DNA of 44,538 nt from a virus. Positions 1 through 44,538 of the stretch are shown piece after piece. The translations under genes were made by a program, and so were the position numbers. The DNA lies in the IMG/VR virus record IMGVR_UViG_3300017756_000024, positions 1 to 44,538 of that record. One strand, 5' to 3'. Numbering within the stretch: the stretch's first letter is position 1; each line of letters begins with the position of its first letter. The notes below the pieces were generated by a model. The model was given only the letters and a program-made list of their open reading frames with translations, made no database searches and was not told the origin of the DNA.

Positions 1-704
1 TGATCTAAAACAAAGTTGGTTACCGCTTGTGCTCTTTCAAATTGATTTAAGTCTTCTTTTGATTTTCCTAATTGTGCTGCATATTGTTTTAAAGCAGGAT
101 CAAGTCTTAAAATAATACCTAATTCATCAAGTAATTCTGGTTCTGCTTTTGTAACACCTCGAACAAGACGATTAAATGAATCAGTCAAGTCTCGCCCTAA
201 AGCAACAGAAGTGTTTAATGCTGCAGCTGATAATCTCTCTAACTGCTCACCTGATAGACCTGCGGCACTACCTATAGCTGCTGCTTGTGATGCTTCTGAA
301 AAACTTATTTGTGCTTTTGTTGCGTCTCGAATATCAGTAGCAAGTACACTATACATATTACCTGTAAGAGTACCATAAGCTAACTGCCCATCTAATAAAT
401 TTTTGAAATTAGCAGATTCTGACATAAATCTGTAAGCCGCAGACACAGCAAAGACCTGTGCTGCTAATGTTGCATAAATAGGTACAAGACCACCTGAAAT
501 GGTTTGTGCTTGTTTAGAAAAAGCTTTTGATGAGTTTGATGTTTGACCTGATAAAGATTTAAGTCGTCTATCGGATTCTGCCGTGCTTTTAGCAACAGAA
601 CCCATATCCTTAGCAGTACGTCTTGCATTTCTACCAAGTCTCTTTAACGAGCCCTTATCGGTTACGGTAACCTCAACTGAACCACCTTTTATCTTTTTTG
701 CCAT
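1..704 (-). CDS. Tape measure protein, N-terminal part (runs off window)
   Basis: The first 234 codons are present; the rest lies beyond the left edge. The protein is rich in Ala, Ser, Gln and Lys, starts MAKKIKGGSVEV, and has a hydrophobic stretch near residue 75 (GGLVPIYATLAAQVFAVSAA) followed by helical Ala/Ser-rich sequence (SQAAAIGSAAGLSGEQL), as in siphovirus tape measure proteins that set tail length and line the tail tube. The ATG overlaps the stop of the chaperone extension gene (TAATG), the usual place for a tape measure gene directly after the G/GT pair. The call rests on both composition and position. Confidence 0.8.
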   Translation of the reverse strand, partial: MAKKIKGGSVEVTVTDKGSLKRLGRNARRTAKDMGSVAKSTAESDRRLKSLSGQTSNSSKAFSKQAQTISGGLVPIYATLAAQVFAVSAAYRFMSESANFKNLLDGQLAYGTLTGNMYSVLATDIRDATKAQISFSEASQAAAIGSAAGLSGEQLERLSAAALNTSVALGRDLTDSFNRLVRGVTKAEPELLDELGIILRLDPALKQYAAQLGKSKEDLNQFERAQAVTNFVLD

Positions 705-1132
705 TACTTTCTTTTTATATTAGACGAGGATATTCCACCTGTATTCGTCGTGCTTGCACGTTCTTGTGCTTTTCTCTTATTACTCATTTCATCGTTTAAG
801 ACTTTTGAGTTTTCACTTTCTATTGCTTTAACAAAATATGTTGTCTCTTTTTTATCTACTATCTCATATATATCTAGTAGTGTTCCATAAGCTGACCAAT
901 CTTTTCCCATATAACTTCCACTCATACCGTCCCATCTATCTGGAAGTAGGTTATGAATTAGAAAAGCCATTTGAACTTCAAATGGAAAATCAACCATTTC
1001 AGGAGGCATTTTCTCTGGATCAGGTTCCTCTCCTGTTTGTTCACATATTTTTAAATAAGTTTCTACACCTATTTTAGCATATGTAAATTTTCTTTTAATA
1101 AGAGCAAGTATTTCTTCTACTTGCTCTTCGTA
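704..1132 (-). CDS. Tail assembly chaperone extension (T part of a G-T -1 frameshift product)
   Basis: This reading frame is open from position 1132 to a stop at 704 (142 codons after the shift) but has no convincing start of its own; the first ATG is at 1009. It lies in the -1 frame relative to the upstream chaperone gene and joins it exactly at an A AAT TTT slippery heptamer. The predicted fusion is about 281 aa (139 residues of the upstream frame, then YEEQVEEILALIKRKF and onward). In lambda-like phages the G and GT proteins chaperone the tape measure protein during tail assembly and are absent from the finished virion. The C-terminal end is polar and Ser/Thr-rich. Confidence 0.8.
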   Translation of the reverse strand, partial: YEEQVEEILALIKRKFTYAKIGVETYLKICEQTGEEPDPEKMPPEMVDFPFEVQMAFLIHNLLPDRWDGMSGSYMGKDWSAYGTLLDIYEIVDKKETTYFVKAIESENSKVLNDEMSNKRKAQERASTTNTGGISSSNIKRK

Positions 1133-1548
1133 AAATTTTCTAGTTCTCCAACTGTTTCAGTGACCCACTGATCAAAGTCTACTGAGTTTTGCATAAGAAC
1201 TTCAACGTTTTCTTGACTAAAAGGTAATTCTCCAGGCTTATTAGCAACATCATCTGCTGTTAATAGTAATTGTGCTACATAGTTATATGTAAAACCACTC
1301 CAACCTTTTATAACAGATGCTGTATACTCTGCTAAAAACTTTTCATCATCAAGTTGTTCTTCAAACCCTCGGGTTTTCTTGTTAAACTTTTGAGAGACAC
1401 ATTTTGCTCTCAGTTTTACTAATTCTTCTCTGGCAAGATAACAAAGTTTTACTTTGAATCCGTCCATTCCTGGATAGTCAAATTCTACTGTCTTACTTGG
1501 TGTAAGTAGTGATTTTAAACTAACCGGTGTTTTATTTTCTTCTGTCAT
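1117..1548 (-). CDS. Tail assembly chaperone (G-type, zero-frame product)
   Basis: This 143-aa acidic protein lies directly after the major tail protein gene. It begins MTEENKTPVSLKSLL and contains a conserved-looking centre (LCYLAREELVKLRAKC) followed by a helical region and FTYNYVAQLLL. Size, order and the slippery site near its 3' end match the short tail assembly chaperone of siphoviruses, which binds the tape measure protein. The start is preceded by an AGGAG ribosome site. A small fraction of ribosomes should shift at 1132-1138 to make the longer GT form. Confidence 0.75.
   Translation of the reverse strand: MTEENKTPVSLKSLLTPSKTVEFDYPGMDGFKVKLCYLAREELVKLRAKCVSQKFNKKTRGFEEQLDDEKFLAEYTASVIKGWSGFTYNYVAQLLLTADDVANKPGELPFSQENVEVLMQNSVDFDQWVTETVGELENFTKSK
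1132..1138 (-). promoter_or_regulatory. Programmed -1 ribosomal frameshift site
   Basis: On the minus strand the upstream frame reads GAA AAT TTT ACG. The heptamer A AAT TTT fits the X XXY YYZ rule with X=A and Y=T. Re-pairing as AAA TTT puts the ribosome on TAC GAA in the frame that stays open to the tape measure start. The zero frame ends five codons after the site (ACG AAG AGC AAG TAG). Position between major tail protein and tape measure gene is exactly where such sites occur in siphoviruses. Confidence 0.8.
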
Positions 1549-1594
1549 TTCTTCTCCTGTAAAGTGGAGGGCCGAAGCCCTCCAATTAAATTAT

Positions 1595-2776
1595 TTATGC
1601 TAAGTCATTACCTGTATAAGTTATTGTTGCTTCATAGCTACCTGCTGTTGATCCTGGATCAATATTTGCTGGTAATGCATGAAAGTTCACATCAAGGGAT
1701 ATAATATCTTCTATTGAATGTGTTGGAACTTCTAAGTGACAATTTGGCATTTGAATTGCAACTTTTGGCGAGCTTCCTCCACCAATGTTAAATGTTAAAT
1801 CAAAGTCATTTGTAATTACTGAAGTTGATTCAATAATATCTTCAAATAATTCTGCAGACATTGATGTATCATTATTTAGATAACAAGTAAAGTTTCCACT
1901 TACACTTCTAGTTCCTGTAACGTTCCCTAAAGGTTGGTTAACTACACCAAGTGTTTCTGGTGTAAGGAAAGTAATATTATTTTCTAATGTTATATTCCCA
2001 CCTGTTAAAACTAAATCATAACTTGAATTAAAGTTACCACTAGCACCTGTTGCTGTTGTTAGTGATGTTAGTCTATTTCTTATGAAATTATTTGTAGTTG
2101 TAGTTCCTTCACTAATTAACTTAGTAGGTGTTGGTTTATCTGCACCACTTTCTGTGATGACTTTACCCATACCACTCCAGTTAATTGTTGCAATTCCATC
2201 AATATCAAAATCGATACTTGCTGAATTTACAACACACCCTTCTATTTTATAAGTAAGATTAGTACCAGCACTTGCGCTGCCCATCTCAAAATAAAGATCG
2301 AATGTACCTAAAGCTGCAACTTCTGTTTGTCTGAAATCAACTACCATGCTACTGTCACTATTTGTAATACCACCAGTTCCATTCCATGCTGAAGCTGTTG
2401 AACTTGCGCCTATTGTAAAACCTGTATGTCCTACAAAATATGCCCAAAGTGCTTCCTCAACAGCGTGTTGTGGGTTTCCAGAAATAGAAGCACTTGGCTC
2501 CCATATATTTCCAGAACCTGCTGGTACTGCTCCAAACGGTCTCATATAAGTTGAAAAACTCCATTCTGCTGGTGCATAAGAATCTGTAAACATCTGTCTA
2601 CTTCTTCTACTCTTGCCTGCAGCATCTGTCATTTCATTCAAAGTAATTTCACTTGTATTTGTAGCCTGAGAAAAACTAAAACCATCTAAAACAGGGATCT
2701 CCCACATAACTGCGGTTGATGCTTCATCTGTCATAAAAACTTTCGTATCCCGACTAAAATAAAATGTATCTGCCAT
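1595..2776 (-). CDS. Major tail (tube) protein
   Basis: The protein has 393 aa, is rich in Thr, Ser, Gly and Asn and appears almost entirely beta-stranded (for example SYDLVLTGGNITLENNITF). It starts MADTFYFSRDTKVFMTDE after a strong AAGGAG site. It sits between the tail terminator-like gene and the chaperone G/GT pair, the standard slot for the tail tube subunit, which polymerises around the tape measure protein. It is longer than lambda gpV, so extra surface domains are likely. The composition and location support the role; no specific family motif was recognised. Confidence 0.7.
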   Translation of the reverse strand: MADTFYFSRDTKVFMTDEASTAVMWEIPVLDGFSFSQATNTSEITLNEMTDAAGKSRRSRQMFTDSYAPAEWSFSTYMRPFGAVPAGSGNIWEPSASISGNPQHAVEEALWAYFVGHTGFTIGASSTASAWNGTGGITNSDSSMVVDFRQTEVAALGTFDLYFEMGSASAGTNLTYKIEGCVVNSASIDFDIDGIATINWSGMGKVITESGADKPTPTKLISEGTTTTNNFIRNRLTSLTTATGASGNFNSSYDLVLTGGNITLENNITFLTPETLGVVNQPLGNVTGTRSVSGNFTCYLNNDTSMSAELFEDIIESTSVITNDFDLTFNIGGGSSPKVAIQMPNCHLEVPTHSIEDIISLDVNFHALPANIDPGSTAGSYEATITYTGNDLA

Positions 2777-2786
2777 TTTTTTCTCC

Positions 2787-3245
2787 TTAGTACCTTATCT
2801 CTGCGACGATCTCACCGATGCCGAGAGGTTCTAGTACTCCTTCATCTGTATCTATACTCAGAATGGTTGTCTGAGCAGTAGATTGCGTATTTCCGCTTCC
2901 GTCTGTATATGATATCGGATCATTATCCTCCAATACAGACTCCACGTCTTCTAGTAATTTCTCTAAACTGAGAATTACGTCATCTTCGTCTTGCACGTAA
3001 CATCTTATTGTTAATTGCAAAAAACGAAATCTATGATTTCCACTTGCGTATTCACGAGTTTCATTACCTGCTCCTATGTGAATAGTGGGAAAATCTATTA
3101 CCTCGTCCCAAAATTTTAGTCGAGAAGCTACTTCTGCGACATTTGTTCGAAACGAACCTGATCCATTAATTGTTTCTAGTAAAGTTTTTAAGGCACCTAC
3201 TATTGCTCTTCTTCTTGTTGAGTATGTTCTTCCTTGTGCGCTCAT
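2787..3245 (-). CDS. Tail terminator / tail completion-like protein
   Basis: This 152-aa protein starts MSAQGRTYSTRRRAIVGAL and contains DFPTIHIGAGNETREY, LTIRCYVQDEDD and a C-terminal EPLGIGEIVAEIRY. This alpha/beta pattern resembles lambda gpU-like tail terminators and other minor tail proteins that cap the tube and bind the head connector. It begins at the stop of the upstream gene (position 3245) and precedes the tail tube gene, as expected for that role. The fold assignment is inference from pattern and order. Confidence 0.55.
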   Translation of the reverse strand: MSAQGRTYSTRRRAIVGALKTLLETINGSGSFRTNVAEVASRLKFWDEVIDFPTIHIGAGNETREYASGNHRFRFLQLTIRCYVQDEDDVILSLEKLLEDVESVLEDNDPISYTDGSGNTQSTAQTTILSIDTDEGVLEPLGIGEIVAEIRY

Positions 3246-4882
3246 TAGTGTCGTCTAAACCTCAAAAATCTATTCTGTTTGTTTGCTATCATTATCTGTC
3301 TTATACTTGTTTTAATGAGTTCACGAGGGTCTCTCAATGTACTACCTTGTTCAAATCCTGGTTCAAATGTTTGATAAGGATATTTCTCATAAGTATAGTT
3401 TACATTTAAGCCACCTGCATTTGACTTACTATCTGTAAGACTTGTTACTTCTACTCCTGTATTAAAAGGTCCTGCAAACGGTCTGCTTGGATTTCCTTTT
3501 CCTCTATATTGTAATCGAGGCGGAGTCATATTTCTTTTTAAAAATCTTGGTAGTTGAGCATTTACTATCTGCATTAAAGCTGCTAAAGAAGTAGTACTAT
3601 TAGTTGTGTTTCTATTATATCTTTTATTCTTTCTACTTACAGATTTTGTAGTTGCTTTCTTTATTATACTACTTTGTACTGTTTTTGCAAAAGACTCTTT
3701 AAATTGTGCTGTTGTTTGTTTTTTCCCTCTTTTCTTATTCATTAAAGCTCTATTTGCTTTAAATCTCATATCAGGAGTTCCCTTTTGTGTTAAAGGTCCA
3801 AATATTCCCTTTATTATAGCTTGTGCTCCCCTTTCAGTATTTAAATCTTTCATAGATTTAGAAGTTTGAGCAGCAGAATCTGATAAATATTCTAATAATT
3901 CCCTTTCCAAAGCACTATATATTTTCTCTAATCCAGGCTTATCTCCATATTGCTGTAGTTTTTGCATTTTTGCATCACCTATTGTTATAGCTACATCAAC
4001 TTTTTTATTATTTTTAACAATATCACTTACAGTAGTGCTATTTATATCAAAAAAGATATCAAAGCTATCAAGTACAAAATCAAATCCTAAATTAAAACTA
4101 GATTCTCCTAAAGTTTGTCCTGCCATCTTCTCTATAGAATTTAAATCTATCTTTTTTAGTTCTTCTATTGCATCTACTGTTCTTGCTGTAGTTCCTTCCG
4201 GATTTTCTTCTCCAATAACAGAATCGAAAGTATAGCCTGCTTTTGTAGTATCTCCTCCATGAAGCTTTCTAGCATTTGGAGTTGTTCCAGGTTTTAATTT
4301 AGAAGCTCCTATTGATGAGCCGTCTGGTAATGTTACGGAATTTCCTCTTCCTCTTTTAGTACTTTTTAAATCTAGTACTTGTATTAAAGATTTTTGTATT
4401 AAATTACTTAGTAAATCATTATTTGGCCCTTTCTTAGATACTACATTATCATATATATTAGGCAAAGGTTGTCTTTTTTGTTGTCTTGTCATTTTTGCCA
4501 TAGCTCTCGATTCTGGAGTAGGAAAAAATATTTTTATATTATCTCCTTTAGCAAAACCTTTAGCAAAATAAAAACGTTTACCTTTTCCTTCACTACCCTG
4601 TTTAAAACCATAACTTGAATATGCTTTTACAATATTTCCTGTTGTCATATAACTGCTATATACATTACCTATTATATTATCTGCATTTTTAGGAAGTGTT
4701 GCTCCTGAAAATCTTGCGTCACTATTTATAATTTTTATTATGGCATTTTTTATTAATAAAACCATATGTGCTTTTCTATAAATCACATAATGTCTATGAG
4801 ATTGATTTTGTGATTCATATAAATCTTTTATTGGTTTTTTTAATCTTGTTTGTAAGATTTTTATAATATTTTTTGCTGCCAT
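3245..4882 (-). CDS. Large structural or head-tail joining protein, function unknown
   Basis: The protein has 545 aa, is strongly basic (many Lys/Arg/Asn), and I do not recognise its family. The N-terminus is MAAKNIIKILQTRLKKPI; the C-terminus has a Tyr/Pro-rich motif (YTYEKYPYQTFEPGFEQG) followed by a helical RDPRELIKTSIRQIM segment that resembles the ends of neck or tail-completion proteins. Stop-start overlaps link it to the connector gene upstream and the terminator-like gene downstream. It is much larger than the usual head-closure protein found in this slot, so it may fuse joining and virion-decoration roles. Confidence 0.5.
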   Translation of the reverse strand: MAAKNIIKILQTRLKKPIKDLYESQNQSHRHYVIYRKAHMVLLIKNAIIKIINSDARFSGATLPKNADNIIGNVYSSYMTTGNIVKAYSSYGFKQGSEGKGKRFYFAKGFAKGDNIKIFFPTPESRAMAKMTRQQKRQPLPNIYDNVVSKKGPNNDLLSNLIQKSLIQVLDLKSTKRGRGNSVTLPDGSSIGASKLKPGTTPNARKLHGGDTTKAGYTFDSVIGEENPEGTTARTVDAIEELKKIDLNSIEKMAGQTLGESSFNLGFDFVLDSFDIFFDINSTTVSDIVKNNKKVDVAITIGDAKMQKLQQYGDKPGLEKIYSALERELLEYLSDSAAQTSKSMKDLNTERGAQAIIKGIFGPLTQKGTPDMRFKANRALMNKKRGKKQTTAQFKESFAKTVQSSIIKKATTKSVSRKNKRYNRNTTNSTTSLAALMQIVNAQLPRFLKRNMTPPRLQYRGKGNPSRPFAGPFNTGVEVTSLTDSKSNAGGLNVNYTYEKYPYQTFEPGFEQGSTLRDPRELIKTSIRQIMIANKQNRFLRFRRH

Positions 4883-5508
4883 TAGATGACTACTCGATAA
4901 AGATCAAGTACTCGTTTGATATGGTCAGGAAAATCAGTACTTGTTCTTAAGCCTGCAGTGCCTTGGTTTTGTATACTTGCTCCACCAAGAGTTCTTCGCT
5001 GCTTGTGCTCATCTTTCAAATAATAAGTAATTAAATCAAAAACTGCTAATTCCAGGTCTTTGGGTGCTGTTGAATATCCTGCCGTATATATAACTTGCAC
5101 TGAGCCAAATCCTGATTTAAAAGCTTTTCTATTACCGCTAGAATCCAATCTAAAAATTGAATCACTTGCTGTGTCTATATAATAATCCGTATTGTTAGTA
5201 AGTGTTACATAGTCTGTACTCGGGTTATCACGTTCTTTAACTGATGTTACCGAATTTAGTGGTGTTTCACTCATTACTACTATTGATGTTATATTATCAC
5301 TAATATTAAAAGTTTCTGTCTTTGCTGATGAAAAGAAGTCTATAAATGATGTACCGCAATATTTTTTCACCAAGTCTGAAACTTGGGGTACTAAAACTGT
5401 AAGTCGTGCATCATTCTGGGTTCCTGCTATTCCCTCTGCTGTCTTGTATTCTGATACTGTTACTAAATCTGCCATAATTGAATAAGTGAGGGGATAGGCT
5501 CCCCTCAA
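4882..5508 (-). CDS. Head-tail connector protein (gp6-like)
   Basis: This 208-aa protein directly follows the capsid gene. The region LVTVSEYKTAEGIAGTQNDA, then LVPQVSDLVKKYCG, and the later AVFDLITYYLKDEHKQRRTLGG match the helical-bundle connector (HK97 gp6 / Gp_dom Phage_connect type) that binds under the portal. A beta-rich insert between residues 65 and 145 is longer than in the smallest members. Translation may begin at Met1 or at the internal MADLVTVSEYK (residue 12), which is the usual family start. Confidence 0.7.
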   Translation of the reverse strand: MRGAYPLTYSIMADLVTVSEYKTAEGIAGTQNDARLTVLVPQVSDLVKKYCGTSFIDFFSSAKTETFNISDNITSIVVMSETPLNSVTSVKERDNPSTDYVTLTNNTDYYIDTASDSIFRLDSSGNRKAFKSGFGSVQVIYTAGYSTAPKDLELAVFDLITYYLKDEHKQRRTLGGASIQNQGTAGLRTSTDFPDHIKRVLDLYRVVI

Positions 5509-5523
5509 GCCTTTCTATGCTAA

Positions 5524-7581
5524 TTAACTAGCGTCGTATTTAAAGCCCCATTTTGATGTTGCTCCTGAAATGACATCAGTAAATCCAAGTCTTTGTGAAG
5601 CCACAAGTACTCTTCTTTGATTCTCGACATCGTAATCAGATTCGATTGTAACACCTCTTAATCTCGGCATTACATAGTTTCTGGTATAAACAGCTACAGC
5701 TGCGTATTGAGAGTGTGCTTTTGCTACAAACTCATCACAGAGAATAACTCTTGATCCAAATACTTGACCAATTTCACCAGATAGCTTTGTTGAAAGATCG
5801 CCAACTAGATTGACATCTTGGAACTCAGCATCTTCTAATAGATTATAATATGCATCTTGTGATACTATATAAACTACGTCTGATGGATTGACACCATATT
5901 TACCCATATTCTTTCTCATACCTAATAGGTCTGAAGCTAAAACTGCATCAGTTGCTCCGAACGCTGCTGGTGAACCTGCACCTACGTCATCTGTGTGATG
6001 ACTGTCAGCTTCTGCCATTTTCAATAGACCATCAAATATACCTGAAGTATATTGGCCTCCTGAATCGTTACCTAATAAGATAGCATTTTCAATACCCCTT
6101 GCGTGAGATCTAACCATAGATTCTCTGATTAAAGGTAATATTGGAATAATTGCATCTTCTTCAGTTTCATTTCCTAAGAAAGTTTTTGAAATCAACTTGT
6201 TTGTTGATAAAGTTCTTTCTTGCATTTGAATACCTGTAAAAGGTGCTGCACTGTTATCAGCTCTTTCTTCTAAGTTACCAAACGGTGCTGTACCACTACC
6301 TGTTACGGCTGTTGTAAATTCAGCATAACCTGCATCTGGTAAGATAGGTAAAATTTGATTTGCAGAACTCATTTGTATTTCTCTAAATAGAGGTGCTAAT
6401 ACTAATTCATTCTGAATATCTCTTTCGATGTTTGCTGAAACAACTTGCTCAAAGTCTGCTGAAGAAACTTCAACTGTTGAATGTTGATTAACTTTCTCCA
6501 TTACACTTTTTGCATGGTTATTGTTCCAACCTTTACCAGTCGCTAGACCAGCAAATTTTGCATCTAATATTTCATTTTCAAAAGATTTTTTCCAATCTGC
6601 ATCATTTCCTCTATTTGAGAAAACTCTCTTAGATTCTCTGATGTGTTGAATTTCTTCTGATTTTTCTTTGAGTTCTTTTTGAAGTTCACCAACGATTGAA
6701 CCTAATTCTTCGTTCTTCTCGTTAAATCTTTTCTCAACGTCACTCATTAGTTGTTCTGCACCTGATAGTGCTGATATAACAACTTTCTTTTCTATTTCCT
6801 GTTGTGCTTCAACTTCCGCTGTTTTCTCAGCTTCTACTTGAGCAGCCTTTACAGCAGCTTCCTTAGCTGCTTTCTCTTCAGCTGCTTTAGTTTCAGCTTG
6901 TTGCATTGCTAATTTAGTAGCTGCTTTTTCAGCTACTTCTTTAGCAAAAGCGTCAAGGTTAAAGCCCTCAGGAGCTTTCATTTCTTCGCTCATGCGATTC
7001 TCCTTAATGTTGGCTTGCGCCACTTTAGACTGCCCAACTTCTTCAGTTTTAACTGAGTCTGCTGAGTTAGTCTCTATAAAAGATTTCTTAAACTCTTCAT
7101 AGTCTGCCATATTATCAAAACTTTTTGCAAGAGAGAACATAGCTCCCTGATTGCAAGGTACTGATACTACAGAAACTTCGAAAAGTTCAGCATCTTTGAT
7201 TCTTAATCCACCAGTGTCAGGAATATGATCTGCATCTTTCACACGGAAACCTACAGAAAATGCTCCAAGAACACCGTCTTTAATTAAATCAGTAATTTGT
7301 CCAGCTGCTTTTGATATTTTAGCAGTGAACTCTAAACCGTTATCTACAGTTCTAACAGCCTTCGCTCTTCCGATAGGTTGATCATGATTGTGATTGTATA
7401 GAACAATAGGATTTTGTAAATAATTATCTACTCCACCTTTTGTCCATGCTTCAACCTCAATAACATCACCTGCTCTATCTTGTGTGTTAGTGCTTGCTAG
7501 TCCTTTAATTTCAATACTCCCATCAGGTTGTTCACCTAATGATTTAAAAGTATTTGTCCAGTGAAAAATCTTATTAGACAT
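5524..7581 (-). CDS. Fused prohead protease-scaffold-major capsid protein (HK97 fold)
   Basis: One 685-aa polyprotein. Residues 1-155 are an HK97-type (U35) prohead protease with the putative catalytic set His64 or His66 (YNHNHDQPIG), Ser109 (LGAFSVGFRV) and Glu135 (AELFEVSVVSVP). Residues about 195-320 are Ala/Glu/Lys-rich coiled coil, equivalent to the delta scaffold domain. Residues about 325-685 are the HK97-fold capsid subunit, with VYIVSQDAYYNLL and the C-terminal LVASQRLGFTDV segment. Protease and capsid are usually separate genes; fusions of this kind are known in some phages. An internal cut near the end of the coiled coil is expected during maturation. Confidence 0.9.
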   Translation of the reverse strand: MSNKIFHWTNTFKSLGEQPDGSIEIKGLASTNTQDRAGDVIEVEAWTKGGVDNYLQNPIVLYNHNHDQPIGRAKAVRTVDNGLEFTAKISKAAGQITDLIKDGVLGAFSVGFRVKDADHIPDTGGLRIKDAELFEVSVVSVPCNQGAMFSLAKSFDNMADYEEFKKSFIETNSADSVKTEEVGQSKVAQANIKENRMSEEMKAPEGFNLDAFAKEVAEKAATKLAMQQAETKAAEEKAAKEAAVKAAQVEAEKTAEVEAQQEIEKKVVISALSGAEQLMSDVEKRFNEKNEELGSIVGELQKELKEKSEEIQHIRESKRVFSNRGNDADWKKSFENEILDAKFAGLATGKGWNNNHAKSVMEKVNQHSTVEVSSADFEQVVSANIERDIQNELVLAPLFREIQMSSANQILPILPDAGYAEFTTAVTGSGTAPFGNLEERADNSAAPFTGIQMQERTLSTNKLISKTFLGNETEEDAIIPILPLIRESMVRSHARGIENAILLGNDSGGQYTSGIFDGLLKMAEADSHHTDDVGAGSPAAFGATDAVLASDLLGMRKNMGKYGVNPSDVVYIVSQDAYYNLLEDAEFQDVNLVGDLSTKLSGEIGQVFGSRVILCDEFVAKAHSQYAAVAVYTRNYVMPRLRGVTIESDYDVENQRRVLVASQRLGFTDVISGATSKWGFKYDAS

Positions 7582-7831
7582 CTTTCTTCACCTTTTTAGT
7601 AGTTGATTTCTTTGGAGCAACCTTAGGGGTTACTTTTTTAACTACAACTCCAACATTTGGGTAATAGTTTTTTACCATAGTCATCATTCTACTCCAAGAG
7701 TTAAAAACTCTCTTTACTTGAACCGACCTCATTGGAGTATCCGATTCTAAATTATACTCATTTAGTTCAAGATATTTACCTTTTTTGGTAAAATACTCGC
7801 CTAATTGATTTATCATTTTCATTCTGTTCAT
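7574..7831 (-). CDS. Small basic protein between portal and capsid genes, unknown
   Basis: The 85-aa protein starts MNRMKMINQLGEYF and has a Lys-rich tail (KKSTTKKVKKDV). The middle (FNSWSRMMTMVKNYYPN) looks helical. It is translationally coupled to the portal gene upstream and overlaps the protease-capsid start by 8 nt. No family was recognised. The position suggests a head-assembly accessory, but that is only inference. Confidence 0.6.
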   Translation of the reverse strand: MNRMKMINQLGEYFTKKGKYLELNEYNLESDTPMRSVQVKRVFNSWSRMMTMVKNYYPNVGVVVKKVTPKVAPKKSTTKKVKKDV

Positions 7832-7833
7832 AT

Positions 7834-9039
7834 TTATTCTTCCTCATCTTCTGTTGGCCTACCACCCTCGATTGGGTTTGCGGCACTACCTGCGATATTT
7901 GCAGGAACTCTTGGTGTATCAAATCCTTCAACTTTTTCAAGATTTAACTTCTCCCTAGCTTCATTAGGTGTCATAATACCTGTATTAACCAAAGAAGCAT
8001 AGTATGCTGCTTGATCTCTCAGTTCTGGTTGTAGTGACGGAACATTTGTTACATCTTCTACTAATCTAAAACCGAAAAATCTTTCAAATCCTTTCATTAT
8101 TTTCTTAACTATAGGTAGTATAGTTTCTAAATAATACATTCTCTGATTTGGTCTTATATTTGCATTATTACCACTATCCATAAGAATAGGTGGAACTCCT
8201 AACGCCTCAAGAATGATTCTCTCATTAGACTTAATTGCCTCTTGAAAATCTAATTCTTTAAAATTAACTTCTGTTAAGTTTTCAACTTCTAATCCACCAT
8301 CTAAAAATAAAGGTCTGCGACCTCCAGTATTTGGATTGTATCTAGCGACCCAAGCCTGTAACATTCTTTCTTTTATTTTCTCAGAAAGAGTATTAGGACT
8401 TTTTAGTACTAAACCTGGAACTGCTCCATTCTTAAAAAAGTTATCTTGAAAGTTTCTCATATTACTAAGCAATTGCATAGTTCTATGAGCAGGTTTCAAT
8501 CTTGGAACTCCTCTATAAATAGAATGAAAACTATTTTCTTTGATATGGATTATTTCATTTACTGAATAATCAATACTGTTATCAAATATATACTTACTTA
8601 TATAAGTATCTTCATCAGTTTCAATTCTCATCTTATCTGCTGGTAGATGATACATATGTATGCCATCAAAGTAAACAAAAATATTACCATCAATAATTAA
8701 ATCGACTAGTATATTTCTTTTGAATGTGCTAATATCTTGAAACGGATTTGGTTCTTTATTGAGTAGAAGATCTACTCTTGTCTTTCTTACATTTTTGAAT
8801 ATAGGTGAAGTGCCTTGTAGTTGTTCTTGTACTAAAAATGGGATATCAGAGCAATCATCGACTATCATATTGACAGCTCTATTAACTACTTCTAACTGCT
8901 CGTAAGCATTTTTATAGCTCGTGATATTCTCACGACTATCTACTGTTAGTCCTTCATTTCTTGAAATTACGTATTGAGAAGGATTTAATTTTTCTTCTTT
9001 TTTAGTATTTCTACCTAATAGAAAATCATACCATGCCAT
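7834..9039 (-). CDS. Portal protein (HK97 family)
   Basis: The 401-aa protein starts MAWYDFLLGRNTKKEEK and shows the classic portal pattern: AYEQLEVVNRAVNMIVDD near the N-terminus, DLIIDGNIFVYFD, MYHLPADKMRIE, the stem-wing region (GVPRLKPAHRTMQLLSN) and LEALGVPPILMDSG. It ends with the MTPNEAREKLNLEKVEG clip-crown motif. The length is normal for HK97-like portals. It forms the dodecameric channel for DNA entry and TerL docking. It overlaps the HNH gene by 14 nt. Confidence 0.93.
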   Translation of the reverse strand: MAWYDFLLGRNTKKEEKLNPSQYVISRNEGLTVDSRENITSYKNAYEQLEVVNRAVNMIVDDCSDIPFLVQEQLQGTSPIFKNVRKTRVDLLLNKEPNPFQDISTFKRNILVDLIIDGNIFVYFDGIHMYHLPADKMRIETDEDTYISKYIFDNSIDYSVNEIIHIKENSFHSIYRGVPRLKPAHRTMQLLSNMRNFQDNFFKNGAVPGLVLKSPNTLSEKIKERMLQAWVARYNPNTGGRRPLFLDGGLEVENLTEVNFKELDFQEAIKSNERIILEALGVPPILMDSGNNANIRPNQRMYYLETILPIVKKIMKGFERFFGFRLVEDVTNVPSLQPELRDQAAYYASLVNTGIMTPNEAREKLNLEKVEGFDTPRVPANIAGSAANPIEGGRPTEDEEE

Positions 9040-9397
9040 ATTTGTCTCTTTGTTTACTTACCCATCTTTGCTGTTTTTCAGCGGTTATTAATTGTGGTCG
9101 TTTGCCATAAATTGAATGTAGTCTTAAATGATGTACATGGCAAAGTGTGACTGTTTGATTATAGATTTCGTCTTCAAACTCTTCTATAAACTTTTCTCTT
9201 AGATTTAAAATGTCGTCTTCATTATGGATTTCGTATTTATTATCTTTTATCCATTTATCTAATAACTCTGTTAAGCCGTAGTAATGATGAAAATCTAGTT
9301 TGTGATCAGATCCGCATATATAACAGGCAGACTCTTTTTTAAACTTAGATTTTGCTTTATCCCTTACGTATTTAACTAAATCTCTTTTTAGTGTCAT
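9026..9397 (-). CDS. HNH endonuclease
   Basis: The 123-aa protein contains a zinc-binding HNH fold: CYICG (Cys25/Cys28), the DFHHYYG motif with the catalytic His pair, and TLCHVHHLRLH near residue 90 with the second metal ligands. Such HNH proteins next to terminase and portal genes assist TerL cleavage in HK97-like phages; the location here, between terL and portal, agrees. A homing function is the alternative. A consensus promoter lies just upstream. Confidence 0.85.
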   Translation of the reverse strand: MTLKRDLVKYVRDKAKSKFKKESACYICGSDHKLDFHHYYGLTELLDKWIKDNKYEIHNEDDILNLREKFIEEFEDEIYNQTVTLCHVHHLRLHSIYGKRPQLITAEKQQRWVSKQRDKYGMV

Positions 9398-9415
9398 TTC
9401 AATTCTTATGTTCTA

Positions 9416-9444
9416 ATTGTAGCAGAAGTTTGAGTTAAAGTCAA
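9416..9444 (-). promoter_or_regulatory. Sigma70-type promoter for HNH-portal-capsid-tail genes
   Basis: On the minus strand: TTGACT (9444-9439), 17-nt spacer, TACAAT (9421-9416), in the 69-nt gap between terL and the HNH gene. The leader to the HNH ATG is about 12 nt. It would give the structural genes transcription separate from the accessory operon. Confidence 0.7.
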
Positions 9445-9466
9445 GCATTATTTTTTCTAGGTGTCG

Positions 9467-10765
9467 TTAGAACGATGTCATACTTGTCTCAAACGAGTAC
9501 AAAGCATATCGTAAAGCATCAGACATGTGAGATGCAGCATTATGCTTGGGTTTTTCTCTTAATAAGTTTGGATTTGGATCCCATTGGTATTGATCAAGAG
9601 CCCAAAGTGTTTCGTTACATTTTCCTTCGACAATTAATTTATCATTATCTACTATCGCTGCAACATGTCCAATCCCATCTAGCACTGATTTTTTGGCATT
9701 TAAAGTACTAATTCCATAGTTCTGAGCAAAGTCAAAACGAGTTTGTTGTGCAGCAGAATCTATGTAAATATAATCTATATTCCACTTTTCAATTAGTTTT
9801 GATATTTCTGTTGCGTGTTGTTCAGTTGTTCTTTCTGAGTCTAAGTATTCATCGAGTACAAAATATTTCTGTGTGTCCCAATCATATGCAATAACAACAA
9901 ATGCAGTTGGATCTCGATAACCAACGTCCATTCCTGCAAAGATATCCATACGTTTTAGTTCGAGTTCTGATAAATCTTCTATGCATTTTTCGTGGTCAAA
10001 AGCCCATATCTGTCCTTCAAACACGTTGAAGTCTGCCATGTATTCTTGATTGAACTCAGCTTCTGACATTGTTTTCTGTGCCTCTGCTATATCGCTTTCT
10101 GATAATCTAGGATTCTCGTGATACGTTGCTCTTAATGATGCCCACTCTGGAAACTCGTCTGAGAATCCTCGATAGAAAAATTCAGCAAACCAATTATTTC
10201 TACCACGAGGTGTAGATATAAATAATGCTTTTGAATTCTCTTTATCTAGTGTAGGTCTTAGTGCTATATTGAAGGCGTCTTTGCCATCTACCAAAGCAGC
10301 TTCATCAAAAATAATTAAATCGTAAGATCGACCAACAACTGAATCTACTTGATTTACAGAACCCATTCTTATAGTAGAATTGTTAGATAGTTCGATTACT
10401 TTGTCTTTTGCATTATCACGAATCACTTCTAAATCAAAGTGTTTAATTAATTGTCTTTGTAAATCAAAAGAAATTTGAGAAAGCGAGTAGTTAGGCGACA
10501 TAAGAAGTATGTGTGAATTAGGTACTAGAGAGACTAATTGACCTAGTATGTTTGCGATATATGTTTTGCCTTGTCGTCTTGAGACTGCAGCACACATAAA
10601 ACGGTATTTAGGATTGTTAAGTCCATTTATAATACCTGTTTGAGATGAGTTCGGTTCTATACCTAGTAAATCTAGGTATCCTTCGATGGGCAATTTGATG
10701 AATCTTTCATCAGGAAATTGCATAAGAGAATCGGATAAAATATCCTTTCTTGAAATGTCTATCAT
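9467..10765 (-). CDS. terL: Terminase large subunit
   Basis: The 432-aa ATPase-nuclease drives DNA packaging. Walker A is SRRQGKT (residues 62-68), Walker B is LIIFDEAA (150-157, Asp154/Glu155) and the coupling motif is LFISTPRG (181-188). The C-terminal RNase H-like nuclease has its acidic residues at Asp280 (AGMDVGYRDP), Asp336 (YIYIDSAAQ) and Asp416 (ASHMSDALRYAL). All key residues are present. Its gene is about 10 kb away from the small-subunit-like gene at the head of the operon, whereas these two are normally adjacent. Confidence 0.95.
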   Translation of the reverse strand: MIDISRKDILSDSLMQFPDERFIKLPIEGYLDLLGIEPNSSQTGIINGLNNPKYRFMCAAVSRRQGKTYIANILGQLVSLVPNSHILLMSPNYSLSQISFDLQRQLIKHFDLEVIRDNAKDKVIELSNNSTIRMGSVNQVDSVVGRSYDLIIFDEAALVDGKDAFNIALRPTLDKENSKALFISTPRGRNNWFAEFFYRGFSDEFPEWASLRATYHENPRLSESDIAEAQKTMSEAEFNQEYMADFNVFEGQIWAFDHEKCIEDLSELELKRMDIFAGMDVGYRDPTAFVVIAYDWDTQKYFVLDEYLDSERTTEQHATEISKLIEKWNIDYIYIDSAAQQTRFDFAQNYGISTLNAKKSVLDGIGHVAAIVDNDKLIVEGKCNETLWALDQYQWDPNPNLLREKPKHNAASHMSDALRYALYSFETSMTSF

Positions 10766-10987
10766 TTAGTGTATTGTTACTTCTTCAAATAATTCGTTGT
10801 CGGGTTCGTCTAAAAATTGTCTATCCTCACATATATTATGTAGATAAATGAAACCTGCACAGAGTTCTGCTAACTCTTGCTCTTTTCTATTAAGTTGATC
10901 TTTTTTGTTTAAATATTCTAATATTGTTGCACTTTTTGATTGTAGATCATCAATCCAAAAATCTCTAGTATTCTTTTTGCCTGCCAT
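10766..10987 (-). CDS. Small acidic protein upstream of terL, unknown
   Basis: The 73-aa protein starts MAGKKNTRDFWIDDLQSK and is predicted all-helical (ILEYLNKKDQLNRKEQELAE), with an acidic end (DEPDNELFEEVTIH). The stop abuts the TerL start. A role with the packaging motor is possible from position only. I did not recognise the family. Confidence 0.6.
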   Translation of the reverse strand: MAGKKNTRDFWIDDLQSKSATILEYLNKKDQLNRKEQELAELCAGFIYLHNICEDRQFLDEPDNELFEEVTIH

Positions 10988-11328
10988 TAACCTCTCCTTT
11001 TGAGACCTCTTGTAAATTTTTGTGACTTAGGTGGCATCTTTGTAGAACCTCCCTTTCCTGCCCACAAAACTTTATCAGCCCAGTATGCTGGTGAAGATTT
11101 ACCTTTTGCAATATTTTTAGCATGTCTAGCCTTAAAACTTTTTCTAGCTTCAGGGCTATAATTATGTCCCATGCCTTGTGCACCAAAGCGGAGTACTTTA
11201 ACTTTACCGCCAACTCTTGTAGCAACAACCGCTTTTTTCGATTTATGCTTTGGTGTCATTTTTGGTTTGTTTAAACGAGTCAATCCTGCTTTTTTCAGTC
11301 TTGCTTTTTCCGCTTTTGTTAGTGCCAT
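10987..11328 (-). CDS. Basic conserved phage protein, unknown
   Basis: The 113-aa protein is highly basic. It contains a distinctive centre, VLRFGAQGMGHNYSPEARK then SFKARHAKNIAKGKSSPAYW, a motif I associate with small phage proteins near structural genes, but for which I know no function. Start and stop overlap its neighbours. Its charge suggests DNA binding inside the capsid or during packaging (inference). Confidence 0.7.
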   Translation of the reverse strand: MALTKAEKARLKKAGLTRLNKPKMTPKHKSKKAVVATRVGGKVKVLRFGAQGMGHNYSPEARKSFKARHAKNIAKGKSSPAYWADKVLWAGKGGSTKMPPKSQKFTRGLKRRG

Positions 11329-11573
11329 TATCTTCTCCTTCTTGGAAATTTTGCTCTTGGTGGATTCTTTGTACTACCGAATCTTGGTCCAATTGCTTTT
11401 GGTGCTGCTGCATAAAATGCGCCTGCGCCATAAGGATTTTTAGTATTTACTAATGTTCCTGCTGCTGCATTCATGTCTCTTGTAACACCTCTCTTGAGTT
11501 TATGTTTACGAATCTTCTGTGTATTGTGTACTCCAGTTGGTCCGCTTAGAAAACCACTTGTTCTAGCTGCCAT
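11328..11573 (-). CDS. Small basic Gly/Ala-rich protein, unknown
   Basis: The 81-aa protein starts MAARTSGFLSGPTGVHNTQ, contains AAAGTLVNTKNPYGAGAFYA and ends in an Arg cluster (AKFPRRRR). It is one of a run of basic proteins with the same orientation and overlapping ends. Low complexity hides any relationship. Possible virion or nucleic acid-binding role. Confidence 0.6.
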   Translation of the reverse strand: MAARTSGFLSGPTGVHNTQKIRKHKLKRGVTRDMNAAAGTLVNTKNPYGAGAFYAAAPKAIGPRFGSTKNPPRAKFPRRRR

Positions 11574-11763
11574 TTTTTCTCCTCAATGCTCTACGGTATA
11601 CACCGTGTGAGCTACCTGGCATAAATCTCTTATCAGAACCTCTTCCGTGTGAGTGTATGCCTTTCAATCCCAATCTTCTTGCTTTTTTACGAGCTGCTCC
11701 GATTGTTTTATATACATCTTTATTTTTAATGTATCTTTTATGTTTTGTTTTGTTTACTGCCAT
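11563..11763 (-). CDS. Small very basic protein, unknown
   Basis: The 66-aa protein starts MAVNKTKHKRYIKNKDVYK and contains IGAARKKARRLGLKGIHSHG and SSHGVYRRALRRKNGS. About one third of residues are Lys or Arg. Its ATG overlaps the stop of the upstream 36-aa gene (TAATG), supporting real coupled translation. Function is unknown. Confidence 0.6.
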   Translation of the reverse strand: MAVNKTKHKRYIKNKDVYKTIGAARKKARRLGLKGIHSHGRGSDKRFMPGSSHGVYRRALRRKNGS

Positions 11764-11873
11764 TAATTTTTTCTTTTAGCTTTTACCATCTTATCTTTTA
11801 TGTCTACTTTACCGTCAAAGTTTACATCTTGAAAAGTGATAATGTACCAAATTTTCTTTAAAAATTCAATCAT
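11763..11873 (-). CDS. 36-aa protein with an EF-hand/dockerin-like calcium loop
   Basis: The small gene has a good ribosome site (AGGAGA, 5 nt before ATG) and ends at TAATG with the next gene. The peptide starts MIEFLKKIWYIITFQ, a short hydrophobic helix, followed by DVNFDGKVDIKD. That 12-residue loop has Asp/Asn/Asp at positions 1, 3 and 5, Gly6 and Asp at 9 and 12, as in calcium-binding loops. The rest is basic. Function unknown; the loop may be coincidental in so short a peptide. Confidence 0.6.
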   Translation of the reverse strand: MIEFLKKIWYIITFQDVNFDGKVDIKDKMVKAKRKN

Positions 11874-11906
11874 TCTTTCTCCTGTTAATGAGTTCTAAAT
11901 CTATAT

Positions 11907-12110
11907 TTAGCCACGTCTTTTTTTCTTTAATGCTTTTTTACCTAACTTGATTCGTCTTGCTATTAAAGATTTTGGAACTCGTTTTCCATTTTTATATAAG
12001 TTAGAAATCTGCTTTATTACTTTTGCTAAAGCACTGCTTCCTTCATCGTACTTTCTAGGTACTCCGTGTTTGCTGTATGCTACCTTTCTTTTACTTTTTC
12101 TTTTTGGCAC
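11907..12110 (-). CDS. Small very basic protein, unknown
   Basis: The 67-aa protein starts MPKRKSKRKVAYSKHGVPRK and ends KKALKKKRRG, with a helical centre (SSALAKVIKQISNLYKNGK). It overlaps the upstream gene by 20 nt. The composition resembles a histone tail or a nucleoid-type DNA-binding protein. No family was recognised. Confidence 0.6.
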   Translation of the reverse strand: MPKRKSKRKVAYSKHGVPRKYDEGSSALAKVIKQISNLYKNGKRVPKSLIARRIKLGKKALKKKRRG

Positions 12111-12402
12111 GAGTTTTCCTCACTGTTCTCTTTCTCTTGATGTCATTATCTTGTGAATGACCACCTCTCATGAAAGAGTTTACTCTGCCAAAAGCCCACT
12201 GACTCATAGACACTCCTGGTCTAGAACCTGAACTTAAAAAGGCACCTTGTCCTCTTCTATATACTCTTGAAAGCTGACCATAAGTAAATCTACTATTTTT
12301 TGCTTTTCTTTTAAGAGTATTTTGAACACTCACACTGAGTGTTTTTCTCTTTACACCTTTTCTTTTAACTGGTGTTTTTCTCTTTCTTCTCTTTACCGCC
12401 AC
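12091..12402 (-). CDS. Basic protein, DUF5824-like
   Basis: The 103-aa protein has basic tails and a conserved-looking core, FTYGQLSRVYRRGQGAF then SRPGVSMSQWAFGRVNSFM. This pattern (Arg-Gly, RPGxxxxQWAxxRVNSF) is known from DUF5824-type domains scattered in phage genomes, sometimes attached to other virion proteins. The function of that domain is not established. It overlaps both neighbours. Confidence 0.65.
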   Translation of the reverse strand: MAVKRRKRKTPVKRKGVKRKTLSVSVQNTLKRKAKNSRFTYGQLSRVYRRGQGAFLSSGSRPGVSMSQWAFGRVNSFMRGGHSQDNDIKRKRTVRKTRAKKKK

Positions 12403-12763
12403 GTCTTAACTCCTTTAATCGGACTCGATCTTGCTGTATTATTACAGGCACTGGGGTATTGTTATTTCCTCCCTTAGTAAAGGTTGGGTGAGACCATAAA
12501 TATTCACATGTATTCTGACAATCATTTAGAGATGCCACATATTCGTCAATCGCATCAAGCGTTAGGTCATCACCCAGTAGATATATTATCACCTCCCAAG
12601 GTAATGTTTCAAAGTTTTGTTCATTTAATACTAAGATGTTTTCATCGAAGTCTGTTATTTTAGTAGTTCCATCAAGATAACTTTGATAACTCCATGGACA
12701 TACTTTTTTTATAGAGTGAAAGTATTGTAACCAATTAACCTCTACTTCTTTTTTTCTTACCAC
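12365..12763 (-). CDS. Conserved hypothetical protein with GTG start
   Basis: The 132-aa protein starts with GTG (MVRKKEVEVNWLQYFHSIKK) inside the preceding 39-aa gene. It contains CPWSYQSYLDGTTKI, LPWEVIIYLLGDD and CQNTCEYLWSHPTF, with several Cys and Trp, and a Lys/Glu-rich tail. I know no function. It is the only protein in this part of the operon that is not strongly basic through its length. Confidence 0.6.
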   Translation of the reverse strand: MVRKKEVEVNWLQYFHSIKKVCPWSYQSYLDGTTKITDFDENILVLNEQNFETLPWEVIIYLLGDDLTLDAIDEYVASLNDCQNTCEYLWSHPTFTKGGNNNTPVPVIIQQDRVRLKELRRGGKEKKEKNTS

Positions 12764-12854
12764 GTTTCTTTTTCTTACCCATTCCTTTTTGCTTCTTTAG
12801 AATAGCGTCTCTTAAACCTTTTGGTAACTTCATTTGTTTCTTCGTTAGTGCCAT
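12735..12854 (-). CDS. 39-aa Lys-rich protein
   Basis: The gene has a good GGGAG site 7 nt before its ATG. The peptide starts MALTKKQMKLPKGLRDAILK and ends in Lys/Arg/Gly clusters. It overlaps the upstream Cys-rich gene by 80 nt and the downstream gene by 29 nt in other frames. The MALTKKQxxLPxxL opening is familiar from very short phage genes. Function unknown. Confidence 0.55.
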   Translation of the reverse strand: MALTKKQMKLPKGLRDAILKKQKGMGKKKKRGKKKRSRG

Positions 12855-12993
12855 TTATATTCTCCCACTGCCCTTCCGGACACTTTGCCGAATTAATAAG
12901 TACTTTGATCGGCATAAAGCACTTGCAACTATTGCAAGTTTTCCAATAACTATCAAACTCTGGACAGTTACGACATATATCGTACCGCTTCAT
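12775..12993 (-). CDS. Small Cys-rich (zinc-binding-like) protein, DUF6171-like
   Basis: The 72-aa protein has three Cys groups: CRNCPEFD, TCNSCKCFMPIKV and a later KCPEGQW. This looks like a small zinc ribbon or treble clef and resembles DUF6171-type phage proteins. The C-terminal third is basic and overlaps the 39-aa gene in another frame, so the conserved part is probably residues 1-45. Function unknown. Confidence 0.65.
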   Translation of the reverse strand: MKRYDICRNCPEFDSYWKTCNSCKCFMPIKVLINSAKCPEGQWENINGTNEETNEVTKRFKRRYSKEAKRNG

Positions 12994-12995
12994 AT

Positions 12996-13106
12996 TTATG
13001 AACGTTTCGATCTTCTACGTTTTATCTTTCGTTTGATTGCTGAAGAGAGTTCAGTTTCTTTCTGAACCCTCTCAACTGCGTCAGTAAATGCTTTCTTTAG
13101 ACTCAT
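12996..13106 (-). CDS. 36-aa basic peptide, unknown
   Basis: The short gene begins at the ATGA overlap with the upstream membrane protein. The peptide starts MSLKKAFTDAVERVQKETEL, likely an amphipathic helix, and ends IKRKIKRRRSKRS. No strong ribosome site is visible, so translation probably depends on coupling. Function unknown. Confidence 0.5.
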   Translation of the reverse strand: MSLKKAFTDAVERVQKETELSSAIKRKIKRRRSKRS

Positions 13107-13279
13107 TTATCTTTCGCTTTGCCTACGTTTAGTGCAAACCAGTCTAAGACTACGTACACTTTTTTCATCCAACCATCGTCAATTGGGGTTGGAGTAATTG
13201 CTGCTATTAATGATGCAACCATTACAATTGTTGGGATAATGGCAATCCATGCCTGTACCCACTGAAAAAATTCTAACAT
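13103..13279 (-). CDS. 58-aa single-span membrane protein, holin-like
   Basis: The peptide starts MLEFFQWVQAWIAIIPTIVM, has one hydrophobic segment (about residues 10-30), then TPTPIDDGWMKK and DWFALNVGKAKDK. The TPTPxDD and LALNVGxAK motifs occur in small phage membrane proteins often listed as putative holins. TAATG and ATGA overlaps join it to both neighbours. The lysis function is uncertain because a fuller lysis cassette lies at 31.3-32.9 kb. Confidence 0.6.
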   Translation of the reverse strand: MLEFFQWVQAWIAIIPTIVMVASLIAAITPTPIDDGWMKKVYVVLDWFALNVGKAKDK

Positions 13280-13464
13280 TAGTTCATCTCCTCAATATAT
13301 TCCTTTGCCGCTTTTTTAGTTGCGAACTTGTTAAGAACTCCATTTGGATTCCTAACACACCATCTGCCTCTCTTTTCGACCATACTCCAGCCTTCCGGTA
13401 AGGTAGATTGTTTCTTGACTTTTGGAGCCATTTTCATATCTTTTTTACTATATTCTTCTATCAT
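13279..13464 (-). CDS. Small basic protein, unknown
   Basis: The 61-aa protein starts MIEEYSKKDMKMAPKVKKQS and contains LPEGWSMVEKRGRWCVRNPN followed by KKAAKEYIEEMN. The GW...GRWxV..P pattern suggests a small beta-sheet module plus a helix. Translation could also start at Met12. It is coupled to the downstream membrane protein gene by TAATG. Function unknown. Confidence 0.6.
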   Translation of the reverse strand: MIEEYSKKDMKMAPKVKKQSTLPEGWSMVEKRGRWCVRNPNGVLNKFATKKAAKEYIEEMN

Positions 13465-13468
13465 AATT

Positions 13469-13672
13469 TTATCCGTGTAATGTGACTAAAGTCACGATTA
13501 AGCCTGCCATGAACAGTATTGCTGCTCCTGCGCCACCTATTAATATTTGTTCTATTCTCTGTATTGAGGTTTCCATTTCATCAAAACGTCTGAAGGCAGT
13601 TTTCCACCGTTCAGCTACAATAGCCTCAAGTTTCGCTAATTCTGCTTTTAGGTTCTGTATTTCTTCTGACAT
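13469..13672 (-). CDS. 67-aa coiled-coil plus transmembrane protein, XhlA/holin-like
   Basis: Residues 1-40 form a heptad-like helix (LKAELAKLEAIVAERWK, then RRFDEMETSIQRIEQIL). Residues 43-65 are a single hydrophobic span (GGAGAAILFMAGLIVTLVTL). This layout is that of XhlA-type lysis-associated membrane proteins. It is the first gene after a consensus promoter and has an AAAGGAAAG ribosome site. Confidence 0.6.
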   Translation of the reverse strand: MSEEIQNLKAELAKLEAIVAERWKTAFRRFDEMETSIQRIEQILIGGAGAAILFMAGLIVTLVTLHG

Positions 13673-13702
13673 GGTTCTTTCCTTTAAAAAATTTATACTA
13701 CA

Positions 13703-13731
13703 ATTATATAAAACTTTTAAGCTTTTGTCAA
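13703..13731 (-). promoter_or_regulatory. Consensus sigma70-type promoter
   Basis: Minus strand: TTGACA (13731-13726), 17-nt spacer, TATAAT (13708-13703), preceded by AAATAAGTC. It lies in the 62-nt gap after the adenylate cyclase gene, so transcription of the basic-protein and terL genes need not come through the accessory operon. Confidence 0.8.
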
Positions 13732-13734
13732 GAC

Positions 13735-15498
13735 TTATTTTTGTAAGGTATAAATTTTTACGGGTTCTGATTTTCCTTTTACTGTAACTTCGTCAAGGAA
13801 CTTGTAGTCATAACCTTCAACTAAACTGTGCTCAGATATAATAACATCTACGCTATACTCTTTACATTGGCTCTCTAGCCTTGCAGCAAGATTGACGCTA
13901 TCGCCGAGCACACTATAATCGAAACGGGAACTGGATCCGAAATTGCCCACAACACAAAGTCCTGTATTGATGCCCGCTCCTGTATTAATCTGATCAAGTC
14001 CTTCTTCTTTAAGTTCTTCATTTAATTTCTCCAAAGAAATTCTCATTTCTATAATTGCTTTTGTCGCATTTTCTACTTGTTGTTCGTCATCTAATGGTGC
14101 GCCCCAAAATGCCATGATGCAGTCACCCATATATTTATCGATTGTTCCTCCATGCTTTAAAATGATCTCAGTCTGATTGTCAAGAAAACGATTTATCAGA
14201 GTAGTAAGACCTTGAGGATCTGATTGGTATTTTTCCGAAATTGGGGTAAATCCTCTTATGTCAGAGAAAAGAAAAGTGAGTCGTTTTGTAACCCCACCCA
14301 AACTCAGTAGTTTTGGATTGTCTTGTAATTTTTTTACCATATGTGGAGATAGATACGTGCCAAATTGTTGTTTAATACGAAGACGTAAAAAGTATTGTTC
14401 TACGAAGTTATAAAAGGTCATTAGTGTAAAAATGATCAGTAAATTGAGGTAAATAAAACTTATGTCAAGTAGTAGTCCTTGTGCAAATAAGTTCTTACTT
14501 GCATAGAATAATCCACCTAGTATCAAAGCTAAAAATGGTATGGAAAAGTATACAAGTGATGATGTAAATATAAGTATTGTTCCTGCGATAAATGTGGTAA
14601 GGAGTTCTGCTCCTAGTGCCCAGTCGGGGGTTGTTTTGGTCTTGCCTTCTAGCATAGAAGATATTGTCATAGCTTGTACTTCGTGTGGAAAAAGAAGTCC
14701 TGCAGGTGTAGGTATTTGAGTAGCAATACCTTCTGCAGTAACTCCTATGATTGCGATAGGCGCTCCTTTAAAGTCAAGTGCAGATACTTTCTCAAAGTGT
14801 CTGTTCCAGTCTACATAGACATTTGCTCTTGAGTCTGAAGGAACTGTATAGGGTGGTACTCTTAGTGCTTGTATGCCACTATTTCCTACCTTTAGTTGAT
14901 AACTTTTTGCGCCTTGGAGTAGTCTTAACATTTCCAGCCCAAAACTGGGATAGAGTTTTGACTCGACGCTTAGGACCAAAGGCATCTTTCTCACTAATCC
15001 GTCTGTTTGTGGAATAGCGGTTAGTAGTCCTACGGCCTTTGTTTTTGACTCCAGCATAGACGGAGTACGTAAAATTCCTGGGTATTTGTATAGCCATGGG
15101 TGTGGATCTCCTCCAATTGTGGCAGTGCCTACATGAGGACCGCCGCCTGTAGCTTTACTAGAAGCTACGAAAGGTAAAACAGTATTAGTATTCGCTAGTG
15201 CTTGTGCTAATTCTCTATCTTTACCGTGAATGTCTTTATCAGGAAAAAATATTGTAAGTCCTGAGAAAGATGATTTATATAATAGGTCTGCATATACATT
15301 TCGTGGCAGAGGGTAGCCTCCGTACTTCTCTACTGTTGCTTCATCTATTTCTACGAGTGTAATGTTTTGATCGTGTGTTGTGGGGGTTGACATCATCAAG
15401 TAATCAAAATACTTGAGTGTCAAAAATTCTGTGGGTTTCTGTATTTGTAAAAACAGTAAACCACCTAGAAGTAAAAATCCAATTATCTTTTTGTACAT
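13735..15498 (-). CDS. CHASE2-domain class III adenylate cyclase
   Basis: The 587-aa membrane enzyme should make cAMP from ATP. Residues 1-20 form a membrane anchor, about 25-290 are an extracytoplasmic CHASE2 sensor (FDYLMM, YGGYPLPRNVYADLL, VGLLTAIPQTDGLVRKMPL), and about 293-365 hold three membrane spans. The cyclase domain (about 400-587) has metal-binding Asp413 (FSDIRGFT) and Asp459 (KYMGDCIMAFWG), substrate Lys455, and the transition-state Asn536/Arg540 (LGDSVNLAARLE). The catalytic set is complete, so activity is likely. It is the last gene of the accessory operon, next to a secreted FecR protein. A guanylate cyclase is less likely given Lys455 and Asp533. Confidence 0.93.
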   Translation of the reverse strand: MYKKIIGFLLLGGLLFLQIQKPTEFLTLKYFDYLMMSTPTTHDQNITLVEIDEATVEKYGGYPLPRNVYADLLYKSSFSGLTIFFPDKDIHGKDRELAQALANTNTVLPFVASSKATGGGPHVGTATIGGDPHPWLYKYPGILRTPSMLESKTKAVGLLTAIPQTDGLVRKMPLVLSVESKLYPSFGLEMLRLLQGAKSYQLKVGNSGIQALRVPPYTVPSDSRANVYVDWNRHFEKVSALDFKGAPIAIIGVTAEGIATQIPTPAGLLFPHEVQAMTISSMLEGKTKTTPDWALGAELLTTFIAGTILIFTSSLVYFSIPFLALILGGLFYASKNLFAQGLLLDISFIYLNLLIIFTLMTFYNFVEQYFLRLRIKQQFGTYLSPHMVKKLQDNPKLLSLGGVTKRLTFLFSDIRGFTPISEKYQSDPQGLTTLINRFLDNQTEIILKHGGTIDKYMGDCIMAFWGAPLDDEQQVENATKAIIEMRISLEKLNEELKEEGLDQINTGAGINTGLCVVGNFGSSSRFDYSVLGDSVNLAARLESQCKEYSVDVIISEHSLVEGYDYKFLDEVTVKGKSEPVKIYTLQK

Positions 15499-15902
15499 CT
15501 TTTTCTGGCTTTATTCCATACTTGATAGTTATTTACTACAACTAAAGTTGAACCTGCATTCATAAACATATATGTTTTATCTGAAACATTTTTATTAAAT
15601 AATATATGCCCTTGAGCAATACTCTTTAGTGCTATCATTTCTGGTATTGTAGGAACGTCTCCTAAAATAGGATTCATTTCTACTACACAGTCATATTTCA
15701 AAGCTCTATAAGTAGAGTATATATCAAGAATCTGTAAAGCTACAAATGCTTCTTTATGTAGGTCATTTTTTTCGTGATAAGTTAAATTAAGTGCTGGAGC
15801 AAAGGTAAACTCTTGTATCTGTTTAACCTGAGCTTTGCTTAATTCTGATGGTAGAGCTACCGCCGCTACCAACAATAATGTTAAAAGTTTTGCCTTCATC
15901 AT
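15483..15902 (-). CDS. Small secreted or membrane protein (DUF5658-like)
   Basis: The 139-aa protein starts with a signal peptide (MMKAKLLTLLLVAAVALPSE). The centre reads ALQILDIYSTYRALKYD, then CVVEMNPILGDVPTIPEM, followed by a hydrophobic stretch. The LDxxSTxRAL...C.EMNPILG pattern is known from small membrane proteins of unknown role in proteobacteria and phages. It overlaps the FecR gene by 80 nt and the cyclase gene by 16 nt. Confidence 0.65.
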   Translation of the reverse strand: MMKAKLLTLLLVAAVALPSELSKAQVKQIQEFTFAPALNLTYHEKNDLHKEAFVALQILDIYSTYRALKYDCVVEMNPILGDVPTIPEMIALKSIAQGHILFNKNVSDKTYMFMNAGSTLVVVNNYQVWNKARKRCTKR

Positions 15903-16938
15903 CTATAAGTATGTTATAACTTGTTCCACTATCAAGTTCTAGTCTTAAGTAATTATTTACTTGTCTTGTAAAACTAATCTCTGTCCCCTCTACTAAAGTA
16001 ATGATATTAGTTTCTAAATCTTGTCCAATTTTTGTTCCAACTATATTTGCTCCTGAAAAGTCTTGTGTAAGTTGTTCTTGGTCTAATTCAGAAAGTTCTT
16101 CAATTACTGATAGTAAATCTTCAAAGAAATTTACATCTAGGTAGTCCACGTCTAATTCTGTGAACGTAAAATCTTCGTCTTCTGCTAGCAAGTCTATTTC
16201 TAGATCGTTGAAATCGAGATAATCAATATCCAGAAAATCGCCAACAGAATCATCAGCTCCGTCCACTCTTGAAACTTCTGTTCCATCTCTTTCCTTCGGT
16301 GGACTGACAATAAGAAGATTGTCAATCAATTCCAGGCTTATGTCCAATATCATTGGTTGAGTTGGTGTGCTCTCCCACATACTTGTAACAGTAGACTGAA
16401 ATGGTTTATTCAATACAACAGTGCCTGCAGCGGTAGCAACTACTATCTCTCCCGATGGATCTCCAAGATCATTTGGTAAAAGAATTATTAGTGCTCTTCC
16501 TAACTCGTCTACAGTAACTGTGAAGTCAGTACCACGAATACCGATTTGAGACGTTGGGGTATCGATTTGAATATTTTCTTTATCTATTTTCCCTAGTTCT
16601 CCACTAATAAAACGAAGTGTACCACTTGCAAAGCTTAACGCCATCTTCGAATTACTAGGATTCGCATCGTAGACAAACTCATCTATAATGAGTTGAGAGT
16701 GTTCTGTTAGTCTGACTTGACTCTCGTCTAGAAAAGTTATTCCGAGTCGCCCATTAGCGGTACGAACATCGTCATAACTATTTATGTCGAAATCAAGTGC
16801 AGCAGGTAAGGGTTCATCACGAACAACTTGACCTGCGCCACTTAACTCTGTAATGTCTCCTATGTTATCAGCATGAAGTGGACGTGCCACCATCAGACTG
16901 AACAATACAAATATTACTATTTGACGCATTACTTTCAA
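15823..16938 (-). CDS. Secreted FecR-domain protein
   Basis: The 371-aa protein has an N-terminal signal peptide (MRQIVIFVLFSLMVARPLHA, starting at Met4 of the longest frame) and no later membrane span. Residues about 25-165 match a FecR domain: ITELSGAGQVVRD, DVRTANGRLGITFLDESQVR, then the TPTSQIGIRGTDFTV signature. An acidic Asp/Glu-rich linker (about 240-300) follows and a beta-rich end. FecR domains occur in periplasmic signalling proteins; genes for them are often beside CHASE2 cyclases, as here. It could be the ligand or partner of the cyclase sensor (inference). Confidence 0.85.
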   Translation of the reverse strand: MKVMRQIVIFVLFSLMVARPLHADNIGDITELSGAGQVVRDEPLPAALDFDINSYDDVRTANGRLGITFLDESQVRLTEHSQLIIDEFVYDANPSNSKMALSFASGTLRFISGELGKIDKENIQIDTPTSQIGIRGTDFTVTVDELGRALIILLPNDLGDPSGEIVVATAAGTVVLNKPFQSTVTSMWESTPTQPMILDISLELIDNLLIVSPPKERDGTEVSRVDGADDSVGDFLDIDYLDFNDLEIDLLAEDEDFTFTELDVDYLDVNFFEDLLSVIEELSELDQEQLTQDFSGANIVGTKIGQDLETNIITLVEGTEISFTRQVNNYLRLELDSGTSYNILIDDEGKTFNIIVGSGGSSTIRIKQSSG

Positions 16939-17584
16939 TTTTCAACCAGTCTCTTGCTAGTGTTGATGCCTGTGTGATTGTCATTGTATTCGAATCACCA
17001 GTTAAGTCAAGATAAAAATATCCTGCATCATTAGCGCTGGCTCCGTACCCACTTCCTGTAAAAGTGAGTTCGTTACTATCTCCTGTGATATCCATGAAGT
17101 TTGTTGCATAAGCTGAATCTAGGTCAAAAGTAATTTCGTTACTATCACCTAAAATAGTCCAATCTAAATCTAGATATGAAACATCGTTAGATTCTCCAAT
17201 ATCTACATCTGCTGTGTTAAATGAACCTGTTACATTAACATTAGCATTAACATAGTCTGCTCCGTTTAACCCAGTTGTATCCATTGACCATTCAAATTCA
17301 TTACTATCTCCATCAAATTCATAGAATCCTGTAAAGTTATCTCCATACATGCCGTCAGTAAGAAACTTATTTGATGATCCGATTTGATTAATATCAAGTG
17401 TCCAACCTGTACCATAAAATACGGCTTTAGTCATTGTACCTGCTATTGCATCATCTCCACCAATTATGTTACCTGAACCTAACTGCTCAAGGTCGATAGC
17501 TGCATTACTTCCTGTTTGTTTAATAAAGATTTCATTATCTGCTACTAAACCAAAAGAAAGTAATAAAAGAATTATTCTAATCAT
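16868..17584 (-). CDS. Curlin-like repeat protein (CsgA/CsgB-type candidate fibre subunit)
   Basis: The 238-aa protein starts with a short signal peptide (MIRIILLLLSFGLVA). The rest is a beta-repeat protein with spaced Gly-Asx-Ser-Asn turns: IKQTGSN, LEQLGSGN, INQIGSSN, FDGDSNEFEW, ILGDSNEITFDL, ITGDSNELTFTG and LTGDSNTMTITQ. These resemble the curlin repeat (polar strand, Gly-x-x-Asn turn, polar strand), though spaced less regularly than in CsgA. It directly follows csgG, so it is the obvious secretion substrate. Two Cys lie near the C-terminus. Amyloid formation is inferred. Confidence 0.75.
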   Translation of the reverse strand: MIRIILLLLSFGLVADNEIFIKQTGSNAAIDLEQLGSGNIIGGDDAIAGTMTKAVFYGTGWTLDINQIGSSNKFLTDGMYGDNFTGFYEFDGDSNEFEWSMDTTGLNGADYVNANVNVTGSFNTADVDIGESNDVSYLDLDWTILGDSNEITFDLDSAYATNFMDITGDSNELTFTGSGYGASANDAGYFYLDLTGDSNTMTITQASTLARDWLKIESNASNSNICIVQSDGGTSTSC

Positions 17585-18434
17585 GATTTTCTCCCATGAA
17601 ATACCAATATCCTCTTTCCTGTCCTTGCATTATAAGTTCTACTATGGCAACTTCCATAGCTGCTTGTAAAGCAATTGACTTACTTTCATTCATAGCATTA
17701 CCAGTTTCAAACTCTACGAGTTTTGTTCCTTCTGCTATATACCTAAAAAAGTCACTGGAAAGTCCTACGGATAATATGGTCTTTGTAGTAAGGACTTCTA
17801 ATAAGATTTCGCCTGTACTCACAGACACTAATCTAATAGAAACTACTACTGTATCTTCTCGATACTGCTTGGAGTTACCAATGCCCAAGTAACGAGCACC
17901 AATACCTCCAGTTAATAGGTTAGAGTTATAATCAATAACTCCTCCCTCAAGTATAAGACCTGCAAACAATAGTGGTAGTTGCTGATCTCCTTCATCAAAT
18001 CTCTCTCGGGTTGAACGAATAATCTGCCTTTCTTTTGTTATATGATCGATGCCTTTTCGTTCCACAACTCTAAAGAATTTTGAATGTTTAAGTGCCCTAA
18101 TTAAGTATGCTTCTGGTGCTTGAGTAATTGCACTAGAAAAATCTGCATATCCATCTACACTCTTTCTTTGACCTGTTAAATCTAGAAAACTATATACTGC
18201 GACAACAGGTCGTTGTTTCGCCACAGGTACTGTTTTTATTTGTTCAGTAATTGGTTGATTGACTATAGCACTTTTAGAAAAGCACTCCGCCTTTCCAACA
18301 ATTGTAACTACATCTTTGTAGTCTGCGTCTGGATTAGTTAAACAAGGTGATAGGTATTCTCTGTGCGTTGCGCAACTAGAAACCAAAATCGCCGATAGGA
18401 ATACTAATAGTAGTTGTTTCCCCGGTAGTTTCAT
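17577..18434 (-). CDS. csgG: Curli secretion channel lipoprotein CsgG
   Basis: The 285-aa protein has a lipoprotein signal ending at Cys21 (ILVSSC). The rest follows CsgG: PVVAVYSFLDLTGQRK, SSAITQAPEAYLIRAL, FFRVVERKGIDHITKERQII, LLFAGLILEGGVIDYNSN, then the strand region TGGIGARYLGIG and SIRLVSVSTGEILLEVLTTK. The length is close to E. coli CsgG. CsgG nonamers form the outer-membrane pore through which curlin subunits leave the cell. CsgF is encoded just upstream and a curlin-like protein just downstream. Confidence 0.93.
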   Translation of the reverse strand: MKLPGKQLLLVFLSAILVSSCATHREYLSPCLTNPDADYKDVVTIVGKAECFSKSAIVNQPITEQIKTVPVAKQRPVVAVYSFLDLTGQRKSVDGYADFSSAITQAPEAYLIRALKHSKFFRVVERKGIDHITKERQIIRSTRERFDEGDQQLPLLFAGLILEGGVIDYNSNLLTGGIGARYLGIGNSKQYREDTVVVSIRLVSVSTGEILLEVLTTKTILSVGLSSDFFRYIAEGTKLVEFETGNAMNESKSIALQAAMEVAIVELIMQGQERGYWYFMGENHD

Positions 18435-18822
18435 TAAATATCTCTAATGTAATCATACTTCCATCTGATGTCCAAGTAATAAGGTTATCAAATAAAGTAA
18501 AACTTCCATTCTCTGCAGGATTCTCGCCAAATAGTTGATCCACTAGTTGTCGTGATAGCTGCGCGTATATTCTGCTCTCAAAGTTCTTTATAAATCTTGC
18601 AAGCGTGGTGTTTTCTGCGTCTCTTTCCAACGCTTCTTTAAGAGCTTGAATTTCAGCCTCGAGAGCTTCTTTTCTTGTAAACTCTTGGTTTTCAATTGTG
18701 AGGTAGTGACTGCTTGTACCCACTCCACTAAATGACGGATTTTTAAATTTAAATTTAATCTCATCTGCTGATACTCCACCTGCAAGTAATATTAGTAAAC
18801 TAATTATTCTTTCTTTCTTCAT
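18376..18822 (-). CDS. csgF: Curli assembly protein CsgF
   Basis: The 148-aa protein has a signal peptide (to about Ala19) and a mature N-terminus EIKFKFKNPSFSGVGTSS, matching the FxFxNPxFGG segment that inserts in the CsgG pore. A helical region follows (ALEAEIQALKEALERD), then RFIKNFESRIYAQLSRQLVD and the C-terminal beta sheet (TLEIFNETTGETTTISIPIG). CsgF couples the secretion channel to surface nucleation. It overlaps csgG by 59 nt. Confidence 0.9.
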   Translation of the reverse strand: MKKERIISLLILLAGGVSADEIKFKFKNPSFSGVGTSSHYLTIENQEFTRKEALEAEIQALKEALERDAENTTLARFIKNFESRIYAQLSRQLVDQLFGENPAENGSFTLFDNLITWTSDGSMITLEIFNETTGETTTISIPIGDFGF

Positions 18823-19051
18823 TTTCTTTTAACTGTAAAACTGTGTCTAGTTTCTTTTGCAATCTTATCATATCGTTATCTAACATTCGTATTTGATCTA
18901 TTAGTTGTAAGATTGTCATCTTCATCTCTTCTATTGCTGGGTCTATGTTCTCTGTTATTGTAGTCCAAACAAAGTATACAAAGTACCCTAATCCAACCAT
19001 AGCAACAACTGGAAATCCAAACTGTTGAATGGCGTCAATCACGTCTTGCAT
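18800..19051 (-). CDS. Small membrane protein, paralogue of the next upstream gene
   Basis: The 83-aa protein has one membrane span (about residues 10-30, FPVVAMVGLGYFVYFVW) and a helical, coiled-coil-like tail (QIRMLDNDMIRLQKKLDTVL). The tail shares the R-x-(L/M)-(D/N)-NDMI-(R/K) core with the 97-aa protein encoded upstream. Together with csgF it forms an overlapping gene string. It could be an accessory of the curli export set or a holin-like protein; I cannot decide. Confidence 0.65.
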   Translation of the reverse strand: MQDVIDAIQQFGFPVVAMVGLGYFVYFVWTTITENIDPAIEEMKMTILQLIDQIRMLDNDMIRLQKKLDTVLQLKENEERKNN

Positions 19052-19328
19052 CTATACTCCCCGACTCCACAAAGTTTTCTGCTCTAGCTATCTTATCCAA
19101 ATCTGGTGTTAATCCTAGAGCAGAACTTACGCTCATGTCTATTTTAATCATGTCGTTGTTCATTACTTTAATACGAGTAATTAACATTTTGGAGATTCCT
19201 CTAACTTCTTCAGTATCTCCAACGACATCTGCCATTATCTTTCTTATAATTAAAAATATAAAACCACCCATAAACAGTGCTGCTGCTATCGGTGCTCCGA
19301 CTTGTCCTATAAGGTCAAATACTTCCAT
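19035..19328 (-). CDS. Small membrane protein with helical tail
   Basis: The 97-aa protein starts MEVFDLIGQVGAPIAAALF. I chose the ATG at 19328 because it overlaps the nuclease stop (TAATG) with GAGGA upstream; a longer frame to 19370 has no support. One span (about residues 11-29) is followed by a helix containing RIKVMNNDMIKIDMSVSSAL, similar to the tail of the downstream 83-aa protein, suggesting tandem duplication. Function unknown. Confidence 0.65.
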   Translation of the reverse strand: MEVFDLIGQVGAPIAAALFMGGFIFLIIRKIMADVVGDTEEVRGISKMLITRIKVMNNDMIKIDMSVSSALGLTPDLDKIARAENFVESGSIDARRD

Positions 19329-19936
19329 TATCCTCGTATATCTATTGTTGGTTGTGGTTCTATTATACACTCAACTTCATATTCGTGCCACTTCATATCA
19401 GGTGCTTCATTTGCAAAAAAGAAACATTTTTGTATATTACTGTCTTGAAAAAAGATTCTTTTCTCAAACCCATCTGGGACTGTTGCTCCAGTATCTAGTA
19501 CAAGACTGTTCTTGTTGAATATAATTATATTCTCTACAAATAGTTCTTCTTCCTCACCCCATTTTCTTACTGCTGCTTCTAAAAATCTCCATGCACCTCT
19601 GTTTAGTTTTTCATGTTGTAGTGCTGAATTAACAAAACTAAAAGTATCTTTTAAATTTTCCATAGTATCTGAAAAGTGTGCAGCTGGAGCCATATGTCCT
19701 TTATCCCATATATTCTTATAATAGTCTTTATTATCAGAAGTATGAATATCATCTTCCTTGTAAAAGTTTAATCCTTTTCTATCTACATTTTTAGGTCTGT
19801 CAGTAACTGTATATGAAACAAATACTGGTTGCTCTAATTCTGTATTATAAAGTACTTGATAAATATTTTTATCTATCCATACTTCTTCAGAAAATACTGA
19901 AAGTGATATTAATAGTGTTAAAATTAGCTTATTCAT
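19328..19936 (-). CDS. Secreted DNA/RNA non-specific endonuclease (NUC family)
   Basis: The 202-aa protein has a signal peptide (MNKLILTLLISLSVFSEE). It carries the NUC1/Serratia nuclease motif as WDKGHMAPAAHFSD, with catalytic His81, followed by FVNSALQHEKLNRGAWRFLE with metal-ligand Asn112 and Glu120. The usual DRGH is KGH here, which occurs in some members. It should cut DNA or RNA without sequence preference in the periplasm or outside the cell. A role in degrading competing DNA or scavenging nucleotides is plausible. Confidence 0.88.
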   Translation of the reverse strand: MNKLILTLLISLSVFSEEVWIDKNIYQVLYNTELEQPVFVSYTVTDRPKNVDRKGLNFYKEDDIHTSDNKDYYKNIWDKGHMAPAAHFSDTMENLKDTFSFVNSALQHEKLNRGAWRFLEAAVRKWGEEEELFVENIIIFNKNSLVLDTGATVPDGFEKRIFFQDSNIQKCFFFANEAPDMKWHEYEVECIIEPQPTIDIRG

Positions 19937-20310
19937 AATTGTATTGCTGTTATCCTATTGTCTCTCTCAACTGCTTCAAGGTCAAAGTTTATACTTACTC
20001 CACAACCACAAGCATGTTGCTCTTTGGGATTCTCAAAGACAAATATTTCATTTAGTCCTTGTTTTTGGTAATCCAGTGTCATTCCATATAAGTAAGGAAC
20101 TGACGGTTTATCGATTAATATTTGTATCTCGCCAAAATCTAGAAGTACGTCTAAATCATGCCTATCGCTAGTAGAATCAAAAATATACTCAAAACCAGCA
20201 CAACCTCCGCCTGTGATCCCAAGCCGTATATAACTAAATCGTTCTTCGGCTTTCTTTTGAAGAAGTTTCTTAATCGCTTCATCAGTAAGGTCAATCAATG
20301 TCTCCGCCAT
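19933..20310 (-). CDS. A-type iron-sulfur carrier (IscA/ErpA/HesB family)
   Basis: The 125-aa protein matches the HesB-like fold over its full length: LTDEAIKKLLQ at the start, then YIRLGITGGGCAGFEYIF, and the C-terminal HACGCGVSINF. The three cluster-binding cysteines are present (Cys37, Cys101, Cys103). These proteins accept an Fe-S cluster from a scaffold such as IscU and pass it to target enzymes. An IscU gene lies 250 nt upstream in the same operon. I cannot tell IscA from ErpA by eye. Confidence 0.92.
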   Translation of the reverse strand: MAETLIDLTDEAIKKLLQKKAEERFSYIRLGITGGGCAGFEYIFDSTSDRHDLDVLLDFGEIQILIDKPSVPYLYGMTLDYQKQGLNEIFVFENPKEQHACGCGVSINFDLEAVERDNRITAIQL

Positions 20311-20581
20311 CTGGATAAGTCCTAAAGTGCTTTACATCTTTTACGTCTGGCATATTGTCTCCATATAACTCTCGAGACTGTTCTTCAAAGTCTGAATCCC
20401 ACTGTATGCCTTCTAAGTCGATGTCGTGATATTTATCTTCTCTTGGAATCTTTTTGGTTTTGTCAGCGTGTAGCTGGGTTGCACCATGTTTAGGTGTTTT
20501 CTTTCTTCCAAATATACTATCCCAATTTAGTTCAAATTGTTTTCTGTTTTTTATTTTTCTAGGTCTACTGCCTTTGCTCAT
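20291..20581 (-). CDS. Hypothetical phage protein between the two Fe-S genes
   Basis: The 96-aa hydrophilic protein starts MSKGSRPRKIKNRKQFELNW and contains WDSIFGRKK and an acidic helix (DSDFEEQSRELYGDN). It overlaps both iscU and the iscA-like gene. I have no function for it. It has no Cys, so it is not itself a cluster carrier. Similar short proteins with the SKGSxPR opening are familiar from phages, so it may be unrelated to Fe-S metabolism. Confidence 0.6.
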   Translation of the reverse strand: MSKGSRPRKIKNRKQFELNWDSIFGRKKTPKHGATQLHADKTKKIPREDKYHDIDLEGIQWDSDFEEQSRELYGDNMPDVKDVKHFRTYPDGGDID

Positions 20582-20957
20582 AATCTTCTATTGCTTTTTT
20601 TATTGCTGCTTCTGCTAAAACACTACAATGTACTTTTATTGAGGGTAATTGTAGGGCTTCTGCGATTTCTCTATCTTTTACAAGTTTTGCTTCTTCAAGT
20701 GTTTTTCCAAGTAACATTTCTACTAATTTACTAGAAGATGCAATTGCACTTCCACAACCATAAGTTTTGAATTTCATATCTTTTATGATATTATTCTCTA
20801 CCATAAGTTGTATTCTCATAACGTCGCCACAGGAAGGTGCTCCGACCATGCCTGTGGCTACTCGGGAGTCAGATGGGTCAAATTTACCAACTGAAAAGCT
20901 TTGAGGATTGTTTAAAACGTTGTAGAATCTATCGTTTACTTCTTTACTGTATGCCAT
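20565..20957 (-). CDS. iscU: Iron-sulfur cluster scaffold protein IscU
   Basis: The 130-aa protein follows bacterial IscU closely: MVGAPSCGDVMRIQLMV, FKTYGCGSAIASSS and LPSIKVHCSVLAE. Cluster ligands Cys43, Asp45, Cys68, His110 and Cys111 are all kept. The chaperone-recognition motif LPPVK is LPSIK (104-108). IscU builds [2Fe-2S] clusters with the desulfurase IscS, which is not encoded here and must come from the host. It starts where the TerS-like gene ends (stop-start overlap at 20957), so both come from the same promoter. Confidence 0.95.
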   Translation of the reverse strand: MAYSKEVNDRFYNVLNNPQSFSVGKFDPSDSRVATGMVGAPSCGDVMRIQLMVENNIIKDMKFKTYGCGSAIASSSKLVEMLLGKTLEEAKLVKDREIAEALQLPSIKVHCSVLAEAAIKKAIEDYEQRQ

Positions 20958-21412
20958 TATTTTTTGAGCAACTTTTTCATAAGTTCGCCATAATTTCCTT
21001 GTCCAAAGCCATCTGCATTAATCTGGACGTTTGTCTGGGATTTGATAGAAGATGCTTTTGCTTTCTCTATCTCGGTCTGAGCTTTTATTTCTTCCATACG
21101 AATTTTATGTGCCATTTGTAATAAGTCTACAATATCTTTGCTAGTGAAAACTTCTGATTCCTCTGCTTCTTTAAGTTTCTGATCAATTATATCATCTAGT
21201 ATAGTTCCGATCTTAAATCTATTGCGATAACCAGTATCTAAATACACGGAATCAATGTAAGCCTTTACTTCACGTTTTCCAAGCCATTCAGATATTGTAT
21301 TTTCGTCTACTGCTAGAGCTGTTGCAGTTTCTTGTATATTTCCATACTCGAGATAAGCATTAGCAATTTCTAAGCCTTCGGGACTCATCTTAGTTGCAAT
21401 TTCATTTTTCAT
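20957..21412 (-). CDS. terS: Terminase small subunit-like protein
   Basis: The 151-aa protein starts MKNEIATKMSPEGLEIANAY. An N-terminal helix-turn-helix (IQETATALAVDENTISEWLG, then KREVKAYIDSVYLDTGYRNR) is followed by a helical oligomerisation region (VDLLQMAHKIRMEEIKAQTE) and a C-terminal tail ending GELMKKLLKK. This is the TerS layout, recognising phage DNA for packaging. I chose the ATG at 21412: it lies 6 nt after a perfect TATAAT, so the mRNA would be leaderless. A six-residue longer reading would start inside the -10 region. Confidence 0.75.
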   Translation of the reverse strand: MKNEIATKMSPEGLEIANAYLEYGNIQETATALAVDENTISEWLGKREVKAYIDSVYLDTGYRNRFKIGTILDDIIDQKLKEAEESEVFTSKDIVDLLQMAHKIRMEEIKAQTEIEKAKASSIKSQTNVQINADGFGQGNYGELMKKLLKK

Positions 21413-21418
21413 ATTTGA

Positions 21419-21447
21419 ATTATAACCCAACTTGAGATAAATGTCAA
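21419..21447 (-). promoter_or_regulatory. Consensus promoter of the minus-strand (accessory/late) operon
   Basis: Minus strand: TTGACA (21447-21442), 17-nt spacer, TATAAT (21424-21419), preceded by a run of A and T (AAAAAATTTTTC). The start codon of terS begins 6 nt after the -10 box. Both boxes match the sigma70 consensus exactly. Confidence 0.85.
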
Positions 21448-21463
21448 GAAAAATTTTTTAGAG

Positions 21464-21476
21464 CATCATTATGATG
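21464..21476. promoter_or_regulatory. Palindrome CATCATTATGATG, possible operator
   Basis: A 13-bp palindrome lies about 17 nt upstream of the -35 box of the terS promoter. The position suits an activator or repressor site. No binding protein can be named. Confidence 0.35.
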
Positions 21477-21692
21477 ATCTGTGTGCGTCAAGTCTCTTTT
21501 CTCAAAAAATCCAAAGTTGTACATGTGGAGGTGTTCTGTGAGCAGGGCAGAATCTGGTCTGTTATCCCCCCTTACCATAAAAAGGGGTGGTGTGTCAAGA
21601 AAAAAACAAAAATAAAGGCACTTATTTTTCATACACTATTAAAGGGAATCCGTCAAGAAAAAATCAAAAATATAAGGGGTTTAATTAGGCGT

Positions 21693-21715
21693 AAATATTG
21701 TATATTTAAGCGTAA
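21693..21715. promoter_or_regulatory. Dyad AAATAT-TGT-ATATTT flanked by GCGTAA repeats
   Basis: A 6+6 inverted repeat (21693-21698 and 21702-21707) sits between two GCGTAA direct repeats (21689 and 21710). It lies in the intergenic region between the divergent operons, so it may be an operator. The surrounding 21448-21690 stretch has no convincing gene but contains two copies of GTCAAGAAAAAA-(T)CAAAAATA (about 21595 and 21651). Confidence 0.3.
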
Positions 21716-21759
21716 TTTTGCATACTACTTATAGAGATATTTTTTATTTTTAGGTACTC

Positions 21760-21880
21760 GAAAGACGGAGACCTAGCCGAAAGGCTAAAATTTCCAGAGG
21801 TAAACGGAAGCCCAAGCTTCTATGACCTAGCTAGACATAGCTTGTTATGATGTGGGTAGCAAACAAGATAAACAAAAAAT
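21760..21880 (+). ncRNA. Structured leader upstream of the first plus-strand genes
   Basis: Three perfect 5-bp hairpins follow one another: TAGCC-GAAA-GGCTA (21774-21787, GNRA loop), GAAGC-CCAA-GCTTC (21807-21820) and CTATG...CATAG (21820-21840). The composition is richer in G and C than the flanking A/T-rich sequence. I could not match it to a riboswitch or ribozyme family. It may be a regulatory 5' leader for the 21917 gene or a separate small RNA. Confidence 0.4.
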
Positions 21881-21916
21881 ATAAATATTTCTATTAACTT
21901 TAAATCAAGGAGACTT

Positions 21917-22120
21917 ATGAAAACTAAAACTGAAAAAACTACTAAGGTTAAGAAGCCTAATAAAAAAGAATTAGAAAGAGATATATTCTCTCAGACTGAT
22001 CTTTTCGATATGTCATTAAATCGCCAAACGATTAATAATATGACTGTAACAAATGCACTTGTTTCAGAATGTGTAGAAAATGGATTAATTGATAACATCT
22101 TTAAGAGGTTGACAAAATGA
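21917..22120 (+). CDS. Small hydrophilic protein, first gene of plus-strand block
   Basis: The 67-aa protein starts MKTKTEKTTKVKKPNKKELE and continues IFSQTDLFDMSLNRQTINN, ending IFKRLTK. A strong AAGGAG site precedes the ATG. The N-terminal 20 residues are Lys/Thr-rich and probably disordered. Function unknown. Confidence 0.65.
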   Translation: MKTKTEKTTKVKKPNKKELERDIFSQTDLFDMSLNRQTINNMTVTNALVSECVENGLIDNIFKRLTK

Positions 22121-22260
22121 CTATATCAAGATATTTTTACGATCTGTTTGATGGTGTGTTTATTCTCGATGTGCTTATCAGAGGATTAATTTTATTTATC
22201 ATTGGTTCGGCTACTTTGGCTTTGTTCCTTTTGATTAACTTTTTATTATTAATACAATGA
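22117..22260 (+). CDS. 47-aa membrane protein
   Basis: It overlaps the previous gene by 4 nt (ATGA) and the next by 4 nt. The peptide starts MTISRYFYDLFDGVFILDVL and is followed by a long hydrophobic span (GLILFIIGSATLALFLLINF). No function is evident. Confidence 0.55.
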   Translation: MTISRYFYDLFDGVFILDVLIRGLILFIIGSATLALFLLINFLLLIQ

Positions 22261-22814
22261 TGGGATATTTAACAAATTCATTTTATCGTATGAAATCACT
22301 TCCTAAATTATCTAAAGATACTTTAACCAAAAAGATATGGGGAATGGAAAAAGATTTATCAAAACTTTCTTTTCATTCTGTTTATCTTTTCTATATTACT
22401 AGAGAAGATACAAACGGAAACTTAACAGAAAGATTTGTTAAACTCGGAAGAACGGCAGATTTAAAAAAGACAACGGCAAGAATAGAAAGCCATTTTAATT
22501 CTTATGATGGCTATACTGTCAACTGTCTTTATTGGGGCATGGATAATAATCCAACTCGTAAATGGGTTCTTTGGCATTGTGACATTATTGAAAAAAGGGT
22601 AAATGAAACTTTGCAATTTAACGGCTATTCACTTGCTAAGATTCCGAGAAAATTTCCAAAAGAATTATTTAGACTTGCAGAAGATCAAAGCGAAATCACC
22701 TGTAAGGACTTTGTAAAAAAATTGGTTGACTTGCTGGACACTTCCAAAGAAATAAAAAACTTTGGACAACTTGCAAGAAAAGACTTTAAATTTATAACAG
22801 ATGAAAAAATATAA
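22257..22814 (+). CDS. Hypothetical protein, GIY-YIG-like region
   Basis: The 185-aa protein contains VYLFYITREDTNG, RFVKLGRTADLKK and, later, ARIESHFNSYDGYTV and a WVLWHCDIIEKRVNETLQ helix. The strand-turn-KLGRT pattern followed by a helix and paired strands resembles T5orf172-type GIY-YIG nuclease domains. The catalytic Arg and Glu cannot be placed with confidence, so this may be a degenerate or non-nuclease member. Confidence 0.6.
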   Translation: MMGYLTNSFYRMKSLPKLSKDTLTKKIWGMEKDLSKLSFHSVYLFYITREDTNGNLTERFVKLGRTADLKKTTARIESHFNSYDGYTVNCLYWGMDNNPTRKWVLWHCDIIEKRVNETLQFNGYSLAKIPRKFPKELFRLAEDQSEITCKDFVKKLVDLLDTSKEIKNFGQLARKDFKFITDEKI

Positions 22815-23004
22815 TCCTTTTGATAATTGGAATGACTATGTAATGCAGACACACATTGAATGGGTGTTAGCAAAAAGAAGGTTAGACCATAATCCAGAAT
22901 ATAATATATCGCCCAATGATTTTCTTACGCTTCATTGGGATAATTTAATTTCATGTTTTAAAAAGGGGGTAAAATATGAATATGAAAAAACTATCAGAGC
23001 ATGA
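22801..23004 (+). CDS. Hypothetical protein, 67 aa
   Basis: The protein starts MKKYNPFDNWNDYVMQTHIE and contains WVLAKRRLDHNPEYNISPND, ending in a basic helix. It overlaps both neighbours (14 and 29 nt). The ribosome site is weak, so coupling is likely. Function unknown. Confidence 0.55.
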   Translation: MKKYNPFDNWNDYVMQTHIEWVLAKRRLDHNPEYNISPNDFLTLHWDNLISCFKKGVKYEYEKTIRA

Positions 23005-23158
23005 GGAAAAATATTGGAAATACAATAAAAAACTTTCTGATATTAGAAACAAGGCTTTAATAAAAACAGGATATAAAAAAATTGATGGTGAGGTCTGGAC
23101 TACTTTAACAGGTCTTGCTATTTGTTTATGTGTTCTTGCTGTATTTGCTCTAGGTTGA
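22976..23158 (+). CDS. Small C-tail membrane protein, 60 aa
   Basis: The protein starts MNMKKLSEHEEKYWKYNKKL (charged) and ends in a membrane span (TTLTGLAICLCVLAVFALG). A GGGGG ribosome site lies 6 nt upstream. Two terminators follow, so it closes this gene block. Function unknown. Confidence 0.6.
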   Translation: MNMKKLSEHEEKYWKYNKKLSDIRNKALIKTGYKKIDGEVWTTLTGLAICLCVLAVFALG

Positions 23159-23171
23159 GCAATAGGGGAAC

Positions 23172-23200
23172 GGGCAACTCCTTAATTTTGCCCTTTCTAA
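23172..23200 (+). terminator. Weak intrinsic terminator
   Basis: Stem GGGCAA/TTGCCC (23172-23177 with 23188-23193), followed by TTTCTAATTT. It lies just after the 60-aa membrane protein gene. Confidence 0.5.
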
Positions 23201-23228
23201 TTTACTTCGATACTAAGAAAATTAGAAA

Positions 23229-23255
23229 ATGGTAAAAAGGATTACCATCTTTTTT
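23229..23255 (+). terminator. Intrinsic terminator
   Basis: Perfect stem ATGGTAA/TTACCAT (23229-23235 with 23242-23248), 6-nt loop, then CTTTTTTT. A second hairpin (GCCACTCTT/AAGGGTGGC, about 23275-23309) follows just before the next gene and may act in its leader. Confidence 0.7.
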
Positions 23256-23328
23256 ACTGTATATAATTTATATTGCCACTCTTTCCACTTCGACAGGGTT
23301 AAGGGTGGCGATATTTTACAAGGAAACT

Positions 23329-23601
23329 ATGAAAAATTATTTGGACTTAATTGAAAATATAAAGAATGAAGAATTAACAAATTTAGATTATCAATATATT
23401 TTTAATACAATTGAAAAAGATACAATGATTTTTGACGATATAAAACATAATATAACTTGTGTTCGTTATGAATTATTAAATTTATTAAAACATGATGAAA
23501 ATGCTGTTTCGGAAACTGCTTATCATATGGCGAAGATTATTAACCTTCTGAGATATTGGGAGATTTACAAGGGGGAACAATTTACAGATGATGAAACCTA
23601 G
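23329..23601 (+). CDS. Small acidic helical protein, unknown
   Basis: The 90-aa protein starts MKNYLDLIENIKNEELTNLD. I chose the ATG at 23329 because AAGGA precedes it; a GTG 24 nt upstream lacks a site. The protein looks all-helical (YHMAKIINLLRYWEIYKG). Function unknown. Confidence 0.6.
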   Translation: MKNYLDLIENIKNEELTNLDYQYIFNTIEKDTMIFDDIKHNITCVRYELLNLLKHDENAVSETAYHMAKIINLLRYWEIYKGEQFTDDET

Positions 23602-23872
23602 CGACCCCAAAGGTATTTTATTTCCTTCTCCGGAAAGAGGGCTAGAAGATACCAAGCGATTTTTAATTCGTGTTTCTGTTATGCCTTTGAATAAACAGAT
23701 GAAAATATTAGATGATTTTTTAAGATCATTGGCAAATCAGAATAGACTATTTAAAGGATTAATCACAAAATGTAAGAATGGCAATCAAACAAGGTTGCTG
23801 GAAAAACATTCTTATTGGTGTGTCAATTCTTCTGCTCTAGCTGTTAAGCATAGGGCAAAACTTGAAGATTAA
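23588..23872 (+). CDS. Hypothetical protein, 94 aa
   Basis: The protein starts MMKPSDPKGILFPSPERGLE, contains MPLNKQMKILDDFLRSLAN and ends in a basic helical region. It overlaps the previous gene by 14 nt. It is the last plus-strand gene before the origin-like region. Function unknown. Confidence 0.55.
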   Translation: MMKPSDPKGILFPSPERGLEDTKRFLIRVSVMPLNKQMKILDDFLRSLANQNRLFKGLITKCKNGNQTRLLEKHSYWCVNSSALAVKHRAKLED

Positions 23873-23878
23873 CTAGAC

Positions 23879-23935
23879 GGAAACAAAACGCATATATCTC
23901 TCTCTTTGGGGGTTTCCTTTCTTTGTTTTGTTTCC
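23879..23935. repeat. Perfect 11-bp inverted repeat
   Basis: GGAAACAAAAC (23879-23889) pairs with GTTTTGTTTCC (23925-23935) over a 35-nt loop, 6 nt after a stop codon. No T-tract follows, so it is not a standard terminator. It could protect an mRNA 3' end or mark the left edge of the gene-free region. Confidence 0.55.
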
Positions 23936-23960
23936 TCGAATATTGGAAATCCCCTTTTTT

Positions 23961-24068
23961 CTTTACGATCTTTTTTAGATCTCAACTTAAATAAAAACCA
24001 AAACTTTCCCTTTTTTTTCTTTACGATCTTTTTTAGATCTCAACTTAAATAAAACTCAAAACTTTCCC
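23961..24068. repeat. Two tandem 50-bp direct repeats (period 58)
   Basis: Copies at 23961-24010 and 24019-24068 differ at about two positions. Each holds CTTTACGATC, a T6 run and AGATCTCAACTTAAAT. The units are strand-asymmetric (pyrimidine-rich on plus). They lie next to the candidate origin. Confidence 0.75.
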
Positions 24069-24328
24069 CTTAATTCTTGCCAAAATGTCAATTTTTCAAT
24101 TTTTCGATCCTAAATTTACCCCTCACATAATGCCCTTAATTTCGTCTCTAAAGGCATACCTTATTTTTTGTGGGCTATGCTTCGCTTTTCAAAAATTTTC
24201 TTTATAACTCCTTTCTGCTCGTCTCAGAGCATTTTATACTATAACCAAAACTTATAATACACTATAAATATTACTTATATCCGGATCGGGATTTTTTTTT
24301 ATTTTTTTTTAAACGCGCTCAGCGCCTA

Positions 24329-24396
24329 AGTGCGAAAGTGATAAGTTGAAAAGTGATGCATGCGCGCCTAAGTGCGAAACTGAAGTATTAAAGTGG
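24329..24396 (+). repeat. Iteron-like block A (four 13-bp units)
   Basis: Units are AGTGCGAAAGTGA (24329), AGTTGAAAAGTGA (24344), AGTGCGAAACTGA (24371) and AGTATTAAAGTGG (24384), consensus AGTGCGAAASTGA. Two units follow a GCGCCTA flank, which is also seen in block B. Confidence 0.7.
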
Positions 24397-24481
24397 TCTA
24401 CTTTTTAAGCGGCGCGCCTGCGGCTGGGTTTCCCCTAGTCTATTATAACACGAATTTGAAAGCCTGTCAAGTCTCGTAGAC

Positions 24482-24506
24482 AAAAATAAACCCCGCTACG
24501 GCGGGG
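24482..24506 (-). terminator. Intrinsic terminator of the lone minus-strand gene
   Basis: Stem CCCCGC/GCGGGG with a TACG loop (24491-24506). On the minus strand it is followed by TTTATTTTTG. It ends the transcript begun at 24873. Confidence 0.75.
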
Positions 24507-24538
24507 TTATCCACAGGTTATCCATAGGGTTATGCACA
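24507..24538 (+). promoter_or_regulatory. Three tandem DnaA-box-like 9-mers
   Basis: TTATCCACA (24507-24515) is a perfect DnaA box. TTATCCATA (24518-24526) and TTATGCACA (24530-24538) are one-mismatch copies in the same orientation, spaced 11 and 12 bp. This suggests recruitment, or titration, of host DnaA. Confidence 0.75.
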
Positions 24539-24637
24539 CTTGACCATCATCACCCGCCACACAGCGTCATGCAAGGTGGCGGTATATTCACAGCTTTGCC
24601 CAGCTTAGGTTCAACCTGAGGGGAGGCGAGTAGCGGA

Positions 24638-24796
24638 CTATTGTCCGTCTACTAGCTCGAGAACCCATTGGATTGTCTCAACATTTGATCTGCCTAGGCT
24701 CTCAAAGTGAAACAAAGGTCTGTCTGTTTTCTCTGCAAGTTTTCTTAAAAGAGCTTTCTTGCTTACTCTTGTTTTTTTCTCGATTTCTTTCGCCAT
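24638..24796 (-). CDS. Lone minus-strand 52-aa protein
   Basis: The peptide starts MAKEIEKKTRVSKKALLRKL and continues DRPLFHFESLGRSNVETIQW, ending VLELVDGQ. It has a strong AAGGAG ribosome site, its own perfect promoter and a terminator. The segment after residue 22 looks like a compact conserved domain, but I do not know the family. Standing alone in the origin region, it might be a regulator of replication or early transcription. The 3' untranslated part (24507-24637) contains a CCGCCAC/GTGGCGG hairpin and the DnaA boxes. Confidence 0.7.
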   Translation of the reverse strand: MAKEIEKKTRVSKKALLRKLAEKTDRPLFHFESLGRSNVETIQWVLELVDGQ

Positions 24797-24844
24797 CGTT
24801 TCTCCTTATTCTTTTTGAGACCCATTTCCCAAAAACATATATAT

Positions 24845-24873
24845 ATTATAGGGGAGCCTTCTTGAAATGTCAA
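24845..24873 (-). promoter_or_regulatory. Perfect sigma70 consensus promoter
   Basis: Minus strand: TTGACA (24873-24868), exactly 17 nt, TATAAT (24850-24845). It gives a leader of about 40 nt before the 52-aa gene. Confidence 0.85.
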
Positions 24874-24988
24874 CAACTTTCTTTGATCAATTTTTGTACA
24901 GGCGAATTTGCGCCCATTTTACCACACAACTTTCGCCGAGTCAATACTTGTGCAATAAAAACGAAAAGATTTTTAAACCATTGGTCTT

Positions 24989-25021
24989 CTCGCAAACCTG
25001 CATGTATAAAGGGTTTGCGAG
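24989..25021. repeat. Perfect 10-bp hairpin
   Basis: CTCGCAAACC (24989-24998) and GGTTTGCGAG (25012-25021) enclose a 13-nt loop. It lies just before iteron block B, with no T-tract. The surrounding 24874-25262 stretch holds no gene I can support. Confidence 0.6.
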
Positions 25022-25046
25022 CAGGGGGTCGCATGCTCTGCGCCTA

Positions 25047-25085
25047 AGTGCGAAAGTGAAGTGCAAAACTGAAGTACAAAAGCGG
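25047..25085 (+). repeat. Iteron-like block B (three head-to-tail 13-bp units)
   Basis: AGTGCGAAAGTGA (25047), AGTGCAAAACTGA (25060) and AGTACAAAAGCGG (25073) are directly adjacent. The block is preceded by GCGCCTA and followed by TATGCGCGCGCAGCTGGG, echoing the GC-rich flank of block A. Confidence 0.7.
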
Positions 25086-25262
25086 TATGCGCGCGCAGCT
25101 GGGCATATAATAAGTCTTATTTATATTTTATCATAGTTTTGGGAAGTTTGCAACAGATTTGCAGGGATTTGCGAGGATTTTTGTGGCGGCTTGCGGTGGT
25201 TTCGCGTGCCGCCCCCGAGAGTTCGATAGCGTAACTTTCTTCAATTTTCTTCCGCCAAGATG

Positions 25263-25290
25263 TTGACTTTATGAAAACGCACTGTATAAT
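25263..25290 (+). promoter_or_regulatory. Sigma70-type promoter, leaderless
   Basis: TTGACT (25263-25268), 16-nt spacer, TATAAT (25285-25290). The next ATG starts 7 nt later (25298), so the mRNA should begin at or within 1-2 nt of the start codon. Confidence 0.75.
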
Positions 25291-25297
25291 AGTATAT

Positions 25298-25402
25298 ATG
25301 AAATCGAAAATAAAAGAATGTTTCCAAGACGCAGAATGTGGACTATGCACAATAAGCTTAATTCTATTCGTGGTATTCGTAGGAGTAGCACATGTGGCTT
25401 AA
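25298..25402 (+). CDS. 34-aa membrane peptide (leaderless gene)
   Basis: The peptide starts MKSKIKECFQDAECGLCTIS, followed by a hydrophobic span (LILFVVFVGVAHVA). Three Cys lie in the N-terminal half. It has no ribosome site; expression would rely on leaderless initiation. Function unknown. Confidence 0.5.
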   Translation: MKSKIKECFQDAECGLCTISLILFVVFVGVAHVA

Positions 25403-25410
25403 GAAACTTC

Positions 25411-25439
25411 TTGACTTTTCAACAACGCCACTATATAAT
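25411..25439 (+). promoter_or_regulatory. Sigma70-type promoter for the first HTH gene
   Basis: TTGACT (25411-25416), 17-nt spacer, TATAAT (25434-25439). The leader is about 18 nt and includes an AGGAG site. Confidence 0.8.
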
Positions 25440-25463
25440 AGTAGGTATAAATTAGGAGAAAAA

Positions 25464-25787
25464 ATGGCAAGTAAAAATTATACAGACGAGATGGTTTCTC
25501 AAATGGTAGAAAACTACCAAGAACAACCAAGCATGGACACAGTTCATGAGCTTGCACAGGCTTTCGGTAAGACTTCAAGAAGCATTATCGCTAAGTTGTC
25601 CAGAGAGGGTGTTTACAAAGCACAACCTAGAACAACTAAAACAGGTGAGCCTGTTGTAAGAAAAGACGAGTTAGTAGCTGAAATGGCAACTATACTTGGA
25701 ATTGACGAGGCAATGATAGCTTCTGTTGCGAAGGCAACCAAAGCTGACCTCAAAAACCTAGTAGCAAGACTTTCAGAGATTTGCTAG
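25464..25787 (+). CDS. Small HTH DNA-binding protein, paralogue family member A
   Basis: The 107-aa protein starts MASKNYTDEMVSQMVENYQE (ATG at 25464, after TTAGGAG; an upstream in-frame ATG lies before the promoter -10). Residues 5-55 form a Myb/GcrA-like HTH: LAQAFGKTSRSIIAKLSREG is the helix-turn-helix with recognition helix. The C-terminal half (VRKDELVAEMATILGIDE, then KATKADLKNLVARL) is a second helical domain. The gene at 29121 encodes a full-length paralogue. These may act as abundant nucleoid or transcription factors (inference). Confidence 0.75.
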   Translation: MASKNYTDEMVSQMVENYQEQPSMDTVHELAQAFGKTSRSIIAKLSREGVYKAQPRTTKTGEPVVRKDELVAEMATILGIDEAMIASVAKATKADLKNLVARLSEIC

Positions 25788-25897
25788 TGGAAAATCTAAT
25801 AGTAGATATAATAGTGTGCTTAATCACATGGTGTATCGCAGGGCTTTATATCTACTATCTTTTAATCGATCCGATAATGCGTTTATTTGACGATTAA
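25787..25897 (+). CDS. 36-aa membrane peptide (GTG start)
   Basis: The GTG overlaps the preceding stop (TAGTG). The peptide reads ENLIVDIIVCLITWCIAGLY, then YYLLIDPIMRLFDD, largely hydrophobic. The ribosome site is weak. Function unknown. Confidence 0.4.
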   Translation: MENLIVDIIVCLITWCIAGLYIYYLLIDPIMRLFDD

Positions 25898-25924
25898 GCC
25901 AAGAAAAAAAGATTAATATTTTTC

Positions 25925-25953
25925 TTGACAAAACAAAAAAGCCAGTATATAAT
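25925..25953 (+). promoter_or_regulatory. Consensus promoter of the giant RNA
   Basis: TTGACA (25925-25930), 17-nt spacer, TATAAT (25948-25953), preceded by AATATTTTTC. Predicted start is near 25960. No coding gene follows for more than 1 kb. Confidence 0.85.
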
Positions 25954-25959
25954 ATATAT

Positions 25960-26957
25960 ATTGAATGGGAAAACAAAAGAGAAACCCAACAAGCGGAACT
26001 GGAGAGTGAACCAAACGCAGTCTAACATATCAGCTATGCGATCATTTTAGAAGCAAAGAGTTCATGGAGAGGTTGGTGGGAGTTACGCTGTTCTTTTTAA
26101 GCTTTTGCTAGTATTTCATTTTTGGAACGAGACGAAAAATGGTAAAACTAGCCCTAACAATCTTAGGCGAGAGAGTTAGAAGCCTGTTGCACACGCTGTG
26201 CTAGTGCTGTAGTAAGCCCTCAGAAGTGGGCAGGTGAATAGCCAATTACTAACTCTCGCCCCCTAACAATGCTACTGAACAACGATTCGTAGGCAGTCAA
26301 ACATTGGCACTCGCTGTCAAACATTGTCCAACCCTACGGCACGGCAGAAGCCCAGTAGCAAAGCGAAGCGTCTGGAGTATGTATTTACTAGCGTTTGCAA
26401 GATAACAAACCAATTATATGGTAGCAACTTGCAACGACTGTTCGCTTCCTCTGTTCGATCGAGCCACTGGTTGAACGGCAGTATTGATGATGGCAGGTAA
26501 TTGACGCGTTGATTATGACCTCAACAATCACGCAAGTTGATAGTAAGCTACGAAACTATCCGTTTAGAGAGTGCTATCGTGAAAACTTTCACATATGGTG
26601 GTAGTCAGCATTGCTGGCGAGGCTCGGGAGTTGCAACTCCTTGGAGTCTAAAGAGAGGTGGAAGCAAGGTAACAAGGACTTTGTCTCGGGAAACTTGCTC
26701 ACTCTCCCCCTAATAAAATTGAGACTGAAAAGCAAAAGTAAACTGCGACAGCCGCTAAGGCTGCACAATGTTCGGCACTGGTCACGCAACGCACTCCGAT
26801 TGCAGTTGAAAAGCGAAGTAGGAAATCGACTACTCTATAGATGGTCGTCAGATTAGTAGACGCTGTAAAGGTTACTCGGCTGAATTCCTATAGGCAGTAA
26901 GCCGTCTACTTTCGAGTAGTATGAACTTGGCACTCGCTCAGAGTGCCTTTTCTATTT
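25960..26957 (+). ncRNA. Giant structured non-coding RNA candidate (~1 kb)
   Basis: The region is bounded by a perfect promoter and an intrinsic terminator and has no credible protein gene on either strand. It is richer in G and C than neighbouring genes and packed with local helices: 26166-26179 with 26249-26260 (12 bp, 2-nt bulge), GCACA/TGTGC (26189-26201), GCCC/GGGC (26216-26231), TTGCAAG/CTTGCAA (26395-26401 with 26428-26434), GATAGT/ACTATC (26539-26560), GGAGT/ACTCC (26627-26640), CAGCC/GGCTG (26749-26763) inside AACTGC/GCAGTT (26741-26807), GTAGACG/CGTCTAC (26856-26909). Repeats GTCAAACATTG and CCCTAACAAT occur twice each. Size and phage setting recall GOLLD or ROOL RNAs, but I could not confirm a family match. 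Confidence 0.75.
26929..26957 (+). terminator. Intrinsic terminator of the giant RNA
   Basis: Perfect 7-bp stem GGCACTC/GAGTGCC (26929-26935 with 26941-26947), 5-nt loop, then TTTTCTATTT. The 5' half, with flank TTGGCACTCGCT, also occurs at 26304-26315 inside the RNA, so an alternative pairing is possible. Confidence 0.85.
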
Positions 26958-26979
26958 CTAAGATCGTGAAAAATAGTTC

Positions 26980-27008
26980 TTGACTGACATCAAAATTTCA
27001 AGTATACT
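26980..27008 (+). promoter_or_regulatory. Promoter with AAAAATAGTTC upstream, leaderless
   Basis: TTGACT (26980-26985), 17-nt spacer, TATACT (27003-27008). The next ATG is 7 nt downstream (27016). Confidence 0.75.
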
Positions 27009-27015
27009 ATATAGT

Positions 27016-27333
27016 ATGAAAATGAAAAATATAACAGAAATGGATTTACACGAAGCTATCTCTTTCATAGAGAAAGAGCATAACTGTGTAATCTATGGAA
27101 TACTAGAAACAGAAGGCTTAGAGCAAGATGTAAATTGCTGTGAACTAGAAAGCTCACGCAATATAAATAAAATCTCAAGGCAAGAGTGGAAAGATGCTAT
27201 GGAGTATGCAACTGATGCAAATGCAGATGCTAATGCTCAAGAGTATATGTATATGGTAGGACTGGTGGCTGAGTATCTAACTGATAATCACAAGCCAAAT
27301 CCAATGAATTATCTAGGAGGCTACAGTGGGTAG
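27016..27333 (+). CDS. Acidic hypothetical protein (leaderless gene)
   Basis: The 105-aa protein starts MKMKNITEMDLHEAISFIEK. A longer reading from a TTG at 26980 would begin in the promoter and is rejected. It contains CVIYGILETEGLEQDVNCCE and a helical WKDAMEYATDANADANAQEY region. The next genes follow in close order with good ribosome sites, whereas this one has none and depends on leaderless starting. Function unknown. Confidence 0.65.
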   Translation: MKMKNITEMDLHEAISFIEKEHNCVIYGILETEGLEQDVNCCELESSRNINKISRQEWKDAMEYATDANADANAQEYMYMVGLVAEYLTDNHKPNPMNYLGGYSG

Positions 27334-27520
27334 ATGCAGAAAGTGCGGAAACGAAGTAAGCCTAGCTAGGATTAGGATAGTAGGCAAGCTCTGTTTGGAG
27401 TGTGGAGACGAAGTAGCAAAGCTACTTAGCGAACAACGCAAACAGCAGTGTGCCCCTATCTTTAACAAAGGTGGCTACCAGTATATAACCGAAATGGATT
27501 TAAAAGATTTAGGCAAATAA
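27326..27520 (+). CDS. Small zinc-ribbon protein (GTG start)
   Basis: The 64-aa protein has CRKCG at residues 4-8 and CLECG at about 23-27, a four-Cys zinc ribbon. A second part reads CAPIFNKGGYQYITEMDLKD. AGGAGG lies 5 nt before the GTG. It overlaps the previous gene by 8 nt. Probable small nucleic acid- or protein-binding factor; no family assigned. Confidence 0.65.
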   Translation: MGRCRKCGNEVSLARIRIVGKLCLECGDEVAKLLSEQRKQQCAPIFNKGGYQYITEMDLKDLGK

Positions 27521-27531
27521 GGAGAAAAAAT

Positions 27532-28119
27532 ATGGCTAATCATGTATATTTCAATGTCACAGTTGATGGCAATGAAGAGTGCTTAAAAGGTTTTAGCTCA
27601 GCTATGGAAACCCATACTGTAAAGCGAAAACTTTATGACGGCACAGAGTATGTATGTAGGGAGCTTCTTGATATAGACAAACTAAAGTTTATGCCAGAAG
27701 GAACTTACGACAAAGACGGCTACCTCGAGGATAGCTGGAACTACTATGTGAACAATGTAGGCGCAAAGTGGTGTAATGTAGAAGAGACAGAAGCTGACTA
27801 CTTTAGTGGTTATTCTGCTTGGTCTGCTCCAATACAATTTGTGCTGTATTTGCATGAGTATTTATACGATCATCATGATAAAAAGCATAGTATCAAAATG
27901 ACCTATGAAGATGAGTTTAGAAACTTCATTGGAGTGGCTCACTATAAAGATGCTAACTTTGATTGGGAAGAGCTAGATGAAGGCGATATCCAAGAAGAAA
28001 TGAGAAAAGTATTCGGTGATGCAGTAGATAAAGAAGATTTTTGGGACGGCGAATATGACGAAGGCGACCCACAAGAAATACAAGACGAAATAGTCTGGCA
28101 GTGGTTCGAAGAGAACTAA
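27532..28119 (+). CDS. YubB/Api92-like ferredoxin-fold phage protein
   Basis: The 195-aa acidic protein starts MANHVYFNVTVDGNEECLK and contains NNVGAKWCNVEE and a Trp-containing AWSAPIQFVLYLHEYLY. The opening (NHVYxxVTVxGNE) and the (W/V)GxKW motif are those of the YubB/Api92 domain found in phages and plasmids, whose function is not established. The C-terminal 50 residues are highly acidic, which could suggest DNA mimicry (speculative). Confidence 0.65.
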   Translation: MANHVYFNVTVDGNEECLKGFSSAMETHTVKRKLYDGTEYVCRELLDIDKLKFMPEGTYDKDGYLEDSWNYYVNNVGAKWCNVEETEADYFSGYSAWSAPIQFVLYLHEYLYDHHDKKHSIKMTYEDEFRNFIGVAHYKDANFDWEELDEGDIQEEMRKVFGDAVDKEDFWDGEYDEGDPQEIQDEIVWQWFEEN

Positions 28120-28128
28120 GGAGAAGAA

Positions 28129-28326
28129 ATGCCAACAAAATTTAAAAGAGACGAAAAGCTAAGAGTAAGAGGCTCAAGCAAAGTGCAAACACACAAGCAC
28201 TTTATTAAGCAGACTCCGCTAGAGGAGCTGATGAAGTATATTAACAATGATAGTGGAAAACCGAAGGTAAAACAGAAGTGCAGAAACGAAGTCGTAAGAA
28301 GAGGCTACAAGATAGTAAAGATATGA
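28129..28326 (+). CDS. Small basic protein, unknown
   Basis: The 65-aa protein starts MPTKFKRDEKLRVRGSSKVQ and contains THKHFIKQTPLEELMKYINN. A strong AAGGAG site precedes it. It is followed by ATGA overlap with a short membrane peptide gene. Function unknown. Confidence 0.6.
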   Translation: MPTKFKRDEKLRVRGSSKVQTHKHFIKQTPLEELMKYINNDSGKPKVKQKCRNEVVRRGYKIVKI

Positions 28327-28412
28327 AGGAATACAAAGACTACGATCACTTAGAACTACTCATAGGTTACATTATCCTAGCAACTTGGTTGTTGCTATTA
28401 TTAGGACAATAA
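28323..28412 (+). CDS. 29-aa membrane peptide
   Basis: It overlaps the previous stop by ATGA. The peptide is MKEYKDYDHLELLIGYIILA followed by TWLLLLLGQ, one membrane span. Several similar micro-membrane genes occur across this arm. Function unknown. Confidence 0.45.
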   Translation: MKEYKDYDHLELLIGYIILATWLLLLLGQ

Positions 28413-28413
28413 A

Positions 28414-28548
28414 ATGAGAACAGGAATATCAAGCACAGGACATAAGCCCACTAGAAAGGGAACGAGTATAGGTAAAAAGCCTAAGAGTATGGCTACTATG
28501 AACAAACATAAGCGAAGAAGCTTTAAACTAAGTAGAGGACAGGGCTAA
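28414..28548 (+). CDS. 44-aa very basic peptide
   Basis: The peptide starts MRTGISSTGHKPTRKGTSIG and is rich in Lys, Arg, Ser and Gly with no hydrophobic core. The stop overlaps the next start (TAATG), with AGGAC upstream of its ATG. Probably disordered and nucleic acid-binding. Confidence 0.5.
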   Translation: MRTGISSTGHKPTRKGTSIGKKPKSMATMNKHKRRSFKLSRGQG

Positions 28549-28742
28549 TGAAAGAAATAACGCTAGAGAAAGTCATGATGACACAAGACGAGTATCAAGA
28601 TTTGCTTCGCTCAGTTAAAAAACTAGCGAAGATTGGTGTAACGCTGGATTACACTGTAAGTAAACCAACACACAAGCGAGTAGGAGTCAAATTCAACCAG
28701 CAGTATGATTTCGAAAAGCTTGCTAAGCTAATAGGAGAATAA
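28548..28742 (+). CDS. Hypothetical protein, 64 aa
   Basis: The protein starts MKEITLEKVMMTQDEYQDLL, an alternating strand-helix pattern, and ends FEKLAKLIGE. The stop is immediately followed by the next ATG. Function unknown. Confidence 0.6.
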   Translation: MKEITLEKVMMTQDEYQDLLRSVKKLAKIGVTLDYTVSKPTHKRVGVKFNQQYDFEKLAKLIGE

Positions 28743-28931
28743 ATGGACTTAGATTACATATTTAAAACAGACGCATATCTCTGGAAGCACAGAGACGACC
28801 AAGACACTAATGGTAAAGAGTGCAGAAGAGAAATACAAAGAAGAAAACTAATAGGTTACTGTGATGGCACTGCTATCAACAGAGGAACTGACGCTATGGG
28901 TAACCCAAAGCCAAACCCATACGCAAGATGA
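28743..28931 (+). CDS. Hypothetical protein, 62 aa
   Basis: The hydrophilic protein starts MDLDYIFKTDAYLWKHRDDQ and ends GTDAMGNPKPNPYAR. An AGGAG site sits 7 nt before the ATG. It overlaps the next gene by ATGA. Function unknown. Confidence 0.6.
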   Translation: MDLDYIFKTDAYLWKHRDDQDTNGKECRREIQRRKLIGYCDGTAINRGTDAMGNPKPNPYAR

Positions 28932-29149
28932 CTGAGTATAAAAACGAAGTAGAAAAACGAAGGTTACAGCTAGAGTATGAAGATTGGGCAGATAAGATAG
29001 TGCATATTTATGTAGAGTATGGAGTTTGCTACAAAACCTTCAACTCTGGCAGAGTAACGAAAGATGGTGTAGAAATAGAACCAGCTAGAGAATATGAAGA
29101 AAGCATAAGGAGAATGGAATATGAATTACAGCGAAGACGACACAGCTAA
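28928..29149 (+). CDS. Hypothetical charged protein, 73 aa
   Basis: The protein starts MTEYKNEVEKRRLQLEYEDW and ends in a charged helix (YEESIRRMEYELQRRRHS). It overlaps the downstream HTH gene by 29 nt. Function unknown. Confidence 0.6.
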   Translation: MTEYKNEVEKRRLQLEYEDWADKIVHIYVEYGVCYKTFNSGRVTKDGVEIEPAREYEESIRRMEYELQRRRHS

Positions 29150-29423
29150 CATAGTTCAGCAATATATGGATAATCCAACTAGAGAAACTGTGGACAAATT
29201 AGCACAAGTATATAATAAAAGTGCTAGAAGTATCATAGGTAAGCTAGCAAAGGAAGGAGTATATCAACGAGTAGAATACCGAACCAAAACTGGAGAAGTG
29301 CCAGTAACAAAGTTAGAGATAGTAGAGGAAATCCAATCCCAGCTGGGTTGTAATCAAACCCTAACTGGGCTTGAGAAAGCTCCTAAAGAAACTTTAAAGT
29401 TGTTACTAGAATCTCTGGACTGA
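29121..29423 (+). CDS. Small HTH DNA-binding protein, paralogue family member B
   Basis: The 100-aa protein starts MNYSEDDTANIVQQYMDNPT with AAGGAG upstream. It aligns along its whole length with the 25464 protein: LAQVYNKSARSIIGKLAKEG matches the HTH, YRTKTGEVPVTKLEIVEEI the linker, and APKETLKLLLESLD the C-terminal helix. It closes a seven-gene string and is followed by a terminator. Confidence 0.75.
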   Translation: MNYSEDDTANIVQQYMDNPTRETVDKLAQVYNKSARSIIGKLAKEGVYQRVEYRTKTGEVPVTKLEIVEEIQSQLGCNQTLTGLEKAPKETLKLLLESLD

Positions 29424-29445
29424 CGAGCAAAGTTAGAACAAAATT

Positions 29446-29471
29446 AGCCCTACATTCGATAGGGCTTTTTT
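29446..29471 (+). terminator. Strong intrinsic terminator
   Basis: Stem AGCCCTA/TAGGGCT with a 7-nt loop, then T7. It ends the plus-strand operon. On the minus strand a weaker T-tract (AATTTTG) follows the same stem. Confidence 0.85.
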
Positions 29472-29759
29472 TATGTCTTTAAAAATTTTCGGTTGCGTGA
29501 AAGTCCTTGGAATTAAAGACGAATTTTTAGTAGTTAGTTTAGATGTTTTTAAGTTGTTACAGAACGTAACTTAATGGTCGTGCTTTATAACGTTTAAGTG
29601 AATGTAACACGATTTGGTCTATTCTCTTTCCCAGACTTAGCATAAAACCAAACACCCCAGTCTCTCGCTTACGCTTCGACTGTGGATTGTTAAACAATGC
29701 AGTTTAGGGAAAGAATAGACAGACCAGTGATTGGGTTTGGTCTATCTTATAAATTAGAT
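29472..29759 (-). ncRNA. Candidate structured RNA on the minus strand
   Basis: No credible gene lies here on either strand. A promoter-like pair sits just upstream on the minus strand. A long interrupted stem joins 29615-29632 and 29707-29726 (TGGTCT...TTTCCC with GGGAAAG...AGACCA), enclosing a CAGTC/GACTG hairpin. TTTGGTCTAT is repeated at about 29613 and 29738. The shape (one long bulged stem closing a central domain) is suggestive of a small regulatory RNA. Family unknown. Confidence 0.45.
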
Positions 29760-29765
29760 ATAAAT

Positions 29766-29794
29766 ATTATACCACGAAAATCGGCATAAGTAAA
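29766..29794 (-). promoter_or_regulatory. Promoter-like element for the minus-strand RNA
   Basis: Minus strand: TTTACT (29794-29789), 17-nt spacer, TATAAT (29771-29766), preceded by AAAAATAAGTC, resembling the region upstream of other promoters here. The -35 is a 4/6 match. Confidence 0.55.
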
Positions 29795-29891
29795 GACTTA
29801 TTTTTTGAAGGTCATGTAGAGCCTCATTGAAACGGGTTAGTTTAATGTAAAAATAAATTATTTTTGTAAAGTAAAGTTGTTTTTTGAAGTG

Positions 29892-30161
29892 CTAATTCTC
29901 ACTATCCAATGCGTCAGCGTCTTTTAACCTTTTAAGTTTACGGTCAAGCGCCTTCCAATTTGCTTGTGAGTTGTTCGCTTCTTGATTTTTTCTTCGATTT
30001 CTTCGTATCGCTGCTTGCTTAGTAGTATTTCTTTTAACGCTTGGTTTTTTATACTCTTTTCTTTCTAGCAGTTCTTGTTTAAGTTCCTTGCCGTAAGCTC
30101 GGAATTTTCGTAATGCTCTTTCTATATTCATATGTTTTGTGTGTATTTTCAAAATGTCCAC
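29892..30161 (-). CDS. Basic helical protein in minus-strand regulatory pair
   Basis: The 89-aa protein starts with GTG at 30161 (MDILKIHTKHMNIERALRKF), overlapping the upstream HTH gene; an ATG at 30131 is an alternative start. It is helical and very basic (RRNRRKNQEANNSQ), ending KLKRLKDADALDSEN. It forms an operon with the 50-aa HTH gene, against the direction of its surroundings. Function unknown. Confidence 0.6.
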   Translation of the reverse strand: MDILKIHTKHMNIERALRKFRAYGKELKQELLERKEYKKPSVKRNTTKQAAIRRNRRKNQEANNSQANWKALDRKLKRLKDADALDSEN

Positions 30162-30301
30162 CTTCTCTTTCTGAGGTATTGCACTTGCTTTCTTATAGCA
30201 TTTTCAGAACGCCCAAGATGTTCTGCCATCGTTCTTACTGGCATATGCTTGTAGTTATCTTTTAGATACTGGCGATCTTTGTGTGTCCATTCTATTTTCA
30301 T
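30149..30301 (-). CDS. 50-aa HTH protein (Myb/GcrA-like), leaderless
   Basis: The protein starts MKIEWTHKDRQYLKDNYKHM and continues MAEHLGRSENAIRKQVQYLR. The WTxxDxxxLxxNY...LGRSxNAI pattern is a single HTH unit of the same type as the larger HTH proteins here. Its ATG is 7 nt after a TATAAT box, so the message should be leaderless. Oriented opposite to its neighbours and divergent from a plus-strand promoter, it is a plausible switch regulator. Confidence 0.7.
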   Translation of the reverse strand: MKIEWTHKDRQYLKDNYKHMPVRTMAEHLGRSENAIRKQVQYLRKRRWTF

Positions 30302-30308
30302 TTACTCT

Positions 30309-30337
30309 ATTATATTCGACTTTGAGGTAAATGTCAA
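30309..30337 (-). promoter_or_regulatory. Consensus promoter, divergent (minus side)
   Basis: Minus strand: TTGACA (30337-30332), 17-nt spacer, TATAAT (30314-30309). The -35 boxes of this and the plus promoter are 17 bp apart, back to back. Confidence 0.8.
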
Positions 30338-30354
30338 GAGTTAAATTTTTTTAC

Positions 30355-30383
30355 TTGACATGAAGTTAAAAGCATGAGATAAT
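30355..30383 (+). promoter_or_regulatory. Promoter, divergent (plus side), leaderless
   Basis: TTGACA (30355-30360), 17-nt spacer, GATAAT (30378-30383). The next ATG is 6 nt downstream (30390). Confidence 0.75.
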
Positions 30384-30389
30384 ATACTT

Positions 30390-30527
30390 ATGAATATAGA
30401 TATAGCATACCTAATAATATTAATTTTAAGTAATGTAGGAACTTATTACTACGCTAAATTTGTTGGCATACAGAGAACAATAGATTATCTAGAAGCCAAT
30501 GAAATGATAGAGTTTGATGACGACTAG
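30390..30527 (+). CDS. 45-aa membrane protein (leaderless gene)
   Basis: The peptide starts MNIDIAYLIILILSNVGTYY, a single span, and has an acidic tail (EANEMIEFDDD). It has no ribosome site. Function unknown. Confidence 0.5.
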   Translation: MNIDIAYLIILILSNVGTYYYAKFVGIQRTIDYLEANEMIEFDDD

Positions 30528-30538
30528 AAAAATAGTTC

Positions 30539-30567
30539 TTGACTTTAAGTTTAAATTATGCGATAAT
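30539..30567 (+). promoter_or_regulatory. Promoter of the Hsp20-like gene
   Basis: TTGACT (30539-30544), 17-nt spacer, GATAAT (30562-30567), preceded by AAAAATAGTTC. The leader to the Hsp20 ATG is about 60 nt and carries a GTGCCATACCGAAAGGGTGG segment that could fold into a small hairpin. Confidence 0.75.
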
Positions 30568-30634
30568 AAGTATGAAAACAATGGTGTTTTCAGTGCCATA
30601 CCGAAAGGGTGGCTCATAGTATAGGAGTATAATT

Positions 30635-31021
30635 ATGACAAATACAATGTTAAGACATTTTTTAGGGTTTGACCCAGCAGTGTTTGAAACAGTAGACTCA
30701 ACTTATCCACGATACAATATCGTAAAAGATATGGAAGATCAGGTAAGTGTGGAGATTGCAGTTCCAGGCTTTCATCGTGATGATGTAAGCGTTGAACAAG
30801 ACGGAAATAAGTTGTTAATCAAAGCAAAAGCGATTAACTGGTTGCAAGAAGGCGAAAGCTATTTGCATAAAGGTTTTTCGAGCAAAGGTTTTGACCAGCA
30901 GTTTATTCTTGGCGAGTTTATGGAAGTTGATTCCGTAAGACTTTGTGATGGTATTCTTACTATTAATGTAGTGAAGAATATTCCTGATGAAATGAAACCT
31001 AAAACATTCGACATAGAGTGA
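30635..31021 (+). CDS. Small heat shock protein (Hsp20/alpha-crystallin)
   Basis: The 128-aa protein holds an alpha-crystallin domain: YPRYNIVKDMEDQVSVEIAV, PGFHRDDVSVEQDGNKLLIK, and the C-terminal VRLCDGILTINVVKNIPDE with the GxLxI-type strand. Hsp20 proteins hold unfolding proteins in soluble form. Phage-encoded Hsp20 is well known in cyanophages and other marine phages. It has an AGGAG site and its own promoter. Confidence 0.93.
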   Translation: MTNTMLRHFLGFDPAVFETVDSTYPRYNIVKDMEDQVSVEIAVPGFHRDDVSVEQDGNKLLIKAKAINWLQEGESYLHKGFSSKGFDQQFILGEFMEVDSVRLCDGILTINVVKNIPDEMKPKTFDIE

Positions 31022-31170
31022 TGGTTCATTGCAAGACTCCGCGCTCAAGGCGGAGTCGCCTTTCTATTCAGCGAGAGAAAGAACGCAGAAAGAAAAGTGA
31101 CCAAGAAACGCTATCAGCCATTGATAAGGAAATTGAGAAATGGCAAAGGAGAATAGACAAATGGAAGTAA
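31021..31170 (+). CDS. Possible 49-aa basic protein, doubtful
   Basis: The frame opens at a TGATG overlap with the Hsp20 stop and reads MVHCKTPRSRRSRLSIQREK, ending in a charged helix (EKWQRRIDKWK). Its first 15 codons lie over a terminator-like hairpin and the ribosome site is poor. The helical end looks protein-like, but coding status is uncertain. Confidence 0.3.
   Translation: MVHCKTPRSRRSRLSIQREKERRKKSDQETLSAIDKEIEKWQRRIDKWK
31035..31065 (+). terminator. Terminator-like hairpin after Hsp20
   Basis: Perfect 8-bp stem GACTCCGC/GCGGAGTC (31035-31042 with 31050-31057), then GCCTTTCT. The T-tract is weak, so it may only attenuate transcription into the lysis genes. Confidence 0.55.
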
Positions 31171-31322
31171 GTAAAAAAGCGAACAGACCTAGCACTTTAC
31201 AGGACAAAGCTCTACAAAGAGCATTAAAAAACTCCAAGCCTAAAGTAGGCACACCACATGATTGGGAAGACTACGAGCGACAACAGAATAGCGAAGGAGA
31301 ACAAACAAATGGAAATAAGTAA
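31161..31322 (+). CDS. Small hydrophilic protein before lysozyme gene
   Basis: The 53-aa protein starts MEVSKKANRPSTLQDKALQR. I chose the ATG at 31161 because AAAGGAG precedes it; the longer frame from 31140 would contain that site. It is Lys/Gln-rich and overlaps the lysozyme start by 14 nt. Function unknown. Confidence 0.5.
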   Translation: MEVSKKANRPSTLQDKALQRALKNSKPKVGTPHDWEDYERQQNSEGEQTNGNK

Positions 31323-31752
31323 AGAAGGCTTAGCTCTTATCAAAAAGTTTGAAGGGTTTGAAGCACACGCATATAGATGTCCAGCAGGTGTCTGGACTAT
31401 TGGCTATGGTCACACAAAAGATGTAAAAGCAGGTGACGAATGGAGCCAGAACCACGCAGAACACATGCTCGAGGCAGAGCTAGAGGAATTCTGTAAGTAC
31501 ATAAACGATATGGTTAAAGTGTCATTGGAACAGTTCCAATTTGACGCATTAGTAGCTTGGGTATATAACCTCGGGCCGACTAACCTAAGAGAATCAACAC
31601 TATTAAAAGTAGTAAATGAAGGCGATTTAGAAGATGTTCCACATCAAATCAAAAGATGGAATAAAGCTGGAGGCAGAGTTCTCCAAGGGCTTGTTCGTAG
31701 ACGAGAAGCAGAAGCTCTTTTATTCCAAAACAAGGAGTGGGAGCATGTATAA
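31309..31752 (+). CDS. Endolysin, GH24 lysozyme
   Basis: The 147-aa protein cuts peptidoglycan at the end of infection. The start at 31309 follows AAGGAG; an in-frame start 51 nt upstream lacks a site. The catalytic region is KKFEGFEAHAYRCPAGVWTI then GYGHT, with Glu15, Cys24 and Thr30 in the Glu-8-(Asp/Cys)-5-Thr pattern. Cys replaces Asp as in the P21/P1-type lysozymes. There is no N-terminal signal-arrest segment, so release needs a holin. Confidence 0.93.
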   Translation: MEISKEGLALIKKFEGFEAHAYRCPAGVWTIGYGHTKDVKAGDEWSQNHAEHMLEAELEEFCKYINDMVKVSLEQFQFDALVAWVYNLGPTNLRESTLLKVVNEGDLEDVPHQIKRWNKAGGRVLQGLVRRREAEALLFQNKEWEHV

Positions 31753-32155
31753 AGTTTTTCTAGGAACTACACTTATAGCAAGTGGTCTTTGTTACTATTT
31801 GTATCAAGAAAATCAGAAGCTACTTGGAAATGTAAAAGTACTAGAAGTAGCTGTTGAAGTACAAGAACAAACAATACAAACACTTCAAAGTGACTTTGCT
31901 CTACAAGGACAGAGCATTTTGGAGTTACAATCTAAAAATCAAGAGATTCAGTTAGAAATGAGTCGCTATCTTGATATATTTAAAAGACACAATCTTACTA
32001 GATTAGCAGCGGCAAAGCCAGGTCTAATAGAGACAAGAGTAAATAAAGCAACAAAAGAGGTATTTGATGGAATCGAACAAGACAGTAGGGATATTGATGA
32101 CGCTGATGATGGTATCACAGTGCAGCCTACTCCCACAAAAGACATTAGAGGTTAG
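31745..32155 (+). CDS. Inner-membrane spanin-like protein (Rz type)
   Basis: The 136-aa protein starts MYKVFLGTTLIASGLCYYLY (start at 31745 after AAGGAG), a single N-terminal membrane span. A long periplasmic coiled coil follows (QEQTIQTLQSDFALQGQSIL, then ELQSKNQEIQLEMSRYL). It overlaps the lysozyme end. This is the i-spanin layout, placed just after lysozyme and partly overlapping an o-spanin-like frame. Confidence 0.75.
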   Translation: MYKVFLGTTLIASGLCYYLYQENQKLLGNVKVLEVAVEVQEQTIQTLQSDFALQGQSILELQSKNQEIQLEMSRYLDIFKRHNLTRLAAAKPGLIETRVNKATKEVFDGIEQDSRDIDDADDGITVQPTPTKDIRG

Positions 32156-32438
32156 TGCAAAACCAGTAGAAAGGCAGATTATTCAGCCTGTACTACCTCG
32201 TGAAATAGATTTAAAAGAACCTTACTGGTATGTAGTTAGCGAACAGAACATAGAAGAGTTCTTAGCTGATATAGAAAAACGAGAAGGACAAGTAGTATTT
32301 CTCGCTATGTCCGTACCTGACTATGAATTAATGGCATATAATATGCAAGAGTTAAAGCGATATATTCGTGAACTCAAAGAGGTAGTAGTTTACTATCGAA
32401 AGGTAACAACCGATGGAACAGACGGAGAACCGAAATGA
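32067..32438 (+). CDS. Outer-membrane spanin-like lipoprotein candidate
   Basis: The 123-aa protein starts MESNKTVGILMTLMMVSQCS (ATG at 32067 with AGAGG upstream). The N-terminal signal ends at Cys19, but the lipobox is VSQC, with Gln where Gly, Ala or Ser is usual. The rest is PREIDLKEPYWYVVSEQNIE, then FLAMSVPDYELMAYNMQELK and RELKEVVVYYRKV, a pattern I associate with phage lysis-region proteins. It overlaps the i-spanin gene by 89 nt, as spanin pairs often do. Confidence 0.65.
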   Translation: MESNKTVGILMTLMMVSQCSLLPQKTLEVSAKPVERQIIQPVLPREIDLKEPYWYVVSEQNIEEFLADIEKREGQVVFLAMSVPDYELMAYNMQELKRYIRELKEVVVYYRKVTTDGTDGEPK

Positions 32439-32781
32439 GGTAAATATTGACCTCGATAAATATATGTCTCTAGTAGATAAGCTAGATGACGCAGAAGATA
32501 CTATCTCTGCTTTGAAAACCGAAGCAGAAGCAGCTAAGAAAAGATTAGCTCCGCCAAAGAGAAAGTTTATGGATTTGTTTTTAGATGATAATGATGTAAA
32601 CGAGAAAGCAATCATAGGATTTATTTCTTTTTTCTTTATGATAGTATTCGCCAGTTGTGATCTTATCACAGCATTTATGGGTAAAGAGTTGATAATTGAC
32701 GACACAATATACACATCGCTAGTAGTGGTAACACTTGGAGCGTTTGGTATATCGGAGGCAGGTCGTGCTTTCGGTAAGTAG
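32413..32781 (+). CDS. Holin-like membrane protein
   Basis: The 122-aa protein has an acidic coiled-coil N-terminus (KYMSLVDKLDDAEDTISALK) and two hydrophobic spans (about 66-86 and 98-112: IIGFISFFFMIVFASCDLI and TSLVVVTLGAFGI). It lies right after the spanin genes. This suits a holin or holin-associated protein that lets lysozyme cross the membrane; the long cytoplasmic part is unusual. Confidence 0.6.
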   Translation: MEQTENRNEVNIDLDKYMSLVDKLDDAEDTISALKTEAEAAKKRLAPPKRKFMDLFLDDNDVNEKAIIGFISFFFMIVFASCDLITAFMGKELIIDDTIYTSLVVVTLGAFGISEAGRAFGK

Positions 32782-32854
32782 TCTTTCGATACTTTTACTT
32801 ATTATCATTTCCTTGGCATATTCTAAGTATGTCAAGGATCATTTCAAAAAATAA
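32765..32854 (+). CDS. 29-aa membrane peptide at the end of the lysis cassette
   Basis: GTG start with GGAGG 6 nt upstream, overlapping the holin-like gene by 17 nt. The peptide reads LSVSSLSILLLIISLAYSKY, then VKDHFKK: one span with a basic end. It could be a small lysis regulator. Confidence 0.45.
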   Translation: MLSVSSLSILLLIIISLAYSKYVKDHFKK

Positions 32855-32857
32855 TTC

Positions 32858-32886
32858 TTGACAACAATCCCAAATTTCGATATAAT
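32858..32886 (+). promoter_or_regulatory. Consensus promoter, leaderless
   Basis: TTGACA (32858-32863), 17-nt spacer, TATAAT (32881-32886), preceded by AAAAAATAATTC. The next ATG is exactly 6 nt downstream, so transcription should start at its A. Confidence 0.85.
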
Positions 32887-32892
32887 ATACCC

Positions 32893-33492
32893 ATGAATTT
32901 ATTTTATTTAGACGAGAATTTAGATAAGTGCGCGGAGTATCATGTCGATAAACATATCGTGAAGATGCCACTAGAAGCTGCACAGCTTCTGTGCACAGCA
33001 GTTTGGGTAGATGAAGTGCTTGGGTTTATCCCTAGAGCATTGAATCGAGAGGAGAGTGCAGTTCTAAATGAACACAAAGCTAAGATAAAACATTTACCAA
33101 TGGACGAGAGACCTCTTACTCCATATCTACCAATGATGTATAATCACCCTTGCACGATATGGACACGACAGTCTCTTGACAATTTTGAGTGGGTTCATTG
33201 TTACGCTAATGCGCTGAATGACGAGTATCATTATCGCTATGGCAAACAACACAAGTCAGTGGTTGGAGTAATTAATAAATTGCCAGACCCAAAAAACTTG
33301 CCTAGAGATGGACTCACTCCTTTCGGTATGGCTATGCCAGATGAGCTGAAAGACCCAGACGATGTCGTAGGTTCGTATCGTCTGTATTATCACACAGACA
33401 AGGCAACCTTTGCTAAGTGGTCACACAGACCTACACCAGATTGGTGGGACGAAGGATTGGCTTGGTATGACAAAAGGATTACAAGTAAGTAA
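32893..33492 (+). CDS. Conserved phage protein of the HVDKHxVKM type (pyrimidine-dimer glycosylase-like)
   Basis: The 199-aa protein starts MNLFYLDENLDKCAEYHVDK. Motifs HVDKHIVKMPLEAAQLLCTA, NHPCTIWTRQSLDNFEWVHC and NEYHYRYGK-like (NDEYHYRYGKQHKS) are shared with a widespread phage and bacterial family sometimes annotated as pyrimidine-dimer DNA glycosylase. The catalytic role is not certain to me. The C-terminus has AMPDELKDPDDVVGSYRLYY. It is a leaderless gene. Confidence 0.65.
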   Translation: MNLFYLDENLDKCAEYHVDKHIVKMPLEAAQLLCTAVWVDEVLGFIPRALNREESAVLNEHKAKIKHLPMDERPLTPYLPMMYNHPCTIWTRQSLDNFEWVHCYANALNDEYHYRYGKQHKSVVGVINKLPDPKNLPRDGLTPFGMAMPDELKDPDDVVGSYRLYYHTDKATFAKWSHRPTPDWWDEGLAWYDKRITSK

Positions 33493-33653
33493 TGGAACAA
33501 ATTTTTTACAGGGGAGTAAAGATATTTATCCCCGAATCTCTAGCAGATAGAGAAAAAGACGACTATATTAGACACGCTAAGTCATCAGTAAGCAGATGGC
33601 GAAGACCAAGTTTTAAACCTAAGAATAACAGAAGAAGAAGAAAACATGTATAA
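33492..33653 (+). CDS. 53-aa basic protein
   Basis: It starts at a TAATG overlap. The peptide begins MEQIFYRGVKIFIPESLADR and ends with Arg/Lys clusters (PKNNRRRRKHV). Function unknown. Confidence 0.5.
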   Translation: MEQIFYRGVKIFIPESLADREKDDYIRHAKSSVSRWRRPSFKPKNNRRRRKHV

Positions 33654-33927
33654 GTTTAACGAAGATAAAGTGCTAAATGAAATTAAACAATGGATAGATG
33701 GCACTTATTCAAAGCATTATAGCATGAGTAAGATACAGTCTACTGAATTTATAGCAGATTCAGGTCACGGAGTTGGTTTTTGTGTCGGTAATATTATAAA
33801 ATATGCCCAGCGTTATGGCAAGAAAGAAGGCTATAACAGGGAAGATGTATATAAGATAATTCACTATGCAATTATTTTACTAGGTATAGAAGATGATAAA
33901 GAAGAAAGATCACGAGAACTTAACTAA
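33646..33927 (+). CDS. DUF3310-like protein
   Basis: The 93-aa protein contains MSKIQSTEFIADSGHGVGFC, then VGNIIKYAQRYGKKEGYNRE and KIIHYAIILLGIE. This GFCxGNxIKYxxRxxKK...DxxKxxHY pattern is that of DUF3310-type phage proteins, mostly of unknown function and often encoded with nucleotide metabolism genes. It overlaps both neighbours. Confidence 0.75.
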   Translation: MYKFNEDKVLNEIKQWIDGTYSKHYSMSKIQSTEFIADSGHGVGFCVGNIIKYAQRYGKKEGYNREDVYKIIHYAIILLGIEDDKEERSRELN

Positions 33928-34540
33928 ACAAAACATAGACCGAGTAATAAACTTACTCGAAACAGAGAAGCCAATAACTAAGAAAGAGGCGTGTCAAATG
34001 TTAAGAATAACATACAACACCTCAAGATTGGCAAGGATAATACAGGATCACAGAGATCAGGAGTCTTTTGTTGCACTTAGAAAATCCCAAAACAAAGGGA
34101 AACTAGCTACAAAAGATGAGATAAAGTCTGTATGCGAAATGTATATTGAAGGATATAATCTTTCAGAGATCGCAGGTAGTCTTTATCGCTCTCCAGCTTT
34201 TGTGAAGGGTATTATAGAAAGAGTCGGAGTGCCTTTCAAACATGCGCAGGAAGGATATAACTGGAAAGAAGTTATCTTGCCAGAGCAGTGTGTAAGTGAA
34301 AGGTTTGAGATAGGTGAGAAAGTTTGGTGTGTTGCTAACAATACACCTGCTATTATCAAAAGAGAATGGGTAAACCCTGATGGTGAGTATGGATATTTAG
34401 TCTATACGATTGAACCGCCTTTTGATTTTAGTGATACTTTCTTTCCCTATGTTCAATATGGTGGTAGATACAAAAATCAACTAGCCTGTAACTTAGGTAG
34501 TCTTCGACACCTAGAAGAATATGGAGTTAAATTATATTAA
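33893..34540 (+). CDS. HTH-containing hypothetical protein
   Basis: The 215-aa protein has an N-terminal helical region (ITKKEACQMLRITYNTSRLA), then an HTH-like segment (MYIEGYNLSEIAGSLYRSPA) and a C-terminal beta-rich domain with FEIGEKVWCVANNTPAIIKR and YGYLVYTIEPPFD. The end contains NLGSLRHLEEYGVKLY. It may be a sequence-specific DNA-binding protein. The family is not recognised. Confidence 0.6.
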   Translation: MIKKKDHENLTKQNIDRVINLLETEKPITKKEACQMLRITYNTSRLARIIQDHRDQESFVALRKSQNKGKLATKDEIKSVCEMYIEGYNLSEIAGSLYRSPAFVKGIIERVGVPFKHAQEGYNWKEVILPEQCVSERFEIGEKVWCVANNTPAIIKREWVNPDGEYGYLVYTIEPPFDFSDTFFPYVQYGGRYKNQLACNLGSLRHLEEYGVKLY

Positions 34541-34784
34541 TGTTATTACAGCGTTTTGGATAGCAACAGTTTTAATATCAGTATGGAGGCTTTGGTGGCC
34601 TTGTATGCAGATACTAAGATTGACGAAACCCAAATCGTTAGTAGTAAAGTGGTGGTTACTAAATGCTGTTATCTTTTCGATAATGGCAATTCCAATGGCG
34701 CCTATATTGCTACCCTCAGTATTGAGTGAGCGACTTAGGTTTCGTTTTGTAACCTCTTATGTAGGAGCGATAGATGAAGAATAG
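34521..34784 (+). CDS. Two-span membrane protein
   Basis: The 87-aa protein starts MELNYINVITAFWIATVLIS with a first span, then a basic Trp-rich loop and a second span (LLNAVIFSIMAIPMAPILLP). It overlaps both neighbours by 20 and 11 nt. Function unknown. Confidence 0.6.
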   Translation: MELNYINVITAFWIATVLISVWRLWWPCMQILRLTKPKSLVVKWWLLNAVIFSIMAIPMAPILLPSVLSERLRFRFVTSYVGAIDEE

Positions 34785-34971
34785 TTTATTAGAAGCAATA
34801 ATAGAAAAAGCAAAAGGCGAGATCGCAGTAGCAAAAGCAAACATATCAGTATATATGCGTAATTCTGTTGCTATAGGAGATCACCCAAACATAGTCGAAG
34901 CTATAGAAACTCAGATTGAGAGAATAGCAGAAGCACATGAAAAAATTTCTACGATAGAAAAATACTTGTAG
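34774..34971 (+). CDS. Small helical protein, 65 aa
   Basis: The protein starts MKNSLLEAIIEKAKGEIAVA and appears to be a two-helix coiled coil (VEAIETQIERIAEAHEKIST). Its character resembles small helical phage proteins encoded before HTH genes. Function unknown. Confidence 0.6.
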   Translation: MKNSLLEAIIEKAKGEIAVAKANISVYMRNSVAIGDHPNIVEAIETQIERIAEAHEKISTIEKYL

Positions 34972-34992
34972 TCAAGAATCAAAAAATAGTTC

Positions 34993-35021
34993 TTGACTTT
35001 GTCCTTATTTCTATATATAAT
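34993..35021 (+). promoter_or_regulatory. Consensus-like promoter
   Basis: TTGACT (34993-34998), 17-nt spacer, TATAAT (35016-35021), preceded by AAAAAATAGTTC. An ATG sits 8 nt after the -10 box (35030), but a better-supported ATG with GGAG lies at 35114. Confidence 0.8.
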
Positions 35022-35113
35022 ATATATAAATGAGTGATAGATTTTATTTACAGATGAGGCAAGCGACAGGGTGGGCGCCCGGGTTGCCAGAATCTTACAA
35101 ACGGAGAAAAAGA

Positions 35114-35467
35114 ATGTCAAATTGGACAGATGAATTGAAAGCACAAGTAGTCCAAGACTACGAAAGTGCTGATCCTACTCCAGAAACGAGTATGGAAATT
35201 GTGTCAGATATTGCAGAAAATATCGGGCAGACACCAAACGGCGTTAGAATGATTCTAACAAAAGCTGGTGTCTATGTGAAGAAAACCCCTGCAGCCGGCA
35301 AAGCATCAGGCGGTGGTGGAACTAGAGTATCAAAAGAAGGCGCACAACAAGAGCTGAGTTCAGCTCTTTCGGACGCAGGAATTGATGTCGATGATTCCAT
35401 AGTCACAAAACTTACCGGTAAAGCCGCTAAGTATTTTGCAGAAGCAATCAACAAGCTCAACGGCTAG
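35114..35467 (+). CDS. Small HTH DNA-binding protein, paralogue family member C
   Basis: The 117-aa protein starts MSNWTDELKAQVVQDYESAD, with GGAG 8 nt upstream; an in-frame, possibly leaderless, start at 35030 would add 28 residues. The HTH is IAENIGQTPNGVRMILTKAG, with a Gly/Ala-rich linker and a C-terminal helical domain (LTGKAAKYFAEAINKLNG) like members A and B. A strong terminator follows, so it is transcribed alone, as expected for an abundant protein. Confidence 0.72.
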   Translation: MSNWTDELKAQVVQDYESADPTPETSMEIVSDIAENIGQTPNGVRMILTKAGVYVKKTPAAGKASGGGGTRVSKEGAQQELSSALSDAGIDVDDSIVTKLTGKAAKYFAEAINKLNG

Positions 35468-35480
35468 TTGGTAGTTTAAT

Positions 35481-35513
35481 CCTCGACTTCTAACCGAGTC
35501 GAGGAATTTTTAT
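35481..35513 (+). terminator. Intrinsic terminator
   Basis: Perfect 8-bp stem CCTCGACT/AGTCGAGG with an 8-nt loop, followed by AATTTTTAT. It ends the member C transcript. Confidence 0.8.
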
Positions 35514-35587
35514 ATCTTGTAAATTCAGTTGTTTTTTAACCTAGCGATTGGACGGTGAAGGATTACATCAACCAACGCAGGAGAAAA

Positions 35588-35851
35588 ATGAAAAAAGATA
35601 AATTTATACAAGAGATGGAAAAGCACGGCGATGCAGTAATTACTTATCGTAGTGCAAAAAGTCGTAAACTAAAGTATAATGTTTGCACAACGGAGTTCGA
35701 TAATGACTATATACAGTCAAAGAGAAATCGTGCAAAAGCAAACCAACACCAAGTATTATGCTGGTGTTGGGATACCGACTCGTACAGACTATTAGTACCT
35801 GAGAATGTAGTTTCGATAGTTCCTCTCTCAAAGATACTAAAAAATGATTGA
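35588..35851 (+). CDS. Small conserved phage protein, unknown
   Basis: The 87-aa protein starts MKKDKFIQEMEKHGDAVITY (ATG at 35588 after AGGAG). It contains CTTEFDNDYIQSKRNRAK and VLCWCWDTDSYRLLVPENVV, a pattern familiar from marine phage genomes but without a function. It overlaps the PC4-like gene by 8 nt. Confidence 0.6.
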   Translation: MKKDKFIQEMEKHGDAVITYRSAKSRKLKYNVCTTEFDNDYIQSKRNRAKANQHQVLCWCWDTDSYRLLVPENVVSIVPLSKILKND

Positions 35852-36149
35852 ATTACATACAGCTCCTTCTATGTATGAGAGAGAAATACATTATAATGAA
35901 GATAAAGGGCAAAAAATATACCTAATGGTAAATAGTTTTAGAGGAAAAGAATATTTGCATATAAGAAAATATTATCAAGACTTTAGCGAAGAATGGAAGC
36001 CTTCTAAAGAAGGTGTTGCTATGGAGTTAGATTTTGACAACTCAAGGGAACTATTTACAGCATTAGTCGAGATTCTTTCTCTTGCAGAAAGTAAAAAAGT
36101 TATCGAAGAAAACTTTAAAGATTTACTAGATAATATTTATCAGAATTAA
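35844..36149 (+). CDS. PC4-like single-stranded DNA-binding protein
   Basis: The 101-aa protein has a PC4/p15-like core: KIYLMVNSFRGKEYLHIRKY, then YQDFSEEWKPSKEGVAMEL and a C-terminal helix (LFTALVEILSLAESKK). The beta-sheet, IRxYY and (E)WKPxKxG features are those of PC4-type ssDNA-binding domains, which coat ssDNA or modulate transcription. It precedes the ligase gene. It could substitute for a phage SSB, since no other was seen. Confidence 0.75.
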   Translation: MIELHTAPSMYEREIHYNEDKGQKIYLMVNSFRGKEYLHIRKYYQDFSEEWKPSKEGVAMELDFDNSRELFTALVEILSLAESKKVIEENFKDLLDNIYQN

Positions 36150-36159
36150 AAAATAGTTC

Positions 36160-36188
36160 TTGACAATGATCTCAAACTCGAATATAAT
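36160..36188 (+). promoter_or_regulatory. Consensus promoter, leaderless
   Basis: TTGACA (36160-36165), 17-nt spacer, TATAAT (36183-36188), preceded by AAAAAATAGTTC. ATG begins 6 nt later (36195). Confidence 0.85.
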
Positions 36189-36194
36189 ATATGT

Positions 36195-37139
36195 ATGAGT
36201 TTGGAAAATTATCTAAAGCAATGTGACTTAGCGTACTTCAATGGACAACCATTGATCGCTGATGATGTCTATGATAGACTGAAACAGGTAGACGAAGAAG
36301 TCGGTTATGAAGATAATAGAGAGCAACGAATTGCTCACACCTTTCCTATGTGGTCTTTACAGAAAGTCTTTTCTGGCGAGACCACACCCCCGTCATGGGC
36401 AGATGATAAATCAGTAGTAGTTACACCTAAACTAGATGGGTCTGCAGTTAGCATACTCTATGTTGAAGGACAGCTAAAGATGGCTCTAACTCGTGGTGAT
36501 GGTAAGAAAGGTGTTCCAATTACAAACAAAATAAAGTATCTTGTACCTCGTCAGTTACAAACTGATGAAAAGATACTACAAATAACAGGAGAAGTAGTTG
36601 CTCCAGTCGAATTTCCTAATGCACGGAACTATGCCGCAGGCTCACTTAATCTAAAGAATGATGATGAATTTAAAGAAAGATCAGTTAATCTGACCTTTGT
36701 CGCCTACAATGTAGAACCGAATAATATGGATTTGTGGTCACACAAATTGCTGACAATCGGAGCATTGGGTCTAGCCACTGTTCTAACAGTAGACAAGTAT
36801 TATTATCCCACAGATGGAGCGGTGTGGAGACTAGACGATGTAACTGAGTTTGAGAGGCTTGGGTACACTGCACATCACCCTCGTGGTTCTTTTGCATACA
36901 AGACTCGAGAGGCCGGCGTAACTACAACCCTGCTTGATGTAGAATGGAATGTAGGTAAATCTGGAGCCGTAACACCAGTTGCAATTCTAGACCCTGTAAT
37001 CATTGATGATGCGAACATTTCTAGAGCAACCTTGCATAATGCAGGTTTCATTGAAGCCCTTGATCTTGAGATAGGGTGTAAAGTGGAAGTGATTAGAAGT
37101 GGGAAGATCATACCCAAAATCGTTAGGAGAGTTGAGTAG
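36195..37139 (+). CDS. ligA: NAD-dependent DNA ligase, N-terminal half (adenylation and OB domains)
   Basis: The 314-aa protein carries a short Ia-like start (QPLIADDVYDRLKQVDEEVG), the nucleotidyltransferase domain with active-site Lys79 (TPKLDGSAVSILY), LTRGDGKKG, ITGEVVAPVEFPNARNYAAG, and the OB fold (WNVGKSGAVTPVAIL, then SRATLHNAGFIEALDLEIG and EVIRSGKIIPKIV). The reading ends after the OB fold at residue 314. The zinc finger, HhH and BRCT domains are encoded separately at 38448-39224. Both halves are intact and have promoters, so the enzyme probably assembles from two chains. Confidence 0.93.
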   Translation: MSLENYLKQCDLAYFNGQPLIADDVYDRLKQVDEEVGYEDNREQRIAHTFPMWSLQKVFSGETTPPSWADDKSVVVTPKLDGSAVSILYVEGQLKMALTRGDGKKGVPITNKIKYLVPRQLQTDEKILQITGEVVAPVEFPNARNYAAGSLNLKNDDEFKERSVNLTFVAYNVEPNNMDLWSHKLLTIGALGLATVLTVDKYYYPTDGAVWRLDDVTEFERLGYTAHHPRGSFAYKTREAGVTTTLLDVEWNVGKSGAVTPVAILDPVIIDDANISRATLHNAGFIEALDLEIGCKVEVIRSGKIIPKIVRRVE

Positions 37140-37246
37140 TGGAGATAATTGGATTTATCTTGGGCTTTCTCATTCTCCTACTAATGGGTTGGATAACTTA
37201 TGTCAGTGCAGAAATGATCTCCGAGAAAAATAGGAGAAGAAGATGA
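37139..37246 (+). CDS. 35-aa membrane peptide between ligase halves
   Basis: GTG start at a TAGTG overlap with the ligase stop; AGGAGA lies upstream. The peptide reads EIIGFILGFLILLLMGWITY, then a basic end (SEKNRRRR). Function unknown. Confidence 0.5.
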   Translation: MEIIGFILGFLILLLMGWITYVSAEMISEKNRRRR

Positions 37247-37422
37247 TTTGGTATCCCGAAGAAATGCTCTACGAAGAGTTTAGATTATGGATTCACGAAC
37301 AGCGACGAATAGAAAAAAGACTTGGTTTCAAGTTTAAGGAAAAAGATATTGAATACTTCAGAAGAAGTATATTCGAACCAATGCTAGAGGAGTTTTATGC
37401 AGGAAAAGACAGCGAATTTTAG
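37243..37422 (+). CDS. 59-aa charged protein between ligase halves
   Basis: The protein starts MIWYPEEMLYEEFRLWIHEQ with AGGAG upstream and is helical and charged (RSIFEPMLEEFYAGKDSEF). It overlaps both neighbours. Function unknown. Confidence 0.55.
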   Translation: MIWYPEEMLYEEFRLWIHEQRRIEKRLGFKFKEKDIEYFRRSIFEPMLEEFYAGKDSEF

Positions 37423-37621
37423 AGAGATAGTATCAGAATTTAGAGAGTATGGAGTGCCTGTTGAAGGTGCTAGATTTGCTTTCATAATGTCTACGAAAGA
37501 AGGTTTTGAAGTAGATGTATACGAGGACACAGAAAAAATAAGAACAATAAAAGTACATCAGCACTCTGCTAGTTATGCAGAAGACTGTGCTGAAAATTGG
37601 TGCCAGAGAGTAATGGACTGA
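37397..37621 (+). CDS. Hypothetical protein, 74 aa
   Basis: The protein starts MQEKTANFREIVSEFREYGV with GAGGAG upstream. It has an alpha/beta pattern (FAFIMSTKEGFEVDVYED) and ends AEDCAENWCQRVMD. Function unknown. Confidence 0.6.
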   Translation: MQEKTANFREIVSEFREYGVPVEGARFAFIMSTKEGFEVDVYEDTEKIRTIKVHQHSASYAEDCAENWCQRVMD

Positions 37622-37704
37622 TGGACTTTACAACGACAATAATAGTAGCAATGTTTTTACTTTATATGTATTATAAAGAGAACGACAACGATAAATATGG
37701 ATAA
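37621..37704 (+). CDS. 27-aa membrane peptide
   Basis: TGATG overlap with the previous stop. The peptide reads MDFTTTIIVAMFLLYMYYKE followed by an acidic tail. Function unknown. Confidence 0.4.
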   Translation: MDFTTTIIVAMFLLYMYYKENDNDKYG

Positions 37705-37927
37705 AAGAACAAAACGAATACACAAAGAAACAATGTTTAGTGTACTGAGTGCTTTACTTACTCAGTTTCCATTAAACTATTTAATACTCTATATATGTAT
37801 AGAAAGGTTTGGTGTTACCAGTCCTGAGATACTATCAATAGTATCAGTTATATTTCTAACTATAAGTGCATATATTAGAGTATTTTATACACGAGTATAC
37901 TTCTCAAAGAGATACGAAGATGTATAA
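37697..37927 (+). CDS. Two-span membrane protein (DUF7220-like)
   Basis: The 76-aa protein starts MDKRTKRIHKETMFSVLSAL and has two spans (LTQFPLNYLILYICIERFG and SIVSVIFLTISAYIRVFY) with a basic end. The layout and the SxxxxxxRxxYxRxxF end resemble DUF7220-type phage membrane proteins. Function unknown. Confidence 0.6.
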   Translation: MDKRTKRIHKETMFSVLSALLTQFPLNYLILYICIERFGVTSPEILSIVSVIFLTISAYIRVFYTRVYFSKRYEDV

Positions 37928-38009
37928 TCGCCTCAAATCAGCACAGTATGGACACGGCTTTAAGTGGTTTGTCTATGCGCATAGAAATAGGATTTGGATT
38001 TTTAGATGA
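37920..38009 (+). CDS. 29-aa basic peptide
   Basis: Overlaps the previous gene by 8 nt and the next by ATGA. The peptide is MYNRLKSAQYGHGFKWFVYA, then HRNRIWIFR, aromatic and basic. Function unknown; coding status is supported only by tight overlaps. Confidence 0.4.
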   Translation: MYNRLKSAQYGHGFKWFVYAHRNRIWIFR

Positions 38010-38407
38010 AAGGTATCATTTATGGAATCAAGTTTATAGACCCCGAAACACAAGAAAAATTCCTCAAAGTAGGGATTGCTAAGTTTCGAGCAGGAAAAGT
38101 AGGACTAGGAGTTCTACAACGAGGTTCTAGTAAAGACTTCTATACACCTGACTACCAACAGTTTATTCAAAGAACTTGGACAGGTGAGTATGAAGATTGC
38201 AGAAAAATGGAGTGGGTTTTACACGAAATGTTTGCAGATGATAAGTATATACCCGATATAAAATTTGGTGGATATACAGAGTGCTTTTCAATAAACTCTA
38301 AGATACTACGATGGTTTCCGAAGAAAAGAGAAACAGCAGAAGATTGGCTAGTAAGACATCAAAATTATAATATACCCAAATCTGAGAAATCGAAAAATAT
38401 TTCTTGA
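38006..38407 (+). CDS. GIY-YIG-like nuclease domain protein
   Basis: The 133-aa protein begins MKGIIYGIKFIDPETQEKFL, then KVGIAKFRAGKVGLGVLQRG, with a later DCRKMEWVLHEMFADDKYIP and GGYTECFSI. IYGI...LKVGIA...R...E..LH..F and GYTECF match the T5orf172-like branch of GIY-YIG nucleases. Its place between the two ligase genes makes a mobile nuclease origin of the split worth testing. Its stop codon lies inside the next promoter's -35 box. Confidence 0.72.
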   Translation: MKGIIYGIKFIDPETQEKFLKVGIAKFRAGKVGLGVLQRGSSKDFYTPDYQQFIQRTWTGEYEDCRKMEWVLHEMFADDKYIPDIKFGGYTECFSINSKILRWFPKKRETAEDWLVRHQNYNIPKSEKSKNIS

Positions 38408-38432
38408 CAATGAGGTTAGTTTTATATATAAT
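38404..38432 (+). promoter_or_regulatory. Consensus promoter of the ligase C-terminal gene
   Basis: TTGACA (38404-38409), 17-nt spacer, TATAAT (38427-38432), preceded by AAAAATATTTC. The leader to the ATG at 38448 is about 9 nt and has no ribosome site. Confidence 0.85.
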
Positions 38433-38447
38433 ATATAAATAGAAAAT

Positions 38448-39224
38448 ATGAAAAGAATAGAAATCCCAACAGATTGTCCATCATGCAGTTCTGAACTAGA
38501 ACTTGTGAATGAGCAGTTATTTTGTAGGAATGACTATTGTGAAGCAAAGAATGACAAGAAGTTGGAAAACTTTGTTTCTAAATTAAAAATAAAAGGTCTT
38601 GGACCAGCAACCATGAAAAGGTTACAGGTCGAGGACATAGTGGAACTCTATAAATTAGAAAGACATGAGATTATCATGCGATTAGACTCAGAGAAGATAG
38701 GTAATAAAGTTTATGAAGAACTTGAGAAGTCGAAATCAGTAGACCTTCAAACACTTATACCCGCCTTTTCTATTCCGTTGATTGGACGATCCGTTTCAGA
38801 AAAAATATGTCGAACAGTCTCAAACATACGAGATATCAACGAGCTAACTTGTAGTGATGCAGGTATCGGCCCAAAGGCAACGGAAAATCTATTAGCATGG
38901 TTAGGCACAGAATTTTATCCTAATCACTATTTGGATTTACTTCCTTTTGATTTTACAAGTTCATATTCAGCAGTAGAAATAAAAGAAGTCAAAGGAACAG
39001 TTTGTATTAGTGGTAAGTTGAAAACTTATGCTAATAAGTCCCATGCACAAGAAGTACTTGAGAACTACGGATTTGTAGTTAAGTCAAGTTTAACAAAAGA
39101 TTGCACTCACCTTATCAATGAAAGTGGGGTTGAGTCAGCAAAAACCCAGACTGCTCGAGATCGAGGAGTCGAGATTATAACCAATATAAAATATTTAATA
39201 GGAGAATATAATGGCAGTACCTAA
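38448..39224 (+). CDS. ligA: NAD-dependent DNA ligase, C-terminal half (zinc finger, HhH, BRCT)
   Basis: The 258-aa protein starts MKRIEIPTDCPSCSSELELV. The four-Cys zinc finger uses Cys10, Cys13, Cys26 and Cys31. The helix-hairpin-helix domain (about 40-160) includes LKIKGLGPATMKRLQVED, IPLIGRSVSEKICRTV and AGIGPKATENLLAWLG. A BRCT domain follows (about 175-258: EVKGTVCISGKLKTYANKSH, CTHLINESGVESAKTQTARD). It contains everything a bacterial LigA has after the OB fold and nothing before, complementing the 36195 gene. Confidence 0.92.
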   Translation: MKRIEIPTDCPSCSSELELVNEQLFCRNDYCEAKNDKKLENFVSKLKIKGLGPATMKRLQVEDIVELYKLERHEIIMRLDSEKIGNKVYEELEKSKSVDLQTLIPAFSIPLIGRSVSEKICRTVSNIRDINELTCSDAGIGPKATENLLAWLGTEFYPNHYLDLLPFDFTSSYSAVEIKEVKGTVCISGKLKTYANKSHAQEVLENYGFVVKSSLTKDCTHLINESGVESAKTQTARDRGVEIITNIKYLIGEYNGST

Positions 39225-39924
39225 GTGGACAGATGAAAGAACTCAAAGTCTAGTAGACTTTGTAGGCAACGGCCCAGTTTCCCAAGTAATGGTTGCAGAC
39301 GCAGCTGTTGAGTTAGATACATCTTCAAGAAGTGTATCTTCAAAACTAAGAAAAATGGGCTATGAGGTAGAACTAGCTTCTGCTTCAGCAAGCAAATCTT
39401 TTTCAGATGAGCAAGAAGCAACTCTTGCAACATTTGTTGAAGACAACAGCGGTCAGTATACATATGCTGAGATTGCTGAGAACTTTGAAGGCGGAGCATT
39501 TAGTGCTAAGTCAATTCAAGGTAAAATTCTATCTATGCAGTTAACATCACATGTTAAACCTGCACCAAAGATGGAATCTGTAAAGACTTACAGCGATGAT
39601 GAAGAATCAACATTTATCAATATGGTAAATGATGGAGCTTTCGTTGAAGCGATTGCAGACTCTCTTGGTAAAAGTGTAAACTCAATCAGAGGAAAAGCAC
39701 TTTCTTTACTAAGAGCTGGCGAGATTAATGCTATACCAAAACAAGAGCATGTAAAAGGCAACGGTAAAGCAGACGTTCTTGCTGATCTAGAAATTTCTGA
39801 TATGTCAGTTGAAGATATTGCAGACGAAGTCGGTAAAACTGTAAGAGGTGTTAAAACTATGCTTACAAGAAGAGGACTAACCTGCTCAGACTACGATGGC
39901 AGCGCAAGAAAAAACATTGGCTAG
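39211..39924 (+). CDS. Tandem-HTH DNA-binding protein, paralogue family member D
   Basis: The 237-aa protein contains four related HTH units: residues 5-54 (KWTDERTQSLVDFVG..SSRSVSSKLRKMG), 64-115 (FSDEQEATLATFVED..SAKSIQGKILSMQ), 125-178 (YSDDEESTFINMVND..SVNSIRGKALSLL) and 187-232 (MSVEDIADEVGKTVRGVKTM). The (W/F/Y)(T/S)D(E/D)E...SxxSIxxK pattern is that of family members A-C. Multiple HTHs suggest binding to extended or repeated DNA sites. AGGAG precedes the ATG and a terminator follows the gene. Confidence 0.8.
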   Translation: MAVPKWTDERTQSLVDFVGNGPVSQVMVADAAVELDTSSRSVSSKLRKMGYEVELASASASKSFSDEQEATLATFVEDNSGQYTYAEIAENFEGGAFSAKSIQGKILSMQLTSHVKPAPKMESVKTYSDDEESTFINMVNDGAFVEAIADSLGKSVNSIRGKALSLLRAGEINAIPKQEHVKGNGKADVLADLEISDMSVEDIADEVGKTVRGVKTMLTRRGLTCSDYDGSARKNIG

Positions 39925-39933
39925 TTTAGCTTA

Positions 39934-39966
39934 GAGTGTGGGGATTTTCCCCGCACTCGCTTTATT
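39934..39966 (+). terminator. Intrinsic terminator
   Basis: A 10-bp stem GAGTGTGGGG/CCCCGCACTC (one T-G pair), 5-nt loop, followed by GCTTTATTT. Confidence 0.75.
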
Positions 39967-39977
39967 TGGGAGAATAA

Positions 39978-41336
39978 TTGACATTAGCATCAGCATTACT
40001 TAAACAGATTATATCACAAAGCGATTTTGTAACTTGGAATCGTTTGAAATCCCATTATCTGCCATCAACAACCTACCAAAAAATTCATGGTATAATTGAC
40101 AAGCATGTATTAAAATATCACAAGTTACCTACTTTTGAAGACCTAAAATCCAGTATCAGGTCTAGAGAATTACAAGAACAAATCTATGCAATCGAATCTG
40201 TTGAAACAGAAGTCGATCCGTATCTCCTGCTCGATTATTTAAAGAACGAGTTTGCACAGGGAGAAATACTTACTCGCATAGATGACTATATAGAGAACAC
40301 AATAACACTAGCAGACGCACAGGAAAACATTGATAGTCTGCAAGAATTAGTTGTCCAAGTGCAAGATCGAGTCGATACAAAAGACGAAGATGAAGCTATG
40401 GACACAGTAGAACTATTCGACTCAGAGGAAGACCTTACTAGTCGATTAGCGTTAGGATTGAATCAAGATTATGATTTATCCTACAAATTTTCTCCCAAAG
40501 ATTTGGTCGTTGTCGGCGCACAGCGAGGTGGAGGAAAATCATTTACCCTTTGTAATATTGCGAGAGCAGTGCAAGAAACAGGAAAGTCAGCTCTCTACTT
40601 TACTATCGAAATGGACACAAGACAGATTCTGCAAAGAATTGTCAGTATGAGTACTAATGTGCCTCTCGGTAGACTAATAGAGAAAAACTTATACCCTGAT
40701 GAATGGCAGAAAATTGCAAGGTGGTGGTCAGCCCGTTTTGATAATGGACAGGAACACTATGAGAGCTATCTCAAAGAGAAAGATTTTGATAGGTTTCATA
40801 GACTACTCACAAGAGAGAAGTTTAATAGAACTAATCAAATAGATGTAGTTTACGATCCTGCACTAACAGTAGCGAAAGTTATTAGTACAGTGCGACAGAA
40901 GCGAGCTGAGTATGATGATCTAGGGATTATCGTAGTTGATTATCTAAACCAAGTCAAGCGTCACAACGCTCCGAATCGCTCAGGTCAATATGACTGGACA
41001 GAGCAAATCGAAATATCAAAAGCATTAAAGTATTTAGCACAAGATGAAAATGTGTTAGTAGCAACTGCTGTTCAAACTAATGAGAACAATCAAGTGCGAT
41101 TCTCAAAGGGTATATTTGATGCAGTTGATGCAGCTTATCAAATATCCCATTGGGGAGACAAGGAGAACGCAATTAAGTTCACTTGTGAAAAGATGAGAAA
41201 TGATAAGATGTCTGGATTTGTGAGTGAAATTAATTGGGAAACACTAAAGATTGGACCGCATACTGTAATGGATCCAGATGAAAAAGCAGAATTAAAAGAA
41301 ACACTATCTTCAGATGAAGATGTGTATGACTTATAG
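39978..41336 (+). CDS. Replicative DNA helicase (DnaB-type)
   Basis: The 452-aa protein starts with TTG (GGGAG 5-9 nt upstream). Residues 1-130 form the helical N-terminal domain. The RecA-like motor has Walker A (GAQRGGGKSFT, about 180-190), the H1a Glu (LYFTIEMDTRQILQRI), Walker B (LGIIVVDYLNQV) and the H3/H4 region (VATAVQTNEN, then a Ser/Arg-containing segment). It unwinds the fork ahead of the polymerase; the primase and polymerase genes follow. The acidic C-terminal tail (EDVYDL) ends at the tRNA gene. Confidence 0.92.
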   Translation: MTLASALLKQIISQSDFVTWNRLKSHYLPSTTYQKIHGIIDKHVLKYHKLPTFEDLKSSIRSRELQEQIYAIESVETEVDPYLLLDYLKNEFAQGEILTRIDDYIENTITLADAQENIDSLQELVVQVQDRVDTKDEDEAMDTVELFDSEEDLTSRLALGLNQDYDLSYKFSPKDLVVVGAQRGGGKSFTLCNIARAVQETGKSALYFTIEMDTRQILQRIVSMSTNVPLGRLIEKNLYPDEWQKIARWWSARFDNGQEHYESYLKEKDFDRFHRLLTREKFNRTNQIDVVYDPALTVAKVISTVRQKRAEYDDLGIIVVDYLNQVKRHNAPNRSGQYDWTEQIEISKALKYLAQDENVLVATAVQTNENNQVRFSKGIFDAVDAAYQISHWGDKENAIKFTCEKMRNDKMSGFVSEINWETLKIGPHTVMDPDEKAELKETLSSDEDVYDL

Positions 41337-41411
41337 GGGGTGTAGCTCAGTTGGGAGAGCGACTGCCTTGCACGCAGTAGGTCGCAGGTTCGACCCCTGT
41401 CACCTCCACCA
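41336..41411 (+). tRNA. tRNA-Ala (anticodon TGC)
   Basis: A complete 76-nt cloverleaf. Acceptor GGGGGTG pairs with CACCTCC, including the G3-U70 identity pair of alanine tRNA. D arm is GCTC/GAGC; anticodon stem ACTGC/GCAGT with loop CTTGCAC (anticodon TGC); T arm GCAGG/CCTGT with TTCGACC; the CCA end is encoded. Its first G is the last base of the helicase stop codon, so it must be cut from a helicase-methyltransferase transcript. Confidence 0.96.
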
Positions 41412-41419
41412 GTATAAAA

Positions 41420-42283
41420 ATGATAAAGATAATAAACTCAGATTGTAGAAAAGCATTACAAAGTATAAAACGAAATACAGTTGATTGCTGTATAACGAGT
41501 CCACCCTATTGGAATCTTCGAGATTACAATACGGCAGAGTGGATAGGTGGTGATCCAAACTGTAATCATCAAGGAGATGATTTTAGAGCGCATGCAATAG
41601 GAAGTTCTGTAAATAGACCAAAAGAATTTTTTAAGTATGAATGTAAAAAGTGTGGAGCAGTTAGAGGGAAAGACGATCAAATAGGACTAGAAGATACTCC
41701 AGATCAGTTTATAAAGAAACTTGTAGCAGTATTTAGAGAAGTTAAAAGAACAATGAAAAATACTGGAACTCTATGGATAAATATAGGAGATAGTTACTAT
41801 AAGAAAGAACTATTAGGCATGCCATGGAGATTTGCACTAGCAATGCAAGATAGTGGTTGGTATTTAAGACAGGATATTATCTGGCATAAACCAAATCCAC
41901 TACCTGAGAGTGTAACAAGTAGATGTACGAAAGCACATGAATATTTGTTTTTATTTAGCAAAAGTCGTAAGTATCATTTTGATCACAATGCGATAAAAGA
42001 ACCTTGCATAGACGGAGAAGGTTTAAAATATAAAAGATCAGTCTGGACAATTCCTAGTGACACAAGTGCAAAAGAAGGACATTTTGCAACTTATCCACAG
42101 AAATTAGTAGAACCCTGTATATTAGCAGGCTGCCCAAAAAATGGTACAGTCTTAGACCCATTTGCAGGAACAGGCACAACAGGAATAGTTGCAGAGAAAC
42201 ATAGTAGAGATTCTATAATGATAGAATTAAGTAAAGAATATATAAAATTAATGGAGAAGAAAATTGATAGATACAATAAATAA
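41420..42283 (+). CDS. DNA methyltransferase (SPPY type)
   Basis: The 287-aa protein has motif IV ITSPPYWNLRDY (residues 25-36) near the N-terminus and motif I VLDPFAGTGTTGIVAEK near the C-terminus, the beta-class order. SPPY is typical of N4-cytosine enzymes, but N6-adenine members exist. A Cys pair (YECKKCG) and a FRAHAIGSS region form the recognition insert. No cognate restriction enzyme is visible, so it probably protects phage DNA. It starts 8 nt after the tRNA CCA, without a ribosome site. Confidence 0.9.
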   Translation: MIKIINSDCRKALQSIKRNTVDCCITSPPYWNLRDYNTAEWIGGDPNCNHQGDDFRAHAIGSSVNRPKEFFKYECKKCGAVRGKDDQIGLEDTPDQFIKKLVAVFREVKRTMKNTGTLWINIGDSYYKKELLGMPWRFALAMQDSGWYLRQDIIWHKPNPLPESVTSRCTKAHEYLFLFSKSRKYHFDHNAIKEPCIDGEGLKYKRSVWTIPSDTSAKEGHFATYPQKLVEPCILAGCPKNGTVLDPFAGTGTTGIVAEKHSRDSIMIELSKEYIKLMEKKIDRYNK

Positions 42284-42554
42284 AGTAGTAGAATGGCATG
42301 AGGATAGAAACCTCATTGATGGCGCAACAGATAAAGATCAAGTTCTAAAACTAATGCAAGAAGTAGGTGAATTATCTGATAATGTTTGCAAACAACAAGA
42401 TATAAAAGATGATATAGGAGACTGTTTAGTTATTCTTATTAATATTGCAGCGAGAAACGGAACTAACTTACAACAATGTTTAGAAGTCGCCTATGATGAT
42501 ATAAAGGATAGAAAGGGAAAAATGATCGATGGTATCTTTGTCAAGGAGTGCTAA
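42264..42554 (+). CDS. MazG-like nucleotide pyrophosphohydrolase
   Basis: The 96-aa protein starts with TTG (GGAGAAG upstream), overlapping the methyltransferase by 20 nt. The motifs KLMQEVGELSDNVCKQ (E-x-x-E-like) and DDIGDCLVILINIAARNG (ExxD-like) are the metal-binding helices of the MazG all-alpha NTP pyrophosphatase fold. It ends GTNLQQCLEVAYDDIKDRKG, the usual C-terminal pattern. It may hydrolyse modified or excess dNTPs, or ppGpp-like alarmones, during infection. Confidence 0.85.
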   Translation: MIDTINKVVEWHEDRNLIDGATDKDQVLKLMQEVGELSDNVCKQQDIKDDIGDCLVILINIAARNGTNLQQCLEVAYDDIKDRKGKMIDGIFVKEC

Positions 42555-42563
42555 AAATAGTAC

Positions 42564-42592
42564 TTGACATAAGTTCAAAAATCGAGTATAAT
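42564..42592 (+). promoter_or_regulatory. Consensus promoter, leaderless
   Basis: TTGACA (42564-42569), 17-nt spacer, TATAAT (42587-42592), preceded by AAAAATAGTAC. The primase ATG starts 7 nt later. Confidence 0.85.
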
Positions 42593-42599
42593 ATATATT

Positions 42600-43448
42600 A
42601 TGATTGCAATAGATTTACTTACAGAAAAAGGAATTGATTATAAGATTCAGGGAAATGACGCTGTTATAAAGTGTCTTAACCCTGAACACGATGACACAAA
42701 TCCTAGCATGAGAGTAGACAAGGTCACAGGAGTAATGCATTGTTTCTCTTGTGGTTTTAAGGGCAATGTATTTACACACTTCGGCGCACCAGCGACAAGT
42801 TTAGAAATAAAGATACACAAGATAAAAGAAAAGATAGAACAAAAACAAGCGGAGACAGTAGGAATACAACTTCCAGACGATAGAATTACCTGGGACGCTC
42901 CGTTTAGAAACATAGGAAAAGAAACACTAAAGATTTGGCAGGCATTTACTTGGAATGTTCCTAAATTTGAAGGCAGAATAATTTTCCCAATTCGTGATAT
43001 AACTGGTAAAACAGTTGGGTTGATCGGGCGACTGACAACCAATACAATGATAGGAGAGAATAGACCTAAGTACTATATCTATCCTAATGGAGTACAGTTA
43101 CCATTCTGTCCAGCAAAGCCAAAGCTAATACAGAATCGTGCTATACTTGTAGAGGGCATGTTTGATGCTTTGAATCTATGGGACAATGGTCTCAAGAATA
43201 CAGTGTGCTGTTTTGGTACACGACAGATGAATTGGGTAAAATTATCTCTACTAAAAATGCAGGGAGCAACAGGTATAGATATTATGTTTGACGGAGACGA
43301 TGCAGGTCGTCAAGCAGCACAGGAAATAAAGGGTCTTGCAGAAAGCATGGACATGGCAGTAAAGATAGTAAAGTTAAAAGAGAACCAAGACCCTGGCAAT
43401 TTAACAAAAGAACAAATAGGAGAAATTAAGAGAGTATTATATGGCTAA
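42600..43448 (+). CDS. DnaG-type primase (zinc finger and TOPRIM)
   Basis: The 282-aa protein has an N-terminal zinc-binding part (CLNPEHDDTNPSMRVD, then MHCFSCGFKGNVFTHF), a connecting region (GRIIFPIRDITGKTVGLIGR) and a TOPRIM core (AILVEGMFDALNLWDNG with catalytic Glu, IMFDGDDAGRQAAQEI with the DxD-like acidic pair). It is much shorter than bacterial DnaG and lacks a helicase-binding C-terminal domain. It makes RNA primers for the polymerase encoded next. The gene is predicted leaderless. Confidence 0.92.
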   Translation: MIAIDLLTEKGIDYKIQGNDAVIKCLNPEHDDTNPSMRVDKVTGVMHCFSCGFKGNVFTHFGAPATSLEIKIHKIKEKIEQKQAETVGIQLPDDRITWDAPFRNIGKETLKIWQAFTWNVPKFEGRIIFPIRDITGKTVGLIGRLTTNTMIGENRPKYYIYPNGVQLPFCPAKPKLIQNRAILVEGMFDALNLWDNGLKNTVCCFGTRQMNWVKLSLLKMQGATGIDIMFDGDDAGRQAAQEIKGLAESMDMAVKIVKLKENQDPGNLTKEQIGEIKRVLYG

Positions 43449-44538
43449 GATAGCACTAGTAGAAACAAGTCCGAGTTCAACGGACTTTCACAAATGGTTT
43501 GACTTTGAGTTTAGTAGATATGCTTTATCAACAGTCAAAAAGAAAAAGATATTGAAATCAGATGTAGATATAGATATAGATGTAGACGAGTATGATTTCT
43601 TGATACTTGTGGGTTCAGAACCTTTCAAGTATTTCACTAAGAAAACATCTATTACAGCAGAGAATGGCAGACTTATAAATGATAAGTTTTTACCTATAAT
43701 TAATCCTGCTATGATAGCATTTCGTCCAGAAGCAAAAAGATCGTTTGAAGAAGCAGTAGATAATATTAAGGATTATATATCTGGAGATTTAAAAGTTCAG
43801 GATATACCTGAAGAGTTTAAAATAGGTATAGAAGATACACCAGAAGCATATCTGTTTCTTACTAGAGCAATAGAGTCTGATGGTGAAGAGATAGCACTCG
43901 ACTGTGAAACAAGTGCATTGTCTCCACGAGACGGATATATGATTGGATTCTCTCTTTCATATGAACACAATGGAAAGCAACAAGGAGCATATATCTCTAC
44001 AGATTGTATTGATAAACAATGTGAAGGATATATGCAACAACTCTTCGAGAAGAAGATAGTAGTATTTCATAATGCAAAATTTGACTTGGCATGGTTTGAG
44101 TATCATTTCAACTTTAATTTTCCTAGATTTGAAGATACAATGCTTCAACACTATCTACTAGATGAACAACCAGGAACACATGGTCTAAAGATGTTAGCAA
44201 TGAAACATACAGATTATGGTGAATATGAGCAAACTCTTTATGATTGGATAGGTAACTATCGCAAACAACACGGCATACTGAAAGATGATTTTAGTTGGGA
44301 TTTAGTTCCTTTTGATGTAATGAAAGACTATGCTGCAATGGACGCAGTTGTAACTCTAACATTATTTCACAAATTTAAAAAAGCACTAGATACTAATAGT
44401 AGACTTACTTGGGTATATAGAAATATTCTATTACCTGGCTGTCGTTTTCTATGTGATATAGAAAATAATGGTGTTCCATTTGATCCAGAGAGACTAGGAC
44501 AGAGTTCTACTTTGATGCAACTTCAGATTAGCGAAGCA
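43441..44538 (+). CDS. DNA polymerase, family A, N-terminal part (runs off window)
   Basis: The first 366 codons are present. Residues about 1-110 are an acidic N-terminal domain typical of some phage polymerases (VETSPSSTDFHKWFDFEF). From about 140 follows a DEDD-type 3'-5' exonuclease: IALDCETSALSPRDGYMIGF (Exo I, Asp/Glu), VVFHNAKFDLAWFEYHFN (Exo II) and MKDYAAMDAVVTLTLFHKF (Exo III, YAAxD). The start of the polymerase domain follows (LLPGCRFLCDIENNGVPFD). The palm is beyond the right edge. It overlaps the primase gene by 8 nt. Confidence 0.93.
   Translation, partial: MAKIALVETSPSSTDFHKWFDFEFSRYALSTVKKKKILKSDVDIDIDVDEYDFLILVGSEPFKYFTKKTSITAENGRLINDKFLPIINPAMIAFRPEAKRSFEEAVDNIKDYISGDLKVQDIPEEFKIGIEDTPEAYLFLTRAIESDGEEIALDCETSALSPRDGYMIGFSLSYEHNGKQQGAYISTDCIDKQCEGYMQQLFEKKIVVFHNAKFDLAWFEYHFNFNFPRFEDTMLQHYLLDEQPGTHGLKMLAMKHTDYGEYEQTLYDWIGNYRKQHGILKDDFSWDLVPFDVMKDYAAMDAVVTLTLFHKFKKALDTNSRLTWVYRNILLPGCRFLCDIENNGVPFDPERLGQSSTLMQLQISEA

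Follow-up and report, generated by a model that had tools for sequence, protein, structure and literature searches.

A region of roughly 1 kb in the genome of a tailed phage almost certainly encodes a structured non-coding RNA. Comparative analysis shows a predicted autonomous transcription unit, specifying no protein, that is conserved in position and contains covarying helices. The explanation best able to accommodate these observations, to which a probability of roughly 0.55 is assigned, is that the unit produces a stable giant structured RNA, which would be shared by a large group of tailed phages not yet cultured and act as a folded scaffold or particle. To our knowledge, few giant structured RNAs have been found in bacteria and their phages, and recent cryo-EM studies have revealed that GOLLD, ROOL and OLE assemble from RNA alone, to an end that is not known. 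An additional class, which dozens of diverged lineages keep at the same location behind a strong promoter, would provide an independent case from which the purpose of giant RNAs might be approached; as the exchangeable hairpin tips described below indicate possible partner-binding places, the question could be addressed hairpin by hairpin.

A conserved transcription unit beside a D5-like gene

The stretch of DNA analysed, hereafter the window, is a 44.5 kb (44,538 nt) linear virus record. It encodes the portal and large terminase proteins of a tailed phage, along with a T5-like capsid protein with a fused protease, which is around 39% identical to those of T5-like phages; BLAST comparison of the DNA with named phages and plasmids revealed no similarity. 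The RNA and its surroundings are arranged as follows:

25464..25787, + strand: small D5-like DNA-binding protein gene, the upstream neighbour (107 aa; PHROGs phrog_1725 and phrog_323)
25925..25953, + strand: RNA promoter, TTGACA-17-TATAAT (12/12 consensus positions; position kept in 57 lineages)
25960..26955, + strand: predicted giant non-coding RNA, ~1 kb (own promoter and terminator, homologues, covariation)
26929..26955, + strand: intrinsic terminator (stem 26929-26947; fold z = -5.1)
26980..27008, + strand: promoter of downstream small genes, TTGACT-17-TATACT (a promoter is present here in 57 lineages)

The start of the RNA at 25960 is deduced from the position of the -10 box. Both the perfect promoter and the clean intrinsic terminator noted in an earlier, sequence-only reading of this DNA are present, the latter comprising a GC-rich stem of 7 bp followed by TTTTCTATTT. 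The window contains five perfect TTGACA-17-TATAAT promoters; when its full sequence was randomised 40 times under a first-order Markov model, none arose on this strand. Besides that of the RNA, three perfect ones lie nearby on the minus strand (24845-24873, 24442-24470 and 21419-21447).

The suggestion that this kilobase lacks a credible protein gene was likewise borne out. The longest open reading frame (ORF) in the RNA region is 81 aa, compared to a median of 71 aa in shuffled sequences, and the indels distinguishing the window from its relatives are mostly not multiples of three. None of the ORFs in this kilobase, ahead of the gene at 26980, has homologues in three or more divergent lineages, and no conserved gene is found here in the window's own group. 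The GC content of the RNA is 45%, against 36% for the window. In several other groups, short open frames with homologues were flagged within the RNA region, many of them in antisense orientation; these are read as apparent by-products of DNA similarity rather than genes.

Close relatives were retrieved using a 16-base pattern from the end of the RNA, while a scan with the neighbouring protein identified 80 viral loci, which following dereplication represented 57 lineages with enough downstream sequence. The search for homologues in virome contigs, proposed by the sequence-only reading, thereby recovered the same layout in 57 of these 57 lineages, all of which were selected through the neighbour gene: the D5-like gene is followed by a consensus promoter, the RNA and then a further promoter. 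The length of the RNA ranges from 0.4 to 1.6 kb (median 1,033 nt), and approximately 41 of the 57 lineages have a terminator satisfying a strict pattern. When two of the hairpin modules described below were searched for in 2.9 million viral contigs, ignoring the neighbour gene, 13 of 15 distinct contexts of M6 and 24 of 26 of M12 followed that gene, with the remaining two in each case lying at contig edges. Homologues of the window's own RNA were found in seven loci (L113, L112, L105, L108, L114, L115 and L118), and its 3' core only in the window, L114, L115, L118 and, partly, L116. The bulk of the RNA cannot be aligned across all lineages, and homology of the whole class is therefore founded on position and shared modules.

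At least 587 viral stretches encode relatives of the neighbouring protein, which has no match among named phages and in a search of hosts was found in just two MAG contigs, from unrelated taxa. A second D5-like DNA-binding gene is present at 29121-29423 of the window (phrog_1725, weak), and a second copy, ~40-49% identical, is also found downstream in several relatives. Many lineages have a second promoter 110-310 nt upstream, leaving space for a short extra RNA, and a tRNA-Glu adjoins the giant RNA in three loci (L116:5506-5580, L132:2216-2290 and L174:577-651). At L113:2030-2160, a terminator of the L114 type stands in place of the locus's own, with a remnant of the old terminator downstream forming a recombination scar.

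Covarying helices and exchangeable hairpin tips

The following elements were distinguished within the window RNA:

26107..26152, + strand: M2, long hairpin GCTAGT...ACTAGC (z = -2.6)
26152..26161, + strand: direct repeat CCCTAACAAT, copy 1 (motif positions)
26166..26260, + strand: 12-bp helix, bulged by 2 nt, at the base of an inner branched loop (z = -2.45)
26261..26270, + strand: direct repeat CCCTAACAAT, copy 2 (motif positions)
26296..26326, + strand: direct repeat GTCAAACATTG, two copies (motif positions 26296 and 26316)
26395..26434, + strand: M1 hairpin, TTGCAA-GATAACAAACC...GGTAGCAAC-TTGCAA (16 instances, near-invariant core)
26506..26533, + strand: M3 helix, GCGTTGATT...AATCACGC (helix 1; both-side changes in 4/11 pairs)
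26620..26649, + strand: hairpin AGGCTCGGGAGT/ACTCCTTGGAGTCT (helices 7-8 of the 3'-half alignment; z = -2.0)
26655..26706, + strand: hairpin with M1-like tip, GCAAG-GTAACAAGG...GGAAAC-CTTGC (helix 9; both-side changes in 5/11 pairs)
26741..26807, + strand: M4, three-way junction of the 3' domain, TGTTCGGC...TCCGATTG (helices 14, 15 and 17)
26877..26904, + strand: 3' hairpin, CGGCTGAATTCC...GGCAGTAAGCCG (helix 22; 10 pairs, 100% paired; both-side changes in 2/10)

The bulged helix and both pairs of short repeats had been picked out by the sequence-only reading. The strands of the former are GGCGAGAG-[AG]-TTAG (26166-26179) and CTAACTCTCGCC (26249-26260), and it is flanked by the two copies of CCCTAACAAT; on reading the sequences, a different but equally paired helix, GCGAACTGTG/CACAGTTCGC, was found to replace it in L115, and M2 to be retained with compensatory changes in L116, L117 and L118. 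Taken as a whole, the 1 kb folds with unremarkable energy (z = -1.65, with one of 20 shuffles as good), such that energy alone is no proof of structure, and the convincing evidence is instead covariation across relatives.

An alignment of the 3' half (window positions 26470-26950, eight sequences) contains compensatory changes on both sides of 32 of 123 predicted pairs, exceeding the 17.8 +/- 2.7 found in shuffled controls, none of 500 reaching the observed value, and the maximum of seven in slid controls. In the 5' domain, for which a different set of 14 more distant related RNAs was aligned, 23 of 28 pairs covary, relative to 13.1 in shuffled and at most five in slid controls. The alignments used comprise few sequences (8-16 rows), from which the structures were themselves partly derived; shuffling ignores the relatedness of the sequences, which sliding preserves. 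Among the individual modules, covariation was found in 6/6 stem pairs of M5, 6/7 of M6 and 6/6 of the M1 outer stem, the M1 counts being lowered by two alignment rows shifted at the 3' end. In all three, a nearly invariant tip caps a stem that varies freely yet remains paired. Many columns in both the 3' half and the 5' domain tolerate G-U pairs, implying selection on RNA rather than DNA. The covariation proposed as a test of the structure was detected in both domains, and the unit has two general hallmarks of a giant structured phage RNA: considerable length with no conserved reading frame, and helices that covary across relatives.

Over the RNA, L113 shares 94% identity with the window, yet has a different hairpin at the M1 site (26395-26434). 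At 26655-26706, the tip is M1-like in the window, whereas in L115 and L118 it is a canonical M1, borne by a stem with different pairs. In more distant RNAs, the tip within the site CAG[TA]GTGC-AG-[tip]-CAAGTAA may be M1, M6, M12 or one of several others. These comparisons show nearly invariant predicted hairpin tips replacing one another at the same site. Wholesale shuffling of modules was rejected as a general rule: module order is collinear in 262 of 271 lineage pairs, and the nine exceptions compare with six of 289 for neighbouring coding DNA. The chances appear even that these sequences are giant phage RNAs of a new class, in which exchangeable cassettes (M1, M5, M6, M12 and others), each with its near-invariant tip and freely covarying stem, are grafted onto a folded scaffold, the particle evolving by replacement of tips.

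Known large RNAs and possible functions

No Rfam family matched the window or its relatives at gathering level, including GOLLD, ROOL and OLE. Neither the GOLLD (RF01998) nor the ROOL model gave a hit to the window at E <= 10 or to nine relatives at E <= 1, and group I and II introns, HEARO, OLE, tmRNA and RNase P were also without an Rfam match; lax thresholds yielded only chance matches, such as a tmRNA fragment in L128. Of the two possibilities entertained by the sequence-only reading, a divergent GOLLD/ROOL-type RNA is thus unsupported by sequence, and a new class is favoured. Assignment to a new class is supported by these comparisons. A literature search returned no description of the RNA, although subscription papers and most preprints fell outside it and an earlier description is possible.

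In size, context and style, the RNA comes closest to GOLLD and ROOL, albeit that neither is matched in the Rfam test for membership. GOLLD is a large (>800 nt) structured RNA of phages and prophages with a conserved 3' part, a variable 5' part and tRNAs nearby (PMC12286853). The window RNA is similarly a large structured phage RNA with one conserved and one variable part, but has interchangeable tips and is not typically located in tRNA islands, the only tRNA in the window being 14 kb away and tRNAs being present in three of 57 fetched relative loci. ROOL is likewise a large and complex RNA encoded by phages, for which no protein partner is known (PMC12286853); the window RNA differs in being larger (median ~1 kb) and fixed beside a D5-like protein gene. 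The VIPR vrRNA, a phage non-coding RNA of ~100 nt with 9-16 tandem YNNGG repeats and an adjacent RAMP protein (PMC13142463, preprint), also originates from long intergenic regions, but was rejected as a candidate, as the window RNA nowhere has three YNNGG units in succession and no RAMP neighbour was recognised.

Under the favoured explanation, the RNA would be strongly transcribed by the host's sigma-70-type polymerase, becoming abundant in infected cells, and would fold into a branched scaffold. The resulting particle might act alone or as oligomers, in the manner of the RNA-only assemblies GOLLD and ROOL, with the tips serving as tertiary-contact or docking elements, either for the RNA itself or for a protein. 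This mechanism falls somewhat short of an even chance of being correct. The main rival, a less likely one, is that the RNA is a decoy or sponge, the tips of which mimic host RNA elements so as to titrate an RNA-binding protein, a nuclease or a defence factor of the host, being exchanged in an arms race. Such a role would suit the swapping of tips, both between relatives as close as the window and L113 and at a homologous site across lineages, and the occurrence of M1 alone at the 5' end of Hsp20 mRNAs in other phages suggests that something recognises or needs it elsewhere; however, the conserved multi-helix scaffold exceeds the needs of a sponge, and no host target has been identified.

It is improbable that the RNA is a relative of GOLLD or ROOL diverged beyond recognition by covariance models, in spite of its similar size range, own promoter and phage context: the faint echoes of the conserved and variable parts of GOLLD and of its nearby tRNAs (PMC12286853), the latter in the form of the tRNA-Glu of three loci, are set against the absence of model matches and of any tRNA from most of the 57 loci. 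Similarly low odds attach to a precursor cut into several small RNAs, one from each hairpin. The hairpin modules are self-contained, and in L138 M1 has its own short unit upstream of the large one, but conserved long-range helices (26655-26706 and 26741-26807) join neighbouring modules, the order of which is collinear in nearly all lineage pairs. Least plausible by far is an element acting as DNA, such as a replication origin or packaging site with palindromes selected at that level, to which the fixed genomic place near a DNA-binding protein gene might point; the RNA is framed exactly by a consensus promoter and a terminator, the near-invariant tips are asymmetric, and the G-U pairs kept in many columns would not be favoured by a DNA hairpin.

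M1 outside the giant RNA

The M1 pattern is absent from 84,980 genomes searched for hosts. In other phages, M1 is found alone at the 5' start of the leaders of Hsp20-type chaperone genes, named by reading (L196, L197, L198, L200, L202, L208, L209, L215, L216, L218 and L219), where it is possibly a 5'-end stabiliser. Downstream of the leader M1 lies a ROSE-like RNA thermometer (RF02523), although its score in L197, 30.3 bits, does not reach the gathering score of 43. The manA RNAs of marine phages are also located upstream of ibpA (Hsp20-type) chaperone genes (Weinberg 2010; PMC2864571), but M1 is a small hairpin followed by this sub-threshold thermometer, and identification of the M1 leaders as the manA motif (RF01745) was rejected as they do not match it. 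As M1 also occurs in such leaders, it is a general RNA building block rather than a signature of the giant RNA. A single instance was found in the leader of a UDP-glucose-dehydrogenase-like gene, again named by reading (L211:9751-9795), and at ~1720-1820 in L138 M1 forms a mini transcription unit, which follows the neighbour gene, precedes the giant RNA and has a promoter of its own.
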